The notes under the pieces: model-generated
Seen by the model: the letters and a program-made list of their open reading frames with translations, nothing else
The model's database searches: none
Told to the model about the DNA's origin: nothing
DNA from: Bacteroidales bacterium
Lineage (GTDB): Bacteria; Bacteroidota; Bacteroidia; Bacteroidales; P3
Direction: 5' to 3'
Assembly: GCA_030523765.1 (NCBI GenBank)
Contig: JAUNHX010000006.1
Coordinates: 1-64,000, forward strand
DNA length: 64,000 nt
In this document: positions 1 through 64,000 of the stretch, in pieces
Numbering within the stretch: the first letter of the stretch is position 1
Layout of the letters: every line of letters begins with the position of its first letter
Made by a program: the position numbers and the translations under genes

Positions 1-2
1 GC

Positions 3-96
3 TATAAATCTTCTCCAAAATCACATTGAAGCAATTTTTAGAGGTTACCTATAAATTTTCTCCAAAATCACATTGAAGCATTTTTTAGAGGTTACC
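3..96. repeat. 47-bp tandem direct repeat, two copies
   Basis: Two adjacent 47-bp units (3-49 and 50-96) are identical except at two positions. The array sits directly upstream of the thioredoxin promoter and may continue beyond the left edge of the window. The units are AT-rich, contain no ORF of note, and end in a shared GAGGTTACC. Function is not evident; a regulatory or replication-slippage origin are both possible. Confidence 0.9.
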
Positions 97-110
97 TTAA
101 TTTTTCTTCG

Positions 111-118
111 TACCTTTG
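111..118 (+). promoter_or_regulatory. Bacteroidales -7 box for thioredoxin
   Basis: TACCTTTG matches the Bacteroides-type -7 consensus TAnnTTTG. It lies 36 bp before the chosen thioredoxin start codon and directly after the tandem repeat. No clear -33 TTTG is visible at the usual spacing, so the repeat may replace that element. Confidence 0.7.
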
Positions 119-154
119 CAAAAAAATAGGATAACCCCGAATAATAGAAAAACG

Positions 155-451
155 ATGGAAAACTTCAATGAAATCATTCATAGTAACCAACTTACGTTGG
201 TCGACTTTTTCGCCACATGGTGTGGTCCTTGCAAGATGATGCACCCCGTGTTGGAAGATTTGAAAGAACAGATGGGCGACACTATCCGTATCATTAAGAT
301 TGATGTCGATAAGAATCAATCGGTGGCTCAGATGTTTAATGTACGTTCTGTACCTACGCTGCTGCTTTTCCGCAAGGGGCAAGTGCTATGGCGTCAAAGT
401 GGTGCCCTTAGTCTCGGCGATCTCTCCTCGGTGGTACGTCAGTATCAATAG
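155..451 (+). CDS. trxA: Thioredoxin
   Basis: A small (98-residue) cytoplasmic thiol-disulfide oxidoreductase of the thioredoxin fold, expected to keep protein cysteines reduced using electrons from thioredoxin reductase. The active-site motif WCGPCK (Cys23 and Cys26) and the cis-proline in RSVPTLLLF (Pro67) are both present, and length matches canonical thioredoxins. The ATG at 155 is chosen because the protein from there begins like other thioredoxins; the ATG at 116 would lie inside the -7 box. The gene appears monocistronic: it is followed by about 1 kb without genes. Confidence 0.93.
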   Translation: MENFNEIIHSNQLTLVDFFATWCGPCKMMHPVLEDLKEQMGDTIRIIKIDVDKNQSVAQMFNVRSVPTLLLFRKGQVLWRQSGALSLGDLSSVVRQYQ

Positions 452-714
452 TGGACTCTGCTTGAATACCTTTACCCGTCACTCTCGTGGCTATATGGGT
501 GGAAGGACGTTGTAACGCTTTGCTAATCAGGTATGATGAAAGAGACTTTTTATTAGACACATAAACTACTGTAAAATAAATAGTGTTAATAAACATCTCT
601 CTTTTTATTGCATCGATACAACAAAAGGGGGTTATTGTTTCACTTTCTCAAGTGAGATGTAAGAGTAATCTCACTCTAACTTCGTTCTAACTTCGCTCTG
701 CCTTCGTTCTTCTC

Positions 715-796
715 TCGTATTACCCTTACTTCACCCTTACTCTTGAGTAAGGCTAGAGTAAGGGTAATGTATGGCTAGAGTAAGGGTGATACGAGG
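715..796. repeat. Inverted repeat with nested direct repeats
   Basis: Outer arms 715-730 and 781-796 are complementary over 16 bp with one G-U type mismatch. Inside, ACCCTTAC recurs on the left and its complement GTAAGGGT recurs on the right, and GGCTAGAGTAAGGGT occurs twice 22 bp apart (752-766, 774-788). The upstream flank (about 672-712) carries a degenerate CTTCG-centred repeat. It could fold in RNA and act as a downstream processing or termination structure for the thioredoxin transcript; that role is inference. Confidence 0.75.
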
Positions 797-848
797 CAAC
801 TATATAGCTAGAAGCTAAAAAATACGGCTATTATGTTTTTAGGAATGA

Positions 849-946
849 TGTCATCGATGTTAGGAATTTGTCAACTTTACAGGAAAACAAGTGACAACCA
901 TATCAAGGAAAGATTAAAAAATGTCAACCAAAATCAGGAAAAGACA
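849..946. repeat. IS-end-like motif cluster, copy A
   Basis: Contains four spaced motifs of the form TGTCAAC followed about 5 bp later by TCAGG or ACAGG (the first is degenerate; one reads TGACAAC). From about 862 to 946 it aligns nearly base for base with 39282-39366 beside the IS3 element. The motif matches the inferred terminal repeat of that IS, but no transposase is present here, so this is a remnant or an independent repeat family. Confidence 0.8.
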
Positions 947-1185
947 AAAAAACGTTATAGCGTTACAACGTGGGAACGGGGAGGGATTCTCTTATGAGTG
1001 TGGCACCTCGTTCCCTACGTGCGTGGAGGGTAGGATGTAGGGAGTGTGGTAAACCCAAACAAAGGGTCTGTATCGAGGTGAGTTATAATAATAATATGTT
1101 TTTTTATCCCTTTTATATAATATCTCTTATATTAGTAATTATATATCATTAATTATATAAATATATATACATTATTTTATAATAT

Positions 1186-1297
1186 AGGGGAGGGGGGAGG
1201 GTACTTCCCTTCCTTGTGTGAGAGAAAAAATAAATAATAATTATTTTATTTATTTACGCGCGTATATATTAAATATATACCCTCCCCCCCCCTCCCT
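1186..1297. repeat. G-run/C-run inverted repeat flanking AT palindromes
   Basis: A G-rich arm (1186-1203) and a C-rich arm (1278-1297) are complementary apart from run-length differences. The loop holds AT-rich near-palindromes around 1228-1252 and 1261-1280. The layout resembles the arms-plus-AT-palindrome structure at 39373-39530, although the arm sequences differ. Confidence 0.75.
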
Positions 1298-1435
1298 AGA
1301 GGAGTTACCCTGCGACAGATTGGTATAGCAGCAGCTAACACTCACCATCGTAATAGAATGGGGGTGTTGGGAGAGGATGATATGATCTTGTCTTATTGTC
1401 ATCAGGGGTAAAGCGTTTTTTTTGAGATTTTATGC

Positions 1436-1470
1436 AACAAAAGGAAGCCTATATGGGACTTCCTTTTGTT
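1436..1470 (-). terminator. Terminator after tRNA-Phe
   Basis: A perfect 12-bp stem (1436-1447 with 1459-1470) with an 11-nt loop lies just 3' of the tRNA gene. Read on the minus strand it is followed, after a short gap, by an A/T-rich run, consistent with a rho-independent terminator. Confidence 0.8.
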
Positions 1471-1481
1471 ATTTAATTATG

Positions 1482-1554
1482 TGGCATTGCCAGGAATCGA
1501 ACCGGGGACACGCAAATTTTCAGTCTGCTGCTCTACCAACTGAGCTACAACGCC
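1482..1554 (-). tRNA. tRNA-Phe (anticodon GAA)
   Basis: The minus strand folds into a 73-nt cloverleaf: 7-bp acceptor stem (GGCGTTG with CAATGCC), a D-arm, a 5-bp anticodon stem around the loop CTGAAAA giving anticodon GAA, a 5-nt variable loop and a T-arm with loop TTCGATT. CCA is not encoded. One pair of the T stem (position 51-63) is a C-U mismatch. A promoter lies upstream and a strong hairpin follows, so it is a single-gene unit. Confidence 0.95.
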
Positions 1555-1591
1555 ATCAATTTTGGGAGATTTCTTCTCTCGAAATCGGTTG

Positions 1592-1622
1592 CAAAGGTAC
1601 AAACATTTTCGAAACTACCAAA
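1592..1622 (-). promoter_or_regulatory. Promoter of tRNA-Phe
   Basis: On the minus strand, -7 box TACCTTTG (1592-1599) is preceded by TTTG (1619-1622) with 19 bp between them, the expected layout of a Bacteroidales housekeeping promoter. The mature tRNA starts 37 bp downstream of the -7 box. Confidence 0.8.
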
Positions 1623-1696
1623 AAAAATTTCTTTTCCGATGCCCTTGTTATGACATAACTAGTCATAGAACCAAAGGGTTAATGGTTGAATTTTTT

Positions 1697-2410
1697 TTAC
1701 TCTTGGTGGCTCTCAGAGGGGTTTGAAGCGGCTTCAACAGTGGGTGTATCGGCAGATTTTGCCTCGTTTTTATGCTCCTTTTCGCCGTTTTCTTCCTTCT
1801 CTTCTTTGGCAAAAAAGAGCTGATCGATGATTAGCAAGATGACACCGATGGTGATGGCGGCATCGGCCACATTGAAGATAGCGTTGAAGAATCGGAACCG
1901 GTTGCCCCCTACGAAGGGCATCCATTCGGGCCAGGTGGTGTCGATGAGGGGGAAATAGAACATATCGACCACGCGGCCATAAAGGAAGCCAGCATAGCCC
2001 CCTTCTGGCGGGAAGGGAGTGGCTACGGAATAGTAGCTTTGGTTGAAGATGAGTCCGTAGAACATACTGTCGATAAGGTTGCCTACGGCACCGCAGAAGA
2101 TGAGCGAGAGGCTGATGAGGAGCAGCGAGCGACTATTTTTGCGGACTAAACGCACCAAGAACCACATCAGTGCTGCCGAGGCGACGATACGGAACAGCGA
2201 GAGCAACAGCTTGCCTATGCTGCCACCAAACTTCATGCCGAAGGCCATACCTTCATTCTCGACGAAATGGAGCAAGCACCAGTCGCCTATGAGGGGTATT
2301 TCTTCGCCAATCTGCATATGGGTCTTTACCCATAGTTTCACCACTTGGTCTATGATTAGCACTACAGCTATGATGATGGCGCAGAGCCATGCTTTCTTCT
2401 TGATATTCAT
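1697..2410 (-). CDS. lspA: Lipoprotein signal peptidase (signal peptidase II)
   Basis: Integral inner-membrane aspartyl protease that removes the signal peptide from prolipoproteins after lipidation of the +1 cysteine. The 237-residue protein shows four hydrophobic segments and the family motifs: Asp21 in TM1, ENEGMAFG near 51, GNLID near 110, RVVDM with catalytic Asp149, and FNVAD with catalytic Asp183. There is an extended loop between the GNLID and VVD motifs and a charged tail (about 201-237) absent from shorter homologues. It is the last gene of a run with the DUF3109 and dehydrogenase genes (28-bp gap to the former). Confidence 0.95.
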   Translation of the reverse strand: MNIKKKAWLCAIIIAVVLIIDQVVKLWVKTHMQIGEEIPLIGDWCLLHFVENEGMAFGMKFGGSIGKLLLSLFRIVASAALMWFLVRLVRKNSRSLLLISLSLIFCGAVGNLIDSMFYGLIFNQSYYSVATPFPPEGGYAGFLYGRVVDMFYFPLIDTTWPEWMPFVGGNRFRFFNAIFNVADAAITIGVILLIIDQLFFAKEEKEENGEKEHKNEAKSADTPTVEAASNPSESHQE

Positions 2411-2438
2411 TGTGGTTGTTTTTTATTCAATAGGATGG

Positions 2439-3014
2439 TTATTGTTTGGATTGTTGCTGTCGCAACGCTATCTGTTCGAGAAGTTCGTCGTACCATGCTT
2501 GGCCAAAACGACGGATTAGGGGTTCGCGGAGATACTGATAGAGGGGCTGCCCGTCGGGATGGCAGGCGGCACAGCGGCAGATATCCCACTGATGGTAGTT
2601 GACGGCGATAAATTCGCCGAAGTCGTCGAGCCGGATAGGGTAGAGATGACACGAGATGGGTTTCATGAAATCAATCTTTCCGTCGCGGAAGGCTTGCTCG
2701 ATGGCACAGAAGGCGGTACCGTCATTTCCCCAGGCAACATAGGCACACTCGCGATCGTCGATAAGGGGTGTGGTGATACCGAAGCCCTCTTCACGTACAG
2801 CAACCCCTTGCTCTTCGACAGTCAGTATCCCTTCGGGAGTCATATAGGGTTTCACCTCGGGAAGGATACGTTCGAGGATAGACACCTCCTCTTCTTCGAG
2901 GGGTGCGCCGGCATCGCCTTCGATGCAGCATGCTCCCTTGCATTGGGAGAGTGGACAAGCAAAGTGGCAGTCGGCAATATCTTCGGAAACGATACAGTTG
3001 GATACGATGAGCAT
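2439..3014 (-). CDS. DUF3109 family cysteine-rich protein
   Basis: A 191-residue protein recognised as DUF3109, a family of unknown function common in Bacteroidota. The N-terminal third holds closely spaced cysteines (DCHFACPLSQCKGACC, about residues 15-30) and further cysteines occur later (FCAIEQ, SCHLYP, DICRCAAC), a pattern that suggests a metal or Fe-S site, as in the YkgJ-type zinc/iron-chelating families. No signal peptide is seen. It lies between the 2-hydroxyacid dehydrogenase (12-bp gap) and lspA, suggesting co-transcription. The specific role is unknown. Confidence 0.85.
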   Translation of the reverse strand: MLIVSNCIVSEDIADCHFACPLSQCKGACCIEGDAGAPLEEEEVSILERILPEVKPYMTPEGILTVEEQGVAVREEGFGITTPLIDDRECAYVAWGNDGTAFCAIEQAFRDGKIDFMKPISCHLYPIRLDDFGEFIAVNYHQWDICRCAACHPDGQPLYQYLREPLIRRFGQAWYDELLEQIALRQQQSKQ

Positions 3015-3026
3015 AGCGGTTGTTGT

Positions 3027-3974
3027 TTAGGAGGGTTGGGTGAGATGGTGGATAATCTTACGGGCCAATACGGAGGCTAACAACTCCTTCGACTCGACGG
3101 TCCACCCAGCTACATGGGGGGTGAAGAGGCAACGAGGCGAATGGAGGAGGTAGCGGAAGGCATCGGGTAGCTGTTCGTCGTTGAGACGGTCTTGGGTGGG
3201 ATTCTCGTACTCGTTCACATCAAGGGCGGCACCCAGGATACGCTCTTGGCGGATACCTTGAGCTAGCGCTTCGGTGCAGATGACGGCTCCGCGGGCGGTG
3301 TTGACCAAATAGAAGGGATGGGCCATCTGCTCGATGAAATGGTGGTCGAGATAATGATGGGTTTCGTCGGTGAGGGGCACATGGAAGGAGAGCACATCGC
3401 AGTGTTGCTGCAACTCTTCGAGGGTGCACTCTTCGACATAGCTAGGGGCATAATGGCTGCGGTATTTGTCGTAGGCCATGATGCGGCAGCCAAACCCTTG
3501 CAAGCGTTGGGCAAAGGCGGCACCCATATTGCCAAAACCGATAATGCCTACGGTGCGGGGCCCTAGCTCGAGTCCGCGGTTGGCTTCGCGTCGCCATAGC
3601 CCTTGTCGCACTTCGGCGTCGGCCGAGGCAATATGGTTTAAGAGGGCCAGGAGAAGCGCTATAGCATGTTCGCCTACGGCATTGCGGTTGCCTTCGGGCG
3701 AGTTGAAGCAGCGGATACCTAACTGCTCGGCATAGGCCACATCGATGGTCTCCATACCGGCACCGAGACGGCCTATGCAGCGCAGATGACGAGCTTGGTC
3801 GAGGAAGTGTTGATCGATAATGATCTTGCTGCGTACCACTAGGGCATCATAGTCCGCTATCATACCGAGCAAGGATGGGTAGGTGACATCGGTGCATACC
3901 TCGAAGGGGATATGGGCTTCGCGGAACAGTTGCTGCATGATGGGGTGACAATCGTCGGTGATGAGTACGGACAT
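3027..3974 (-). CDS. D-isomer-specific 2-hydroxyacid dehydrogenase (SerA-like)
   Basis: A 315-residue NAD-dependent dehydrogenase. It has the split substrate-binding fold (about 1-100 and the C-terminus) around a Rossmann domain with GFGNMG (about 146-151), the NTARGAV segment with catalytic Arg, and TPHVAGWT with catalytic His near the end. The sequence GRLGAGMETID resembles phosphoglycerate dehydrogenases, but the C-terminal ACT domain of full-length SerA is absent. It could be a phosphoglycerate dehydrogenase of the short type or another 2-hydroxyacid dehydrogenase; no serC lies next to it to decide. Confidence 0.88.
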   Translation of the reverse strand: MSVLITDDCHPIMQQLFREAHIPFEVCTDVTYPSLLGMIADYDALVVRSKIIIDQHFLDQARHLRCIGRLGAGMETIDVAYAEQLGIRCFNSPEGNRNAVGEHAIALLLALLNHIASADAEVRQGLWRREANRGLELGPRTVGIIGFGNMGAAFAQRLQGFGCRIMAYDKYRSHYAPSYVEECTLEELQQHCDVLSFHVPLTDETHHYLDHHFIEQMAHPFYLVNTARGAVICTEALAQGIRQERILGAALDVNEYENPTQDRLNDEQLPDAFRYLLHSPRCLFTPHVAGWTVESKELLASVLARKIIHHLTQPS

Positions 3975-4004
3975 GATAGGTTTATACGTTGATAGGATGA
4001 AACG

Positions 4005-5054
4005 TTACTTTTTATTGTTCTGTTTCTGCTTGTAGTACCAAGAGGGCATTTCGATATCGGGGATATCGAGTTTGATGACTTTGGAGGATTTAGCACCAAA
4101 GATGCCTATGCCGTTGTTGATATTGGAGTAGACTTGGGTAGGCTCGCTAAAGATAGAGAGATCGTTGTTTTCATCGCTAGCAGCCTGAGCTGTGCGGAGA
4201 TAGCGGTAGGTGTCGCGATTATAGGATACAACCTGTAGGTAATAACTATGTTCTTCGTGGTCGATGTAGTAGGCCGATGAAGTGACAGTGGTGTCGGTAC
4301 GGTTTGTGCCATAGACACGGAATCGGAGAGGGATGGAGTGGGTGCGACCGTTGATATTTTCGTCGGTGAAGAAGAAGATATCGCGGGTGTCGCTGTCGTC
4401 GTCGAGCACCGCGGTGACATCGGTATTGGGATTGATCACCACATCGTTCATTTCACACCATATGGGCTGATAACTCCAACCGTTGTTGGTGGTGTCGGCA
4501 ATGGTGTCGCCAGCCATATCGGTGGTATACTGTATGTAGAGCCATCGCGCGTCTTCGTAGACGGTGACGGAATAGTAGTTCTCGGTCTCTCCATCGTCGG
4601 TAAGGTCGATACGGACCTCGACATAGGGATAATAGTTATCATCACTTGGTTGCACTTGCACCTGGGGATTGCTGATGGTGGGACGTTGAGGGACGCGGGT
4701 GCCGGCGGTAACAGTCTCGTAGCCAGGTACGTCGATGCTGATACTCATGGTGTCGCCGGGTTGGGGTTTGTAGCCGAGGAGGTAGCGGTTGCCATCGAAG
4801 GTGGGACTACCATTGAAGGCCGTTCCATTCACATAGAGCTGGATGTTGGCGTTGTCGATGACACGAAAGTCGTGGTGGTCGAGGAAGAAACGGCTGTAGG
4901 TAAGCCTTACATAGGCGGTGCTATCGACCTCGTTTTGGGAGGCTACAACCACCATGGGGTTAACCTCGTCGATGTCGAACTCGATCATCTTCTCGCAGCT
5001 GGCGGTGGCCAGGAGAAGGAAAAGGGTAGGGATGATATAATGGAGCTTTTTCAT
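4005..5054 (-). CDS. DUF4249 family lipoprotein, partner of TonB receptor
   Basis: A 349-residue secreted lipoprotein with a signal peptide ending in LLLATASC (lipidated Cys20). The rest matches the DUF4249 family: a beta-rich protein found next to TonB-dependent receptors in Bacteroidota, thought to be a surface or periplasmic partner of the transporter. It starts 20 bp after the receptor gene, so the two are almost surely one transcript. The substrate is not known; no SusD-like protein or glycoside hydrolase is adjacent, which argues against a classic polysaccharide locus. Confidence 0.88.
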   Translation of the reverse strand: MKKLHYIIPTLFLLLATASCEKMIEFDIDEVNPMVVVASQNEVDSTAYVRLTYSRFFLDHHDFRVIDNANIQLYVNGTAFNGSPTFDGNRYLLGYKPQPGDTMSISIDVPGYETVTAGTRVPQRPTISNPQVQVQPSDDNYYPYVEVRIDLTDDGETENYYSVTVYEDARWLYIQYTTDMAGDTIADTTNNGWSYQPIWCEMNDVVINPNTDVTAVLDDDSDTRDIFFFTDENINGRTHSIPLRFRVYGTNRTDTTVTSSAYYIDHEEHSYYLQVVSYNRDTYRYLRTAQAASDENNDLSIFSEPTQVYSNINNGIGIFGAKSSKVIKLDIPDIEMPSWYYKQKQNNKK

Positions 5055-5074
5055 TGTATGTCTTATTTGTGGGG

Positions 5075-7516
5075 TTAAAATTTGAAATTATAGGAGATGG
5101 AGGGGATGATGGGGAAGATGGATAGTTGAACGAGAGCCGACTGGTAGCGGGTGCCGTTGTAGGTGTAGTGGAAACGGTTGCTAGCATAGATAAGGTAGGG
5201 ATTCTGTCGGTTGTAGAGATTGTAAATGCTAACGTTCCAAGTGGCGATACCATGTTTTTTCTGCTTGTGGTAACTTACCGAGAGATCCATACGGTGATAG
5301 GCGGGCATGCGGAAGTTGTTGCGCCCTTCAATATAGTTGAGGGGAACGGTCATGGCATACTCGTCGTACCAGGTATTGCTGCTATGGCTCTCCCCTTCAT
5401 AGGTTTGCAATGCCAAGGTGGCAGTGTTGCCTGTCATATAAACCCAACTGGCGCTAGCTTCCCATTTGTCGTTGAACTTATACATGGCTACGATCGAGAT
5501 ATCGTGGCGACGGTCGTACTTGGCGGGGAAGACCTGCCCGTTGCTCAACTCCATTCCATGACGATCAAAGAGTCGATCGGCATGGCTCCATGTGTAGCCT
5601 AACCATCCGGTAAACTTGCCTACGGTACGTTGTAGGAGGAATTCTACACCATAAGCCCATCCTTCGCCTAGACATACTTTGTCTTCCCAGCCTACCGAAT
5701 TACCGAAGAAGGAGGCTCCGTCTTTATATTCCATCAGGTTGTTCATGTGTTTGTAGTAGCCCTCTATGCTGATATCGAAGAGGTAGCGGAAGTTGTAAGC
5801 CAAGCCGGCTGCCACTTGATGGGCATGCATGGGGGGTATCTTGGCGGTGACGGGCACCCAGAGGTCGGTGGGCAGCGAGATGGTGGAGTTGGAGAGGAGG
5901 TGGAGATATTGGGTGGTATAGGCATAGCCTGCCTTGAGCGAGAGTTCGTCGGTGAGGAGGATGCGGCCGCTGAAGCGAGGCTGGATGGAGGGATAGAAGG
6001 TGTTCTGCACAGCAAAGCCGCTCATAGCTAGGCCAGCGTTGACTTTGATGGCGTCGTTGATTTTCCAATCGTCTTCGAAGAAGAGGTTGAGTTCGGTGGC
6101 ATTGACCTTGCTTTCGCCAACAATGGTGTCGAAATCGATGTTGTAATCATCTTCATAGGTAGAACCGGTTTGGCTTTCGTGCATGCTCATGCTCATGGTT
6201 TCGGGGCTAAAAAGATGATAGGTGGCCGAACCGCCAAATTTGATAGAATGGTTGGGGTTGGGGGCATAGTCGAAATCGGTACGTAGGGTATAGTCGTGGA
6301 TACCTGAGTTGTAGCCCATACCCATCTGGCCAGAATAAACGTTGCCGGAGCTATTCCAATACTCCTCTTCAAGGGTGAGCCCAATATCGTTGCGGTAGCG
6401 GGTATAGCTGCCGGTAACATTCATGAAGAGTTTGGGATTGATAACGTAGTTCCAACGGGCAGAACCTACAATGTTGCCCCAATTGTATTTGAGGCGGATA
6501 AAGTTGCGCTCGTCATATTGGGCCGTATATCGTTCGGAGGTTTTGACGCGGGCATATACGATATCGTCGCCCATGTAATAGCTTAGGAAGAGGCGACTGC
6601 GATCGTTGAATTTATGGGTGACCTTGGCATTGAAGTCGTAGAAATAATAACCGGCCGAGGTTACGATGCCTTCAGCTCGAGTGAATTGGAGGAAGGGCTG
6701 GATGAGGGCATCGAAATAAGTGCGGCGGGCACTGATGCTGAAGGTGGTTTTTTCTTTGATGATGGGTCCTTCGAGGAAGGCTTTGATGGCGATATCGCCT
6801 ACATTGATACCTCCATGGATCTCTTTGTCGTTACCATTGTTGGTGGCCACGTCGAGTACACTGCTCAGACGACCGCCAAAACGGGCTGGGAAGCTGCCTT
6901 TGTAGAGGGTGACGTTCTTCACAGCATCGCTGTTGAAGGCACTGAAGAAGCCTCCAAGGTGGTTGACGTTGTAGAGGGGTACACCGTCGAGGAGGAAGAG
7001 ATTCTCGTCGGGTCCTCCACCACGAACATACATGCCGGCTTGTCCTTCGCCACCCGACTGGACACCGGGGAGGAGCTGGATGGCTTTGATGATGTCGGTC
7101 TCACCAAAGATGACGGGGACCGCTTTGAGGTGCTCGATGGGAATATCGATGGCGCTCATCTGACTCGACCTGGGACTATTGATGCGGTCGGCAACAATAT
7201 TAACGGTTTGCAGATTGGTGGCGTTGTCGAGCGAGATATTGATCTCTTTATTCTCGTTGAGCCTAAAGGTTTTGAATTGTGGCTCGTAGCCTACATAGGA
7301 GAATCGGATCTCGACACTGTCGGCCCGAAGGGTAAGAGAGTAGCGACCGTTAACATTGGTGACGGTGCCTTGCTTGGAGAGTAGATCGACAACGGTGGCG
7401 CCGATAAGGGTTTCACCGGTTGATCGGTCGATAATGGTGCCGCTAATGGTATAGCTTTGAGCCCATAGGTGGACACCACATAAGAGGGTGGCGGCAAAAA
7501 GAATCAGTTTTTTCAT
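5075..7516 (-). CDS. TonB-dependent outer-membrane receptor
   Basis: An 813-residue outer-membrane transporter energised by TonB-ExbBD. Order of parts: signal peptide ending near LWAQ (about 19), a carboxypeptidase-regulatory-like beta domain (about 22-105, ISGTIIDRSTGETLIGATV), a plug domain (about 115-235, with VRGGGPDENLFLLDGVPLY), and a long beta-barrel ending in aromatic SYNFKF. The start ATG follows an AT-rich stretch and is the only sensible one. Paired with the DUF4249 lipoprotein just downstream. Substrate unknown; without a SusD partner it may import a small ligand or peptide. Confidence 0.93.
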   Translation of the reverse strand: MKKLILFAATLLCGVHLWAQSYTISGTIIDRSTGETLIGATVVDLLSKQGTVTNVNGRYSLTLRADSVEIRFSYVGYEPQFKTFRLNENKEINISLDNATNLQTVNIVADRINSPRSSQMSAIDIPIEHLKAVPVIFGETDIIKAIQLLPGVQSGGEGQAGMYVRGGGPDENLFLLDGVPLYNVNHLGGFFSAFNSDAVKNVTLYKGSFPARFGGRLSSVLDVATNNGNDKEIHGGINVGDIAIKAFLEGPIIKEKTTFSISARRTYFDALIQPFLQFTRAEGIVTSAGYYFYDFNAKVTHKFNDRSRLFLSYYMGDDIVYARVKTSERYTAQYDERNFIRLKYNWGNIVGSARWNYVINPKLFMNVTGSYTRYRNDIGLTLEEEYWNSSGNVYSGQMGMGYNSGIHDYTLRTDFDYAPNPNHSIKFGGSATYHLFSPETMSMSMHESQTGSTYEDDYNIDFDTIVGESKVNATELNLFFEDDWKINDAIKVNAGLAMSGFAVQNTFYPSIQPRFSGRILLTDELSLKAGYAYTTQYLHLLSNSTISLPTDLWVPVTAKIPPMHAHQVAAGLAYNFRYLFDISIEGYYKHMNNLMEYKDGASFFGNSVGWEDKVCLGEGWAYGVEFLLQRTVGKFTGWLGYTWSHADRLFDRHGMELSNGQVFPAKYDRRHDISIVAMYKFNDKWEASASWVYMTGNTATLALQTYEGESHSSNTWYDEYAMTVPLNYIEGRNNFRMPAYHRMDLSVSYHKQKKHGIATWNVSIYNLYNRQNPYLIYASNRFHYTYNGTRYQSALVQLSIFPIIPSISYNFKF

Positions 7517-7546
7517 TGTGTCGTCTAATTTTAATTGTTTGTTTAT

Positions 7547-8674
7547 TTATTTATTATTAATGATATTGTTGTTTCTATTGTTGCGTCGGTGATGATGGTT
7601 GTAGTGATGGCGCTGCGAGGAGTTGGAATTGGCAGCGGGGGTAGATCTGCTTATACTCTGACTTGAGGGGGCGGCTTTGATGGGATTGTGTTCCACGGCA
7701 TGGCCAAACCATACGATGACGTCGCATAGTTGAAGGGCATAGCCGAAGAGGAGGTTGTTGGAATGGGTGCTGTTGTAGTAGTCGCGGATGACAGAGGCCT
7801 CTTGGTGATCGAGTTCGGTGGTATGGCTGTTTTTGTTGGCAACCACGAGGATGCTTTTCACTATCTGGGCCTGCACCTGGGGGAAGAAACTGTCGCCAGG
7901 TTGCCCGTAACGCATGATGCGGCCTCCTCCTACGTTGACATCGCGGCCCGAGAGGTAGAGTGATGAGTTGGAGAGGTTCACTTTATCGTTGTTGCCTAGC
8001 ACCATATCGGGGATGATACCCAACTTGTTGGCGGCACGGAAGAGATGTTCGAGTATGCGTCGCAGTTGGGTGTAATAGAGTACTGGGTCGAAATCGCGAT
8101 GATCTTCGGGATAGTGAAGAGCTACTAGGATATCGAGCATGGTGCCTATCGACTCGTTGTCGAAGTAGCTTTTCATGACATCGAATACCTCTTTGTACAT
8201 CCGTCCCACTTTGTTGGGTTTGCGATTGGAGGCGGCACGTCGCATGATCTCACAGAGTTTGCTTAGATCGTCACCTTTGCGGTAGTAGAGTTCGCCCCAG
8301 ATGGGGATCTTCTCTTCGCGTGATCCCATCGACACACGACGGAGGGTCTTTTCAAAATCGGGAGCGGTGCCAGTGGATAGGACATACCAAGGTAGCGACT
8401 CTTCGTGTTCGCTGAAAAGATTCTGCATCTCACGGACGGCTTGGTAGAGGAAGTCGGGATCGGCCTCTTCGCCATGGCGTATCACACTCCTACCATCGAG
8501 CACGATGGCGGAGAAGGCGTTGAAATGGAGATCGAGTACCTCGCGGGCCTCGGTCCACGAATGGTATTGGTGTACGATGAGGTTGTATCGGCGTGCCGTT
8601 TCAACGAACGACCATTGGTCCTCCTCTTCGTCGACCCAGAGCACGTGGTATTGTAGGGGTTGTCCTTTGGCCAT
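7547..8674 (-). CDS. Receiver-like domain protein with unknown C-terminal domain
   Basis: A 375-residue cytoplasmic protein. Residues about 10-145 read like a CheY-type receiver: acidic pair in LWVDEEED (Asp15, Glu16), putative phospho-acceptor Asp60 in AIVLDGR, Ser100/Thr101 in YVLSTGT, and Lys133 in YYRKGDD. The remainder (about 150-330) is a mostly helical region not recognised, with RRILEH and VIWFGHAV segments, and the tail (about 330-375) is Ser/Asn/His-rich low complexity. No DNA-binding domain is evident. It lies 22 bp after a membrane-protein gene and 30 bp before the TonB receptor gene. Function unknown. Confidence 0.7.
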   Translation of the reverse strand: MAKGQPLQYHVLWVDEEEDQWSFVETARRYNLIVHQYHSWTEAREVLDLHFNAFSAIVLDGRSVIRHGEEADPDFLYQAVREMQNLFSEHEESLPWYVLSTGTAPDFEKTLRRVSMGSREEKIPIWGELYYRKGDDLSKLCEIMRRAASNRKPNKVGRMYKEVFDVMKSYFDNESIGTMLDILVALHYPEDHRDFDPVLYYTQLRRILEHLFRAANKLGIIPDMVLGNNDKVNLSNSSLYLSGRDVNVGGGRIMRYGQPGDSFFPQVQAQIVKSILVVANKNSHTTELDHQEASVIRDYYNSTHSNNLLFGYALQLCDVIVWFGHAVEHNPIKAAPSSQSISRSTPAANSNSSQRHHYNHHHRRNNRNNNIINNK

Positions 8675-8696
8675 GATGCTAGAGGGATGATTGGGA

Positions 8697-9554
8697 TTAG
8701 AGATGCTTGAAGGTGATAGGTCCCTCTTCTACATCAGGTAAAGGGGTGGTCGGGGTTTCGGTTTCGCTCTCGCTTTCGGGGTCTTTGGCTACCCCTTTGG
8801 GATCGATACGATCGAGTCGTTTCTGCAAACGGGCCATATTTACACGCAGTTCGGCAATATCGTCGTCATCTTTACGGACATAAGTGCGGTGCATCATGTT
8901 GCTTCCTTTCACCACTTCAACGATACGTCTGCGCGATGTTTGGCGGAAGAGGAAAATGCCTTCGAGGATAACGATCAGTACTAGGAGGAATATCACCCAG
9001 TCGTAGTTTCGTCCTACGCTCGCCTGAGCGTTGAGGACTTCGACTTCGGCCATGGCGCTGTCGATAGCGCTGGCTTGCTGGGCTACAACGGGCTTATCGC
9101 TTTTCTCGTATTCAGTGGCGAGGGTGCTGGCAAGGGTGGTCTTGGCCTCGGATAGATAGCCTTGCATGGCGTTGGAGAACGGGGTGATGTCGAGCAGCTG
9201 GTTGAGAGTATGCTTGCTGGCATCGAGGGTTTTGCGTTCTGCTAGGGGTTGTACCAACTTGGTGGCAGTGGCGTTCCATCCATATTCTACTAGGAGCGAC
9301 TGCAGTTGGTCGGAGGTGATATATTCCCCCTTGTCGTTGACCATCTTGGGTGCCGCTTCGTCGATAAAGGTGCGGGCCGTTTCTTGATAGTTGGGTTGTG
9401 TGAGCATGCTGTTGATATAGCCTTTGGCATATTCACAGCATACACGGTCGACCAACTTGTTCCAGTCTTTGCTTACTCGTGCCGAGTCGATGTCGGCAGC
9501 CATAAGGATGCTTCCTATCAGCAGCATCCAAGCCATTGTCATAATCTTCTTCAT
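8697..9554 (-). CDS. Membrane protein with signal peptide and coiled coil, unknown function
   Basis: A 285-residue protein not recognised. It begins with a signal peptide (MKKIMTMAWMLLIGSILMAAD), followed by a helical extracytoplasmic region (about 20-180), one strong transmembrane segment (WVIFLLVLIVILEGIFLF, about 185-203), a basic stretch, and a cytoplasmic coiled coil (ELRVNMARLQKRLDRID) with a low-complexity SESETETPTTP tail. The topology suggests a type I membrane protein. It precedes the receiver-like gene by 22 bp, so the two may act together; that is inference from spacing only. Confidence 0.65.
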   Translation of the reverse strand: MKKIMTMAWMLLIGSILMAADIDSARVSKDWNKLVDRVCCEYAKGYINSMLTQPNYQETARTFIDEAAPKMVNDKGEYITSDQLQSLLVEYGWNATATKLVQPLAERKTLDASKHTLNQLLDITPFSNAMQGYLSEAKTTLASTLATEYEKSDKPVVAQQASAIDSAMAEVEVLNAQASVGRNYDWVIFLLVLIVILEGIFLFRQTSRRRIVEVVKGSNMMHRTYVRKDDDDIAELRVNMARLQKRLDRIDPKGVAKDPESESETETPTTPLPDVEEGPITFKHL

Positions 9555-9635
9555 GATGCTATTTTATTATTGTGTTGTTTAGGTAGGAAAGGTTCTTTGT
9601 TTGTAGTAAAAGGGGCGAAGAAGAAAGGGGGCTGT

Positions 9636-10196
9636 TTACTTCAGTCCCAACTTCTTCATCATATCGGGTTTGATCTCTTGATCGAAGATGCCACGATATT
9701 CGTCGAAGGTGTAGCGAGTGTTGTCGCCGCTAGCGAAATACCAGAGCACTATCTGGAAGTCGTAGGCGTTCTGATAGCCTTGCAGGATCTGTATCAGTCC
9801 GCGGTTTTTGTTGAAGATGGCGAACGAAGGATATCCAATCTGCTTGCCGAGGATAGCCTGAGTGAAGGGATGGGTGGGCTTGCGACCGTTGACGGTCTTG
9901 CCATTATTGGCATACTTGGTGCCGTTCCAGGTAAACGATGAGTTGCCTTCGGCATCGAAGCTGACGGGCACGTAGTATTTGTTGAGGATAGCGCTGACCA
10001 CGGGGTCTTGGAAGGTTTCACGATCCATCTTCTTACACCATCCACACCACGAGGTGGAGAAGTCGATGAAGAAGAGTCGGCTATTGTTTTTTACATCGAT
10101 TTGCGATGCAGTTTCGATAGGTGTCCATTTCACTTGGGCCATGGCTCCACAACCTATCAAAGTTGCCACCATAAGGAGGAGGAATGCTTTTTTCAT
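9636..10196 (-). CDS. Exported thioredoxin-fold protein
   Basis: A 186-residue protein with an N-terminal signal sequence (MKKAFLLLMVATLIGCGAMAQ) that may be a lipoprotein or cleaved signal, then a thioredoxin-like domain with the redox motif CGWC (51-54) in STSWCGWCKKMDRETF. The KKMDRE following the motif resembles the DUF255/thioredoxin-7 type found in periplasmic disulfide reductases of Bacteroidota. It probably reduces or isomerises disulfides in the cell envelope. It lies between the SpoIID-like gene and the orphan membrane protein, each separated by about 80-115 bp, so it may have its own promoter. Confidence 0.85.
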   Translation of the reverse strand: MKKAFLLLMVATLIGCGAMAQVKWTPIETASQIDVKNNSRLFFIDFSTSWCGWCKKMDRETFQDPVVSAILNKYYVPVSFDAEGNSSFTWNGTKYANNGKTVNGRKPTHPFTQAILGKQIGYPSFAIFNKNRGLIQILQGYQNAYDFQIVLWYFASGDNTRYTFDEYRGIFDQEIKPDMMKKLGLK

Positions 10197-10310
10197 GTTT
10201 TCTTTTCGTTTTTAATTTCTATTATTATTGGTTTTGGTTGTTTGCTTATAACGTTTTTTCGTATGAAATCGTTTACAGAGGGTTTCGTTTTAATCTTTTT
10301 TATCAATCGG

Positions 10311-11636
10311 CTACCACGAATACTGCCAGTCGCTCTCCAGTTCGGTCTTGTTGGGATCGAACACCTCTTCACGTATTTGGCGATCGTGGAGACGGAACAG
10401 TTGGCCTAGCCAATCGTCCTTCTTCGACTTCACCCTGCCGGGGTTGGCTTTGTCTTCGGCAATGATCTGTTCTATCTCTTTGACGTAGTTGCTTACGTAG
10501 GTCTTCGAGGTGGCTGGGTTATAATGGATTGACGATCCAGTATAGTAGTGGCGGATAATATCGTCGTAGGCATAGCCGAGCGATACCATCCGGATGGTGC
10601 CCTCTTGCGAGAGTCCCACTCCGTGACCATAGCCGTGACCGTTGAGCACTACGTTGCCAGTGTTGGGATCGACGCTGACACTGAAGAAGGTGCTCTTGAG
10701 TTGGAAGTCGCTACGCACACGTGTAAGTCGTACACCTAGAATCTCGGCGCGACGTTGCTCTTGGGTGAAGTTGAGTAGGGTGTCGCGAACGGCGGGATCG
10801 TCGATGTTTAGGTGGTGGGTCTTCTTGAAATAGTTGAGCCACTTGTCTTTATTGATTACTTTGGTCCAGTTGCTCTGTTTCATCCGGTAGGAGAAGGTGT
10901 CGGGTACCGAACGCAGATAGGGAAGGGCGGCTCGCCATACATCCTCGGAGTTGCAAGTTTCTCCTCCGCTGTTGGAATGGAAGGGGGTCTCGATGAGGGC
11001 TCCTGTAGAGTCGACAATGGTCTCGCCACTCGACTGGATGGTGCCGAGCATGATATCGGGGCGGATGCATCGGTTTTGGTAGGCTTGGCAATGTACATGG
11101 TCGCAGAAGTTATAGCCTTCGCTTTTATGTTTGTTCATATTGCGTAGAGCCCAGGTGCGGGAGATGATGGCTTGGATGCGGAAGATGTCGCTATGGATAC
11201 CATAGATCTCGCTTTGCACTACACCCGCAAGGTAGGTCTCGAAATCGACTTCGTTGATGATCTTCAGTGCGGTAGAATTGATGCAGGAGATGATGAGGTC
11301 GCCTTCGTAGGTGCGCTGTTTTACGTTGCGGGGATTGAGACAGAGGATGCAGGCGGTATCGGTGGCACGGAGGCTGATCTGCTTGAAGGTGCCATACTCG
11401 TAGTCGTTAACGGCGACATGGACACCGTTGGCAGTGGCTTGAAGGATGACGGAGAGCCCTTCGCCAAGGTTGGCTTCGAGTAGCGAGTCGGCAGCAAAGA
11501 GGTGGTATTCGCCTAGGTCGAACGATACGTTTAGTGCTTCGATACGGCTGTTGGAGAATAGTCGCACTTTCACTCGATCGGCCGTCGCGGTGGTCGACAG
11601 TAGGAGGAGCGTTGCTATGAGCAGTATTCTTTTCAT
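10311..11636 (-). CDS. SpoIID/LytB domain protein (putative peptidoglycan lytic enzyme)
   Basis: About 441 residues from the chosen ATG at 11636, which opens a clear signal peptide (MKRILLIATLLLLSTTATA); longer readings upstream run into the lpxB gene end. The centre matches the SpoIID/LytB family: a YLAGVVQSEI segment with the conserved Glu, ARTWAL-like SRTWALRN, and the C-terminal GHGYGHGVGLSQEG motif. Family members cleave denuded glycan strands of peptidoglycan. In Bacteroidota these proteins are exported and act in the periplasm. It is 43 bp downstream of lpxB but has a candidate promoter of its own. Confidence 0.88.
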   Translation of the reverse strand: MKRILLIATLLLLSTTATADRVKVRLFSNSRIEALNVSFDLGEYHLFAADSLLEANLGEGLSVILQATANGVHVAVNDYEYGTFKQISLRATDTACILCLNPRNVKQRTYEGDLIISCINSTALKIINEVDFETYLAGVVQSEIYGIHSDIFRIQAIISRTWALRNMNKHKSEGYNFCDHVHCQAYQNRCIRPDIMLGTIQSSGETIVDSTGALIETPFHSNSGGETCNSEDVWRAALPYLRSVPDTFSYRMKQSNWTKVINKDKWLNYFKKTHHLNIDDPAVRDTLLNFTQEQRRAEILGVRLTRVRSDFQLKSTFFSVSVDPNTGNVVLNGHGYGHGVGLSQEGTIRMVSLGYAYDDIIRHYYTGSSIHYNPATSKTYVSNYVKEIEQIIAEDKANPGRVKSKKDDWLGQLFRLHDRQIREEVFDPNKTELESDWQYSW

Positions 11637-11647
11637 CGTTTTTGTGG

Positions 11648-11655
11648 CAAATATA
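11648..11655 (-). promoter_or_regulatory. Candidate -7 box for SpoIID-like gene
   Basis: TATATTTG on the minus strand matches TAnnTTTG and lies 11 bp before the start codon. No clear -33 element is seen, and the short leader makes this a weak call. Confidence 0.35.
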
Positions 11656-11679
11656 TTAATATGTATACATATTCTTATA

Positions 11680-12804
11680 TTACTTGGTGGCAGTTTGAAT
11701 GATGGTTTGTGCGGTCCGCTCCGAGGCACCTTGATGCCCCATAATGTCGATGACTTGGTCGTAGCCTTGAAGCATCTGTCGACGATAGCTTTCGTTGGTG
11801 GTGATGTTGGCAAATTCGGCCTCCATCGTCTCAGCAGTGAAGTCGTTTTGCAACAACTCTTTCACTACGGGGGCATCGACAGTGAGGTTCACCAACGAGA
11901 TATAGTTGATATGGACCATTCGTCGGGCTATAGCAATACTGATGGCGTTGGCTTTATAACATACCATCTGTGGCACTCGGAAGAGAGCCGTTTCGAGGGT
12001 GGCGGTGCCAGAGCAGACGATGGCAGCAAAGGAGCGGGAAAGGATATCGTAGGTTTGGTCGTAGAGTACCTCCACATTGTCGTTAGTAAGATGGCTGGCT
12101 TGCAGCAACTCTTGGTAAAAGGCTTGGCCCAACAGTTGCATGCCGGCTATCTGGAACCGATATTCGGGATGACGAGCGGCGAGCTGCAACATGGGAGGCA
12201 GCATTCGCCGTAGTTCCTGCTTGCGACTGCCAGGGAGCAGTGCGATGAGGGGTCGAGGGTCGGAAGAGGTGTCTTGAATAGCGGCGTGTTGGCGATAGCG
12301 TTCCACCTCATCGAGGAGAGGATGGCCCACATACTGTGCCTGTGGCATCGAGGCGTGAGCAAAGAAGTCGCGTTCCGAGGGGAGGATATAGCAGAGGGCA
12401 TCAAGGTCGCGTCGCATCGCTTTGAGACGTCCTTTCTTCCAAGCCCATACCTGCGGGGAGATATAGTAGACTGTTTTGAAACCGTGCTGATGGGCAAATT
12501 TGGCAATGCCCATATTGAAGCCAGGATAGTCGATGAAGACACATACATCGGGGTGATACTGCAAGAGATCTTGCTTGCAGAAACGGATATTACCCATGAT
12601 GGTACGGAGATGGGCTGTCACCTCGACGATGCCCATATATGCGAGGTCGCGTATATGTCGTACGGGGTTGCCTGCAACCTCAGCCATGCGGTCGCCACCC
12701 CAGAAGCGTATTTCGGCTTGGGGATCTTGCTTGAGGAGGGCTCTCATCAGATTGGCACCGTGAAGATCGCCCGAAGCTTCGCCTACTATGATGTAGTATT
12801 TCAT
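11680..12804 (-). CDS. lpxB: Lipid-A-disaccharide synthase
   Basis: A 374-residue peripheral membrane glycosyltransferase (GT19) that joins UDP-2,3-diacylglucosamine and lipid X to give the lipid A disaccharide. Family hallmarks are present: N-terminal IIVGEASGDLHGANLM, FIDYPGFNMGIAK, YYISPQVWAWKKGR, LLPGSRKQE and CSGTATLETALF. Length fits LpxB. It lies 10 bp after the small membrane-protein gene and is part of a tight surE-orf-lpxB cluster, an arrangement common in Bacteroidales. Confidence 0.97.
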   Translation of the reverse strand: MKYYIIVGEASGDLHGANLMRALLKQDPQAEIRFWGGDRMAEVAGNPVRHIRDLAYMGIVEVTAHLRTIMGNIRFCKQDLLQYHPDVCVFIDYPGFNMGIAKFAHQHGFKTVYYISPQVWAWKKGRLKAMRRDLDALCYILPSERDFFAHASMPQAQYVGHPLLDEVERYRQHAAIQDTSSDPRPLIALLPGSRKQELRRMLPPMLQLAARHPEYRFQIAGMQLLGQAFYQELLQASHLTNDNVEVLYDQTYDILSRSFAAIVCSGTATLETALFRVPQMVCYKANAISIAIARRMVHINYISLVNLTVDAPVVKELLQNDFTAETMEAEFANITTNESYRRQMLQGYDQVIDIMGHQGASERTAQTIIQTATK

Positions 12805-12814
12805 CGGTATCGGT

Positions 12815-13117
12815 TTAGAAAGGTTGGGTGACTAATGCTGAATGGGTAGAGATGAGGAGATACATGTAGAGGACAAAGGTGACGAAGAGCACGGTGATGA
12901 GGCTCTTGGTGGTGTTGAGGTGCCGCACGTTCTTGGTATAATAACGTAGGATGAGCAGCACGGGGATGAAGACAACGCCTAGCCACGAAAGGTGGTCGCG
13001 TAGCGGAACGGTGAGGGCGGCGCAGATGCCCCAAAGGAGCAGTCCGGTGAGGGCTTCCGATAGGAGGCCTACCACGATGCCGGTGGTCCAACTGTCTTTA
13101 TGTAAGAACTTCTTCAT
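12815..13117 (-). CDS. Small membrane protein between surE and lpxB
   Basis: A 100-residue protein with three hydrophobic segments (about 13-37, 43-58, 71-90) and short charged loops. It is not assigned to a family. It sits 10 bp before lpxB and 14 bp after surE, so it is almost certainly translated from the same message and may serve envelope assembly, but the sequence itself gives no catalytic motif. Confidence 0.75.
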   Translation of the reverse strand: MKKFLHKDSWTTGIVVGLLSEALTGLLLWGICAALTVPLRDHLSWLGVVFIPVLLILRYYTKNVRHLNTTKSLITVLFVTFVLYMYLLISTHSALVTQPF

Positions 13118-13131
13118 GGTGCTTGTTCTTT

Positions 13132-13893
13132 TTATTGGTTGAGCGACTGCAATTGTTTGATGGCATCGCTATCGGAGAAATCGGGGCGGCAAGGTACTAT
13201 TGAGATATAACCGTTGTTGAGGGCCCATTGATCGGTATCTTCGCCGTTGTCGTCACAGTTGAATTTGCCCGTAAGCCAGTAGTAGTCGCGTCCATAAGGA
13301 TCGACCCGTTTCTCGAAACTGTTGGTCCATTCGGCTTTAGAGGCACGACAGACTCTCATCCCTTTCAGGTGGGGTGTCTTTTCCAATATGGGAATATTGA
13401 CGTTAAGCGAGATGTTGGAGGGCAACCCTTGGTTGAGGGCATAGTCGATGATTTTACGCATAAAGGGGATGGCTGGCTCCCACATGGCATCGTCTTGATG
13501 ACTCAAGAGTGAGAAACCGATGCTGGGATAGTTGCAGATGGTGGCTTCGAGGGCGGCACCCATGGTGCCAGAATAGAGCACATTGATAGAGGCATTGCTG
13601 CCGTGGTTGATGCCAGAAAGCACTAGATCGGGCTTTCGGGGACAGAGGTATTCGATACCTAGCTTCACACAGTCGGCTGGGGTGCCGGTAACGGAGTAGA
13701 TAGTGTACGCTCTGTAAGGTACCTTCACCGCCCTCAAGGGGGTGCCTACGGTAAGGGAGTGCGACTTGGCTGAGGCGTTGGTGTGGGGTGCCACAACTAC
13801 TACTTCGCCAAAGTCGCAGGCTAGATGGGCTAGATTATTGATGCCTGGAGCTTGGTAGCCGTCGTCGTTGGAAATAAGGATGAGTGGTTTCAT
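13132..13893 (-). CDS. surE: 5'/3'-nucleotidase SurE
   Basis: A 253-residue metal-dependent phosphatase that hydrolyses nucleoside monophosphates and acts as a survival protein. The diagnostic N-terminus ILISNDDGYQAPGI supplies the metal-binding Asp pair, followed by VVAPHTNASAKSHSLT, GTPADCVKLG and LVLSGINHGSNAS. The ATG at 13893 is preferred over the TTG at 13902 because the family begins a few residues before ISNDDG. It lies 9 bp after the DUF4340 gene. Confidence 0.96.
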   Translation of the reverse strand: MKPLILISNDDGYQAPGINNLAHLACDFGEVVVVAPHTNASAKSHSLTVGTPLRAVKVPYRAYTIYSVTGTPADCVKLGIEYLCPRKPDLVLSGINHGSNASINVLYSGTMGAALEATICNYPSIGFSLLSHQDDAMWEPAIPFMRKIIDYALNQGLPSNISLNVNIPILEKTPHLKGMRVCRASKAEWTNSFEKRVDPYGRDYYWLTGKFNCDDNGEDTDQWALNNGYISIVPCRPDFSDSDAIKQLQSLNQ

Positions 13894-13902
13894 GGCGAAC
13901 AA

Positions 13903-14991
13903 CTAGTGTTGGATGGTGGGGTTATTGATGGCTGCACCACGGAAGAAACTGGCGTGCTGCAGTATGTTGTCGAACACAAAGTACTGGATCAGCACCGTAT
14001 CTTTGTCATCAAGCACAGCATAGAGACGGTCGAGGTCGAAGACTTCATACATCTCGGGGTCGGGCATGTTGATGATATCGTCGGGGTTGTTGTATTTTAG
14101 ATAGGTCTTCAATACATGTTCGTTGCCTTCGGTATCTTTGATGCGGAGGATAGTACGAGGAGGTTTGGAGAAGGTGGTGTCGAGCTCTGTCTTAGGTACA
14201 GCGGCAGCATACTCATCGAAGTTGAGGTTGGTAAACGACGAGAGGAACTGGGCTACACGGGCGGTGTCGAAGCCGTCGACACGCTGATGGTTCTCGAGCA
14301 TCTCCATATAGAATCCTTCCCCTTCGCGACAGATAGCAAACGATTCGCTTGGTACAGCGGGGATATTGAGTTCGATACGTTCGATTTTTGATACGGGGAG
14401 GTCGACAATACGATGGCTACGCCATAGGAGAGGATTGGTGATAAACTGGGGACCGACGAAGCCGCGGAAGCCAGGGATATGAACCACTACGGGCCACTTG
14501 TCGCCTTCACGCAACATGATGGTGCCAAGCAAGTCTTGGGTTTCGTGTCCTACATAATAGGTGTTGGTCAGTTTTTCGTGGGGGAAGAATTGCCAATGGT
14601 GGTTGAACCAGTCGATGCGGTAAACGTTTTGATAGATCTCTACCTTGGTGCTTTTTCCTGCTAGCAGTTTGACTTCGTTCTTGGCAGCAGCTTTGTTCAC
14701 ACGGTTGCGGATGCGCATTGTGTTGAGGGTGCCTAAGAGGCTACGAACCAAAGGCTGCGAGGCCTCGTATTGATCGTTCACCATCCAGGTGGTGTCGTTG
14801 GGAACACGGGTTAGCAGCACTTGGTTATCGAGTTTGTCGGCAATGTATATCTTGGTGATGGTTGACGTATCTTCAATATAGAAGTCATCGTCGTAAGTGG
14901 CGCTTTGGCCATACATGCGGTGCAGTACGAAGGCTGCCACAGCTAGCAGCACAATGATTGCGAGTGTAATGATAAGTCCTTTTTTCTTCAT
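13903..14991 (-). CDS. DUF4340 family membrane-anchored protein
   Basis: A 362-residue protein with one N-terminal transmembrane anchor (about 5-24) and a large extracytoplasmic beta-rich domain matching DUF4340 (TKIYIADKLDNQVLLTR, TWMVNDQYEASQPLVRSLL). Members are often encoded beside ABC-type gliding (GldF/GldG) genes, exactly as here: it lies 61 bp after gldG. A role as an accessory of that ABC complex is inferred from the position. The enzymatic function, if any, is unknown. Confidence 0.85.
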   Translation of the reverse strand: MKKKGLIITLAIIVLLAVAAFVLHRMYGQSATYDDDFYIEDTSTITKIYIADKLDNQVLLTRVPNDTTWMVNDQYEASQPLVRSLLGTLNTMRIRNRVNKAAAKNEVKLLAGKSTKVEIYQNVYRIDWFNHHWQFFPHEKLTNTYYVGHETQDLLGTIMLREGDKWPVVVHIPGFRGFVGPQFITNPLLWRSHRIVDLPVSKIERIELNIPAVPSESFAICREGEGFYMEMLENHQRVDGFDTARVAQFLSSFTNLNFDEYAAAVPKTELDTTFSKPPRTILRIKDTEGNEHVLKTYLKYNNPDDIINMPDPEMYEVFDLDRLYAVLDDKDTVLIQYFVFDNILQHASFFRGAAINNPTIQH

Positions 14992-15052
14992 CGATACAAT
15001 AGTTTCTTGTTTGTTTTCTCTTTACTGGTTGGGTTGGAGGGAATGGTTATTC

Positions 15053-16825
15053 TTATTTTTTCTTACTTTGCAGCTTGCTGCGACGTATTAGCAGATAGAT
15101 GCCGCCACAGAGGAGTACGAGCAGCACTGGTACACCGATGTTGATGAGTTGATAACGGGTGCGATTCTCTTTCACCTTCATCACGTCCATTTTACGCAAC
15201 TTCACATCGCGGGCACGAGTGGCCATCAGTTCTTCGTTGCCAGCCAGATAGTCTATGCAGTTGAGGATAAACTGTTTGTTGGCATACATGGTCTGGGTGT
15301 AGTAGTCGTAGCCCAATGGATAACTACTGTTGTCTTTGTAGCTGAAACGGTTCTTGATCATATCGCCATCGCTGATCACGATCATGCGGGTGAGACTGCT
15401 GCTGTCGCGGTAGCCCATCTCGGGCAGTTCGGTGAACGAGGGGGCTAAACGGGCACGCCACATTGAGTTGAAGTTGCCTTCGAGGAGTACCGCTACTGGA
15501 AGGTTGCTGCGGTTGAAGAGGCGACGATCGGGTTCCTCTTTGCCATCGTTGAGGTCGACAATAGCGGGTGCATTCTTGAGACGGCAGTATTCAGAGGTTT
15601 GCAGCAGTACGGTTTTGTCGATATCGTTATCGATCAGATCGATGCTGCTTACGAAGTCGGTCTTGATAAGGTCGAGATTGCGAACAATGGGGTGGTTGGA
15701 TACTGGTACCAGTTCGGGGAAATAGTACCAGGGGATGAATTTAATTTGCGGCTTGTCGCCCACCATTCCTACAGCCATAGGGATGGGTCGGCAGCGGATA
15801 TCCATAATCAGATCGGCATTGACACGAACACCATAACTGAAGAGCATCTCTTCTAGATTGAGGGGGTAACGGATAGCCACAGCTTGTGACTGTTCGGCCA
15901 AACTATCGAGGTCGGCATTCAACGGGTCAATAAGCCATAGGACGCGACCGCCGTACATAATGTATTGGTCAATCAGATAAAGCTCTTGGTCGGTGAAGGT
16001 GGTGGTGGGCTTGGCTACTACCAGCACATCGAACTTGTTATAGAAAGACATCGACGAATCTTGCGAGTTGCGGTTGCGACCCGTAAGGGCATTGATATCG
16101 TTGTTCAGCACCACGTTCTCCATGCTGTAACTCTCGTAGAGCGACATCTGGATATCGTAGAGTGCCCCTCGCTCTAGTTCCCCATGTCCAAGAAGGAATC
16201 CGATGCGCGGTTTCTCAGGCATCGAGAGATTGTGGATAGCGTTGGCTAGCACATACTCCAAATCCTGTACCGAGTTGTTGAGGGTTTGCTCTTGGTCTAG
16301 ATACTGTTGTGTCTGCATCAGCTGTATCGAGGTCTCGCGTCCTTTGTAGATCACATCGGCAGCGGGGATCAGCACCTGTTGCATCACACCATCCTTGGTC
16401 TGTGTCTGTACCGAGGCGGGTTGGATGCCTTTCTGAGCTAGCTTCTGGTAAAAGACTAAACGCTCTTGATCGTCCTTGAAGTCGTTGGGATTGAAGAACT
16501 CATACTCCACATAGCGGTTATAGCTACGGAATTGGTTGAGCATCTCGCGGGTCTCGTTCTGAAGGCGTTGATAGTCGGCCGGCAGATCGCTTCCCTCGAG
16601 GTAGACACGGAACAGCACCGTTTCGTCGACCTCTTTGAGCATCTGCTTGGTTGAAGGGGAGAGGGTGTAGCGTTTCTCGGCGGTGAGGTCGAGTCGTACA
16701 AAAAGATAGCGGCTAATTAGCGACACCAAGATGATGATGACTATGGCCACTGCGAACTCCAACATATTGGAGCGCTGGATATTTTTTTTCTTGTTTTCGT
16801 TCTTCATGCCTTTTATTTCTTCCAT
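15053..16825 (-). CDS. gldG: GldG, gliding-associated ABC transporter auxiliary protein
   Basis: A 590-residue protein of the ABC_transp_aux family. It has an N-terminal transmembrane helix (about 21-40), the RLDLTAEKRYTLS segment typical of GldG, a large periplasmic domain (about 50-550) and a C-terminal transmembrane helix followed by RRSKLQSKKK. GldG works with the permease GldF and the ATPase GldA, linked to gliding or T9SS function in Bacteroidota. The ORF start (16825) overlaps gldF by 13 bp; an ATG six codons later (16807) would clear the overlap and is equally plausible. Confidence 0.92.
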   Translation of the reverse strand: MEEIKGMKNENKKKNIQRSNMLEFAVAIVIIILVSLISRYLFVRLDLTAEKRYTLSPSTKQMLKEVDETVLFRVYLEGSDLPADYQRLQNETREMLNQFRSYNRYVEYEFFNPNDFKDDQERLVFYQKLAQKGIQPASVQTQTKDGVMQQVLIPAADVIYKGRETSIQLMQTQQYLDQEQTLNNSVQDLEYVLANAIHNLSMPEKPRIGFLLGHGELERGALYDIQMSLYESYSMENVVLNNDINALTGRNRNSQDSSMSFYNKFDVLVVAKPTTTFTDQELYLIDQYIMYGGRVLWLIDPLNADLDSLAEQSQAVAIRYPLNLEEMLFSYGVRVNADLIMDIRCRPIPMAVGMVGDKPQIKFIPWYYFPELVPVSNHPIVRNLDLIKTDFVSSIDLIDNDIDKTVLLQTSEYCRLKNAPAIVDLNDGKEEPDRRLFNRSNLPVAVLLEGNFNSMWRARLAPSFTELPEMGYRDSSSLTRMIVISDGDMIKNRFSYKDNSSYPLGYDYYTQTMYANKQFILNCIDYLAGNEELMATRARDVKLRKMDVMKVKENRTRYQLINIGVPVLLVLLCGGIYLLIRRSKLQSKKK

Positions 16826-17550
16826 TTTCTAGACTGCAACACCAGTCGGGTAGCCATCAAGAAGAGGGCTATGACCGACAGGAAGTAAATAACATCGCGG
16901 CTGTCGATAACGCCGCGGCTAATGCTGCTATAGTGGGTGGCCATTCCCAGATTACGGATAAAGAGTCCTACCTTGCCGAGAAATCCCATATTGAAGATGG
17001 CTTCGAAACCCAGGTGCATGAAAGCACAGAGGAGGGCCGCAATGATGAAGGCTACAATCTGGTTGTTGGTAAGCGAAGAGGCAAAGAGTCCTATCGATAC
17101 GAATGCACCGCCCAAAAAGAGCAATCCGATGTAGGAGCCTATCACGCTACCGGTATCGATGTTGCCTACGGGATCGCCCAGTGAGTAGACTGTAAAATAG
17201 TATACTAAGGTGGGCAGCAGCGAGATGAAGACAATGGTGATGCCAGCCAAGAACTTGGCCCATACTATTTGCCACTCGCTTAGGGGTTTGGTAAGCAGCA
17301 GTTCCATCGTGCCGTTGCGTCGTTCCTCGGCCAACATTCGCATGGTGATGGCGGGGATGAGGAACAGATAGAGGAAGGGTCCGATAAAGAACAGACCGTC
17401 GATGCTGGAGTATCCATAGTCCAACAGGTTGAAGTCGGAACGGAACACCCAAAGCATCAATCCCGTCAGCACCAAGAATACCACCAGTGTGAGGTATCCC
17501 ATGATCGACGAGAAGAAGGAGGATAATTCTTTCTTGTAAAGAGCAAACAT
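16813..17550 (-). CDS. gldF: GldF, gliding-associated ABC transporter permease
   Basis: A 245-residue ABC-2 type permease with about six transmembrane segments, beginning MFALYKKELSSFFSSIMGYL, typical of GldF. The cytoplasmic loop RMLAEERRNGTMELLLTKPL is characteristic of this permease class. It is the partner of GldG downstream; the two genes overlap or touch. No gldA ATPase gene is present in the window, so the ATPase must be encoded elsewhere. It starts 66 bp after the M28 peptidase homologue. Confidence 0.92.
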   Translation of the reverse strand: MFALYKKELSSFFSSIMGYLTLVVFLVLTGLMLWVFRSDFNLLDYGYSSIDGLFFIGPFLYLFLIPAITMRMLAEERRNGTMELLLTKPLSEWQIVWAKFLAGITIVFISLLPTLVYYFTVYSLGDPVGNIDTGSVIGSYIGLLFLGGAFVSIGLFASSLTNNQIVAFIIAALLCAFMHLGFEAIFNMGFLGKVGLFIRNLGMATHYSSISRGVIDSRDVIYFLSVIALFLMATRLVLQSRKWKK

Positions 17551-17616
17551 GGTTTTTATTCAGATGTTTTTTAGCAATTGGTATAGTCTTGTTGATTCCT
17601 TTTGTTGTGGTCCTCG

Positions 17617-19119
17617 CTATTCAAACCGAACGTTCTTGCTGCGAGAGGAACGACCCTGATAGTCGCCGAAAGTGAGCTCGTAAACCGTTTCGTAGAATAG
17701 TTTGGTGGCTTTGAGGAGGTATTGGCGATCAATATTCTCGGCAATATCGCTCGGCACATGAGCTCTGCGGTTGCCGTTGTAGTTGGTGAATACCAACGAA
17801 GGGATGCCCACCATCGAGAAGGCAGCAGCATCGCCAGCGGCTTGGGTCTTGGTGCCTACTGCCATGGTGCCTGCACAGAAGGCAGAATCCATATTGCGGG
17901 CCACCTCCCACAAGGAGGGGAAATAGGTATTACCAAGCACTGCAACGCTATCGCCAGTACCCAAGCATTCGGCATTTACAAAAGCCTCTACCCGTTTCAG
18001 AGGACGGAATCCCGATACAAAGATCTGACTTCCTAACCGTTGCTGTTCGCCACCCGAGAAGAGTACGAATACTACGCTACGACGGGGCTGCACATCGGCA
18101 TTCTGGAGCATACGGGCAGTCTCCATCAGTACGGCAACACCCGAAGCGTTGTCGTCGGCACCAGGGAAGAGGCAGGTTTTTCCTTGCATACCTACATGAT
18201 CCAACTTGGCTCCTACCACGATATACTCGTTCCTGAGGTCGGTACCAGGATAGATACCCACCACATTGCCCGTCAGTTCAGAGGGATGATAGGTGGTGTT
18301 CACCTCTAGTTCAAAATGTTTGCGGAAATGGAACGACTGGGGTTTATGGGAGTTGCCAATGCTATCGATAGCCTCTTGGAGCGACATCCGTTCACCCCCA
18401 AACAGTTGTTCACCACAAGCACGAGTAGTTTGGAGCATGGGGAACGACGCCATATGAGGCAAATCGCCACTCCATACATTGCCCTGTACCTCGGTAGCTG
18501 AACAGCTGTTGGCCATATTCACCACCACCATGGCGCAGCATCCGTGGCGTTGGGCTGCTCGGGCTTTCTGTCGCATGGTGCGATAATGTTGCGTAACGTT
18601 GCTAGGCAAGAAGTTTGGAACACCACTCAATATGATGGCAATCTTACCTTGTGCATCCACATGGGCATATTCATTGTAGGAGGCATCGTCAATACCATAG
18701 CCGCAAAATACCACAGGAGCATCGCTATAACCCCGCCCCGTCATGCCTGCACATACAAAGTCGCGCCCCAAGATATAGGGCACACGGGTATCGTTGGCAT
18801 TGACGTAGGTACGAAGGGTAGCGGTCTCTATTTGGTTGCATTCCAATTCGAACAGTTGGTACCAGTCGCCGTGATAGGGCTGCACTCCGTATTTCTCGAG
18901 TTCCTCGATAACGTAGACGGCGGCATCGTTGAAGCCCTCGGTTCCGGCTAGACGGCCACTGTAGGTCGACGAACTGAGGTCGTGGACCACGTTCATCAAG
19001 TGCGTCAGCGAGGGTTGTTGATCCTCGTCGAGTGCTTTCCTGTTGGTCTGAGCAAAGAGCATCGATGCCGTTCCTAGCATCAAACAGGCAGCCAGTGCCC
19101 ATGTCTTTTTTGCATTCAT
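17617..19119 (-). CDS. M28-family peptidase homologue with altered active site
   Basis: A 500-residue exported protein: signal peptide ending near MLFAQ, a PA-type inserted domain (about 115-250), and an M28 zinc aminopeptidase fold (about 283-490). Candidate zinc ligands are His308 (KLDHVG), Asp322 (GADDNASG), Glu358 (SGGEQQRLGS), Glu384 in place of the usual Asp (NAECLG) and His454 (AHVPSD). The glutamate that acts as general base in M28 enzymes, next to the metal-binding Glu, is replaced by Gly357. It may therefore be inactive or have changed chemistry. It has its own promoter and a 5' leader of about 120 bp. Confidence 0.85.
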   Translation of the reverse strand: MNAKKTWALAACLMLGTASMLFAQTNRKALDEDQQPSLTHLMNVVHDLSSSTYSGRLAGTEGFNDAAVYVIEELEKYGVQPYHGDWYQLFELECNQIETATLRTYVNANDTRVPYILGRDFVCAGMTGRGYSDAPVVFCGYGIDDASYNEYAHVDAQGKIAIILSGVPNFLPSNVTQHYRTMRQKARAAQRHGCCAMVVVNMANSCSATEVQGNVWSGDLPHMASFPMLQTTRACGEQLFGGERMSLQEAIDSIGNSHKPQSFHFRKHFELEVNTTYHPSELTGNVVGIYPGTDLRNEYIVVGAKLDHVGMQGKTCLFPGADDNASGVAVLMETARMLQNADVQPRRSVVFVLFSGGEQQRLGSQIFVSGFRPLKRVEAFVNAECLGTGDSVAVLGNTYFPSLWEVARNMDSAFCAGTMAVGTKTQAAGDAAAFSMVGIPSLVFTNYNGNRRAHVPSDIAENIDRQYLLKATKLFYETVYELTFGDYQGRSSRSKNVRFE

Positions 19120-19246
19120 ATTAGATTATATATTTTATATTTATATGCTTTATATATTCAAAAACGAACCCTTCATACCAACACTATTCTACTCATTCTT
19201 TTCAGAATAAGCAGGTTAGCAAATGGTTCTTTTCATTTATCGATTG

Positions 19247-19276
19247 CAAAGATAGCAAAAAAATAGCAACGACAAA
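19247..19276 (-). promoter_or_regulatory. Promoter of the M28 homologue
   Basis: Minus-strand -7 box TATCTTTG (19247-19254) with TTTG (19273-19276) 18 bp upstream fits the Bacteroidales promoter model. The start codon lies about 128 bp downstream, leaving an AT-rich leader rich in TATA-type sequence. Confidence 0.7.
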
Positions 19277-19393
19277 GAAAAAAAGTGTCAGGAACCTATC
19301 ATGAAGGTTGCACGAACCCTTCACTTAGCTGTCGCGAAGCATTCCTTTTTGTCCTCAATCGGTCTCCTTTTCCCTTCCCCAATTGATACAGAA
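19277..19393. other. Intergenic stretch without visible feature
   Basis: Between the M28 promoter and the nucleoside-kinase terminator there is no ORF, repeat or recognisable RNA. The whole gap from 19120 to 19477 holds only the promoter and the terminator listed separately. Confidence 0.5.
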
Positions 19394-19394
19394 A

Positions 19395-19430
19395 GCATAA
19401 AAAAACGTTTCCGTGCACTACGGAAACGTT
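19395..19430 (-). terminator. Terminator of nucleoside kinase
   Basis: A 10-bp stem (AACGTTTCCG at 19404-19413 with its complement at 19421-19430, 7-nt loop) is followed on the minus strand by a run of Ts, a classic rho-independent terminator about 50 bp after the stop codon. Confidence 0.85.
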
Positions 19431-19477
19431 AGGGGAGGAGAGAGGAAGGCAACTAGGTGAAGCCTCCATCATCTGTC

Positions 19478-21163
19478 TTAGTAGGTAAACGAACTGTCGC
19501 CCAAAAACTCGCGAAGGATAGAGGTGGGTGGAACATAACGAGAACTGATGGGCTCGAATAACTCAATGAAGTTGAGCAGACGCTGTGCTTCAGAGTATTC
19601 TTCACGGTTCTCTGGAACAGCCTTGAGCAGCGGCTCAGCATAGGTTTTGAGGAGACCCAGTTCGTAGAGGAGTGCGCTATTGAACATCATATCGGCATTC
19701 TCCTGATAGGGAAAGATATGTTTGATCTCACCATCCCGAACGCTGCCCCAACGACTGATGGTGTCGATGGCGCTGTAGCCACGGAAATTATGGTCGCGTA
19801 CTATGCGACGTATCAGTCGGTTGCTGCTAGAGTGGATGATGTTTTGGTTGTCGACACTGATTTGGGTGAGGGCCGATACATAAACTTTGAATTTGAGGTT
19901 CTCTGGTATCTGTTCGGTTAGTTTGGGATTTAGGGCGTGGATGCCTTCAACCAACAGGATAGTTTGCTGACCTTGAGGAGCTGACACCATATCAATCATT
20001 TTATTGGGGTCATAGAAAGAGGTTCCCGTTTTGAAATCAAAGGTAGGAAGGTTTACCTTTTCGCCAGCGAACAGACGACTCAGTTGGTCGTTGAGTAGGG
20101 GGAGATTCAGTGCCTCGAGGGCTTCGAAATCATATTCGCCATTGGCTTGGCGTGGAGTATCTTCTCGGTTCAAGAAATAGTCGTCAAGCGATATCTGTAA
20201 TACGTTGAATCCCAATATAGCTAGCTGTACTCCGAGTCGGCGGCAACTGGTGGTTTTACCCGACGAAGATGGACCGGCCAATAGCACCATCTTTACCTCA
20301 TCACGACGTTGAGCTATGGCATCGGCAATCGAGGCATATTTCTTTTCGTGCAATGCTTCAGCCACTTGGATAAGATGGTTCTCTTGATGGTTGCGAACAA
20401 TGCGATTTAGATCTTCAACCGTAGGCACCTGCAATAGTTCGGCCCAACGGTGGTGTTCTTGGAAGATGTTGAACAGTTTGGGGGTTTCGCGATAGAACGC
20501 CAGTTTATCGGGATGGCGTTTGTCGGGTGAAAGTAGCAAGTAGCCATCTTCGAATGTGCGGAAGTCCCAGCAGGAGAGGCATCCAGTACTAGGTATCAGT
20601 GGCACAGGGATATGTTGCGTTGTTTCGTTCAAGAATTGGAGGGTGGTATAGAGTTTTCCTTGACTCTCAATCAATCGGTAGGCATCAGAGATACCCTGAC
20701 TTTCGAGCAAGGGAAGGGCATCGGTGCGCAACATCATCCGACTTACAAAAGGAATGTTCTCGTTTTGCAGTTCGATCATCCGTTCGCGGACAGTATTGGC
20801 TATATCAACAGTATGTAGATCGGTAGGGGCATTGGTGATACGGCAAAAGAATCCATTAATCATAGCATGCTCAATGCTGAGGGTGGCATCGGGATAGCTG
20901 TCACGTACTGCTTTGTAGAGCATAAAACAGAGCGACTCGTTGTACATCGTATAGCCGATGGAGGTATTGATATCGACAAAACGGACCACCTTCGGGTTGT
21001 ATATGCGGTACTGCATTGGCATTATCTGGTTGTTTACCAAAGCACCAAGGGTGGTGCTAGTGGTTACGTTGCCAGTCTGTTCAGCCAACTGCGCTAGTGA
21101 TGTGCCTTGAGGTATCACGATGCGTTCTCGCGTGTTTTCTATCACTACTTCTACTGTGTTCAT
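19478..21163 (-). CDS. Nucleoside (uridine-type) kinase with N-terminal TGS and ThrRS-like domains
   Basis: About 561 residues from the ATG at 21163 (MNTVEVVIENTRERIVIP); the longer ORF upstream reads through AT-rich leader and looks non-coding. The N-terminal half resembles the TGS and editing-like domains of threonyl-tRNA synthetase, and the C-terminal half is a phosphoribulokinase/uridine kinase P-loop domain with LLAGPSSSGKTTSCRRLG (about 285-302) and the SLDDYF motif. Such fusions are widespread in Bacteroidota and anaerobic Firmicutes and are annotated as nucleoside kinases; the true substrate is not settled. It has a strong terminator. Confidence 0.88.
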   Translation of the reverse strand: MNTVEVVIENTRERIVIPQGTSLAQLAEQTGNVTTSTTLGALVNNQIMPMQYRIYNPKVVRFVDINTSIGYTMYNESLCFMLYKAVRDSYPDATLSIEHAMINGFFCRITNAPTDLHTVDIANTVRERMIELQNENIPFVSRMMLRTDALPLLESQGISDAYRLIESQGKLYTTLQFLNETTQHIPVPLIPSTGCLSCWDFRTFEDGYLLLSPDKRHPDKLAFYRETPKLFNIFQEHHRWAELLQVPTVEDLNRIVRNHQENHLIQVAEALHEKKYASIADAIAQRRDEVKMVLLAGPSSSGKTTSCRRLGVQLAILGFNVLQISLDDYFLNREDTPRQANGEYDFEALEALNLPLLNDQLSRLFAGEKVNLPTFDFKTGTSFYDPNKMIDMVSAPQGQQTILLVEGIHALNPKLTEQIPENLKFKVYVSALTQISVDNQNIIHSSSNRLIRRIVRDHNFRGYSAIDTISRWGSVRDGEIKHIFPYQENADMMFNSALLYELGLLKTYAEPLLKAVPENREEYSEAQRLLNFIELFEPISSRYVPPTSILREFLGDSSFTY

Positions 21164-21345
21164 AGCCTTTTTAACTTTGCTTTTTTTATTGATGATTGAA
21201 ATGTCGTTCACTATTTCGACGACGATAAATGTTACCCTATAACGATAAATTGTTTCAATTATTATAGAGCAATCTCTTTTTTTTGTTATTGCAAAATATC
21301 GATTCCCTATCATGTACTAATATGGTAAATAAGTAAAATAATGAA

Positions 21346-21353
21346 TATTTTTG
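21346..21353 (+). promoter_or_regulatory. Candidate -7 box for beta-helix lipoprotein gene
   Basis: TATTTTTG matches TAnnTTTG and lies 66 bp before the start codon in a strongly AT-rich 256-bp intergenic region shared with the divergent nucleoside kinase gene. No convincing -33 element is seen. Confidence 0.45.
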
Positions 21354-21419
21354 TACTATTGATACAATAAATGATTCTCTTTTTAGTTATATTGACAAAA
21401 TTCTTAAATAAAGTAAAAA

Positions 21420-23108
21420 ATGAATCAAAAGAAACAAAAAACATCACTCTTCTGGTTGCTACCAGTAGCCTTACTCTTTGCAGTGCCGTTGTTTACTGGT
21501 TGTGAACCTAGTGAGGTAACAGAGGTGACCACCGATTCGATCGCTGAATCGGACGATTTTACCTCAGAACGCACCATCAGTGTGGTCTATTCTTCCTCGG
21601 GAGCTTCCGTTAGTGGCGCCTCTAACACCTATCAGACTGTGACTATTAGCGGCAACGACGTGACTATTGTCAACAAAGGTTCGGAAAATATTACTTTCCA
21701 ACTGTCGGGAAGCGCTAGCGATGGCTTCTTTAAGGTATACAATACCTCTAAGATGGAGATTGCCCTCGACGGCCTCAGCCTCACCAATGCCAATGGTGCA
21801 GCTATCAATATTCAAGGCACTACCGATTCGCTAAGTAAGGCGGGTAAGTCTTATATTGTGGTAAGTGGCACCAACAGCCTCTGCGACGGAACTAGTTACA
21901 GTGATACCCCTTCTAGCGAGGATGAGAAGGGTGTGATTTTTAGTGAAGGTAAACTCTTCTTCAGCGGTACAGGAAGTCTTAGTATCACTGCCAAGGGAGG
22001 TCATGGATTGGCATCCGACGACTATATCATCTTCCAGTCGTCGCCCACCATCACCATCAACTCTACTTCGGGTCACGGTGTGAAATGCAACGATTATATC
22101 CTAGTTCAAGCAGGTACTCTCGATATCTCCGTTTCGGCCAACATGAAGAAGGGTTTCAAGAGCGATAGCTTGATTCGCTTCAGTGGTGGCACTACTACCA
22201 TCAATATCACTGGTAGTGCCGCCTACGACAGCGAAGATAGTGAATACTCGGGTACCGCAGGTGTTAAAGCCGATCAACGTTTCGAGATGAATGGTGGTTA
22301 TCTCACCATCACCAACAGTGGCACCGGTGGCAAAGGTATCAACTGTGATGGTACTGCTTCGTTCACTGCCGGTAATGTTGATATTACCGTTACGGGCAAC
22401 AACTTCAGTCAGGGCTCCGAGAGTGTAGCTGCTAAGGGTATCAAGTGTGATGGCGCTATCGCTATCAGCGGTGGTACTATGGTAGTTACCGCTTCCAAGC
22501 ACGAGGCTATCGAATCGAAGAGCACCATCAATATTACTGGCGGCGAGGTCTATGCTTACTCTGCTTCCGACGATGCTATCAATGCCGCAAGTCACCTTAC
22601 TATTGAAGATGGCTATGTATGTGCCCATTCGGCTGGTAACGACGGACTCGATGCCAATGGCAATTGCTACATCAAAGGTGGTGTAGTCTACGCTATCGGT
22701 GCCACTAGCCCCGAGGTGGCTATTGATGCTAATAGCGAAGGGGGATATAACTTCTACCTCACCGGTGGTACCCTTATCGCTATCGGCGGACTCGAGAATG
22801 GATCCAGCCTCTCACAGAGCTGCTATTCGGCCTCTTCATGGAGCACCAACACCTGGTATGCTCTCACCGTAGGTAGTACTGTATATGTATTCAAAACACC
22901 CTCGAGTGGTGGCACACCTCTGGTGGTCTCCGGCTCCTCTACACCTACCCTCATGTCGGGTGTTACCGTTTCAGGCGGCCAGTCTTACCTCAACGGTATG
23001 ATGAATATAGGAGGCTCTACTAGTGGTGGTTCCAGCGTCTCTATCTCCTCCTATACCGGTGGTACCGGTGGCAATGGTGGCGGTGGTCCCGGTGGCCGAT
23101 GGAAATAA
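21420..23108 (+). CDS. Cthe_2159/DUF4353-like carbohydrate-binding beta-helix lipoprotein
   Basis: A 562-residue secreted lipoprotein: signal peptide ending in PLFTGC (lipidated Cys28), then repeated short strands rich in G, N, S, T with the recurring patterns KGIKCDGA, GVKCNDY and GLASDDY that mark the parallel beta-helix family related to Clostridium Cthe_2159, a cellulose/pectin-binding protein. The C-terminus is a Gly-rich tail (GGNGGGGPGGRWK). It probably binds a polysaccharide at the cell surface. It is followed 89 bp later by a DUF2490 barrel, a likely partner. Confidence 0.85.
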   Translation: MNQKKQKTSLFWLLPVALLFAVPLFTGCEPSEVTEVTTDSIAESDDFTSERTISVVYSSSGASVSGASNTYQTVTISGNDVTIVNKGSENITFQLSGSASDGFFKVYNTSKMEIALDGLSLTNANGAAINIQGTTDSLSKAGKSYIVVSGTNSLCDGTSYSDTPSSEDEKGVIFSEGKLFFSGTGSLSITAKGGHGLASDDYIIFQSSPTITINSTSGHGVKCNDYILVQAGTLDISVSANMKKGFKSDSLIRFSGGTTTINITGSAAYDSEDSEYSGTAGVKADQRFEMNGGYLTITNSGTGGKGINCDGTASFTAGNVDITVTGNNFSQGSESVAAKGIKCDGAIAISGGTMVVTASKHEAIESKSTINITGGEVYAYSASDDAINAASHLTIEDGYVCAHSAGNDGLDANGNCYIKGGVVYAIGATSPEVAIDANSEGGYNFYLTGGTLIAIGGLENGSSLSQSCYSASSWSTNTWYALTVGSTVYVFKTPSSGGTPLVVSGSSTPTLMSGVTVSGGQSYLNGMMNIGGSTSGGSSVSISSYTGGTGGNGGGGPGGRWK

Positions 23109-23197
23109 AAAAGAATAATATATAGAAATGGGAGGGGCCTTGTTGTAAACCGACATCCCTTCCCGTTTCCTCTATCCATTCAAAAACAAAGATAAAC

Positions 23198-24028
23198 ATG
23201 AAGAAGATTTATTGCATCATTGCTGCCCTACTCCTCATCCCGTGTGCTATGCAGGCACAGACCGATGTGGATCTAGGAACCGAACTTGGCGGGCGACTAT
23301 CCTTTGGTTTCGATAAAAAGATTAGTCGCGGATTTCACCTCTATGCCGAAGAGGAACTGCGCGTTGACGAGAATTTCAGCAGCCTTAACCGACTTCAAAC
23401 CACTGTAGGATTAAAATATAAGGTGAACGACTATCTCAAAGTCGGATTGGGTTATGCTATGATCAATCCTTATAGCACTACCAATAGTGCCTTTAAAAAC
23501 AGTCGCCATCGTGTTATGCTCGATGTTACTGGCAGCTACCGTACAGGCTCGTGGCGTTTCTCACTAAAAGAACGCTTCCAGCTTACCCATCGTACCGGCG
23601 ATATGAATATCTATCAGAATCCTCGCAATATGATGGCATTAAAAAGTCGCTTGATGGTGCAGTACAAAGGTTTCCAACGTGTTGAACCTTATGCCTACTT
23701 CGAGCTGCGCAATACCCTCAATGCACCCCATATCACCGCTTGTTACGATTCGGCCAACGACCTGTGGTGTGTCGATGCCTCTACCCTTACAGGCGAAGCA
23801 GGGTGGTTCTTGGATGGCTATACCGCTGTCTATGTGAACCGTCTGCGTGGAGCACTCGGAACCGAAATCCAACTTTCGCGCCACAGCAGTCTCGATCTCC
23901 ATATCATGGTCGATCGAGTGATGGACTATGTGGTCGATGCTAATGCCGAAGGCACCAAACTCAAATCGTATACCTACGAAACGGGCAACGTTGGTTGGAT
24001 TGCAGCTGCCTATACTTTCTCTTTCTAA
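23198..24028 (+). CDS. DUF2490 family outer-membrane protein
   Basis: A 276-residue exported protein with a signal peptide (cleavage near CAMQAQ) and a series of amphipathic beta-strands ending in an aromatic residue (AAYTFSF), as expected of an outer-membrane beta-barrel. The pattern LGTELGGRLSFGFDKKISRGFHLYAEEELR is typical of DUF2490. The function of the family is unknown. It appears to be co-transcribed with the carbohydrate-binding lipoprotein before it and may anchor or export it; that link is inference. Confidence 0.82.
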   Translation: MKKIYCIIAALLLIPCAMQAQTDVDLGTELGGRLSFGFDKKISRGFHLYAEEELRVDENFSSLNRLQTTVGLKYKVNDYLKVGLGYAMINPYSTTNSAFKNSRHRVMLDVTGSYRTGSWRFSLKERFQLTHRTGDMNIYQNPRNMMALKSRLMVQYKGFQRVEPYAYFELRNTLNAPHITACYDSANDLWCVDASTLTGEAGWFLDGYTAVYVNRLRGALGTEIQLSRHSSLDLHIMVDRVMDYVVDANAEGTKLKSYTYETGNVGWIAAAYTFSF

Positions 24029-24051
24029 AAAAAAACATATTCTTTATAAAT

Positions 24052-24083
24052 AAAAAACGCCTAGTTTGTGCTAGATGTTTTTT
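24052..24083. terminator. Imperfect bidirectional terminator
   Basis: An imperfect stem (AAAAAACGCCTAG against CTAGATGTTTTTT) with a short loop lies between convergent genes and has A/T runs on both sides, so it could end transcription from either direction. One mismatch and one G-U pair weaken it. Confidence 0.55.
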
Positions 24084-24103
24084 TATTGTTATGCAAACTA
24101 CAG

Positions 24104-24589
24104 TTATTTCACTAATTCGATTGCTTGTTTGCCAGTAAGATAATCAATATCCATTCGGATTACTAGCACGTGGTTTAGGCTTTTATTCACCTCCCTCATC
24201 GCATCGGCATCGTGACCAGGGTGGTAACGATTGCCTAGCATTCGTAGGGCTTCAATCTTCTCATCGTTGCTCTCCAAAAGAGTAATCTTACCAAAGGCAA
24301 TAGCACTGCGAAAAAAGGTGGTGTATTCAGCTGGTTTTACATCATCGCTGTCTACCACACAAAACGAAACCCTCTTTTCGCGCCGCATCGCCTCCACCTT
24401 ATGTCCTTCGGTGGCGGAATGGAAATAGAGAGTCCCATGGGCATAAACATAACTCAGTGGTACAGCATAAGGATAGCCGTTGTCGCCTGCTACTGCTAGC
24501 ACACCGTGTGTACCTCTTTGCAGAATGGCTATCGTCTCTTCGTTGCTCAGCAGTTGCTTGTGCCTTCTTAGTGGTCTAAACGCTTCCAT
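24104..24589 (-). CDS. Nim-like pyridoxamine 5'-phosphate oxidase family flavoprotein
   Basis: A 161-residue protein of the PNPOx-like split-barrel fold, close in pattern to Nim nitroimidazole reductases: MEAFRPLRRHKQLLSNEETIAILQ, RGTHGVLAVAGDNGYPYAVPLSYVY and YFHSATEGHKVEAMR. Such proteins bind FMN or a related cofactor and reduce small molecules. Whether this one confers nitroimidazole resistance cannot be told from sequence; many chromosomal homologues do not. It lies 23 bp downstream of the K+ channel gene on the same strand and is probably co-transcribed. Confidence 0.85.
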   Translation of the reverse strand: MEAFRPLRRHKQLLSNEETIAILQRGTHGVLAVAGDNGYPYAVPLSYVYAHGTLYFHSATEGHKVEAMRREKRVSFCVVDSDDVKPAEYTTFFRSAIAFGKITLLESNDEKIEALRMLGNRYHPGHDADAMREVNKSLNHVLVIRMDIDYLTGKQAIELVK

Positions 24590-24612
24590 CGTGTTCTTAT
24601 TTAATCGTCAAT

Positions 24613-25863
24613 TTATGAACGGAAAAAATCGCGTACCCACGAATGGGTATCATCATTGCTAAGACGAGTGCCACAACGACTACAATATAGGGCCGAAGGA
24701 TCGGACTCCTCGTAGCCGCAGTGCTTACAGTAAAGGGTGTTGGGTATGGGCTCCTCCGACATCTCCATCGAGTCGGAAGGGCTTTCATCACTCTTCTTTT
24801 TCGGCTGTGGAGTATCGATCGAACTCAGCACCTCGCTCTCATCATCGCTATCGTCATCGCTATGAACATCACTTCCTCCAAAGGGGTGTTGCTCATGGTT
24901 GTTTCTGTTGGCCAACCGCTGTTCGTTATGTTTCTTGGTCTTTACCACCATCGTCTCACCCACCACAATACCAGTAGGAACAGCAATCACTGAGTAGCCA
25001 AGTAGCATGATAATCACCGAAATTACCTGTCCCGCCGAGGTTTGAGGGGTGATATCGCCATAGCCCACCGTCGTTAGGGTTACTACCGCCCAATAAATAC
25101 CTTTAGGGATCGAAGTAAAAGCGGTATCCTCAACACTGCTTTCAAGCGAATAAACCACCGAACCGAGAATCACAGCCACCATAAAGACAATCATCATAAA
25201 GATAATAATCATATAGAGCGAATTACGGATAGCGGTGATTAGTTCCAATCCAGTATCAATGAATTTCTGCATCTTCAAGATGCGGAAAATACGCAAAGCT
25301 CTCAGTATACGTAGTACCGACAGTGCCTGTGCCGTGGGGAAGAAGAGTCCTAGATAGGCAGGGAAGATAGATAAGAAATCGATAATACCATAAAACGAGA
25401 AGATGTATTTCTTGGGCTGCTTCAAGCAGTAAATACGTAAGTAGTATTCAAAGGTGAAGAATATTGTAAAGAGCCACTCAATCACCCGTAGCACTTTCGA
25501 GAACCAGCCGCTAACCCCCTCGTAGCTGTCCAGTATCATCACCAGTATATTCAGTCCAATCAATATCAGCAACCATATGTCGAACTTCTTACCCGCAGGG
25601 GTATCGCTCTTAAAGATGATGGTATAGATGTCGTGTTTCGACAAATTGCGCCACTTCTTAGGTAGCAGCAGTCGGAAGGTAAGCCAATGCATTACGTTGC
25701 CTATAAAGGAAAATATCTTACTGGCTATCCTCCGGTAGGGTATCGTTGCAAAGAAATGGATAATACTCGCTGTCCATTTCGCCATCCGTTGGGTCCGCGA
25801 ACGCTTAGGCTCTTGTGGTGTAGGAGTCGGGTTGTTGGGGGTCGGTGTTGACTGTTCTTCCAT
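24613..25863 (-). CDS. Voltage-gated-type potassium channel with C-terminal zinc ribbon
   Basis: About 416 residues from the ATG at 25863. Six transmembrane segments lie between about 90 and 310, with an S4-like helix rich in Arg (SVLRILRALRIFRILKMQKF) and the K+ selectivity filter TTVGYGD. After the channel domain come an acidic low-complexity linker (DDDSDDESEVLSS) and a double CxxC zinc ribbon (CKHCGY...CSRCGT) near the C-terminus. It likely conducts K+ across the inner membrane; the zinc ribbon is an uncommon addition. It lies 51 bp downstream of the M16 gene. Confidence 0.9.
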   Translation of the reverse strand: MEEQSTPTPNNPTPTPQEPKRSRTQRMAKWTASIIHFFATIPYRRIASKIFSFIGNVMHWLTFRLLLPKKWRNLSKHDIYTIIFKSDTPAGKKFDIWLLILIGLNILVMILDSYEGVSGWFSKVLRVIEWLFTIFFTFEYYLRIYCLKQPKKYIFSFYGIIDFLSIFPAYLGLFFPTAQALSVLRILRALRIFRILKMQKFIDTGLELITAIRNSLYMIIIFMMIVFMVAVILGSVVYSLESSVEDTAFTSIPKGIYWAVVTLTTVGYGDITPQTSAGQVISVIIMLLGYSVIAVPTGIVVGETMVVKTKKHNEQRLANRNNHEQHPFGGSDVHSDDDSDDESEVLSSIDTPQPKKKSDESPSDSMEMSEEPIPNTLYCKHCGYEESDPSALYCSRCGTRLSNDDTHSWVRDFFRS

Positions 25864-25914
25864 GATATGTGGTTTAAGGTTGCACAAAAAAAATAAGGTA
25901 TACGTTCCAATCCG

Positions 25915-27183
25915 TTACCTTTTCTTATAATATATGATATTGCTATGTTGAGATACAAAACATTGTTGCGCCACTCGCTGAAGGTCGTCCACAGTAATCG
26001 TTTTATAGGCCTCAGGCTCATCGTTGACCCATTCGGTACGTCCCAACCAAGTGTAATGACATAGCGACATGGTTCTATCTATCACCTTGTATTGTGAGTA
26101 AACAAAAGTATTCTCAAACTTGTTGATTACCTTTTGCAGTTCATGTGGATCGACCGCCTCTTCTCGCAATCGCGACAGCTCTTGCCACACAGCCTCTTCG
26201 GCCTGGGGAAGGGTAATACCGTCATTCAGTTTACCACTCACTAGGAACAATCCTGGTCCCGCTTCGCCAGTAATATAGGCGTTGAGTTCGCTGAAAAGCG
26301 ACTGCTCCTGTACCCAATGGCGATACATCCGCGACGAGTTGCCGTTCGATAGCACATCGCTTATCAAATCGTAGATATAGAAGTCGTTATGGCTGTGGTC
26401 GCACATCGGAAAAGCCATATAGAGTGCGTCGTTCGGCACGGATCGCACTAGCTCCAGTCGTCGTTGTTCCTCTTGGGGTTCTTCTTGGGGATAGGAGCGT
26501 TCATAGGCCATCGCCTTCCCCTGTGTCGGTATCAGCGCTTCGGGGCGTAGTTTTATGTTGCCGAAATGCTTTTCCACCAGTCGCATTGCCTCATCGTAGT
26601 CAATATTTCCTCCAATGGAAAGAATACAATTGGCAGGATGATAATAGCGGAAAAAGAAATGCTCCACATCGTCGAGGGTAGCCTCCTGCACATGCTTAAT
26701 ATCGCTACCAATGGTAGGCCAACGATAAGGGTGGTGCTGGTAGCAGAGGGGTCGAAGCATCAGCATGGCATCGCCATAGGGTTGGTTCTCATAGCGTTGG
26801 TGGTACTCCTCCGTTACTACCTGCTGTTGCACCTGAAGGCTGCGAGGTGAGAAATCAAGTAGCCGCATCCTATCGGCCTCCAAATATAGTGCCGTATCCA
26901 ACATCTGGGCAGGGATGGTCAGATAGTAGTTGGTATAGTCGTTGTTGGTAAAAGCGTTGCTCTCGCCCCCCATGCCGTTCACCACCAAATCGTAATCGGG
27001 TACCGCCCAAGTCCCACCAAACATCAGATGTTCAAAGAGGTGGGCAAAACCAGTACGGTGCGGCTCTTCGTCGCGTGCCCCTACATTGTATAGGAGGTTT
27101 ACGGTAACAAGGGGTGTGGTCTCATCTCGGTGTAGTAGCACCTGCAGTCCGTTGTCCAGTTGGTGTTTCTGATAGGCTATCAT
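25915..27183 (-). CDS. M16 family zinc metallopeptidase (insulinase type)
   Basis: A 422-residue protein with the inverted zinc motif HLFEH (His48, Glu51, His52) in FAHLFEHLMFGGT and a downstream Glu in the EADRMR segment as third ligand. The two-domain layout (about 1-200 and 200-410) matches processing-peptidase-like M16 enzymes. No signal peptide is seen, so a cytoplasmic or periplasmic location is uncertain. It is the first gene of the probable operon M16 - K+ channel - Nim-like. Confidence 0.93.
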   Translation of the reverse strand: MIAYQKHQLDNGLQVLLHRDETTPLVTVNLLYNVGARDEEPHRTGFAHLFEHLMFGGTWAVPDYDLVVNGMGGESNAFTNNDYTNYYLTIPAQMLDTALYLEADRMRLLDFSPRSLQVQQQVVTEEYHQRYENQPYGDAMLMLRPLCYQHHPYRWPTIGSDIKHVQEATLDDVEHFFFRYYHPANCILSIGGNIDYDEAMRLVEKHFGNIKLRPEALIPTQGKAMAYERSYPQEEPQEEQRRLELVRSVPNDALYMAFPMCDHSHNDFYIYDLISDVLSNGNSSRMYRHWVQEQSLFSELNAYITGEAGPGLFLVSGKLNDGITLPQAEEAVWQELSRLREEAVDPHELQKVINKFENTFVYSQYKVIDRTMSLCHYTWLGRTEWVNDEPEAYKTITVDDLQRVAQQCFVSQHSNIIYYKKR

Positions 27184-27234
27184 AAAAATTATTAACGTGC
27201 AAGGGTTAAATTTAGTATAGAGCTATCATTTTTT

Positions 27235-27999
27235 TTACGGCAAGGGTGTCCGCGGACAACCAGATGCTACTACCGAAAGCATTGACTCCAACTGGTCTAC
27301 CGCCTGTGTTCGTCGGCGATCAATCACATCGGCATAAATCTGAGTGGTCTTTACATTGGTGTGGCCGCACAACTTACTCACTACAAAGATATCGGTGCCG
27401 CTGGCAATCAAAAGGGTGGCATAGGTGTGGCGACTTACGTGGAAAGTTACATGCTTTCCAATCCCCGCATCAACACACCATTTGTCTAGATAGCTCTTGA
27501 TGGTGCGGCGACATGGTAGATGGAAGAAAGTGCTATCCATATGGTTGGTGGTGGGCTGATCCATGAGTATCTGGTAGGCTGCCTCCATCAGTGGGATACG
27601 CACCTCGTGGCGTGTCTTTACCTGTCGTTTTACAATAAAATGGCGCTGTCCTACAGTCACAATATGGCGACGTTTTAGCGTCTCTACATCCGACAGTCGT
27701 AAGCCAGTATAGCATGAAAACAAGAATGCATCGCTCACACACTTGTTGCTACAGGGGGTCTTTATTAGTTGCTGCAACTCGTAGGCCTCAAGGTAGGTGC
27801 GGTTCAAGTTGGTACGGGCGGGCACTAGTTGCGAGAGGGGTGGCATCGGATCGTATAGCAACCACCGCCGCCGACAAGCTTCGTGGAGAATGGAATGGAA
27901 AGCCTGTAGGTAGGTTCGAGTACTGCCCTCACTCACGTTGCGCAGCAGATAGTTGGCAAACGATCGGCAAAATTTCGTGTCGATATTCCGCACTGGCAA
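27235..27999 (-). CDS. Tyrosine recombinase (integrase), 5' end disrupted
   Basis: The 254-residue ORF begins at a TTG and carries a SAM-like core-binding region and a complete catalytic set: Arg101 (YTGLRLSDV), Lys128 (RQVKTRHEV), His187 and Arg190 (FHVSRHTYAT), His213 (CGHTN) and Tyr222 (TQIYADV). Reading continues open and protein-like upstream to 28128, and a good ATG (28132) exists one frame off beyond an A9 tract. Full-length relatives are longer, so the true start is probably at 28132 with a frameshift. It is a Bacteroides-type recombinase; no adjacent phage or transposon genes are seen. It may mark an old insertion next to ileS. Confidence 0.8.
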   Translation of the reverse strand: MPVRNIDTKFCRSFANYLLRNVSEGSTRTYLQAFHSILHEACRRRWLLYDPMPPLSQLVPARTNLNRTYLEAYELQQLIKTPCSNKCVSDAFLFSCYTGLRLSDVETLKRRHIVTVGQRHFIVKRQVKTRHEVRIPLMEAAYQILMDQPTTNHMDSTFFHLPCRRTIKSYLDKWCVDAGIGKHVTFHVSRHTYATLLIASGTDIFVVSKLCGHTNVKTTQIYADVIDRRRTQAVDQLESMLSVVASGCPRTPLP

Positions 28000-28132
28000 T
28001 GGGTGGGGGTAGAATCTCTCTATGTGGAGTTTCAGGGCGTGTCGTATCTGAATAGAAGATACGCTGCGATGTTCTGTTTGTGATAAAAGAACATTAAGGG
28101 TCTGTCTACTTTTTTTTTGTAGCGTTTTTCAT
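28000..28132 (-). other. Out-of-frame N-terminal extension of the integrase
   Basis: On the minus strand the ATG at 28132 gives MKNATKKK then a stop; the nine-A tract (28110-28118) lies at that point. Removing one A, or a +1 slip, would join it to the open integrase frame reading SRQTLNVLLSQTEHR and on into the annotated protein. No ATG, GTG or TTG start exists in the extension frame itself before 27999. Confidence 0.65.
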
Positions 28133-28340
28133 TATAAAAAACAGTTATTATTGTTAGTTGTTAGGGAAAAATCTATCTCTATCAATCTTCAGCAAGCGAC
28201 TCGGTACGTCGAAAACTTGCCTTCGTAATCCCCTTTTACGTAGCATTCCCCTTTTAGTTCCGTTTTGCTAAAAAGAAAAGAGTAGGAGCACTAGTCCTTG
28301 ACCCTATGAAAAAAAATTTTTTCATTCCGCTCTTCTTTTG
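28133..28340. other. Intergenic stretch, mostly featureless
   Basis: Between the integrase start and the ileS promoter there is no gene-like ORF. A symmetric A8/T6 tract (about 28310-28324) precedes the promoter. Confidence 0.4.
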
Positions 28341-28348
28341 TATCTTTG
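28341..28348 (+). promoter_or_regulatory. Promoter of ileS
   Basis: TATCTTTG followed by CA is a strong Bacteroidales -7 box, 89 bp before the ileS ATG. The upstream 20 bp are T-rich with no clear TTTG. Confidence 0.7.
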
Positions 28349-28436
28349 CAAATTCGAATATTATACAGTCGGTACTATAAGTTGCTGATTGTTATAATAA
28401 TGTGTTTTATTAAGAGAAATATAAATAAAATATATA

Positions 28437-31400
28437 ATGAGCTATAAGGAATATAAGCAGCTTAACCTAACCCAAATCGGCGAAGAGATTCGCAAGTTTT
28501 GGGAAGAGAACGAAACTTTTGAGCAAGGAATGAAACTGGCCGAAGGGCATCCTTCGTATGTCTTTTACGATGGTCCCCCCAGTGCCAATGGCAAACCGGG
28601 CATCCATCACGTTATGGCCCGTACTATCAAGGATCTCTTCTGCCGTTACAAAGCGCAGAAGGGCTATTATGTGGAACGCAAAGCTGGATGGGATACCCAC
28701 GGACTTCCTGTAGAGTTGGGTGTTGAAAAGAACCTCGGTATCACCAAAGAGGATATCGGTAAAAAAATCTCCGTCGACGAGTACAACCGTGCTTGCCGTA
28801 CCGAAGTGTTGAAATACAAAGATCTCTGGGACGAACTAACTCGCCAGATGGGCTATTGGGTCGACTTAAAGAATCCCTATATCACCTTCGACAACGAATA
28901 TATTGAAACGCTATGGTATCTCCTCAAGCAGCTCTATAATAAGGGCTTCCTCTACAAAGGTTATACCATCCAGCCCTTCTCACCCGCTGCTGGCACTGGC
29001 CTCAGTTCCCACGAACTCAACCTCCCCGGCTGCTACCGCGATGTCAAAGATACCACCTGTGTCGCTATGTTCCGCCTCCAAGGGGGACAGCAGCTACCCT
29101 TTGGTGTCGATATCGCCTCCGAGCAGGTTCAAGCTATCGCTTGGACTACCACACCTTGGACCCTTCCTTCGAATACCGCTCTTTGTGTGGGTCCCAATAT
29201 CGAATACAACTTGGTGCGTACCGTCAACCCATACAGTGGCGAGCAAGCCCATCTAATCCTGGCTAAACCGCTCATGGGTAGTTTCTTCAAGAATGCAGAA
29301 GCCTCCTTCGCCGACTATAAAGTGGGCGACAAAGAGTTGCCGTTCCAGGTGCTCGGCACCGTCAAGGGTATCGCCCTCGAGGGATTGCGTTATGAGCAGC
29401 TCATCCCCTGGGTGAAGCCTACCGGCAAGGATGCCTTCCGTTTCATCCTCGGCGATTATGTTACCACCGAAGATGGTACTGGTATCGTCCATATCGCTCC
29501 CACCTTTGGTGCTGACGATGCTCGTGTGGCTACCAAAGCAGGCATCGAATCCCTCCTCTTCTTCGATCGCGATGGTAAGCAGATGCCTATGGTCGATCGC
29601 ACTGGCAAGTTTGCTATGTTAAGCGATCTCGATCCTCAGTTCGTTGCCAATAATGTTAATGTTGACCTATACCGTCCTTACGAAGGCAAATTCGTTAAGA
29701 ACGCCTACGATCCCACTAAGAGTGAAAAAGATATCACCCTCGATATCGAGATCGTGGTGATGCTCAAAAACGAAGGCAAGCTCTTCAAAAGCGAAAAGCA
29801 TACTCACAGCTATCCCCACTGCTGGCGTACCGACAAACCAGTACTCTATTATCCCCTCGACAGCTGGTTCATCCGTACCACTGCTGTCCGTGACCGCATG
29901 ATCGAACTCAATAAAACCATCAACTGGAAACCTGAGGCCACTGGTACCGGCCGTTTCGGCAACTGGCTCGAAAATCTGGTCGATTGGAATCTCTCTCGTA
30001 GTCGTTATTGGGGTACACCACTCCCCATCTGGCGTACCGAAGATGGCAAAGAGGAGATCTGCATCGGCAGTGTCGAAGAGCTGCGCAACGAGATTGACAA
30101 ATCGGTGGCTGCTGGTTTCATGAAAGAGAACCCCTACAAGAACAGCGACTACAAGCAGTTCGATCTTCATCGCCCCTATATCGATGGCGTCATCCTCGTC
30201 TCTCCTACAGGGCAGAAGATGATGCGCGAACCTGACCTCATTGATGTTTGGTTCGATAGTGGCGCTATGCCCTACGCTCAGATCCATTATATGGGCAAAG
30301 AGGGACAGCTTACCGACAAGCAGTTCCCTGCCGACTTCATTGCCGAAGGTGTCGACCAAACCCGTGGCTGGTTCTTCACCCTCCACGCTATCGCCACTAT
30401 GGTGTTCGACAATGTGGCCTTCAAGAACGTTATTTCCAACGGTTTGGTGCTCGATAAGAATGGCAACAAGATGTCCAAACGTCTTGGCAATGGTGTCGAT
30501 CCTTTCGAAACCATCGCCAAATATGGTCCCGATGCCACCCGTTGGTATATGATCACCAACTCCCAGCCGTGGGATAACCTCAAGTTCGATATCGAAGGGG
30601 TAGACGAGGTGCGCCGCAAACTCTTTGGCACCCTCTACAATACCTATAGTTTCTTCGCCCTCTATGCTAACCTCGATCATTTCGAGTACAAAGAGGCCGA
30701 TCTTCCCATCCAGCAGCGTCCCGAAATCGATCGCTGGATCCTCAGCGAACTCAACACCCTCATCCAGACTGTCGATGAGGCCCTCGACGACTACGAGCCT
30801 ACCCGTGCTGGTCGTGCTATCCAGGAGTTTGTTGATGCCTATCTCAGCAACTGGTATGTACGTCTTTGCCGTCGTCGTTTCTGGAAAGGGGAATACACTA
30901 CCGATAAGATCTCGGCATATCAAACCCTTTACACCTGTCTCGAAACGCTTTCGCGTCTCATGTCGCCCATCGCTCCATTCTTCAGCGAGCGTATGTTCCA
31001 AGATCTCAACAGCGTCACCCACCGCATCGATGTTGCTTCGGTTCATCACGCCCAATACCCCGAGGTTCACAACGATTGGATCGACAAAGATCTCGAGGAG
31101 CGTATGCAACTGGCACAGCATGTATGCTCCATGGTGTTAAGTCTCCGTAAAAAGAGCAACCTCCGTGTGCGTCAGCCGTTGGCTAAGATCACCATCCCCG
31201 TCCATAGCGACCACATCCGTCAGCAGATAGCCTCTGTCGCTGATCTTATCGGCAGCGAGGTTAATGTCAAGTCGGTCGAGTTCCTCGATGCCGACAATAA
31301 TATGTTGGTTAAACGCATCAAACCCAACTTCAAAACCCTTGGTCCCCGTTATGGTAAAATCATGAAAGCCATCAGCGCTGTCATCACCAACTTCAGTCAG

Positions 31401-31835
31401 GAGCAGATCAACCAACTTGAGGCCGAAGGTCAGTGCCACTTCGATGTTGAGGGTCAGCCAGTCGAAATCCTCCTCAGCGATGTAGAGATCGCTACTCAGG
31501 ATATCCCCGGTTGGGTCGTTGCCAACGAGGGCAATCTTACCGTGGCGCTCGATATCACCCTCACCCCTGAACTCAAGGAGGAGGGTATGGCCCGCGAACT
31601 GGTCAATCGTATCCAGTCCATCCGTAAAGAGGGCTTCGATGTCACCGATCGCATCTTGGTCGACCTTGTACGTGGTGAATGGGATCACGCCGTAGCAGTC
31701 CACAACGACTATATCTGCAATGAAACCCTTACCGATCAGCTTACCCTCGTCGATGCCATTACGGCTCCAGGCAAGCAGCAGGTCGAAATCATCGACGGTC
31801 ATCCAGTCGATATTTGGATACGGAAGAATAACTAG
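28437..31835 (+). CDS. ileS: Isoleucyl-tRNA synthetase
   Basis: A 1132-residue class I aminoacyl-tRNA synthetase that charges tRNA-Ile. The catalytic core has a HIGH-type motif in the variant form PGIHH (about 54-58), the KMSKR motif in NGNKMSKRLGN, and an intervening CP1 editing domain (TTPWTLPSN). The anticodon-binding domain and a long C-terminal extension follow. The length and lack of the short-type C-terminal zinc finger place it with the longer, eukaryote-like IleRS class. It is monocistronic: own promoter and a strong terminator. Confidence 0.98.
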   Translation: MSYKEYKQLNLTQIGEEIRKFWEENETFEQGMKLAEGHPSYVFYDGPPSANGKPGIHHVMARTIKDLFCRYKAQKGYYVERKAGWDTHGLPVELGVEKNLGITKEDIGKKISVDEYNRACRTEVLKYKDLWDELTRQMGYWVDLKNPYITFDNEYIETLWYLLKQLYNKGFLYKGYTIQPFSPAAGTGLSSHELNLPGCYRDVKDTTCVAMFRLQGGQQLPFGVDIASEQVQAIAWTTTPWTLPSNTALCVGPNIEYNLVRTVNPYSGEQAHLILAKPLMGSFFKNAEASFADYKVGDKELPFQVLGTVKGIALEGLRYEQLIPWVKPTGKDAFRFILGDYVTTEDGTGIVHIAPTFGADDARVATKAGIESLLFFDRDGKQMPMVDRTGKFAMLSDLDPQFVANNVNVDLYRPYEGKFVKNAYDPTKSEKDITLDIEIVVMLKNEGKLFKSEKHTHSYPHCWRTDKPVLYYPLDSWFIRTTAVRDRMIELNKTINWKPEATGTGRFGNWLENLVDWNLSRSRYWGTPLPIWRTEDGKEEICIGSVEELRNEIDKSVAAGFMKENPYKNSDYKQFDLHRPYIDGVILVSPTGQKMMREPDLIDVWFDSGAMPYAQIHYMGKEGQLTDKQFPADFIAEGVDQTRGWFFTLHAIATMVFDNVAFKNVISNGLVLDKNGNKMSKRLGNGVDPFETIAKYGPDATRWYMITNSQPWDNLKFDIEGVDEVRRKLFGTLYNTYSFFALYANLDHFEYKEADLPIQQRPEIDRWILSELNTLIQTVDEALDDYEPTRAGRAIQEFVDAYLSNWYVRLCRRRFWKGEYTTDKISAYQTLYTCLETLSRLMSPIAPFFSERMFQDLNSVTHRIDVASVHHAQYPEVHNDWIDKDLEERMQLAQHVCSMVLSLRKKSNLRVRQPLAKITIPVHSDHIRQQIASVADLIGSEVNVKSVEFLDADNNMLVKRIKPNFKTLGPRYGKIMKAISAVITNFSQEQINQLEAEGQCHFDVEGQPVEILLSDVEIATQDIPGWVVANEGNLTVALDITLTPELKEEGMARELVNRIQSIRKEGFDVTDRILVDLVRGEWDHAVAVHNDYICNETLTDQLTLVDAITAPGKQQVEIIDGHPVDIWIRKNN

Positions 31836-31848
31836 AATTGTTACATAC

Positions 31849-31884
31849 TATCAGGGGGAGGGGCAACCCTTCCTCTGATATTTT
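31849..31884 (+). terminator. Terminator of ileS
   Basis: A 14-bp stem (31849-31862 with 31867-31880, two G-U pairs, GCAA tetraloop) is followed by TTTT. It lies 14 bp after the ileS stop codon. Confidence 0.88.
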
Positions 31885-31940
31885 ATGTCGTCGGCCTTTT
31901 GGCCCACACTCCTCTCTTTTTTGCGAATCTTATCACCATC

Positions 31941-33137
31941 ATGTTACAGAAAATTAAGCAGCTGGCACATCAGAATGCCCCCCAGATCATCGAATATCGC
32001 CGCCATCTTCATCGTCATCCCGAACTCTCGCAGCAGGAGTTTCAAACCATGGAGTTCGTTGCTGCCACCTTACGCCAAATGGGTCTCGAACCTAAAACGG
32101 GTATTGGCAAAACAGGTTGTATGGCTATGATTGAGGGGCGCGATCCCCAGTCCTATTGTGTCGCCCTCCGTGCCGACTACGATGCGCTCCCCATCACTGA
32201 GGCTACCGGCCTCCCCTTCGCCTCTGAGAATCCAGGGGTGATGCATGCTTGTGGACACGATATGCATACCTCCTCCTTGCTAGGTGCTGCCAAAATTCTC
32301 AACAGCATCAAGGATCAACTCCACGGTAGCATCATGCTTATCTTCGAGCCATCGGAGGAGATGTATCCTGGTGGAGCTCGCATGATGATGGACGATGGGC
32401 TTTTCGATCAGCGTATGCCCAACGAGATCTATGCTTTCCACTGCCTTCCTGAGATGGAATGTGGTCGCATCGGAATGCGTAAAGGCAAATATATGGCCTC
32501 TACCGACGAGCTCTATTGGACCATCAAAGGCAAGGGGGGTCATGGGGCTACACCCCATCTCTCGGTCGATCCCATCCTCATCGCTTCCCATATTGTGGTG
32601 GCGCTTCAGCAGGTGGTGAGTCGCAATGCCTCGCCTATGATGCCAACCACTCTCAGCTTCGGCAAGTTCAATGCCAACGGTCGCACCAATATCATCCCCG
32701 ACGAGGTCAAGATGGAGGGTATCATTCGTACCTTCGATGAGCAGTGGCGTCTCGAGGCTCACGAGAAGATTCGTCGCATCAGCTGCGGTATCGCTGAGAG
32801 CATGGGAGGCGAATGCGATCTCTTCATCGACTATGGTTATCCCTATGTGGTCAACGACGATGCCTGCACCCAGCAGGTCCACGATAATGGGGTGGACTAT
32901 CTTGGCGCTGAGAATGTCGATTGGCTCGATATGCGGATGACGGCCGAAGACTTCGCTTTCTTTGCACAGAAAATTCCCGCATGCTATTTCCGTGTAGGTA
33001 TCCATGTGCCCAACACCCCCTATTGCAACCTTCATCGTCCCGACCTCTTGGTCAACGAGGATTCGATTGAGTTGGCGTCGGGTTTCGTGGCCTACAATGC
33101 CTATCGCGCGTTGGAAAACCGTATAAAGCAATCCTAA
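31941..33137 (+). CDS. M20-family amidohydrolase (aminoacylase/hippurate-hydrolase-like)
   Basis: About 398 residues from the ATG at 31941; an earlier ATG adds a stretch overlapping the ileS terminator region and is unlikely. Metal ligands are visible: ACGHDMH with Cys and His, EPSEE with the catalytic Glu pair, and a late HRPD. The RADYDALPI and GKGGHGATPH segments are typical of the M20D amidohydrolases that cleave N-acyl amino acids. No signal peptide is present, so it acts in the cytoplasm. The exact substrate is not known. A short gap (23 bp) separates it from the next gene. Confidence 0.92.
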   Translation: MLQKIKQLAHQNAPQIIEYRRHLHRHPELSQQEFQTMEFVAATLRQMGLEPKTGIGKTGCMAMIEGRDPQSYCVALRADYDALPITEATGLPFASENPGVMHACGHDMHTSSLLGAAKILNSIKDQLHGSIMLIFEPSEEMYPGGARMMMDDGLFDQRMPNEIYAFHCLPEMECGRIGMRKGKYMASTDELYWTIKGKGGHGATPHLSVDPILIASHIVVALQQVVSRNASPMMPTTLSFGKFNANGRTNIIPDEVKMEGIIRTFDEQWRLEAHEKIRRISCGIAESMGGECDLFIDYGYPYVVNDDACTQQVHDNGVDYLGAENVDWLDMRMTAEDFAFFAQKIPACYFRVGIHVPNTPYCNLHRPDLLVNEDSIELASGFVAYNAYRALENRIKQS

Positions 33138-33160
33138 ATAACCATAAAAACCTACCATTT

Positions 33161-34408
33161 ATGAAGAAACTATTTACCGTTTTATTGGCTCTCTGCATCA
33201 CCCTTCAGCTGTTGGCACAGGGGCAGTCCAAGCATGCCCTCTTTATTGGCAACAGCTATACCGAGGTCAACAATCTTCCCTATCTGGTATCGCAGGTAGC
33301 CTCCAGCATGGGGGACACACTCACTTATCAGGCCAACACCCCAGGAGGCTGCACCTTCCAGCAGCATTGCAACAACCAGTCTATGACCCTTATCCAGCAA
33401 GGGGGATGGGATATCGTGGTGTTGCAAGAGCAAAGCCAATACCCCTCGTTTCCCCAAAGCCAAGTGCAAAACGAGGTATTCCCTTATGCAGCCCAGTTGG
33501 TTCAAGCGGTCTACACCTATTGTCCTTGTGCCGAGCCGATGTTCTATATGACCTGGGGCCGGCGCGATGGCGATCAGCAAAATGCCCAGTTTTTCCCTGT
33601 GTTGGGTACCTACCAGGGGATGGACAGCATGCTCTATGAACGTTATCTTTATATGGCGAAAACAAATGATGCGTCGCTCTGCCCCGTGGGTCGTGTGTGG
33701 CGCAGCCTCCGTACCTCTCATCCCGACATCGAACTTTATAGTGGCGATGGCAGTCATCCCTCTATGGCGGGTAGCTATGCCGCTGCTTGTGCTTTCTATG
33801 CCATGATGTTCCAGCGCAGTCCCCTCACCTCATCGTTCAACGCTTCGCTCAATGATGCTACCGCCTCGATAATCCGTTCGGTGGTCGACAGTGTGGTATG
33901 CCAACAGTTCGCTTTTTGGCAGCGTCCGTTGCCACAGGCCTCTTTCGACACACTCCGCCGTGAGGGTACTGTCTGTTCCAATGTCTTCGATTTTGAGAAC
34001 AATTCATCATATGCCGATCGTTACTTTTGGGATTTTGGTGATGGTGATACCTCCGATTTTGAGAGTCCCAACCATGCCTTCCCCAATCCAGGTACCTATA
34101 CCATCACCCTCGTGGCCTCGCGCCATTGTATGAGCGACACCGCCACCTTAATCCTCACCATCGCCGAACCGGTGGCTATCCATCAGCCTTCGGCCCCTAC
34201 ATTCCATCTTTACCCCAATCCTGCTACCACTTGCCTCTGGCTCGAATCGGAGGTGTCGGCCCCAGCCCAGGTGTTCGATCTCACAGGTCGTCTCCTCTTC
34301 AGTGTCGAGGTGGTGGAGGGAGTCAACCAGATTGATCTTCAGCGACTCATCCCAGGTCGTTACCTACTGCGATTGGCGGATCGCAGTCTCCCCTTTGTCA
34401 AACAATAG
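33161..34408 (+). CDS. Secreted SGNH-like protein with PKD domain and T9SS sorting domain
   Basis: A 415-residue protein: signal peptide ending LLAQ (about 20), an SGNH-hydrolase-like domain with the nucleophile block ALFIGNSYTE and the C-terminal DGSHPS block (Asp/His), a PKD-type beta-sandwich (about 265-335, FWDFGDGDTSDFESPNH), and a type A sorting domain at the end (FHLYPNPATTCLWLE, GRYLLRL). The sorting domain directs export by the type IX secretion system and surface attachment. The target ester or sugar is unknown. It is flanked by an amidohydrolase and a MATE exporter with 11-23 bp gaps. Confidence 0.85.
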   Translation: MKKLFTVLLALCITLQLLAQGQSKHALFIGNSYTEVNNLPYLVSQVASSMGDTLTYQANTPGGCTFQQHCNNQSMTLIQQGGWDIVVLQEQSQYPSFPQSQVQNEVFPYAAQLVQAVYTYCPCAEPMFYMTWGRRDGDQQNAQFFPVLGTYQGMDSMLYERYLYMAKTNDASLCPVGRVWRSLRTSHPDIELYSGDGSHPSMAGSYAAACAFYAMMFQRSPLTSSFNASLNDATASIIRSVVDSVVCQQFAFWQRPLPQASFDTLRREGTVCSNVFDFENNSSYADRYFWDFGDGDTSDFESPNHAFPNPGTYTITLVASRHCMSDTATLILTIAEPVAIHQPSAPTFHLYPNPATTCLWLESEVSAPAQVFDLTGRLLFSVEVVEGVNQIDLQRLIPGRYLLRLADRSLPFVKQ

Positions 34409-34419
34409 AAAAATAGTGA

Positions 34420-35889
34420 ATGCAAGATAGAACACAAGAACTAGCCGAAAAACCCATAGGGCGACTCCTATGGATCTATGCCCTTCCGGCTGTCGTTAGC
34501 CAAATCATCTCGTCGGTCTATAACCTCTGCGACCGCATCTTTATAGGTCAAGGGGTGGGCGATCTGGCTATTGCTGGATTGGCCATCACCATGCCCATCA
34601 TGAATATCGTCCATGCCTTCGGCTCGTTGGTGGGTGCTGGTTCGTCGGCACGTATCTCCATCGTTTTGGGGCGGAAAGATTATCGGTGGGCTGAAAAGAT
34701 TTTGGGTAACAGTATGTTGCTCACCTTCTTCTTCGGAGCCCTCTTCGTCCCCGCTACCTATATCTTTATGGATCCCATCCTCGATGCCTTCGGTGCATCG
34801 CCCGATACCATCGCCTATGCACGCGAGTATATGCTTATCGTGATGCCTGGTATGTTTCTTACTACCCTCACTTTTAACCTCACCGGACTGATTCGTGCCA
34901 CAGGATATCCCACCAAAGCTATGCTTATCCTCAGTGGTGGCGCCGTCCTCAATATTGCCCTCGATCCCCTCTTCATCTTTGTCTTCGACTGGGGTATTGC
35001 CGGTGCAGCCTGGGCTACCACCATCTCGATGGCTATCTCCTCCTTCTTCAGCATAGCCCATTTCATCTCTCCCAAGTCGTTCATCCGCTTCAAAGCCCAC
35101 TGCTGGGAGCCGAAGCTCTATATTTTCCGCAACATCACCGTTATCGGCATTAGTCCCTTCCTGATGAACCTTTGTGGTGCTGGTGTCATAGCCATCCTCA
35201 ACAAGCAGCTGATCGTCTATGGAGGCGATTTGGCGGTTGGGGCCGTCGGCATCGTCAACTCCTACTCCAATATCATGCTGCTCATGATCTTAGGTATCTG
35301 CCAGGGTATGCAGCCCATCGCAGGCTATAACTATGGGGCGGGCCATCAGCATCAACTCAAAGACATCTATATCCTCACCGTTAAAGTGTGCTGTATGGTA
35401 GGTTTGTTGGCAGCCATCTTAGGTGTCTTTTTCCCGCAATATATCCTTAAACTGTTTGGACCCTCCGACGAGATGCTGCAAATTGGTATCGTTGTCTCCC
35501 ATTTCCTCCTCATTATGTATCCCGTCATCGGCTACACCATCACCAACTCGCAGTTCTTCATGGCCATCGATAAGCCGTGGATCTCTATTGTTACCAGCCT
35601 ATCGCGCCAGCTGATCTTCCTCCTTCCCATGCTCTATCTCGTACCCAAACTCTTTATCCACATCGACTATGTCTCGCTCTTCCATATTGTACCTGATGCT
35701 GCCTTCCAGAACCCCAACGGACTCTATGGCGTATATGCCTCATGTACTATTAGTGATCTGATGGGCGGAGTGCTCGCCTTCATCCTCATGCTTACCCAGC
35801 GTAAGGTGTTCCAACCAGGCTATCACGCTCCCGAACGCCGACCGCGCAAAGAGGTGGGACCCCGCGAGAGCGACACCCGCGATGCTTAG
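34420..35889 (+). CDS. MATE family efflux transporter
   Basis: A 489-residue multidrug/toxic compound extrusion transporter with about 12 transmembrane segments in two repeats. Typical stretches are IGRLLWIYALPAVVSQIISSVYNLCDRIFIG at the N-terminus and the internal repeat beginning GISPFLMNLCGAGVIAIL. The C-terminal tail is basic. MATE proteins export cationic compounds using Na+ or H+ gradients. It starts 11 bp after the T9SS cargo gene, so it may be co-transcribed, but no functional link is evident. Confidence 0.93.
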   Translation: MQDRTQELAEKPIGRLLWIYALPAVVSQIISSVYNLCDRIFIGQGVGDLAIAGLAITMPIMNIVHAFGSLVGAGSSARISIVLGRKDYRWAEKILGNSMLLTFFFGALFVPATYIFMDPILDAFGASPDTIAYAREYMLIVMPGMFLTTLTFNLTGLIRATGYPTKAMLILSGGAVLNIALDPLFIFVFDWGIAGAAWATTISMAISSFFSIAHFISPKSFIRFKAHCWEPKLYIFRNITVIGISPFLMNLCGAGVIAILNKQLIVYGGDLAVGAVGIVNSYSNIMLLMILGICQGMQPIAGYNYGAGHQHQLKDIYILTVKVCCMVGLLAAILGVFFPQYILKLFGPSDEMLQIGIVVSHFLLIMYPVIGYTITNSQFFMAIDKPWISIVTSLSRQLIFLLPMLYLVPKLFIHIDYVSLFHIVPDAAFQNPNGLYGVYASCTISDLMGGVLAFILMLTQRKVFQPGYHAPERRPRKEVGPRESDTRDA

Positions 35890-35901
35890 TATGGGTAAAA
35901 A

Positions 35902-35918
35902 ATGCCTCGCAGAGGCAT
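35902..35918. other. Small hairpin after the MATE gene
   Basis: A 7-bp perfect stem with a 3-nt loop (ATGCCTC, GAGGCAT) sits 12 bp after the stop. On the plus strand it lacks a U-run, so termination is uncertain. Confidence 0.4.
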
Positions 35919-36002
35919 AACTACACAGTAAGCTAAAACAATATCCTCATTCTACTAGCGCTAGCTAAAACCTGAAAGTTCATCAAAAAAGAATAACATC
36001 AT

Positions 36003-37022
36003 ATGCAAATCATCCGCTCGACCGACCTTCGTGGTTTTAACACCTTCGGCATCAACGCCCATGCCGACGGCATGATTATCCTCGAAGAGAACACCGACTA
36101 CCAGGAACTGTTTCGTCGCCATCTGTTGGGCCAAGAGCCCCATTTCGTCTTGGGTCAAGGTAGCAACGTCCTCTTTATCGACGACTATCCCGGTACCATC
36201 ATCCATCCTACCAACCACTCCATCCAGTTGGTAGAGGATAGGGGCGACAGCGTCGTCGTTGCCGTTGGAGCGGGTCATTCAATGAACGATTTCGTATGGT
36301 ATTGTATCGAGCAGGGGTGGCATGGGTTGGAGAACCTCGTGGCTATTCCTGGCACCGTTGGTGCATCGGCGGTACAGAATGTGGGGGCTTATGGCACAGA
36401 GGCGAAAGACTGTATCTTGCGGGTGTCGGCCTACGACCTTACTACAGGTCAAGAGCGCCTCTTCGAGTCGGCCGAATGTGCCTTTGGCTACCGCCAGTCA
36501 GTTTTCAAGCAGCAGTTGCAGGGGCGTTACCTCATCTCTCATGTCTATTACCTTTTGCAGCGCCATTATACGCCAGTGCTCGAATATAAAGCTCTTGCAC
36601 AGGCCCTCGCCGCCGAGTCGTTGACCCATCCTACCGCCCATCAGGTGGCAACGGTGGTGGCCGATATGCGTCGCGCCAAGTTGCCCGATCCTGCCGAGAT
36701 AGGGAGTGCTGGTAGCTTCTTCAAGAACCCAGTGGTCACCGCCTCTCAGTATTACGATCTTTTGGATCGTTTCCCCAACCTGGTGGCTTTCCCTCTCGAC
36801 GATGGTCGCTTTAAATTGGCGGCAGGCTGGCTTATCGAGCATGTTGGCTGGAAGGGACGTAGCATCGGACGAGTGGCTGTCTATCCTAAGCAGGCCTTGG
36901 TGTTGGTCAACCAGGGAGGCTGTACCGGTCGTGAGGTGGTAACATTAGCTAACGCCATCATCGCCGATGTGGAAGATAAGTACGGTGTCACCCTCGAGCC
37001 AGAGGTGATCTATGTGCAATAG
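36003..37022 (+). CDS. murB: UDP-N-acetylmuramate dehydrogenase
   Basis: A 339-residue FAD enzyme that reduces UDP-GlcNAc-enolpyruvate to UDP-MurNAc, the second committed step of peptidoglycan synthesis. Motifs: FNTFGINAHA at the start, LGQGSNVLF for FAD binding, IPGTVGASAVQNVGAYG, the catalytic Ser in GSAGSFFKNP, and the terminal Glu in LEPEVIYVQ. It resembles the type I (E. coli-like) MurB with the YxxS/FGYRQSVFK loop. About 110 bp separate it from the MATE gene. Confidence 0.96.
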   Translation: MQIIRSTDLRGFNTFGINAHADGMIILEENTDYQELFRRHLLGQEPHFVLGQGSNVLFIDDYPGTIIHPTNHSIQLVEDRGDSVVVAVGAGHSMNDFVWYCIEQGWHGLENLVAIPGTVGASAVQNVGAYGTEAKDCILRVSAYDLTTGQERLFESAECAFGYRQSVFKQQLQGRYLISHVYYLLQRHYTPVLEYKALAQALAAESLTHPTAHQVATVVADMRRAKLPDPAEIGSAGSFFKNPVVTASQYYDLLDRFPNLVAFPLDDGRFKLAAGWLIEHVGWKGRSIGRVAVYPKQALVLVNQGGCTGREVVTLANAIIADVEDKYGVTLEPEVIYVQ

Positions 37023-37084
37023 CCTTATGGTAAAAAAAGAGTAAGCCCTTTTGTTTAACCCTTTATTCAATAATCAATCCAATT

Positions 37085-37696
37085 ATGACCCCAGTAGAAA
37101 AATTTTGGCAATGGTTTCAATCCAACAATGAACAACTCACCATGTTAGCCGATCTCGAAGAGCCTGCACAGCAGCAGCTCCTCGAACAGCTGCAGGATCA
37201 GCTTACCTATTATCGTGAAGGAATCACCTTCGAGATGGGCGAGCCCACTCCCTCGGGCCGCACACTCACCTTCTCGGCCGAGGGCGACTTCGACCTCTTC
37301 CGTTATGTCGACGAACTTGTGGAGCAGGCGCCCGACCTCGATTGGTGGGATTTCATTGCCTTCCGTCAGCCCAAAGGCAAAGATTTGAAGGTAACCTTCG
37401 ATAAGTATCATTTCGCTACAAAAGAGATGTATTTCATGCAGTTAATCAACGAAGAGGAACCCGACATCCTGGGTCTACGTGTGGCGCTACCCCATCCTGT
37501 TCGCGACGACGATGATCAGTTGGTGGGAGTCTATGTTACCCTCGAAGCCCTTATCGGCGAGTTCGACTGCACCACCCTTGTAGGCTACCTCGAAACGGTC
37601 GACATCCCCAAAGAACCTTTCAAAGAGGGCTACCGTCCTCTCGACGATCTCCCCGAGTTCATCGACTGGTTCAAAGCACAACGCGATAAAGAATAG
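37085..37696 (+). CDS. Conserved hypothetical protein
   Basis: A 203-residue acidic cytoplasmic protein, not assigned to a family with certainty. It starts TPVEKFWQWFQSNNEQL and carries regular WDFIAFRQP, LRVALPHP and WFKAQRDKE stretches; the general pattern (FW-WF motif, short beta strands) resembles small Bacteroidota proteins of the DUF695-like group. It has no signal peptide or transmembrane segment. It lies 62 bp after murB and 200 bp before the IS3-type element. Confidence 0.75.
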   Translation: MTPVEKFWQWFQSNNEQLTMLADLEEPAQQQLLEQLQDQLTYYREGITFEMGEPTPSGRTLTFSAEGDFDLFRYVDELVEQAPDLDWWDFIAFRQPKGKDLKVTFDKYHFATKEMYFMQLINEEEPDILGLRVALPHPVRDDDDQLVGVYVTLEALIGEFDCTTLVGYLETVDIPKEPFKEGYRPLDDLPEFIDWFKAQRDKE

Positions 37697-37896
37697 ATAA
37701 TTAACTGCTAGACTATCGTAGGTATTTTTTGGGGGAATTTCTAGAGGATGTACATTCCGGCGGGCGACGCTATCAAGTTTTGACTGGTTAGACTCCCATG
37801 GAGAGGAATGGGCATAGGAATAGTTCAGAATAAGGATTGTATAAGAGTTACCTTTGACTTGCATTCGAATAGTTCCGCGGTTGTCAACTGTCTTAT
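37697..37896. other. IS-flanking intergenic stretch
   Basis: No gene-like ORF. It contains a candidate -7 box TACCTTTG (37849-37856) that reads toward the IS and a TGTCAAC-type motif (37875-37888) that is repeated in direct orientation at the right end of the IS (39239-39252). Confidence 0.45.
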
Positions 37897-37943
37897 ACTG
37901 AAATAGGTTGACACATTTAGGAACAAAAAATGTGTAAAAAAGT

Positions 37944-38303
37944 ATGAGAAGATTAAAAGAATTTACTCCAAAAGAGAAACGGGATGAGATTGTCTCGATG
38001 TATTTAAACGGAGAGAACAGCTACGAAGAGCTAGGCGAATACTACAAAGTGGAGCCGAGTACGATACGGACATGGGTATGTAGGTATCGGAAAAGAAAAA
38101 ACATCGTATCTTTGCAGCCAAATCTCACAGCACTAGAGGAAATGGCACGCAAAAAGAAAGAGACGGACAAACCCGCCGAGGTATTGCAGCTGGAGGCCCG
38201 CATCCGCGAGCTGGAATTGCAGAACCTGGCCCTGAACACGCTGATTGATGTGGCCGAAAGGAATGGCATAGAGATCAGAAAAAAATCTGGGGCCAAGCAG
38301 TAG
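37944..38303 (+). CDS. IS3-family transposase OrfA (helix-turn-helix protein)
   Basis: A 119-residue protein with a helix-turn-helix (EKRDEIVSMYLNGENSYEEL, residues about 11-60) for binding the IS ends and a C-terminal leucine-rich coiled coil (about 75-100) for dimerisation and contact with OrfB. Near the end the message passes through A7 (38279-38285), a slippery site where a -1 shift fuses OrfA to OrfB. It stops with TAG at 38301. Confidence 0.9.
   Translation: MRRLKEFTPKEKRDEIVSMYLNGENSYEELGEYYKVEPSTIRTWVCRYRKRKNIVSLQPNLTALEEMARKKKETDKPAEVLQLEARIRELELQNLALNTLIDVAERNGIEIRKKSGAKQ
38279..38285 (+). promoter_or_regulatory. Programmed -1 frameshift site of the IS
   Basis: Seven consecutive A residues at the position where OrfA codons AAA AAA (38280-38285) give way to the OrfB frame one base back. 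This A AAA AAA context is the classic slippery heptamer used by IS3-family elements to make the OrfAB fusion transposase. Confidence 0.7.
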
Positions 38304-39213
38304 AGGAACTTCACGGGCAGCATGGCCTGACCATCATTGCCGCCTGTGAATTGCTTGGCCACAGCCGTCAGGCCTTTTACAAGAAGAAGACGGATGGTGT
38401 TGAGAGACTGACGACAGAGCGTAAGATCCTTGATACTGTGCGCGAGATACGGGAGATCGACCCGGGCATCGGGGGAGTGAAACTGTGGCTGATGCTGTCG
38501 ACGATGTATGGCAGCGGACGGATACCCGGCAGGGATGCGTTTCTGAACCTGCTGCGCAGTCACCAGTTGATGCAGAGGCCCCGCAGGAGCCGCTCCACGA
38601 CGAACTCCAACCATCGCTACCACAAGTGGAAGAACCTCGTCAAGGATTTCGTCCCCACGGCGGCCAACGAGCTGTGGGTGAGCGATATCACTTACATAGA
38701 ACTTGACAATGGATGCTGCTACCTGCACCTCGTCACGGATGCATACTCGAAGAAGATCGTCGGCTGGTGTCTGGCGGAATCGCTGGCGGCGGTCTTTACG
38801 CTCAGGGCACTCCGCATGGCCATAGAACAAGCCGGTGGCGACGACCTGTCGGGACTCATCCATCACTCCGACAGGGGTGTACAATACTGCTGCGACCTCT
38901 ATGTGGAAGAACTGCAAAGCATGGCATACAGATTTCAATGACAGAGGATTACAAACCTACTGACAACGGCATTGCCGAGCGTGTAAACGGGATTATAAAA
39001 GGCGAGAGTGTTTACCGACAGAATAGGTGTTTCCATTCGTACGAGGAGGCTTTAAAACAGACAAAACGGTTTATCCTTTTCTATAATGGCCAGCGACCCC
39101 ACTATAGCATTGGAATGCAAACACCCGACGATGCCCACAAGCAGACAGGAAAGCAACAGAGAATGTGGAAAAAAAAGATTTATCTGAAAAAAAAGTATGA
39201 GTGTGCAAATTAA
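38282..39213 (+). pseudogene. IS3-family transposase OrfB, frameshifted
   Basis: The DDE integrase-type catalytic subunit. From the A7 slip site the frame runs through IWGQAVEELHG, the HTH_21-type region and the first two catalytic Asp (SDITYI and HHSDRG), then hits a stop at 38939. The rest, with the catalytic Glu (IAERVNG), continues in another frame to 39213. Adding one A at 38916-38918 (three As where four are expected) rejoins them and gives exactly 35 residues between the second Asp and the Glu, the DD(35)E spacing of the family. So this is a real, single-base loss. Confidence 0.85.
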
Positions 39214-39217
39214 TTAC

Positions 39218-39225
39218 TATCTTTG
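39218..39225 (+). promoter_or_regulatory. Outward-facing -7 box at the IS right end
   Basis: TATCTTTG (TAnnTTTG) lies just after the OrfB stop and points out of the element. No -33 element is obvious. Confidence 0.35.
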
Positions 39226-39245
39226 CATCCGAGAAAATCCGCGGT

Positions 39246-39366
39246 TGTCAACCTTTTCAGGAACCCTGTCAACGATATCAGGTATTTGTCAACTTGTACA
39301 GGAAAACAAGTGACAACCATATCAGGAAAAAAGCAAAAAAATGTCAACCGAAATCAGGAAAAGACA
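39246..39366. repeat. IS-end-like motif array, copy B
   Basis: Five motifs of TGTCAAC (one TGACAAC) each followed by a CAGG-type block start at 39246, 39267, 39287, 39311 and 39342, spaced 20 to 31 bp. The first is the right end of the IS; the others repeat its outline outside the element. The segment 39282-39366 aligns closely with 862-946 far away in the window. Confidence 0.85.
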
Positions 39367-39372
39367 CGCGAC

Positions 39373-39530
39373 CGTCACAACGTCACAACGTCACAGTTAA
39401 TATTGGAGGTATCCTACCTCAAAATAATTTCTATATCTATATATATTTATATATAAATATATATAGATATAGAGTATAACTATACCTATGATAACCAAAA
39501 TATGGACTGTGACGTTGTGACGCTGTGACG
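39373..39530. repeat. Composite palindrome: 24-bp arms around a 42-bp perfect palindrome
   Basis: Outer arms 39373-39396 (three CGTCACAA-type units) and 39507-39530 are complementary with one mismatch. Between them, 39431-39472 is a perfect 42-bp AT-rich palindrome. The whole could form a long hairpin or cruciform. It lies directly behind the IS-end array. Confidence 0.9.
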
Positions 39531-39910
39531 CTTTTGGTTGTTGCGACGTGTTAATAACTTATTATCAATCTATTAACACTGTGTGGAGGTCGCTTTTTGC
39601 CCTTCAATGTCATGTATTTGTCGAGTAGTGGTAGCACATCATGACACTCTCTCGACATGCTATTCGTTCATCGTGCGACCCTTGTCGATGTTGGAATAGC
39701 CCCGTAATACCCTCCGTCCAATTGCCATATTCGGTCAGATTTAAAAACTCATCGGCGATGCTCTGCCTAAGGGGTGATAACGCTATGCTATTATCCTCGC
39801 GAGGCAAAGAGCTATCGTTCCGAACCTGCTTGGTCGGCCCATTGGTCTTATTACTCGGCGTCAACGTTAGCTAGTGCTTCCCTTTTTACCTACAGTAGCT
39901 TTGCGGCATA
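39531..39910. other. Intergenic stretch without assignable gene
   Basis: Two overlapping short ORFs exist on opposite strands (about 39610-39874) but neither resembles a known protein. Short inverted repeats occur (GTTAATA with TATTAAC near 39550-39577; TGTCGAG with CTCGACA at 39619-39657). A small RNA is possible but unsupported. Confidence 0.4.
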
Positions 39911-39916
39911 AGTGCA

Positions 39917-39960
39917 TTTGTAACAAAAATGTAATAATTCTGTAACGGCTTTGTAATAAG
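39917..39960 (+). promoter_or_regulatory. Four-unit 11-bp direct repeat, Pho-box-like operator
   Basis: TGTAA occurs at 39919, 39930, 39941 and 39952, an exact 11-bp period, within units of the form nnTGTAAyAnn. PhoB/PhoP-type response regulators bind direct repeats of this period (E. coli Pho box; B. subtilis TTAACA-type boxes, whose complement is TGTTAA). The array ends 7 bp before the -7 box of the Na/Pi cotransporter gene and covers the -33 zone, as for activated Pho promoters. Confidence 0.75.
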
Positions 39961-39967
39961 GGTGTAC

Positions 39968-39975
39968 TATTTTTG
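39968..39975 (+). promoter_or_regulatory. -7 box of the Na/Pi cotransporter gene
   Basis: TATTTTTG matches TAnnTTTG, 26 bp before the start ATG. No TTTG lies at the usual 19-bp distance, consistent with an activator-dependent promoter using the 11-bp repeats upstream. Confidence 0.65.
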
Positions 39976-40001
39976 CAGCACGAAAAAATGAGTAATTGAC
40001 T

Positions 40002-41669
40002 ATGAATATCGGAACTATAATACTGATTGTGATTAATTTTGTGGGGGCTTTGGCCATATTCCTCTTTGCTATGAAAATTATGAGTGAGGGATTGCAGAAG
40101 GCTGCGGGTAGTAGGATGAGGGCTATGTTGGGTAGGATTACGGGAAGGCCGATTAGTGGAATATTGACCGGTACGGCTGTGACGGCGGCGATACAGTCGT
40201 CGTCGGCTACTACGGTGATGGTAGTGAGTTTTGTGAATGCGGGTCTGCTCTCGTTGAATGGGGCTGTGGCGGTGATTATGGGCGCTAATATCGGTACGAC
40301 AATTACAGGTTGGATTATCAGTGTGCTGGGTCTTGGTGGTGGCTCGAGTTATTTCCAGTTGCCGCTCCTCATCGCTGCGGTAGGGTTGATATTTATGTTT
40401 ATGCAACGCGACAAGATGAAGTCGATAACGCAGACGGTGATGGGCCTGGCGCTGTTGCTAATAGGGATGAACCTGTTGAAGGGGGCTATTCCCGATTTGT
40501 CGCAATATCCTTCGCTGCTGGAGGGCATCGCTTCGCTGAGTGGTTATGGTTTCGGATCGGTGCTGTTGTTTGTGCTGATAGGAGCGGCTCTCACTTGCTT
40601 GGTGCAGTCGTCGTCGGCCACGATGGCGATAACGTTGCTGATGCTTTTTAAGGGTTGGATTCCTCTCGATGTGGCGATTGCGTTGGTGATGGGCGAGAAT
40701 ATAGGTACCACTATCACTGCCAATATAGCGGCGACGGTGGCAGGGACGGCAGGTAAAAGGGCTGCGAGAGCTCACCTGGTGTTCAATGTGGTGGGAGTGA
40801 CGATGATGCTGATTATTTTCCGCCCCATACTGATGGTGGTGCAAAATGTGTTTCCCGACAATGCCCCGATGGCGCTGACGCTCTTCCATACGCTCTTCAA
40901 TGTGTTGAATGTAAGCATACAGTCGTGGTTTATCCCGCAAATAGTATGGATTGTTACCAAGATGGTGCCCGAGAAGGAGGAGACCCCCACCGACGAGCGC
41001 TACCGCCTTTCATATATTAGCCGCGGACCGGTGAATACGGCCGAGCTGAATTTGCAGAGTGCTAAACAGGAGATACAGCTGTTCTCGAAACAAGTGCTGC
41101 ATATGTATGCCCTCTTGCCCGAACTGGTGAATGCCCAAAGTAAGCGGAACTTCGAAGAGACGTTACAACGGATAGCCAACTACGAACAGCTAACCGACCA
41201 GATGGAGATGGAATTGACTCGCTTCCTAACGGCTGTAGGGGGCGGCGATATTAGTGGCCATACGTCGCAACGAATCAGCTCGATGCTACGCATTATCGAT
41301 AATTTGGAGAGTATTGGTGACAGCATTTACCAGATGGCCCTGACACGACAAAATAAACGGGCCGATGCACTCCATTTTGGTGACAAACTGAATGACAATC
41401 TGGCCGAGATGTACCAACTGGTGGAGAAGACGCTAATGGTGATGGATGCCAACCTAGTGGACTACAACCGTGTGGATAATGAGGCTGCCCAACAAGCGGA
41501 GAGGGATGTGAACAACTATCGCAACCAGCTGCGCGAGAAGCATCTAGAGGATCTGAAGAGAGGTGTGTATAACTATGAGGTGGGCAACGCCTATAGCAGT
41601 CTCTACGCCCAGTATGAGAAGATGGCCGACTTTGTGGTGAATGTGACTGAGGCTATTGTGGAACAATAA
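40002..41669 (+). CDS. Na/Pi cotransporter family protein with PhoU-like domain
   Basis: A 555-residue inner-membrane protein starting at ATG 40002 (a TTG two codons earlier is less likely). It carries the two inverted QSSSAT repeats of the NptA/PNaS family (AAIQSSSATTVM and CLVQSSSATMAI), GANIGTTITGW and GENIGTTITAN, about eight to ten transmembrane segments (1-330), and a C-terminal PhoU-like helical domain (about 350-550). It is expected to take up or export inorganic phosphate with Na+. The Pho-box-like array upstream fits phosphate control. Confidence 0.92.
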   Translation: MNIGTIILIVINFVGALAIFLFAMKIMSEGLQKAAGSRMRAMLGRITGRPISGILTGTAVTAAIQSSSATTVMVVSFVNAGLLSLNGAVAVIMGANIGTTITGWIISVLGLGGGSSYFQLPLLIAAVGLIFMFMQRDKMKSITQTVMGLALLLIGMNLLKGAIPDLSQYPSLLEGIASLSGYGFGSVLLFVLIGAALTCLVQSSSATMAITLLMLFKGWIPLDVAIALVMGENIGTTITANIAATVAGTAGKRAARAHLVFNVVGVTMMLIIFRPILMVVQNVFPDNAPMALTLFHTLFNVLNVSIQSWFIPQIVWIVTKMVPEKEETPTDERYRLSYISRGPVNTAELNLQSAKQEIQLFSKQVLHMYALLPELVNAQSKRNFEETLQRIANYEQLTDQMEMELTRFLTAVGGGDISGHTSQRISSMLRIIDNLESIGDSIYQMALTRQNKRADALHFGDKLNDNLAEMYQLVEKTLMVMDANLVDYNRVDNEAAQQAERDVNNYRNQLREKHLEDLKRGVYNYEVGNAYSSLYAQYEKMADFVVNVTEAIVEQ

Positions 41670-41702
41670 CACTCCTGAGAGAGCTGTCTTCGACGATACA
41701 GA

Positions 41703-43952
41703 TTAGTCCTCTCGCTCAAAATCGGAGAGGGAAATCTCTTCGGTCGAGACGAACCACATGGTGTCGCCTACCAGAAATTCAGTGTCGGCATTGGGATTGA
41801 GCATGTATTCCCCTTCGCGTTCGATGGCGATGATAAGCGCATGATATTTCATTTGGAAATTGGAGTTGCGGATGCGCAATCCTAAGATATTGCTGCTAGG
41901 TTTCACCTCGAGGCGATAAAGATTGATGTTGTTGTCGCTATGATCGTGGATAAGCATATCGGGCTCGACATCGATTTCGCTACGGAAGCGCGATATCTGA
42001 TCTTCGCTGCCAATGACAGTGAGTCGATCCAACGGCATGATGACCATATCTTTGTCAGGGAGGTTGTAGATATGTTCGCCGCGTTCAATGGAGACGACAT
42101 TGATACCATAGTCTTTTCGGAATCCCGTCTCGAAGAGTCGGTAGCCAACAAAGGGGGAATAGGGCGAAACGAGGATGCGCTCCATTTGGAAGTTCTGCTC
42201 GAGCGATTCGGGGATCTTGAAGGAGTGCTGTGCTTGCCGTTGATTGAAATTACCTATGAAACGATCTTCGATGCGCTGATAGAAGGCCACCGTTTTGCGG
42301 GAGAAGAGAACCACGAATAGGACAAAGACGGCAATGACCAAGATGAAGCCTACTGCCAAATGGATATAACGACCAATGATGAGTCCGACGAAGAAGATGG
42401 CGGTGAAATAGCGCAGTAGCATGACGGGGAAGACGACGGCTTGTGAATGGCTATATTGTTCGAAGACCGCCTTGATGTCGCTCTTCTTATTGTTGTGTGC
42501 CACTAGAGCCCATAGGAAGGGGGCCACCACGATGAGGGTGGCGAACATGCCGATGAGGTTGCCCCATAGGGAGGGATTGCCAGCCTCGGTGACAAACACC
42601 TTGTTGAGGAAAGGCTTGAGCAGACCGAAGCTGAGCATGACGATGGCGGCGGTGATAACTCCGTAGAGGAGGATGGAGGAGAACTGTTTTCGCATGAAAT
42701 CGCGGATAGCATTGCTGTCCGACGAACTGTTGGCCGACTGGCTATAGCGGTTGAGTCCCTCCTTGACCCGATCGGGGATTTTGGGATAGATGGCGTTGTA
42801 GAAGGGGAGGGCCCCTTTGATCATATAGGGGGTGACGAAGGTGGTGATGATTGAGACGGAGACGATGATGGGGTAGAGGTCTTTGTTGATGACTCCAAAG
42901 CTGAGTCCTAGTCCAGCAATAATAAAGGAGAACTCGCCGATTTGACAGAAGCAGAAGCCCGATTGGATGGCTGTTTTGAGGGTCTTACCTGAGAGGAGGA
43001 CACCGATGGTGGCCGAGGTGGATTTGAAGAGGATCACCGTCAGGGCGATAATCAGGATGGGTATGATATATTCTACCAAGATTTTGGGATCGACCAACAT
43101 ACCTACCGAGACGAAGAACACCGCTCCAAAGAGGTTTTTGATAGGGGTGATGATTCGGTGGATGGCGTCAGCTTCGATAGTTTCAGCGAGGATGGCTCCC
43201 ATGACGAAGGCTCCTAAGGCGGTGGAGAATCCCGCATAGCTGGCCAATACCACCATGCCGAAGCAGAGTCCTACGGCGACAACACAGAGGGTCTCCTCGG
43301 TCATATAACGGCGCATCCATTTGAGGAACGAGGGGATGAGGTAGATGCCGAAGGTGAACCATACGATGAGGAAGAAGACCAGTTTGAACATTGATTTACC
43401 CAACTCGACTCCATCGAAATGGCGACTGACGCTGAGGGTGGAGAGGATAACCAAGAGGAGCACCGCGATTAGATCTTCGACCACGAGGACGGCGGTAACG
43501 GTATTGGTAAATTTTTGCTGCTTGAGTTTCAGATCGTCGAACGATTTGATGATGATGGTGGTGGAGGAGATGGAGAGCATACAACCTAAGAAGATACAGT
43601 CCATCGACTCCCATCCCAACAGGCGGCCCACACTGCTGCCTATGAGGAACATCATAAGCAGTTCGGTGAGTGCTGTAATGGCTCCGGTGCCTCCCACTTT
43701 TTTCAGTTTCTTGATACTGAACTCCAAGCCCAAGGCGAACATCAGGAAGACGATACCAATATCACTCCATACCCGAACATCGGTTTCATCGGTGATGGCG
43801 GGAAACCAGGGGAAATAGGGGCCGATAAAGAAACCGGCAACGATATATCCTAGGACCAACGGCTGTTTGAGCCATTTGAAGATAACGGTGACGACACCAG
43901 CGGTGACGAGGATTATGGCCAAGTCGAGGAAGAGGGGAGGGAGGGCAGACAT
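41703..43952 (-). CDS. CPA2-type cation:proton antiporter (Kef-like) with TrkA-C domain
   Basis: A 749-residue membrane protein. The first 390 residues form a sodium/proton exchanger domain of about 12 helices (GLEFSIKKLKKVGG, STTIIIKSFDDL, LVVEDLIAVLLLV, GAFVMGAILAET). A second set of helices (about 425-560) and a cytoplasmic C-terminus with a TrkA-C-like regulatory domain (about 660-749, LGLRIRNSNFQMKYHALIIAIEREGEYM) follow. It probably exchanges K+ or Na+ for H+. Convergent with the Na/Pi gene, with a 33-bp gap. Confidence 0.9.
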   Translation of the reverse strand: MSALPPLFLDLAIILVTAGVVTVIFKWLKQPLVLGYIVAGFFIGPYFPWFPAITDETDVRVWSDIGIVFLMFALGLEFSIKKLKKVGGTGAITALTELLMMFLIGSSVGRLLGWESMDCIFLGCMLSISSTTIIIKSFDDLKLKQQKFTNTVTAVLVVEDLIAVLLLVILSTLSVSRHFDGVELGKSMFKLVFFLIVWFTFGIYLIPSFLKWMRRYMTEETLCVVAVGLCFGMVVLASYAGFSTALGAFVMGAILAETIEADAIHRIITPIKNLFGAVFFVSVGMLVDPKILVEYIIPILIIALTVILFKSTSATIGVLLSGKTLKTAIQSGFCFCQIGEFSFIIAGLGLSFGVINKDLYPIIVSVSIITTFVTPYMIKGALPFYNAIYPKIPDRVKEGLNRYSQSANSSSDSNAIRDFMRKQFSSILLYGVITAAIVMLSFGLLKPFLNKVFVTEAGNPSLWGNLIGMFATLIVVAPFLWALVAHNNKKSDIKAVFEQYSHSQAVVFPVMLLRYFTAIFFVGLIIGRYIHLAVGFILVIAVFVLFVVLFSRKTVAFYQRIEDRFIGNFNQRQAQHSFKIPESLEQNFQMERILVSPYSPFVGYRLFETGFRKDYGINVVSIERGEHIYNLPDKDMVIMPLDRLTVIGSEDQISRFRSEIDVEPDMLIHDHSDNNINLYRLEVKPSSNILGLRIRNSNFQMKYHALIIAIEREGEYMLNPNADTEFLVGDTMWFVSTEEISLSDFERED

Positions 43953-44010
43953 AAGCAGCGTTTTTTTGGGTTAATAGGAGGGGATTATAGATAGCAGCGT
44001 TTTTTATGAT

Positions 44011-44856
44011 TTATCGTATCAGTACCCCATCGGTAGGGGTTAGGAGCTGTGTGGGGGAGGGTAGAGGAATGTTCTTGCTTTCGACGGGAGCTACAGGCTG
44101 TGGTTGCTCAATGCTGATGAAGACGGAGGTGTAGCCGAGGGAGTAGAGCATTTCGCTGATGCGGGCGGTGCCAGCATGGGAGGCTTTGTCGAGGATACCG
44201 TTGTCGATGGCCCGTTGACGTAGTCGCTTAGAGGCTTCTTTCTCGATCTTGGTGACCTGTTGGTGTGACCATTTGCCCTCTTGGGCGAAGATGCGGATAT
44301 CGGAGGGGTTCACTAGCACGTCGAAGATCTCGGCTTGGGGTAGCACGATCCATACCGAATCGCCTCGAGCCTTCACCTTCGTGGAGTCGATGCCCGAGAG
44401 GTCGAATCCGGCACGTACTTTCCCTTTCACCACGATGACGATTTCGTCGGGGGCGGTGGTGAGTAGGCGAGTGCCCTCTTTGGTATAGTGCATCACCATC
44501 TCGTCGCAGAATCCGGCGGTGGTGAGTTCGTTAATTTCACGTATCTGGGTAAGCAACATCTCGGTGTCGTCGATGGTGACTTCGTGGTGCTTGAAGGGAT
44601 TGAGGTTGGGCAGCATCGGTTTGCCAATAAGTAGTAGGGCTATGATGGCGAGGACTATAATGGCGAGGGTGAGTAGACGATTGCCTAAGGGGAAGGAGGG
44701 ACGCTCGGAACGGTGGCGCCGACGGGGAAGATGGATGTTTTTCCACCACTGGGAATGCCTCTTGGAGAAGTGGTCCTGGGGAGGGGTGGATTCCTGACCG
44801 GACGACTGCTGATCGGGATTGTGAGGCTGCTGCTGTGGTTGGTACTCTTGTTCCAT
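44011..44856 (-). CDS. DUF4230 family protein, first of two
   Basis: A 281-residue protein with a proline/glutamine-rich cytoplasmic N-terminus, one transmembrane helix (LLTLAIIVLAIIALLLIG, about 63-80) and an extracytoplasmic DUF4230 domain (about 95-250, with INELTTAGFCDEM and VVKGKVRAGFDLSGI). The C-terminal tail is proline-rich. Function unknown. The upstream gene is another DUF4230 protein only 2 bp away, so they are translated together and are probably partners. Confidence 0.85.
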   Translation of the reverse strand: MEQEYQPQQQPHNPDQQSSGQESTPPQDHFSKRHSQWWKNIHLPRRRHRSERPSFPLGNRLLTLAIIVLAIIALLLIGKPMLPNLNPFKHHEVTIDDTEMLLTQIREINELTTAGFCDEMVMHYTKEGTRLLTTAPDEIVIVVKGKVRAGFDLSGIDSTKVKARGDSVWIVLPQAEIFDVLVNPSDIRIFAQEGKWSHQQVTKIEKEASKRLRQRAIDNGILDKASHAGTARISEMLYSLGYTSVFISIEQPQPVAPVESKNIPLPSPTQLLTPTDGVLIR

Positions 44857-44858
44857 GA

Positions 44859-45449
44859 TTATACAAATTGGACTTTAACAATCTCGAACCCCAGGTTCTT
44901 CAACATGGTGGTAACGATCTCGGTGGCATTCAGTTCGGCCTCTTGATATATGCCGGTAGTAGCGATGCTAGCTCTGATGCGCTGCTCGGCTTGGGTGAGG
45001 AGACGGGTTCGTTCGGCAGCATCGAAGTCGCTACGCAGAGCCGAAATCTTTTTATAGGTGAGCTTCACTTCGTCGGGCGGCATATTGAAGGAGAGTAGCT
45101 TGGCGTGGGGGAGGGTGACGGTGGCGGTTTTACGGAGGGCATCGGTTTGGACATTTTTTTCACTGAAGCTGTCGAGGGGAATGCCTGCTTTGATATAGCA
45201 AGTGGTGGAGAAGAGGATCATGCGATCGCCTACTTTATACCAGTCGCCGTTGTCGTTGGCTGAGACAATCTTATTGATGGTGTATTCGACTGTGCCTAAT
45301 TCGGCCATCTCGACCATTTGCGGTATCCAGCCCTCTAACTCCTCCTCCAACGAGGGCCCTTTTTTACACGAATAAGTGCCCAATGACAAAGCTATCAATA
45401 AGATAGGCGTAAGGAATAGGCGTATATATCGATTGCTATTGGGATTCAT
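44859..45449 (-). CDS. DUF4230 family lipoprotein, second of two
   Basis: A 196-residue protein with a lipoprotein-type signal peptide ending in SLGTYSC (Cys28) and a DUF4230 domain (LGTVEYTINKIVSANDNGDW, DRMILFSTTCYIKAGI). Unlike its neighbour it is anchored by lipid instead of a transmembrane helix, and the two may form a complex. It is the first gene of the pair. No catalytic motif is visible. Confidence 0.85.
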   Translation of the reverse strand: MNPNSNRYIRLFLTPILLIALSLGTYSCKKGPSLEEELEGWIPQMVEMAELGTVEYTINKIVSANDNGDWYKVGDRMILFSTTCYIKAGIPLDSFSEKNVQTDALRKTATVTLPHAKLLSFNMPPDEVKLTYKKISALRSDFDAAERTRLLTQAEQRIRASIATTGIYQEAELNATEIVTTMLKNLGFEIVKVQFV

Positions 45450-45509
45450 AATTTAAAAAAAATTTATACTAATAACGAGTCAACTGCCTTTTTATTGTAT
45501 TATTTTTAC

Positions 45510-45517
45510 TACCTTTG
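45510..45517 (+). promoter_or_regulatory. Promoter of the Mpv17-like gene
   Basis: TACCTTTG is a full match to TAnnTTTG, 62 bp before the start codon. It overlaps a 9-bp perfect inverted repeat, CTTTGCAAA (45513-45521) with TTTGCAAAG (45525-45533), that could be an operator. Confidence 0.7.
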
Positions 45518-45579
45518 CAAAATCGTTTGCAAAGCGTATTATTAACCAATTGAACTGAAAATAATATAAATAGATAATC

Positions 45580-46308
45580 ATGAAGAAACAAGACTGGATC
45601 TTAATCCTTTGTGTGGTCATCGTTTTGGCCCCCTTCTTTATCCCAGCCACCCATTTCTTGGAGGTTTTTGAGCGCTGGACTGCCGCCTATCCTTTTGTGA
45701 TGGCCTTTTTCAAATTTGCTATCCTCTCCACGTTGGGTGAGATGATTGGTCTCCGCATACGCAAGGGAGTGTACAACGAACCGGGATTCGGCATTGTGCC
45801 TCGCATGATGGTGTGGGGTTTCTTGGGTATGTGTATCGCTTTTGCTATGACGGTGTTTAAGACTGGAGTGCCTGTTGTGTTGGGTACTATTGCTACTATC
45901 GATGCTTCGGTGGCTCGCCCAGAGGCTATTGCCCACTTGCGCGACATCTTTGCTTCGACTGATTTGACATGGGCTAAAGTAGGCATTGCTTTCTGCGTGA
46001 GTGTGGCGATGAACACGATCTTTGCTCCGGTGATGATGACGTTGCACAAATGTACCGATGCTCATATCTTGATGAATGGGGGTACGGTGAGCGGTTTGCT
46101 CCGCCCGATGCGTATGGGTGAGATTCTGCCCAAACTGGATTGGAATACCCATTGGAACTTGGTGCTTAAGAAGACCATCCCTCTGTTCTGGTTCCCTGCC
46201 CATACGATTACCTTCCTCCTTCCCGGCACTTGGCAGGTTCTTTTTGCTGCCGTATTGGGTGTGGCTCTCGGCGTTATCCTGGCTCTTGCTAACAACACGA
46301 AGAAGTGA
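45580..46308 (+). CDS. Mpv17/PMP22-like integral membrane protein
   Basis: A 242-residue protein with about four to five transmembrane helices. The C-terminal segment (FWFPAHTITFLLPGTWQVLFAAVLG) has the W-P...F..P..W..L outline of the Mpv17/PMP22 family, whose bacterial members have no known role. The stop codon overlaps the GTG start of the next gene (GTGA), which shows translational coupling to the PHP phosphatase. Family assignment is by resemblance of one segment and is tentative. Confidence 0.75.
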   Translation: MKKQDWILILCVVIVLAPFFIPATHFLEVFERWTAAYPFVMAFFKFAILSTLGEMIGLRIRKGVYNEPGFGIVPRMMVWGFLGMCIAFAMTVFKTGVPVVLGTIATIDASVARPEAIAHLRDIFASTDLTWAKVGIAFCVSVAMNTIFAPVMMTLHKCTDAHILMNGGTVSGLLRPMRMGEILPKLDWNTHWNLVLKKTIPLFWFPAHTITFLLPGTWQVLFAAVLGVALGVILALANNTKK

Positions 46309-47129
46309 AAGTAAACTATCATACCCATTCCCGTTACTGCGATGGCAAGGGCGAGCTGCGTGAATATGTAGAGTACGCCCTTGCTCATGGCTTTACTCAT
46401 CTCGGCTTCTCGGGTCATGCGCCAGTGCCCTTTCCCAACACCTTTGCAATCCATGAAGAGGATTACCTGGATTACTGTAACGAGGTGAGAGTGCTGCAGC
46501 AGGAGTATGCCGACCGCATTACCATCCGGCTGGGATTGGAGATAGACTATATTCCAGGCATCATAGACCATTTTGAGCCGCTGATTGAGAGGGGGGGACT
46601 GGACTATTTTATTGGCAGTGTCCACATTGTGGCCAACAGTCAGCGTCCCGACACCGATCCTACCGACCTGTGGTTTATCGACGGCAGTAGGTATCAGACC
46701 TACGATGAGGGATTGCAGCGCCTTTTCGATGGCGATATCCGTCGAGGAGTTACCGCTTTTTTCCGCCAAACCAACGAGATGATAGAACAGACGCATCCCC
46801 CTATAGTGGGTCATTTTGATAAGATTGTGATGCATAATCGCGATCGCTATTTCCATTACTCTGATCCCTGGTTTCTCGATTTGGTGGGGGAGACGGTACA
46901 ACTGATCCATGAGGTAGGTTCCATTGTGGAGATCAATACACGGGGTATCTACAAAGGGCGCCACAACGATTTCTATCCAGCGAAGCAGACCCTTAGGGCG
47001 ATGAACGAGAAGCATATCCCTGTGCTAGTTTCGACCGATGCCCATGAGCCTACTAATCTCGACCTCTTTGAAGGGGCTTATGAGTTTCTAGATGCTATCC
47101 ACTATCACGAAGTGGTATATACTTTCTAA
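46305..47129 (+). CDS. PHP-family histidinol-phosphatase-like phosphoesterase
   Basis: A 274-residue cytoplasmic protein starting at a GTG that overlaps the previous stop. The PHP metal-binding signature NYHTHSRYCDG (His6, His8), GFSGHAP, GLEIDYIPG, GSVHIV, GHFDKI and STDAHEP are all present, as in HisJ/YtvP histidinol phosphatases. Histidinol-phosphatase is the best call, but PHP proteins act on several phosphate esters and no his genes are nearby, so the substrate is not certain. Confidence 0.9.
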   Translation: MKVNYHTHSRYCDGKGELREYVEYALAHGFTHLGFSGHAPVPFPNTFAIHEEDYLDYCNEVRVLQQEYADRITIRLGLEIDYIPGIIDHFEPLIERGGLDYFIGSVHIVANSQRPDTDPTDLWFIDGSRYQTYDEGLQRLFDGDIRRGVTAFFRQTNEMIEQTHPPIVGHFDKIVMHNRDRYFHYSDPWFLDLVGETVQLIHEVGSIVEINTRGIYKGRHNDFYPAKQTLRAMNEKHIPVLVSTDAHEPTNLDLFEGAYEFLDAIHYHEVVYTF

Positions 47130-47223
47130 AAAAGGAGGGGTACTATAAATGGCACTTTTGCCTTTAATTGTACCTTTTTTTTTACTTTATAACTATACAG
47201 AAAATAAGGGTGCTATGACGTCG

Positions 47224-49734
47224 ATGAATAAAAAACATTTTTTGCTTGTACTATGGCTGCTGTTGTGTGTAACGGTGGGGGCTCAAGTGTTCGATTTGCG
47301 GACCGACGGAAGGAGGAATCCGCTGACGGTGGATAACAGACAGCCTCGCTTTGGATGGAAAAATACTTTGCAGCATATCGAACAGCGGCAAAGCGCCTAT
47401 CAGATTGAGGTGGCGTCTGATGAGGCACTGCTAATAGAGGATAGGGCCGACATGTGGAACAGCGGCAAGGTGGTATCTTCGCAACAGGTGATGGTGCCTT
47501 ATGAGGGGGCTCCGTTAAGGGATCGACATATCTACTATTGGCGTGTACGCACTTGGGATGAGAATGATAGTGTGTCGGAATGGAGTGAGGTGGCTCGCTT
47601 TGGCGTGGGTCCGCTGAAGCCTCTTTCGGGTGAATGGATAGGTTGCCGTGAGGACGGTAGACTGGTGGAGACTCCGATGTTCCGTACGCTGGTGGAGGCC
47701 CGTGGGGATGAACGGGTGGTGGTGTATGTGAATAGTAGGGGCTACCACGAACTTTATTGGAACGGTGAGCTTGTGGGCGACAAGGTGCTGCAGCCCGCTG
47801 TTTCGCAGTTGGATTGTAGGACTATGATTGTGGCTTACGATGTGACCCCATTGTTACGACGGGGGCGCAATGAACTGATGTTGATGGTAGGTCAAGGATG
47901 GGGTAGGGTGTATGGTACCGATGCAGTGGCTCAGGTGGAGGTGGTTGATGTTAAAGGGGATAGAAGGATGGATGTGAGCGACGGATCGTGGCTCTCGGCG
48001 GCTAGCCAATACAGTTATACTGGCAGTTGGCAACCGCTGCAGTTTGGTGGTGAACATTTCGATGCGCGTAGGGAACCCCAATGGAAACCTGCTACGCTAG
48101 TTGAGGTGGGGAAGGTGATTTCATCTCCACAACAGTTTGATGGCAACAAGATTATTGATATACTAGAACCAATTGCTACTATGGTGATTGACGATAGTAC
48201 GGTGGTGTTGGACTTTGGAAGGGTAGTGACGGGATGGTTGCGAATTGCCTTCGGTGCGATGCAATATGGGGCGGTGGCAACGATGGAATATAGTGATCAT
48301 TTATCGCCAAAGGGTCTTTTTGAGTTTCAGGGGGAGTGTGACCGGATGACTGCCAATGGTAAAGGAAATGCTATGTTTGTGAATAAATTTCATTATCATG
48401 CTTTTCGCTATGTAAGGGTGAAAGGGACCAGGGTGGAAAAGGCTGAGGCTTTGCAAATTAGCGGCGTTGATACTTTAGGGGCGGCCCATTTTGTATGCTC
48501 CGATGCTCGATTGAACGAGGTGCACGATTTGGTGAAATATACGCTACAATGTCTTACTTATGGGGGTTATATGGTAGACTGCCCTCACCTGGAACGGATG
48601 GGCTATGGGGGCGACGGCAACTCGTCGACTACCACGTTGCAGACGATGTATGAGGTGTATCCTACTTATAAGAATTGGCTTACAGCCTGGGAAGATGCTA
48701 TGGGGCCCGATGGCGAATTGGCCTATGTGGCTCCTACGTTCCGTACGGGTGGTGGACCCTATTGGAGTGGTTTCATCATCAAAGCTCCGTGGCGTACTTA
48801 TCTCAGCTATGGCGATATAAGGATAGTGGAACACTACTATGGGTCGATGCGGCGGTGGTTGACTTATGTGGATCGCTATTTTAAAGAGGGACTGCTACAC
48901 CCGTGGCCTGATAATGATCGCCATATGTGGTTCTTGGGAGATTGGTTGGCCCCAGAGGGGGTGGAGGTTCAAGGAGAATCGGCTCTCTTTGTGAGCAACT
49001 GTTTCTTGGCTGACTGTTTGAATGATATGGCGCAGATGGCACGTATACTAGGTCGGGGGGATGAGGCTATCTCTTTCGATAGGCAACAGCATAAGCTAAA
49101 AGGGGCTATCCACGATCGTTTTTACCATCCAGGTGAGGCTGCCTATGCTTCGGGTTCGACCCTCGATCAATCATATGCTTTGTTGACTAGTATTACGCCA
49201 GATAGCACTATAGCCGATTCAGTAAGAGGGCGGCTGTTGGCCGATGCCTATGGTCGATATAAATCGCATATAGCGGTGGGGTTGATGGGAGTTCCTATTT
49301 TCACCGAATGGGCTATTGCTGAGCGGCAGTCGGATTTGATGGCTACTTTGTTGCGTCAACCCGACTATCCAGGCTATCGCTACATGATGGCTCAAGGGGC
49401 TACAACGACGTGGGAGTCGTGGAAGGGGGAACGGAGTTATGTGCATAACTGCTATAATGGTATTGGTGCGTGGTTCTATCAGGCTTTGGCGGGCATTAGA
49501 ATGGATACATCGGTGGCTGGTTTCAGTCATTTCTTTATCAATCCACAGTCAGTGGAGGGGGTGGAATGGGTAAGGGCTTCGCAGCCTACTCCTTATGGCA
49601 CCATTGAGGTGGAGATAGTGGGCAATATGCTGACTGTTACTATTCCGGTGGGAACCACGGCTACGTTGGCTGCGGGAACTCCCTATGAAAAGGTTTTCGA
49701 GGCTGGAACATGGACCGTTGTTATGAATTGGTAA
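47224..49734 (+). CDS. Alpha-L-rhamnosidase-like protein (GH78), first of two
   Basis: About 836 residues from the ATG at 47224, which opens a clear signal peptide (MNKKHFLLVLWLLLCVTVGAQ); an ATG three codons earlier is possible. The order is an N-terminal beta domain (LRTDGRRNPLTVDNRQPRFGW), a carbohydrate-binding-like middle domain and the (alpha/alpha)6 GH78 catalytic domain containing DCPHLERMGYGGDG, GDWLAPEG and TTWESWKG. GH78 enzymes remove terminal alpha-L-rhamnose. No SusCD pair is next to it. It is followed by a second GH78 gene, 28 bp away. Confidence 0.88.
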   Translation: MNKKHFLLVLWLLLCVTVGAQVFDLRTDGRRNPLTVDNRQPRFGWKNTLQHIEQRQSAYQIEVASDEALLIEDRADMWNSGKVVSSQQVMVPYEGAPLRDRHIYYWRVRTWDENDSVSEWSEVARFGVGPLKPLSGEWIGCREDGRLVETPMFRTLVEARGDERVVVYVNSRGYHELYWNGELVGDKVLQPAVSQLDCRTMIVAYDVTPLLRRGRNELMLMVGQGWGRVYGTDAVAQVEVVDVKGDRRMDVSDGSWLSAASQYSYTGSWQPLQFGGEHFDARREPQWKPATLVEVGKVISSPQQFDGNKIIDILEPIATMVIDDSTVVLDFGRVVTGWLRIAFGAMQYGAVATMEYSDHLSPKGLFEFQGECDRMTANGKGNAMFVNKFHYHAFRYVRVKGTRVEKAEALQISGVDTLGAAHFVCSDARLNEVHDLVKYTLQCLTYGGYMVDCPHLERMGYGGDGNSSTTTLQTMYEVYPTYKNWLTAWEDAMGPDGELAYVAPTFRTGGGPYWSGFIIKAPWRTYLSYGDIRIVEHYYGSMRRWLTYVDRYFKEGLLHPWPDNDRHMWFLGDWLAPEGVEVQGESALFVSNCFLADCLNDMAQMARILGRGDEAISFDRQQHKLKGAIHDRFYHPGEAAYASGSTLDQSYALLTSITPDSTIADSVRGRLLADAYGRYKSHIAVGLMGVPIFTEWAIAERQSDLMATLLRQPDYPGYRYMMAQGATTTWESWKGERSYVHNCYNGIGAWFYQALAGIRMDTSVAGFSHFFINPQSVEGVEWVRASQPTPYGTIEVEIVGNMLTVTIPVGTTATLAAGTPYEKVFEAGTWTVVMNW

Positions 49735-49762
49735 ATAATAATCTATAATGTTATACGATAGG

Positions 49763-52537
49763 ATGAGAAAATTTCAAGGTGTATTTATTATTGTGATGGC
49801 TGCGGGGTTGCTATCGGCTTGTGGGAGCAGCATTGAGATGACGCAGATGATGGTGGAACATCAAGACGGAAGTCAACCATTGGCTACTGCTACACCTCGT
49901 TTTGGATGGCAGTATGATACTAGGTTAGAAAATGTGAGACAGTTGGATTATCGCATTGTGGTGGCTTCGACTCCAGAGAAGGCGGCCCAAGGGATTGGTG
50001 ATTTGTGGGACTCTAAGCAGGTGGCTTCTAATCAGATGCTTTTTGTTCCCTATGGGGGCGATTCGCTGCAAAGTAGACAGCAGGCCTTTTGGAAGACTTA
50101 TGCGACGGTATGTTATGGTAAAAGGGAGCGTAGGCGGAGGGTGGAGAGCAAGGTGAATAGCTTCGAAATCAGCCTACTCGATTCTAATGATTGGAAGGGG
50201 CAGTGGATTGGTGCTACTTTTGATGACGATCAATTGGAGGGGAAGAGTAAGGTGGCGGCTCGCTATCTGCGAAGGGAGTTCCCCTTAAGTGGGAAGGTGA
50301 AGAGTGCTCGTCTCTATGTGAGTGGGTTGGGATTATATAATGCTTTTATCAACGGTGTTGAGGTGGCTCCCGAGGAGCTGCTGAAGCCTACTCTCTCTGA
50401 TTATACCCGTAGGGTTTATTTCAACACGTACGATGTTACCTCTATGTTGCAAAAGGGCATGAATGCGATAGGCATTGTGTTGGAAGGAGGTCGATACACC
50501 ACCGTCCGTTATGATGCGGAGGAGGCTGAATGGGGTGGTATTCATCATTTTATGCATTATGGTATGCCTCAGTTGCTTTTGCAGTTGGAGGTGACCTATG
50601 GTGATGGTAGTAGGGTGACGATAGTGAGTGATGAGCGTTGGCGGATATCAAACCAAGGTCCGATCCGTATGGCTAACGAGTTTGATGGCGAGGTGTACGA
50701 TGTTCGATGTGAATTGGGTGACTGGAGTGCTGTGGGGTTTGACGATAGTGGGTGGCAACAGGTGGAACGAATGCCCCAGCCTGGGATGGCGATAAGAGAG
50801 TTGCCGGACCCGAGTACTGCTGTGAAGGATCGGTTTCATTTGCCAAAGGCTGCGCATCCAATACTATGTGCTCAACCAAATCCTAATATCAAGGTGCAGG
50901 ATCGTATCCGTCCAGTGGCTATGTTCCGCAAGGGGGATAAATGGATCTTGGATATGGGACAGAATATGGTGGGTACGCTCGATATCAAGATGCGGGGTCA
51001 ACGGATGGGCGATACCGTTACGATGCGGTTTGCCGAGACGATGAACCATGACAGTACGCTGTATGTGGACAATCTGCGTACTGTTGAGGCTACCGACCAT
51101 TATATTTGTGCTGGAGGTGAGGCTTCTTGGCATCCACAGTTTGTCTTTCACGGTTTCCGTTATGTTGAAATAGAAGGTTTGCGAGAGGTACCAATGCTGG
51201 AGGACTTCGAGGGACTGGTGATGTACGATGAGATGAAGGCTACTGGAAGTTTTCGTTGCTCCAATGAGTTGATGAATGCTGTATATAGCAACGCTTTTTG
51301 GGGTATTAGGGGCAATTATCGCAGTATGCCTACCGACTGTCCACAACGCGATGAGCGTTTGGGATGGACCGGCGATCGTACTACGGGTTGCTACGGGGAA
51401 TCGTATCTGTTCGACAACCATCGGCTTTATTCTAAGTGGCTTACCGATGCGGAGGATTCGCAGTGGGCCAACGGTTCGCTGTCGGATGTGATGCCTGCGT
51501 ATTGGCGCCGCTATACTGATAATATGACGTGGCCTGGGGCTTTCATTACGGTGGCCGATATGCTGTATATGCGCTATGGTGATAGCGATCCAATACGGCA
51601 GCATTATGATGCGATGAAGCGTTGGATGATTCATATGCGGGAGAGCTATACGGAGGAAGGGGTGATAACACGTGACTGCTATGGTGATTGGTGCATGCCG
51701 CCTGAACAACCGGAACTAATTCATTCGAAAGATAGCAACCGCATTACGGCTGCTCCGCTACTTTCATCTCCTTTTTATTTTTATCTGGCTGGGAAGATGG
51801 TGCAGTTTGCCTCTCTGTTGGGGAAGGACGAGGATGTGGTCTATTTTGATCGTGAACGGAGTGCTATCAGGACGGCTTTTAATAAGAAGTATTTGGATAG
51901 TGAGAAGGGCTACTATGGCAATAATACCGTTACGGCCAATATTTTGCCTTTTTGGTTCGGGATGGTGCCGAAAGAGATGGAACATAGGGTGTTTAATAAT
52001 ATTATTCAGACAACGGAACAAGATTTCGATGGTCATGTTTCGACGGGCGTGGTGGGTATACAACAACTGATGCGGACTTTGACGGAATATGGTAGGGGCG
52101 ATGTAGCGCTGCGTATTGCTACCAACGAGAGTTATCCCAGCTGGGGTTATATGGTTCGCAATGGGGCTACGACGATATGGGAACTATGGAATGGCAATAC
52201 GGCTGATCCTGCTATGAATTCGGGTAACCACGTTATGTTGTTGGGTGATTTATTGTTGTGGGAATATGAATATTTGGGTGGCATCAGTGCCCTAGAACCG
52301 GGATATAGTAAAATACGTTTGAAGCCTTATATGGTTGAGGGTTTGGATGATGTGGATTGCTCGTATGAGTCGGTTTCGGGTATGATAAGAAGTGAGTGGA
52401 AACGGAGGGGACACCATTTTGTATGGGATATCGTGGTTCCTCCTAATACAACAGCAGAAGTGTGGATTCCTACTGCCAATGGATATAGGCTACAATCGGT
52501 AGGAAGTGGTAGATACCATTTTAAATCGAAACTGTAA
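49763..52537 (+). CDS. Alpha-L-rhamnosidase lipoprotein (GH78), second of two
   Basis: About 924 residues from ATG 49763, with a lipoprotein signal ending in GLLSAC. It has the same overall layout as its neighbour (TATPRFGWQYDTRL; the Bac_rhamnosid N, middle and catalytic domains) and the canonical DCPQRDERLGWTGD catalytic motif, which the first copy carries in a diverged form. GDWCMPPEQPE and TTIWELWNG correspond to active-site loops. Likely anchored to the outer membrane and acting on rhamnose-bearing glycans together with the first enzyme. Confidence 0.93.
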   Translation: MRKFQGVFIIVMAAGLLSACGSSIEMTQMMVEHQDGSQPLATATPRFGWQYDTRLENVRQLDYRIVVASTPEKAAQGIGDLWDSKQVASNQMLFVPYGGDSLQSRQQAFWKTYATVCYGKRERRRRVESKVNSFEISLLDSNDWKGQWIGATFDDDQLEGKSKVAARYLRREFPLSGKVKSARLYVSGLGLYNAFINGVEVAPEELLKPTLSDYTRRVYFNTYDVTSMLQKGMNAIGIVLEGGRYTTVRYDAEEAEWGGIHHFMHYGMPQLLLQLEVTYGDGSRVTIVSDERWRISNQGPIRMANEFDGEVYDVRCELGDWSAVGFDDSGWQQVERMPQPGMAIRELPDPSTAVKDRFHLPKAAHPILCAQPNPNIKVQDRIRPVAMFRKGDKWILDMGQNMVGTLDIKMRGQRMGDTVTMRFAETMNHDSTLYVDNLRTVEATDHYICAGGEASWHPQFVFHGFRYVEIEGLREVPMLEDFEGLVMYDEMKATGSFRCSNELMNAVYSNAFWGIRGNYRSMPTDCPQRDERLGWTGDRTTGCYGESYLFDNHRLYSKWLTDAEDSQWANGSLSDVMPAYWRRYTDNMTWPGAFITVADMLYMRYGDSDPIRQHYDAMKRWMIHMRESYTEEGVITRDCYGDWCMPPEQPELIHSKDSNRITAAPLLSSPFYFYLAGKMVQFASLLGKDEDVVYFDRERSAIRTAFNKKYLDSEKGYYGNNTVTANILPFWFGMVPKEMEHRVFNNIIQTTEQDFDGHVSTGVVGIQQLMRTLTEYGRGDVALRIATNESYPSWGYMVRNGATTIWELWNGNTADPAMNSGNHVMLLGDLLLWEYEYLGGISALEPGYSKIRLKPYMVEGLDDVDCSYESVSGMIRSEWKRRGHHFVWDIVVPPNTTAEVWIPTANGYRLQSVGSGRYHFKSKL

Positions 52538-52551
52538 CTTTAGGATTTTTT

Positions 52552-54009
52552 TTATTTTTTCCAAAAACGGGGGAAAAGAAGGACAAGGACGGTAAGGCAT
52601 TCTAATCGCCCCATGAGCATCAGTATAACACATACCCATTTGGCCATAATGGGGAAGGCGGCATAGGAACCGAATCCGCCACTGGCCCCCAATCCGGGTC
52701 CGTAGCTGCTTAGACAACCGGCTACGGCTCCCATAGACTGATGTGCATCGACTCCACAAAGCATCAATAATAAGAGTCCAACAAAGAAGGTGACGATGTA
52801 GATGAAAAAGATAACCATCACGTTGTTGACCATCTGGGGCGCTACGGGGCGACCGTTGAGACGTAAGGGATTGACTACGTGTGGATGGAGTCGGTTTCGG
52901 AGGTTGTTGCGTACGTTGCGCAAAAGGATGATGATACGCATGGCCTTAAGTCCACCGGTGGTGGAACCAGCCATTCCTCCTACCAAGGGGAGGAATACGA
53001 AGAGGAAGGTGATGGGGGTCCACCAAAGGGTGGTATCGTCGACTACCGAGCCAGTGGTGGTGATGACACTGGTGGTTTGTACTACACCTATGCGTAATGC
53101 AGTTTCCCAATCATAGTAGGAGTGGAAATGGAGGGAGAGTACTACAAATAGGATGACGACAACGATCATCACCGAATAGAAAGTGAATTGCTCAAGTCGT
53201 TGTCGCAGTTTCTTATATTTGAAAGTGAAGAATTGGTAAAGTAGACTGAAGTTGATTCCGCTAAAGAACATAGTGAGGGCTAGGATATACTGTTGCTGCG
53301 AGGTGATGGAGGCTATGCTGTCGTTATAGATGGAAAAACCACCCGATGAGATGTTGGTAAAAGTGAGGTTGACGGCATCCCACAGATGCATGCCGCTGGC
53401 CATTTGCAGTAGGATGAATACCAGTGTTAATGAGATATAGACTGTGAGGGTGCGTCTGATGGTGATATTTACGGGAACTGACAACCCTTGATTGTCGGCT
53501 CCTGAGGCTTCGGCTGTATATAAACTGTAGCGGTTGATACCCAATGAGGGGATGATGGCGAGTACCATCAGTACAATGCCGAAGCCGCCTACCCATTGTG
53601 ATATGCTGCGCCAAAAAAGGATGGAGGCGGGGAGGTGTTCAACCTCAGAGAAAATGGTGGCTCCAGTTGAGGTAAGTCCCGACATCGATTCGAATAGGGC
53701 TTCAATGAAGCCGTGAACGACGCCGGTGGTAAGGAAGGGAAGGGTGCCAAAGAGTGAGAAGACGATCCATACGGAGGTAACAATCAGATAGGGTATCCGA
53801 CGGTCGCTGATGTGTTCTCTGTTGCGATCGAAGGTAAGGTAGATGAGAAGTCCTAGGATGAAGGTGAAAAGACTTGATATTAGGATGGGTATGGTGGTTC
53901 CATCATGGAAGTGGATGGCAGGAATGAGGCATAATAGCATTAGGGCTCCCTCGGCCATGAGGGGAATACTGAGGGGGCGCAGTAGAGCGTTGATAGTGGA
54001 TTGTGTCAT
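52552..54009 (-). CDS. trkH: TrkH family potassium uptake protein, second of two
   Basis: About 485 residues from ATG 54009, the downstream member of a tandem TrkH pair. It has four M1-P-M2-type repeats with selectivity-like loops (SGLTSTGATIF, ITSGGFS-type SSGGFSIYN, TTTGSVVDD and the late SSYGPGLGASG) and about ten helices. It forms the K+ translocating subunit together with TrkA. The gap to trkH copy 1 is 4 bp, so both are translated from one message. The C-terminus ends with RFWKK near the convergent GH78 gene. Confidence 0.9.
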   Translation of the reverse strand: MTQSTINALLRPLSIPLMAEGALMLLCLIPAIHFHDGTTIPILISSLFTFILGLLIYLTFDRNREHISDRRIPYLIVTSVWIVFSLFGTLPFLTTGVVHGFIEALFESMSGLTSTGATIFSEVEHLPASILFWRSISQWVGGFGIVLMVLAIIPSLGINRYSLYTAEASGADNQGLSVPVNITIRRTLTVYISLTLVFILLQMASGMHLWDAVNLTFTNISSGGFSIYNDSIASITSQQQYILALTMFFSGINFSLLYQFFTFKYKKLRQRLEQFTFYSVMIVVVILFVVLSLHFHSYYDWETALRIGVVQTTSVITTTGSVVDDTTLWWTPITFLFVFLPLVGGMAGSTTGGLKAMRIIILLRNVRNNLRNRLHPHVVNPLRLNGRPVAPQMVNNVMVIFFIYIVTFFVGLLLLMLCGVDAHQSMGAVAGCLSSYGPGLGASGGFGSYAAFPIMAKWVCVILMLMGRLECLTVLVLLFPRFWKK

Positions 54010-54013
54010 TGCG

Positions 54014-55522
54014 TTACCTCCTCCAATATGCGGGTGATACAATAGCCATGATGGCGAATATTTCAACACGTCCTACGAGCATCAGCACCATGAGGGTCCA
54101 TTTGGCGGCGATGGGGAGTGTAACGTATGAGAGATGGGCTCCTACTTCACCGAGCAAGGGGGTGGGACCAAGGTTGCTGATATTGGCTGCTGCCATACAA
54201 ACGGCTTGGGGTATAGTGAGGCCGCAGAGGGTAAGGATGAAGGCACCTCCAACGATGAAGAAGATATACATGAACACGAAGGCAAAGATCTTGTTGATGT
54301 ATTCATCGCTGATGATATGTTTGTCGATACGGACGGTGAAGACAAAGTTAGGATGGATCATTCGAATGAAATAGTTGCGTACATAGCGTATAAGCAACAT
54401 GATTCGTTTCAACTTAAGTCCGCCGCCAGTGGATCCCGACATAGCGCCTACGATAATCAGTATAAAGGTGATGGCCGATACCAAGAGAGGCCAATGTTGG
54501 GGTGGAGTGATGGTGAGTCCACAGGTGGAGATGGTAGATGCGAGGTGGAAGGCGCTGAAGCCTAGCGACTCTTTTACGGGGTTGCCCCGTAAGATGAAGG
54601 AGAGAGAGCTGAGAAGGAACGAGATAAGGAATACTAGGAGGTAGAGGCGGAATTCTTCGCTGCGGAATAGATCGCGTCCGTGTCCGGTGATAAATCGGAA
54701 GAGGAGTGCGATGTTGACGCCACTGAAAAACATAAAGATGGTAACGAACCACATGGAGGTGGCTGATAGCCCTTCGATTCCAGCATCGCTGATCTGGAAT
54801 CCGCCAGTGGAGACTACGCTGAGGGCGGTGTTGAAGGCGATGAGAAATTCGTTGCCAGAGAGGATAAGGAGTAGGAAGAGGGTAAGCGTCATTCCGAGAT
54901 AGACAAGCCACATAAAGGTGACGCTGGTGGAGATTCGTGGATGGAGTTTGCGCTGTACGGTACCACTAAATTCGGCATCGTAGAGTTGAGCTGAGCCTAC
55001 ATTGAGTTTGCGAAGCAGTGCTATAACGAACATAATCAGTCCTAATCCACCTATCCACTGAGTGAGCGATCGCCATACGAGGAGTCCTCGGGGGACTGTA
55101 TTAAGTTGGCAGAGGACAGAGGCTCCAGTGGTGGTGAATCCGGAAAAGGATTCGAAGGCGGCATCGGTGAATGACTTTAGAGTACCTGTAAGGAGGTAGG
55201 GTATTGATCCCGTTAAGGGGACGGTAATCCAGCTGATGGCGACAATCCAGAAGCTCTCTTTCTCGTGGAGTTCGTAGCTGGCTCCTCGTCCGAGGATATT
55301 GCGGAAAAAGAGACCTATGGCCATCATCAGCGCTGAGGAAAGGATGAGGTCGAACTGCTCTCCATCGCCATAATAGATTGAGGCGATGATGGGTAGGAGC
55401 ATAGCAGAGGCCATCACCACCATGAGCATACCGGCCAAATGGGCTATGAGTCGGAAGTTAAACTTCCGAATATGTTTCATGCTCGGCACAAAGTTCCAGT
55501 AGGGATGGTTGTGGGTGGTCAT
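54014..55522 (-). CDS. trkH: TrkH family potassium uptake protein, first of two
   Basis: A 502-residue protein of the same family with FSGFTTTGASVL, VSTGGFQISDAG, STCGLTITPP and NISNLGPTPLLG filter-type loops. Its start codon overlaps the stop of trkA by one base (TAATG), which indicates coupled translation. Two different TrkH subunits behind a single TrkA suggest two K+ channels sharing a regulator, or subunits that work under different conditions. Confidence 0.92.
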   Translation of the reverse strand: MTTHNHPYWNFVPSMKHIRKFNFRLIAHLAGMLMVVMASAMLLPIIASIYYGDGEQFDLILSSALMMAIGLFFRNILGRGASYELHEKESFWIVAISWITVPLTGSIPYLLTGTLKSFTDAAFESFSGFTTTGASVLCQLNTVPRGLLVWRSLTQWIGGLGLIMFVIALLRKLNVGSAQLYDAEFSGTVQRKLHPRISTSVTFMWLVYLGMTLTLFLLLILSGNEFLIAFNTALSVVSTGGFQISDAGIEGLSATSMWFVTIFMFFSGVNIALLFRFITGHGRDLFRSEEFRLYLLVFLISFLLSSLSFILRGNPVKESLGFSAFHLASTISTCGLTITPPQHWPLLVSAITFILIIVGAMSGSTGGGLKLKRIMLLIRYVRNYFIRMIHPNFVFTVRIDKHIISDEYINKIFAFVFMYIFFIVGGAFILTLCGLTIPQAVCMAAANISNLGPTPLLGEVGAHLSYVTLPIAAKWTLMVLMLVGRVEIFAIMAIVSPAYWRR

Positions 55523-56865
55523 TAGTTGAACAGTTTCGACACTTTGTTCATCACATGGGGAAGGGCGAAGACTACTACGCGATCATCGGCTTGTAGTTGG
55601 GTGTCGCGAGTGGGAAGGATGGTCTCGATACCGCGGATAACACCTCCAATGGTGGAGTCGGAGGGGAGTGCCAACTCACCGATAGGTTTGCGGGTGGCTG
55701 TGCTGTGGGGTTTTACTATGAACTCGATAAGTTCGGCATTGGTACCGCTAAGCCATTTGCTTGATACTGCATCGCCTTTGACGATGAATCGGGCAATGTA
55801 ACTGGCGGTGATCAGTTTTTTGTTGATAATGGTGTCGATACCGATATCTTGTGAAATAGTGATGAAACCGGTATTCTCAACCAACGCGATGGTGCGTTTA
55901 ACCCCTTGTCGACGGGCATGGAGACAGGAGAGGACGTTGGTTTCGGTAGAGTTGGTGACGGCTACAAAGGCATCGTTTTCCCAGATGCGTTCTTCGGTCA
56001 TGAGGTCAATATCGGTAGCATCGCCATTGATGATGGTTGTTTTATTATCCAACAAGGAGGTGAGTTCTCGGCAACGTTCGATATCGCTCTCTACGAGGGT
56101 GATATCCATATGATCGCCCAATTGTTTGGCGGCACTACGTCCTACACGGCCTCCTCCTACGATGGCTACACTATTTACCGTTACATCGGTTTTGCCTACT
56201 AGTTTGGCGATGACATCTTGCTGGCGGGCTTTGCTAATGATATAACAGAGGTCGCCCGCTTCGAAAACAAAGTCGGCGTGGGGGATAAAGGTTTGGGAAT
56301 GACGGAGTACGGCTACGATGCGAACAAAGACGTTGTTGTATGAACGTACTAGATCGAGCATGGATTTGCCTACCACAAGCGATTCGGGTTCGAGACGGAC
56401 AAGATACATGGTGAGGAGTCCTCCCGAGAAGTCGAAGAATTCTGTTGCTACGTTATTATTGAGGAGGTTGGTAATCTCTTTAGCTGCAATACGTTCGGGA
56501 CAGACCATCTCGTCGACACCCAACTGCTTGAACATCTCTTTATTCTTTTCGTTGAGAAACTCGGTGTTGACAACACGGGCTACCGTACGGCGGGCCTTGA
56601 GTTTTTTTGCCACCATGCAGGAAATGAGGTTGATAGATTCGTCGTGTAGTACGGCAAGAAAGAGGTCGCAATCGCTTACGTTGGCTTCTTTTAGCACTTC
56701 GGGCGAGGTCGAGTCACCTGCTATGGTGAGTAGGTCGGCATTGCTCTCCAATTTTTTGAGTAGCGCCGAGTGGGGATCGACCACTGTGATGTTGAAATTT
56801 AGAGCAGTAAGCGAACGGGCTAGATAGAAGCCCACCTCTCCATCGCCAGCAATAATGATATTCAT
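55522..56865 (-). CDS. trkA: Trk system potassium uptake protein TrkA
   Basis: A 447-residue cytoplasmic regulator with two RCK units. Each has a Rossmann NAD-binding domain (first: IIIAGDGEVGFYLARSL at the N-terminus; second: VAIVGGGRVGRSAAKQL about residue 235) and a TrkA-C domain. It binds NAD(H)/ATP and gates TrkH. It lies 29 bp after the NusG-like gene and overlaps trkH by one base. Confidence 0.96.
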   Translation of the reverse strand: MNIIIAGDGEVGFYLARSLTALNFNITVVDPHSALLKKLESNADLLTIAGDSTSPEVLKEANVSDCDLFLAVLHDESINLISCMVAKKLKARRTVARVVNTEFLNEKNKEMFKQLGVDEMVCPERIAAKEITNLLNNNVATEFFDFSGGLLTMYLVRLEPESLVVGKSMLDLVRSYNNVFVRIVAVLRHSQTFIPHADFVFEAGDLCYIISKARQQDVIAKLVGKTDVTVNSVAIVGGGRVGRSAAKQLGDHMDITLVESDIERCRELTSLLDNKTTIINGDATDIDLMTEERIWENDAFVAVTNSTETNVLSCLHARRQGVKRTIALVENTGFITISQDIGIDTIINKKLITASYIARFIVKGDAVSSKWLSGTNAELIEFIVKPHSTATRKPIGELALPSDSTIGGVIRGIETILPTRDTQLQADDRVVVFALPHVMNKVSKLFN

Positions 56866-56894
56866 AACGCGTTCCTCTTTTTTTGTATGCAGTT

Positions 56895-57488
56895 CTATGA
56901 TGTGGCGGCAGTGTTATTGTCGTCATTTTTTTGACTTGCTTTGGATCTTGTATTTTTCGTTTTCTTGATGGGTATAGCTTCGAGCACATCTTCATCCAAA
57001 TCAACCACAAAAACTTTACCTACTACGTTGATACTTACCCCAAAACGATTTTTATCGTGACACTTTTCTTTATCTTTATATATATACCCCTGATATCCTG
57101 CAAAGGAACCAGCAATAACTTGAACGAGGGCGCCTTGCTTTAGTTCGTGGAGGTTGTGAACGTACACCTCTTTATCGCTGTTTACAATCTCTTTCAGTAT
57201 GTTGATCTGTTCGTCGGGGATGGTAACTGTTTGTCCGTTGAATTTGATGGACCAGGCTACGCCATCGACAGAACGAATTTGGTATTCTTGCAGTTTGGTG
57301 ATGCGTGCAAAGATATATGATGGCAACAGTGGAACTTCTATCCATTTCATCCGGTCACTCCATCGGTGGAGTCGCCGTTGGGTAGGAAAGTAGTTCTCAA
57401 TGCCAACTTCAGTTAGTCTTGAAGAAACTTTCTTTTCGGCATGGGCTCGTGTATAGAGTGCAACCCACTGAGGTTCATCATTTAACAT
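56895..57488 (-). CDS. NusG-like (UpxY-type) transcription elongation factor paralogue
   Basis: A 197-residue protein with an NGN domain (WVALYTRAHAEKKVSSRL, NYFPTQRRLHRWSDR, PLLPSYIFARI) and a C-terminal KOW domain (LVQVIAGSFAGYQGYIYK), followed by a lysine-rich tail. The length and FPTQRRLHRWSDR outline are those of specialised NusG paralogues (UpxY/LoaP-like) and not of the housekeeping NusG, which is usually near rplK/secE. Such paralogues normally head capsule or polysaccharide operons. Here it heads the trkA-trkH-trkH operon, 29 bp upstream of trkA, and no polysaccharide genes are nearby. Confidence 0.85.
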   Translation of the reverse strand: MLNDEPQWVALYTRAHAEKKVSSRLTEVGIENYFPTQRRLHRWSDRMKWIEVPLLPSYIFARITKLQEYQIRSVDGVAWSIKFNGQTVTIPDEQINILKEIVNSDKEVYVHNLHELKQGALVQVIAGSFAGYQGYIYKDKEKCHDKNRFGVSINVVGKVFVVDLDEDVLEAIPIKKTKNTRSKASQKNDDNNTAATS

Positions 57489-57518
57489 ATCTTTTTGTCT
57501 TTTTTTTTTGTAGAAAGA

Positions 57519-57554
57519 ACTTGCAAAGATACAAAAATTATTATCTTTGCAAGT
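57519..57554. promoter_or_regulatory. Symmetric divergent promoter pair
   Basis: A 13-bp perfect inverted repeat (57519-57531 and 57542-57554; 10-bp spacer) supplies -7 boxes TATCTTTG on both strands (plus 57542-57549; minus 57524-57531). Each -33 TTG/CAA lies 18 bp from its -7 box and falls within the other promoter. One side drives the NusG-like gene and trk genes, the other drives the nitroreductase. Confidence 0.8.
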
Positions 57555-57599
57555 GTTTTTTTTTACTTTTGATAAGATAAATATATAATAATCAGAAAT

Positions 57600-58349
57600 A
57601 TGAATACTGAAGACCTTTTAATGAACCACCGAAGTGTTCGAAAATATCAGAATCGCCCCATCGATCGCGAAGTAATGGATCGTATTTTAGAGTGCGGCAT
57701 GAGAGCCTCTAATACGGGAAATATGCAAATATATAGCGTTGTGGTAACGCAAGATCCTACTCGTCGAGAGGAATTAGCTAAACTCCATTTTGGGCAGGGC
57801 TCAACATGTGCTGCTTATCTGACAATATGTGTCGATGTGAATCGTTACCACCATTGGTGCCGTTTGCGTGGGTGTGACGAACCTTATGATAATTTCTTGT
57901 GGCTAATGGCTGGTACGGTTGATGCTTCTCTCTGTGCACAGAATATCTGTGTGGCTGCCGAAGCTGAAGGACTCGGTTTCTGCTATTTAGGAACGGTGAT
58001 GTATAATACGCAGGCTATTGCCGATATGCTAGAATTGCCTAAGGGAGTGGTCCCTGTGATTACACTTTCGATGGGTTATCCTGATGAGGAACCTATTTTG
58101 AGCGAACGCTTGCCTTTGGCTGGTACGGTCCATTACGAGAAGTATCATGACTATAGCGATAGTGAGATTGATGAGGTTCACCATGTTCGCGAGGAGTTTC
58201 CTTTCAATCAAGAGATGGTTAAGGTAAACAATACGCGCAACTATTGTGAGATTTTTACTAAGATCCGTTATCCTAAGAAAGATAATGTGGCGATATCGAA
58301 ATCGCTGAAGTCTTTCTGTGAGAAGGCTGGTTTCTTTAATGAGGAATAA
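57600..58349 (+). CDS. Nitroreductase family NAD(P)H-dependent flavoprotein
   Basis: A 249-residue FMN enzyme of the NfsA/FRP type. Its start (LLMNHRSVRKYQNRPIDREVMDRIL) and the stretch ECGMRASNTGNMQIYSVVV are typical, as is VAAEAEGLGFCYLGTV in the FMN-binding core. The C-terminal 50 residues (about 195-249) form an excursion domain as in NfsA-like enzymes. It reduces nitro or quinone compounds, or acts as an NADPH-flavin oxidoreductase. A strong hairpin follows about 55 bp after the stop. Confidence 0.93.
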   Translation: MNTEDLLMNHRSVRKYQNRPIDREVMDRILECGMRASNTGNMQIYSVVVTQDPTRREELAKLHFGQGSTCAAYLTICVDVNRYHHWCRLRGCDEPYDNFLWLMAGTVDASLCAQNICVAAEAEGLGFCYLGTVMYNTQAIADMLELPKGVVPVITLSMGYPDEEPILSERLPLAGTVHYEKYHDYSDSEIDEVHHVREEFPFNQEMVKVNNTRNYCEIFTKIRYPKKDNVAISKSLKSFCEKAGFFNEE

Positions 58350-58404
58350 TAGGATGATGTAGATTCATGGACTTGATTTCTGTACAATCAACTATAAAAG
58401 AAAA

Positions 58405-58428
58405 GGGGTATATCGCAAGATATACCCC
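58405..58428. terminator. Bidirectional terminator between convergent genes
   Basis: A 10-bp perfect stem (58405-58414 with 58419-58428; loop GCAA) sits between the nitroreductase and the convergent PepSY-like fragment. A-rich sequence precedes it and a C/T-rich tail follows, so it can act from both sides. Confidence 0.85.
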
Positions 58429-58457
58429 CTTCTTGTGTAGGTTGGTCTTGATTCTTT

Positions 58458-58676
58458 TTATTGGATATCACGTTCATCGAGGGGTTGAGCTAGCAATCCG
58501 GTGAAACGACCGGTGTTGTCGAACTCCATACGGGTGAACTTCTTAGCATTACCCTTGCCTTGACTTACAACTACATAGGTGTAGGGTTTGGGTTTTTTAC
58601 CATCTTCGCCACGGTATTTGGCGTCGTATTCATATACTACCATCTTCTCTACTTTGTATTTCTCGTCTTTGAATTT
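58458..58676 (-). pseudogene. C-terminal fragment of the PepSY-like protein beyond an amber codon
   Basis: Immediately after the TAG (58677-58679) the same frame stays open for 72 codons, reading KFKDEKYKVEKMVV, YEYDAKYRGED and a charged beta-strand-like region to the stop at 58458. The text continues naturally from KYLN before the TAG, so this is the lost C-terminus of the upstream gene or the product of readthrough. A separate start at the ATG 58643 is possible but the protein would have no plausible N-terminus. Confidence 0.7.
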
Positions 58677-59510
58677 CTAGTTGAGGTATTTCAAAATGGC
58701 TGAGGTATAACGCTCTTTTTGTAACACTTTACCAGTGCGGACCAATTTCTCGGTTTGAATGTCGTAGACGGCCTCGAAGTCGTTCTTCTGGTTGTTAGTG
58801 TAGTAGGCTACGAATTCGTCGCCACGGAGATACCAATCGGGACCTGCTTTAAGACGGGTGGCAGGATAGCGTTTGTTGAAATTGGTGGTAATAGCATCGG
58901 AGGGCATAGGACGTTCGATTTCGGGAACATCTTCGACCGATTTGGAACGACGTTTGGAGGAACGATGTGCACGAGAGTTGTCCTCTTCGGCACTCTTCTG
59001 AATTTCTGATGCCTCGTCGGGATTGCTATGCGCATAGTAGTCGCGTTTCACCACTTCGGGATCGGGAGCGGTACTCTTTTGCAGTTTTCCGCGGGTGTCG
59101 AATATCAGTTCGCAGTCGTTAGAGCCAATACCTTTTTTTACAATAACAAGGCGATAGTAGTTGTCGCCGCTCATCTCTTCGATGTATTCGATCGATTTGA
59201 TACGATAGCCTGGATAATTGTTGACAAAATAGGTATTCATCAGTGTGGGGCATTCGGTAAGAGCAACGGGGAACGAACTGTACTGCCATTCGCCTGAGGC
59301 GGTGAAATAGCAACGTCCGTTTTGGCCGTCGGTGACGAAGTCGGCTACATACTGACCAGGAGCTTGATACCAGGTCTTCACCTTATACGACTCATACGTC
59401 TTCTCGAGGGTGAGGAGCACCGATTTAGGAACGTCGGTCTCTTTCACTTTGGTCTGGGCTGCCAACATAAAGGGGAGGCAGAGCAGCGATAGAAGAAGGT
59501 ATTTTTTCAT
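58677..59510 (-). CDS. PepSY-like exported protein, truncated by in-frame TAG
   Basis: About 277 residues from ATG 59510, with a signal peptide (MKKYLLLSLLCLPFMLAAQ). Two PepSY-like repeats follow (TDVPKSVLLTLEKTYESYKVKTWYQ near 25; IRFNKRYPATRLKAGPDWYLRG-type near 225), separated by a Ser/Lys-rich linker (HRSSKRRSKSVED). PepSY domains of Bacteroidota bind or inhibit peptidases or act in envelope stress, but this gene's role is unknown. The reading frame stops at TAG 58677-58679 and continues in frame for 72 more codons. Confidence 0.75.
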   Translation of the reverse strand: MKKYLLLSLLCLPFMLAAQTKVKETDVPKSVLLTLEKTYESYKVKTWYQAPGQYVADFVTDGQNGRCYFTASGEWQYSSFPVALTECPTLMNTYFVNNYPGYRIKSIEYIEEMSGDNYYRLVIVKKGIGSNDCELIFDTRGKLQKSTAPDPEVVKRDYYAHSNPDEASEIQKSAEEDNSRAHRSSKRRSKSVEDVPEIERPMPSDAITTNFNKRYPATRLKAGPDWYLRGDEFVAYYTNNQKNDFEAVYDIQTEKLVRTGKVLQKERYTSAILKYLN

Positions 59511-59581
59511 CTTATGAGGGTTTAAATGTTTGGGGTATAAACGAGGCAATGTTAAAAATATTGCGTGCGTATATGTGAAAC

Positions 59582-60874
59582 TTATTTAAAAAGTACATCT
59601 TTACGGTCGGGACTGATGCTAACGGCACAGATGTTAATGCCAGTTTGCTGCTCGATTTCGTATAGATAGGCTCGGAGGTTGGCTGGCAATTCGCTATAAG
59701 ATTTGCAGCCGCTGAGCTCTTGTTTCCAACCATGGAAACTCTTCAGATGGGGCTTGATTTCTACTTGGTTGTATTCGAAGGGGATCTCGGTGGTGTCTTT
59801 GCCGTTGATGGTATAGGCGGTACACATCTTCACCTCATCGAAGTTATTCATCACATCGGGTTTGGTGACGAAGAGGTCGGTAACACCATCGAGCATACAA
59901 GCATAGCGCAGAGCGGGAATATCAATCCATCCGCAACGACGTGGGCGTCCAGTGGTGGCTCCATATTCATGTCCTTGCTCACAGAGGGTCTTTCCAGTTT
60001 CATCGAACAGTTCGGTAGGGAAAGGACCTGCTCCTACACGGGTGCAGTAAGCTTTGGTAATTCCCATGACACGGCCAATCTTGCTAGGTGCTACTCCTAA
60101 TCCAGTGCAGACACCAGCGGTGATGGTGTTGCTGGAAGTAACGAAGGGGTAGGTGCCAAAATCGATATCGAGCATGGCGGCTTGGGCACCTTCGGCTAGG
60201 ACTTTCTTGCCCTCGTTAAGACACTGGTTGATGAAGTATTCGCTGTTGATGAGGCGGAACGTACGGATGGTTTCGAGTGATGCAAGCCACTGTTCTTCAT
60301 ACTGTTCTAGATTGAGGTCGCCAATACGGAATGATTTAACATCATATTTCAACGTCAGAGCCATCTGAATATGCTGTGCCTTCAGCATCTCATATTTCTC
60401 ACGGAAATCGAATTCGAGGATGTCGCCAATACGGATGCCTGTACGAGCAATCTTATCGGTATAGGCGGGCCCAATACCTTTGAGAGTCGATCCAATCTTG
60501 TTGTTGCCTTTGGCTTGTTCATTGGCAGCATCGAGCATTCGGTGGGTGGGGAGAATTAGGTGGGCTTTCTTTGAAAGGAAGAGGTTCTCGGTGGGTTCAA
60601 CTCCTTTTTGACGCAGTTCTGCAATCTCTTGTTTGAAGATACAAGGTTCTACCAATACGCCATTACCGATAACGTTAATCTTCTCTTTGTGGAAGATGCC
60701 TGAAGGAATAATATGGAGTACATGTTTGATACCGTTGAATTCCAGTGTGTGTCCGGCGTTGGGGCCGCCTTGGAAACGGGCGATAACATCGTAGTTGGGA
60801 GTGAGGACGTCGACAATCTTGCCTTTTCCTTCGTCGCCCCACTGAAGACCCAATAAAACGTCTACTTTACTCAT
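59582..60874 (-). CDS. purA: Adenylosuccinate synthetase
   Basis: A 430-residue enzyme that makes adenylosuccinate from IMP, aspartate and GTP, the first step from IMP to AMP. The N-terminal LLGLQWGDEGKGK (P-loop like, catalytic Asp13-type residue), the GPNAGHT motif, GSTLKGIGPAYTDK and CTRVGAGPFPTEL are family signatures, and length is normal. It is preceded by a candidate promoter and separated by 71 bp from the PepSY-like gene. Essential purine metabolism, cytoplasm. Confidence 0.97.
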   Translation of the reverse strand: MSKVDVLLGLQWGDEGKGKIVDVLTPNYDVIARFQGGPNAGHTLEFNGIKHVLHIIPSGIFHKEKINVIGNGVLVEPCIFKQEIAELRQKGVEPTENLFLSKKAHLILPTHRMLDAANEQAKGNNKIGSTLKGIGPAYTDKIARTGIRIGDILEFDFREKYEMLKAQHIQMALTLKYDVKSFRIGDLNLEQYEEQWLASLETIRTFRLINSEYFINQCLNEGKKVLAEGAQAAMLDIDFGTYPFVTSSNTITAGVCTGLGVAPSKIGRVMGITKAYCTRVGAGPFPTELFDETGKTLCEQGHEYGATTGRPRRCGWIDIPALRYACMLDGVTDLFVTKPDVMNNFDEVKMCTAYTINGKDTTEIPFEYNQVEIKPHLKSFHGWKQELSGCKSYSELPANLRAYLYEIEQQTGINICAVSISPDRKDVLFK

Positions 60875-60938
60875 TGCTGATATAGTTATGATAATTATTT
60901 ACTCTATTTATTACAAACACATTAAAAGGGTGCTACAC

Positions 60939-60946
60939 CAAAAATA
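60939..60946 (-). promoter_or_regulatory. -7 box of purA
   Basis: Minus-strand TATTTTTG (TAnnTTTG) lies 64 bp before the purA start. No -33 TTTG at the standard distance is seen. Confidence 0.5.
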
Positions 60947-61058
60947 GGTCGCACAAATCCGATGCGAAATTACGGTTTTTTTGTGAAACGGCACTACTTT
61001 TCTTTCCTTTTTCGATGTTTTTTTTATAATTATCTATGTTTCAGGGGAAAATAAGATG

Positions 61059-62396
61059 CTATTTGCCGATACAGAAACGTGAGAAAATAGTGTTGAGGAC
61101 TTCGTCTGTACTCACCTGTCCTGTGATAGTTCCAAGATGGTAGAGGGCGTCGCGGATGTCGACAATAATGAGGTCGGCGGGTTGCTGCTGATCAAAGCCT
61201 TCGCGGATATGGCCAATGGATTCGAGAATGTGGGTCATAGCTTCGTAATGACGAACGTTGGTGAGGAGGGTGGTGTCGATGGCATAGTTGCCGACTGATT
61301 GGGTAAGGGATTGTATTAGGGTGTCCATTCCTTCTCCTGTTTGGGCCGAGAGGAGAAGTGCGTTCGAAATAGGTGGGATATGCAAATCGCTTTTGGTTCG
61401 GATGACGATGAATTTCTTATCGTTAGTATCGACCGATGCTAAGGTGGAGGCTATCTCTTGTTCGGCTTCTTGCTGCGGTGTGGAGGAGTCGATAAGATAT
61501 AGGATTACCTGTGCTTTCTGCATGGCTTGATAACTACGATCGACACCGGCAGTTTCGATGGTATCATCGCTATGCCGAAGCCCTGCGGTATCGATAAACC
61601 GGAACAATGTGCCGTTGAGGGTAATGGTTTCTTCGATGGTATCGCGGGTGGTGCCAGCAATGGGACTGACAATGGCGCGATCGTCGTGGAGTAGGGCATT
61701 AAGGAGGGTGGATTTACCTGCGTTGGGCTTGCCTATAATGGCGACGGGTACTCCGTTTTTGATGGCGTTGCCTGTACGAAAGGAATTGACAAGCTGACGG
61801 GTGCGTGTTTCGAGCGTGTCGAGGAGCGACATCAGTTGGTCTCGGTTGGCAAACTCAACCTCTTCTTCGCTGAAATCGAGTTCGAGTTCGAGTAGTGAAG
61901 TGAGTTCAACAAATTGGTTGCGTATTTGTGCTAGTTCTTTCGAAAATCCTCCTCGCAACTGATTGACAGCAAGTCGGTGGGAGGATTCAGAGTGACTGTC
62001 AATGAGATCGGCTACCGCTTCGGCTTGTGCGAGATCGAATTTGCCGTTGAGAAAAGCACGTTGGGTAAATTCGCCAGGTTCGGCCATTCTAACAGTGGGG
62101 AAGGAAAGGAGCAACTGAAGAATCTGCTGCTGTATATAAGTTGATCCGTGACAAGATATTTCCACCATATCTTCTCCAGTATAGCTATGGGGTGCAACAT
62201 AGTAGGTGGCTACCACTTCGTCGATGAGTTGTTGGTGATTAACGAACTTTGTGTAGGTTGCTTTTCTCGGTTCCCATTGTTTGACGGAAACAAAAGATTG
62301 TAGGACCGTGAGAACGTCGTGTCCAGAGAGACGAAAGAGGGCAATAGCCCCTTTCCCTGCAGGGGTGGCTAAAGCTACGATGGTGTCGGTGGTCAT
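61059..62396 (-). CDS. mnmE: tRNA modification GTPase MnmE (TrmE)
   Basis: A 445-residue GTPase that, with MnmG, makes 5-carboxymethylaminomethyl modification at the wobble U34 of tRNAs. Order: N-terminal TrmE folate-binding domain (TDTIVALATPAGKGAIALFRLSG), helical domain, G domain (GKPNAGKSTLLNAL near 225, DTAGLR near 270), and the C-terminal catalytic CIGK motif (FCIGK at the end). The start overlaps the end of the upstream membrane-protein gene by 4 bp (ATGA). Confidence 0.97.
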   Translation of the reverse strand: MTTDTIVALATPAGKGAIALFRLSGHDVLTVLQSFVSVKQWEPRKATYTKFVNHQQLIDEVVATYYVAPHSYTGEDMVEISCHGSTYIQQQILQLLLSFPTVRMAEPGEFTQRAFLNGKFDLAQAEAVADLIDSHSESSHRLAVNQLRGGFSKELAQIRNQFVELTSLLELELDFSEEEVEFANRDQLMSLLDTLETRTRQLVNSFRTGNAIKNGVPVAIIGKPNAGKSTLLNALLHDDRAIVSPIAGTTRDTIEETITLNGTLFRFIDTAGLRHSDDTIETAGVDRSYQAMQKAQVILYLIDSSTPQQEAEQEIASTLASVDTNDKKFIVIRTKSDLHIPPISNALLLSAQTGEGMDTLIQSLTQSVGNYAIDTTLLTNVRHYEAMTHILESIGHIREGFDQQQPADLIIVDIRDALYHLGTITGQVSTDEVLNTIFSRFCIGK

Positions 62397-62956
62397 GCTT
62401 CGGGATGATTAGAGGAGTCGTTACTCTCGTCAGTTTCATCAGCCTCTACTATCTCAGCATCGGAGGTTTCTTCGACGGGGTCTGGTATGTAATCGTTGCC
62501 AAATAATTCTTGCATCTGGGCATCGGTTAGTCCTAGGTCTACCTTGATACGGTAAATATTGGGGAAGGCCAAAAAGAGCATCAGCACCAGGATAATGAGG
62601 AACATGATGAGTTGGCGGTTGCTAGATAGAATGATGAAGGCACATTCAATAACAATACACACCATAGTTCCTATATACATGTATTTTATATGATCTGCAT
62701 AACGACGGAAACGTTCTTCGACACTGTCGAGCTGACGCAATTTGGGAATGGAGCGACGAACCGAAAGGAGCATCAGCATAGCGGCTGCGATGGCTAAAAC
62801 GGAACCGGCAATGAGGAAGAACTGATAGGTGCGGGGATCGGGATAGAATTGGTATTTGCTCAGCAAGACGAAGAGGATGGTGAGCATTGCGACTCCTAGC
62901 GAGAACCAAAGTCCGATGTTGCTAACGTTGCGGATAGTTTTTATATATTGTTGCAT
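62393..62956 (-). CDS. Membrane protein of unknown function upstream of mnmE
   Basis: A 187-residue protein with four hydrophobic segments (about 15-32, 43-65, 95-112, 118-136) and an acidic, disordered C-terminal tail (EETSDAEIVEADETDES). No family is assigned. Its stop overlaps the mnmE start by 4 bp, so it is co-translated with mnmE; 16 bp separate it from the uvrA gene upstream. A role linked to either neighbour is only inferred from position. Confidence 0.75.
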   Translation of the reverse strand: MQQYIKTIRNVSNIGLWFSLGVAMLTILFVLLSKYQFYPDPRTYQFFLIAGSVLAIAAAMLMLLSVRRSIPKLRQLDSVEERFRRYADHIKYMYIGTMVCIVIECAFIILSSNRQLIMFLIILVLMLFLAFPNIYRIKVDLGLTDAQMQELFGNDYIPDPVEETSDAEIVEADETDESNDSSNHPEA

Positions 62957-62972
62957 AAGGTTGATTGTGTTT

Positions 62973-64000
62973 TTATTTTTTACGTTCTGTGGTGGGAAGT
63001 TTCTCTTTTAAGAAACGACCAGTATAGGATTCTTTCTGTTTGATGAGTTGTTCGGGGAGTCCGGCAAAGACAAGGTGCCCTCCTTCGTTACCTCCTTCGG
63101 GTCCCATATCGATTACCCAGTCGGCTACCTTAATGATATCGTGGTGGTGCTCTATAACGACGATGCTGTGTCCCTTGTCAATTAGGGTGTTGAATGCACG
63201 AATTAGTTTTTGAATATCGTGGAAATGGAGTCCAGTGGAGGGTTCGTCAAAGATGAAGAGGACTGGCTTTTCGTTTTCTCCTTTGACCAAATAACTAGCT
63301 AATTTGATGCGCTGAGCCTCTCCACCGCTAAGCGAACTGGATGATTGTCCGAGTTTGAGATAACCGAGGCCGACATCTTGAAGGGGCTGTAAACGGGCGA
63401 TGATTGACTGTACGGTGGAGGAATTGCGCGATGAGGAGTTGGATGATGTGGTCGACTTCTCCTCTTGTAGGGCTTCGCCAAAGAAGATAAGTGCTTGGTT
63501 GACCGTCATATCCAACACTTCGCTGATGTTTTTTCCGCGGAAGAGCACTTCGAGGGCCTCCTCCTTGAAGCGTGTTCCGTGACATTCATCGCATACTAGA
63601 TGAACATCGGCCATAAACTGCATGCCTATGGTGATGTAGCCTTCTCCTTCGCAGACTTCACATCGTCCTCCCTCAACATTGAAGGAGAAGAAGCCTGGTT
63701 TGTAGCCACGGGTTTTGGCCAGCGGTTGTGAAGCGTAGAGTTGGCGAATCTCATCGTAGGCTTTCATATAGGTGGCAGGATTGCTGCGGGTGGATCGTCC
63801 AATGGGATTCTGATCAACTAGTTCGACTGCCGATAGTCGTTTGATATCGCCACTTATGCCAAAACAACTGCCAACATAGTCGGGATTATCGCCCAATCGA
63901 TGGTGGAGCACATCATAAAGAACACCCTTGATGAGGCTGGTTTTACCACTACCGCTAACTCCGGTAACTACTGTGAGTGCCTGCAGTGGAATTTCAACAT
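62973..64000 (-). CDS. uvrA: Excinuclease ABC subunit A (UvrA), 3' part
   Basis: The gene runs off the right edge of the window; the last 342 codons are seen. Present are the second-half Walker A (GVSGSGKTSL near 63950), the zinc finger (CEVCEGEGYI with CDECHGTRF), the ABC signature LSGGEAQRIKLA, Walker B LFIFDEPSTGLH and the final His of the ABC fold (VIEHHHD). UvrA is the damage-recognition ATPase of nucleotide-excision repair, working as a dimer with UvrB. The reading frame is open to the edge, so the partial state comes from the window, not from mutation. Confidence 0.96.
   Translation of the reverse strand, partial: VEIPLQALTVVTGVSGSGKTSLIKGVLYDVLHHRLGDNPDYVGSCFGISGDIKRLSAVELVDQNPIGRSTRSNPATYMKAYDEIRQLYASQPLAKTRGYKPGFFSFNVEGGRCEVCEGEGYITIGMQFMADVHLVCDECHGTRFKEEALEVLFRGKNISEVLDMTVNQALIFFGEALQEEKSTTSSNSSSRNSSTVQSIIARLQPLQDVGLGYLKLGQSSSSLSGGEAQRIKLASYLVKGENEKPVLFIFDEPSTGLHFHDIQKLIRAFNTLIDKGHSIVVIEHHHDIIKVADWVIDMGPEGGNEGGHLVFAGLPEQLIKQKESYTGRFLKEKLPTTERKK

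Follow-up and report, generated by a model that had tools for sequence, protein, structure and literature searches.

A phased 11-bp repeat array upstream of a Na/Pi cotransporter gene as a probable Bacteroidota-type Pho box

Upstream of a gene for a Na/Pi cotransporter in a Bacteroidales genome lies a series of short direct repeats, which raises the question of which regulator might read them and in response to what signal. The window, as we term the whole stretch of 64,000 nucleotides that was analysed, contains the following features at this locus (coordinates, strand, description):

39919..39923, +, array unit 1, TGTAA(C), 11 bp to unit 2
39930..39934, +, array unit 2, TGTAA(T)
39941..39945, +, array unit 3, TGTAA(C)
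39952..39956, +, array unit 4, TGTAA(T)
39963..39967, +, array unit 5, degenerate TGTAC, in phase and abutting the -7 box
39968..39975, +, -7 promoter box TATTTTTG (TAnnTTTG)
40002..41669, +, Na/Pi cotransporter with a C-terminal PhoU-like domain (PF02690, PF01895), ATG at 40002, served by the arrayed promoter

Our preferred reading, to which we assign a probability of about 0.88, is that the array represents the Bacteroidota form of a Pho box, through which PhoB would set transcription of the cotransporter according to phosphate, most likely by activating it when phosphate is scarce.

The array and its promoter in the window

The initial annotation had described four TGTAA copies at exact 11-bp steps (39919, 39930, 39941 and 39952), and these were confirmed in the sequence; the 7 bp that it gave between the last unit and the -7 box proved incorrect, the actual gap from TGTAA at 39952-39956 to the box being 11 bp, and it had not included the in-phase fifth copy (TGTAC, 39963-39967). 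Measured from the start of GTAAT in unit 4, the TA of the -7 box lies at 15 bp, which is the commonest distance among relatives. Promoters of the Bacteroidota have a consensus of a -7 box TAnnTTTG and a -33 TTTG at 19-21 bp: the absence of a -33 element claimed for this promoter stands, with no TTTG at 19-21 bp and one TTTG at 39950-39953, 14 bp away. The assignment of the downstream gene as a Na/Pi cotransporter with a PhoU domain was likewise borne out by the matches to PF02690 and PF01895, and an Rfam search of 39000-40200 gave no match. Two transposase ORFs (HTH_28/HTH_Tnp_1 and rve; IS3-like) occupy 37944-39213 of the window and end ~700 bp upstream of the array; at 39374-39400 and 39505-39530, CGTCACAA blocks and an inverted copy lie on either side of an AT-rich stretch, by eye a large imperfect inverted repeat.

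In 300 first-order Markov sequences of 64 kb the longest TGTAA chain at 11 bp comprised one unit (269 sequences) or two units (31), against the four observed, and chains of any pentamer at periods of 9-13 reached a maximum of three in 100 random sequences; TGTAA-n6-TGTAA pairs number three in the window versus 0.11 expected. The four-unit chain is beyond chance. As the spacers between the units differ (CAAAAA, TAATTC, CGGCTT, TAAGGG), the units are not tandem duplicates, and such variation is as would be expected for the half-sites of a protein binding in tandem rather than for a duplicated 11-mer.

The genome also contains other 11-bp repeats. A search of the whole genome with the strict pattern TGTAA-n6-TGTAA returned 14 matches (six for the backwards control), of which three are the array, one lies in a coding frame (locus L004), one is locus L013 and nine are another 11-bp family; the strict pattern is useless as a regulon finder in this genome. 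The separate tandem family, CTCTAATGTAA and variants, was seen at L001-L003, L005-L009 and L014 (position 1501 in each), seemingly intergenic, and could represent either a repeat family or the array of a different regulator. The nine matches, from eight places in the genome, belong to or resemble this family and would fit the proposal that the cotransporter array arose by accidental tandem duplication or belongs to the 11-bp family that the genome itself carries. However, the CTCTAATGTAA family with its period of 11 has a largely conserved spacer, which the array at the cotransporter does not, and the latter occupies the same place at orthologous promoters and keeps its phase relative to the -7 box, contradicting a duplication: we thus regard such an origin as extremely improbable.

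Conservation and phasing of the array among relatives

Of the 99 genomes of the genus, 92 gave a match to the cotransporter, and 103 upstream regions from 88 genomes were read, leaving out fragments without the N-terminus and some second copies. A promoter was counted as arrayed when it had a chain of two or more units and, in one of six phases, a -7 box. The initial annotation had held that absence of the array from orthologous promoters would speak against its reading; we found in-phase arrays at 77 of the 103 cotransporter promoters. The units follow each other at 11 bp and are [TG]TAAC-like, with the last unit placed 15/16, 26/27 or 37/38 bp before the -7 box. The proposed TGTAA unit therefore applies to the window, whilst across relatives the best-conserved unit is [TG]TAACA instead. 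When the distance was searched freely over 10-40 bp, the 77 chains gave 15 (22 chains), 16 (4), 26 (21), 27 (18), 37 (9), 38 (2) and no distance (1), values that correspond to steps of one helical repeat and would place the arrays on one face of the helix. A typical arrayed promoter of the genus reads CTTAACAAAAACGTAACA, and chains reach up to six units. Comparing arrayed and non-arrayed promoters for a -33 TTTG at 19-21 bp was uninformative: 2/77 arrayed promoters and 0/15 non-arrayed promoters with a -7 box contain it, with 11 further non-arrayed promoters having no box. A genus-wide pattern search, with 13 places fetched among the matches listed, gave few convincing targets besides the cotransporter; the further targets were a secreted or outer-membrane-like protein in genomes G025 and G062 and a PepSY-like protein in G025.

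A gene-blind pattern scan of genomes from named species, in which the gap was left free between 15 and 38 bp, returned at least 120 stretches. The first -7 box stood at one of the six phases in 100 of the 120 arrays listed, compared to 25% expected, and in 91 of 109 once 11 loci sharing DNA with the genus loci were dropped. Titled records covered 80 of the at least 120 stretches; by title, 61 were from Bacteroidota, 13 from other phyla and five from Chlorobiota or Ignavibacteria, with one unnamed. Sorted in this manner, 56/62 arrays from Bacteroidota and 5/5 from Chlorobiota or Ignavibacteria were in phase, with other phyla at 5/13, as by chance. For 102 of the 121 matches listed, an ORF of 60 aa or more starts within 400 bp. 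Of the proteins encoded downstream, 92 with a length of at least 110 aa were compared to Pfam, and 39 of these fall in phosphate-linked families, namely 17 Na_Pi_cotrans, 11 PHO4 (PiT), four Porin_O_P, three response regulators, two metallophosphoesterases (one of them a purple acid phosphatase), one PstS and one polyphosphate kinase. Another 16 downstream proteins carry a carboxypeptidase-like domain typical of outer-membrane receptors. All three response regulators have a PhoB model as their best NCBIfam match, and one (L249) passes a cut-off. Six arrays with CATTAAC units, five of them with a gap of 27, precede short proteins that look secreted or outer-membrane-like and fall in no clear family; these are perhaps arrays of a different OmpR-type regulator; in addition, the palindromic TAACATTTTGTTAACAACATTTTGTTAAG, which is unlike a Pho box, was seen upstream of an ATPase-like gene (L269, position 2402, - strand) and also at G053:C55, G053:C57 and G055:C126.

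The initial annotation had further pointed to the promoters of other phosphate genes. The strict pattern matched only 2/30 pstS promoters, which made it necessary to use a weight matrix together with controls for spacing; the matrix was derived from 217 genus units and, being trained on strict units, has inner columns that are sharp by construction. The class-wide analysis comprised 30 PstS-like, 30 PiT and, as control, 30 ammonium-transporter (AMT) promoters, taken from more matches, with stepping back through upstream operon genes for the PiT and AMT promoters and no such stepping for those of pstS. Dimer scores of at least 6 at spacing 11 were obtained for 11/30 PstS, 11/30 PiT and 0/30 AMT promoters, against 0-3, 0-4 and 0-2, respectively, at the eleven other spacings between 7 and 18. 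Spacing 11 ranked first for 17/30, 13/30 and 2/30 promoters in the same order, and scores of at least 12 were reached by 3/30 pstS promoters at spacing 11 and by none at other spacings. Class-wide, pstS and PiT promoters are hence enriched at spacing 11 only. Within this genome (G000), the pst box is weak and no box was found at the phoB promoter: its porin-pst promoter contains an in-phase dimer (GAAAC, GCAAC before TTATTTTG) that scores 3.4 at spacing 11, thus below 6, and -5.4 to -12.7 at the other eleven spacings, and has no exact TAnnTTTG. Weak two-unit boxes were seen before porin-pst in G088, G032 and G020 and before PiT-phoBR in G070 and G028 (in G028 GAAAC twice, before a PiT-like gene that is followed by phoBR). 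Reading of the pst operons in six genomes placed a two-unit box together with a -7 box before porin-pst in G020, G032 and G088, gave only the weak dimer in G000, showed the box in G070 to point to the neighbouring PiT-phoBR and revealed no box in the pst operon of G085.

Regulator, direction of control and a possible reduced phosphate circuit

In this genome, phoB-phoR is located beside porin-pstS-pstC-pstA-pstB (porin-pstSCAB); no phoU follows pstSCAB, and the sole PhoU domain found in the genome is that of the cotransporter. There are only two OmpR-type regulators. The pst-adjacent regulator passed the cut-off of the Bacteroidetes PhoB model (NCBIfam NF053854; 337 vs 270 bits), the adjacent kinase remained below that of the PhoR model (NF053855; 476.7 vs 500 bits) and yet gave the best of all listed matches, and the second regulator has RprY as its best match, below the cut-off (301 vs 370 bits).

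Which regulators count as PhoB-like was decided by BLAST, the proteins read being compared to a set that included two PhoB proteins. Across 88 genomes, 61 have both regulator and array, 16 neither, six the regulator only and five the array only; for the 52 genomes that are at least 90% complete these numbers are 39, 10, 3 and 0 (Fisher p 1.8e-8, where p-values overstate independence because the genomes are related). The five genomes with an array in which no PhoB-like gene was found have a completeness of 64-87%. A PhoB-like regulator without an array at the cotransporter copies read occurs in G006, G020, G028, G030, G031 and G032. Among these, the three of at least 90% completeness are G028, with its weak box before the PiT-like gene, G020, with its weak box before porin-pst, and G031; the latter exhibits a four-unit chain that lacks an exact -7 box in any of the allowed phases and precedes a cotransporter of 42% identity, divergent from a PhoBR-like pair. 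The arrayed cotransporter of G085 adjoins phoB and phoR. PhoB-PhoR pairs closely similar to one another, with 59-60% to the PhoB of L249, were found in 7/99 genomes (G007, G031, G027, G082, G064, G070 and G080) and look horizontally moved; a short-kinase pair was also read in G007, G027, G070, G080 and G082. Closely similar 260-aa OmpR-type regulators in eight genomes, not close to PhoB, are probably mobile as well.

Could the array be read by RprY, another member of the OmpR family, rather than by PhoB? Members of the OmpR family generally recognise repeats with a length of roughly one turn of the helix, RprY of Porphyromonas is linked to sodium physiology, and the RprY-like protein is the only other OmpR-type regulator in this genome, all of which count in favour of such a reading. 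However, nine of the ten genomes of at least 90% completeness that have neither PhoB-like regulator nor array possess an OmpR-type match in the score range of this genome's RprY-like protein (E 1e-15 to 1e-17), and hence a regulator of this range does not bring the array along; the tenth, G038, has a weak OmpR-type match only (E 4e-4), and G048 has a second match. Across the phylum, moreover, the arrays are associated with phosphate genes and with three genes resembling phoB, which also argues against RprY, and we consider its involvement very unlikely.

The initial annotation's Bacteroidales Pho-box reading is supported by the orthologous arrays, by the enrichment at phosphate genes and by the co-occurrence with PhoB-like regulators. 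Several characteristics of a Pho box are found here: tandem repeats of ~11 nt, their presence at several phosphate promoters of relatives, a place next to the core promoter in fixed helical phase and a co-occurring regulator of the PhoB family. At the level of genome comparison, the array is conserved and phased at phosphate genes across the phylum and co-occurs with PhoB-like regulators; from this we infer binding, phosphate response and the direction of activation. Phosphorylated PhoB, supplied by the phoB-phoR pair beside porin-pstSCAB, would bind the 11-bp units in head-to-tail order along a single face of the DNA and would take the place of the -33 element next to the -7 box. In this way PhoB would adjust transcription of the Na/Pi-PhoU cotransporter to the phosphate available, most likely by inducing it at low supply.

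The array may also be a Pho box at which PhoB acts in the opposite direction, repressing the cotransporter at phosphate scarcity and saving uptake for Pst, which this genome also has. In B. fragilis (PMC3547664, Table 2), BF4351, a listed Na-dependent phosphate transporter, is 101-fold down (-101-fold) in the wild type at low phosphate with no change listed in the phoB mutant, pointing to PhoB-dependent repression; this speaks against simple activation. Against repression at the present promoter, most of the genus has no Pst-like PstB match able to take over. The array also lies upstream of the -7 box, in the place of the -33 element, as it does at activated Pho promoters. Repression thus appears unlikely to us, if by no means negligible, and activation by PhoB remains the preferred direction.

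PstB matches of at least 331 bits occur in 7/99 genomes and all stay below the curated cut-off of 343; most of the genus gave no Pst-like PstB match in this search of 99 genomes with 24 candidates scored per genome. PstB-like matches at 308-319 bits (eight genomes) were rejected as paralogues, the two inspected (G045, G054) being 25-43% identical to this genome's Pst; in both, a PstSCAB-like ABC transporter adjoins genes resembling cysD/cysN by eye and is perhaps for sulfate or another oxyanion. PhoU domains are present in 92/99 genomes: those listed lie in frames of 514-706 aa, matching the cotransporter in size, with the exception of one 191-aa fragment located at a piece of a cotransporter, and there is no stand-alone PhoU among the matches listed for the 99 genomes. 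Out of 95 kinase entries beside regulators, some genomes being counted twice, 82 are shorter than 330 aa and 13 have 404-481 aa; the long kinases include those of this genome, G020, G032, G070, G080 and G088, where PstB is on the same contig, and the two short kinases scanned contained HisKA and HATPase_c only. The PhoB recognition helix differs by type, with RTIDVNITRLR in this genome and RSVDVHIARLR being commonest. A second Na/Pi cotransporter, 28-31% identical and with two stronger PhoU domains, was noted in G014, G038, G041 and G089, which are without PhoB-like regulator or array.

The Pst-PhoU complex is the usual partner of PhoR in phosphate sensing. Tentatively, and with more doubt than confidence, we propose that most species of the genus may operate a one-loop circuit without Pst and separate PhoU, consisting of a PhoR of ~285 residues (which would comprise HisKA and HATPase only, behind a short hydrophobic N-terminus), PhoB and essentially one strongly arrayed target, in which the PhoU domain of the cotransporter would silence the kinase. 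That this domain is a phosphate sensor contacting the short kinase is conjecture; if true, the Na/Pi cotransporter would be both the main target and the sensor of its own regulator. Such an apparent natural minimal Pho circuit would allow phosphate sensing by PhoR to be addressed without the Pst-PhoU complex.

Comparison with known Pho systems

The PhoP box of B. subtilis consists of TTAACA-like repeats with an 11-bp period: unit and period are nearly the same as here, whereas phylum and promoter type differ. In E. coli, the last PHO unit lies ~16-17 nt before the downstream promoter element, similar to the Bacteroidota array, and the two are also alike in being 11-nt head-to-tail direct repeats at pst and other phosphate promoters. 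They differ in the unit, the E. coli PHO box being given as CTGTCAT with an 11-nt definition (PMC4415409) and the present one as [TG]TAACA, in the Bacteroidota -7 box TAnnTTTG and in the up to six units found here.

Within the Bacteroidota, PhoB of B. fragilis binds the pst promoter by EMSA and its dependent phosphate genes are listed (PMC3547664). The PhoRB system (BF1575/BF1576) resembles the one proposed here in the family of the regulator by name and role, in the bound pst promoter and in the control of phosphate genes; unlike in this genome's operon, where phoU is missing, the B. fragilis pst genes are listed together with phoU, and the consulted part of that account contains no PhoB binding sequence. 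PhoPR of Riemerella anatipestifer is likewise a Bacteroidota system whose regulator is reported as up-regulated in phosphate starvation, and the DAP-seq motif of PhoP has TTTAACA as its most conserved bases; this motif is compared to ArcA, and a word search of the main text found no description of 11-bp repeats (PMC9603813). A Pho regulon has been described for Flavobacterium, with no mention of a Pho box, motif or binding site in the main text of the report (PMC8115612). Among the matches listed in the open-access literature searched, none describes a Bacteroidota Pho box or this phasing. Already known in the Bacteroidota are PhoB and one DAP-seq motif (TTTAACA, Riemerella; PMC9603813). What our analysis adds is the sequence, with a predicted function, its promoter context and, in most of the genus, the apparent loss of Pst and of a separate PhoU. 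The candidate operator and its spacing rule, [TG]TAACA every 11 bp with the last unit 15/16, 26/27 or 37/38 bp before TAnnTTTG, would make Pho regulons readable from Bacteroidota genomes, and a form of the Pho box close to that of B. subtilis in unit and period seems to be shared across a large bacterial phylum.
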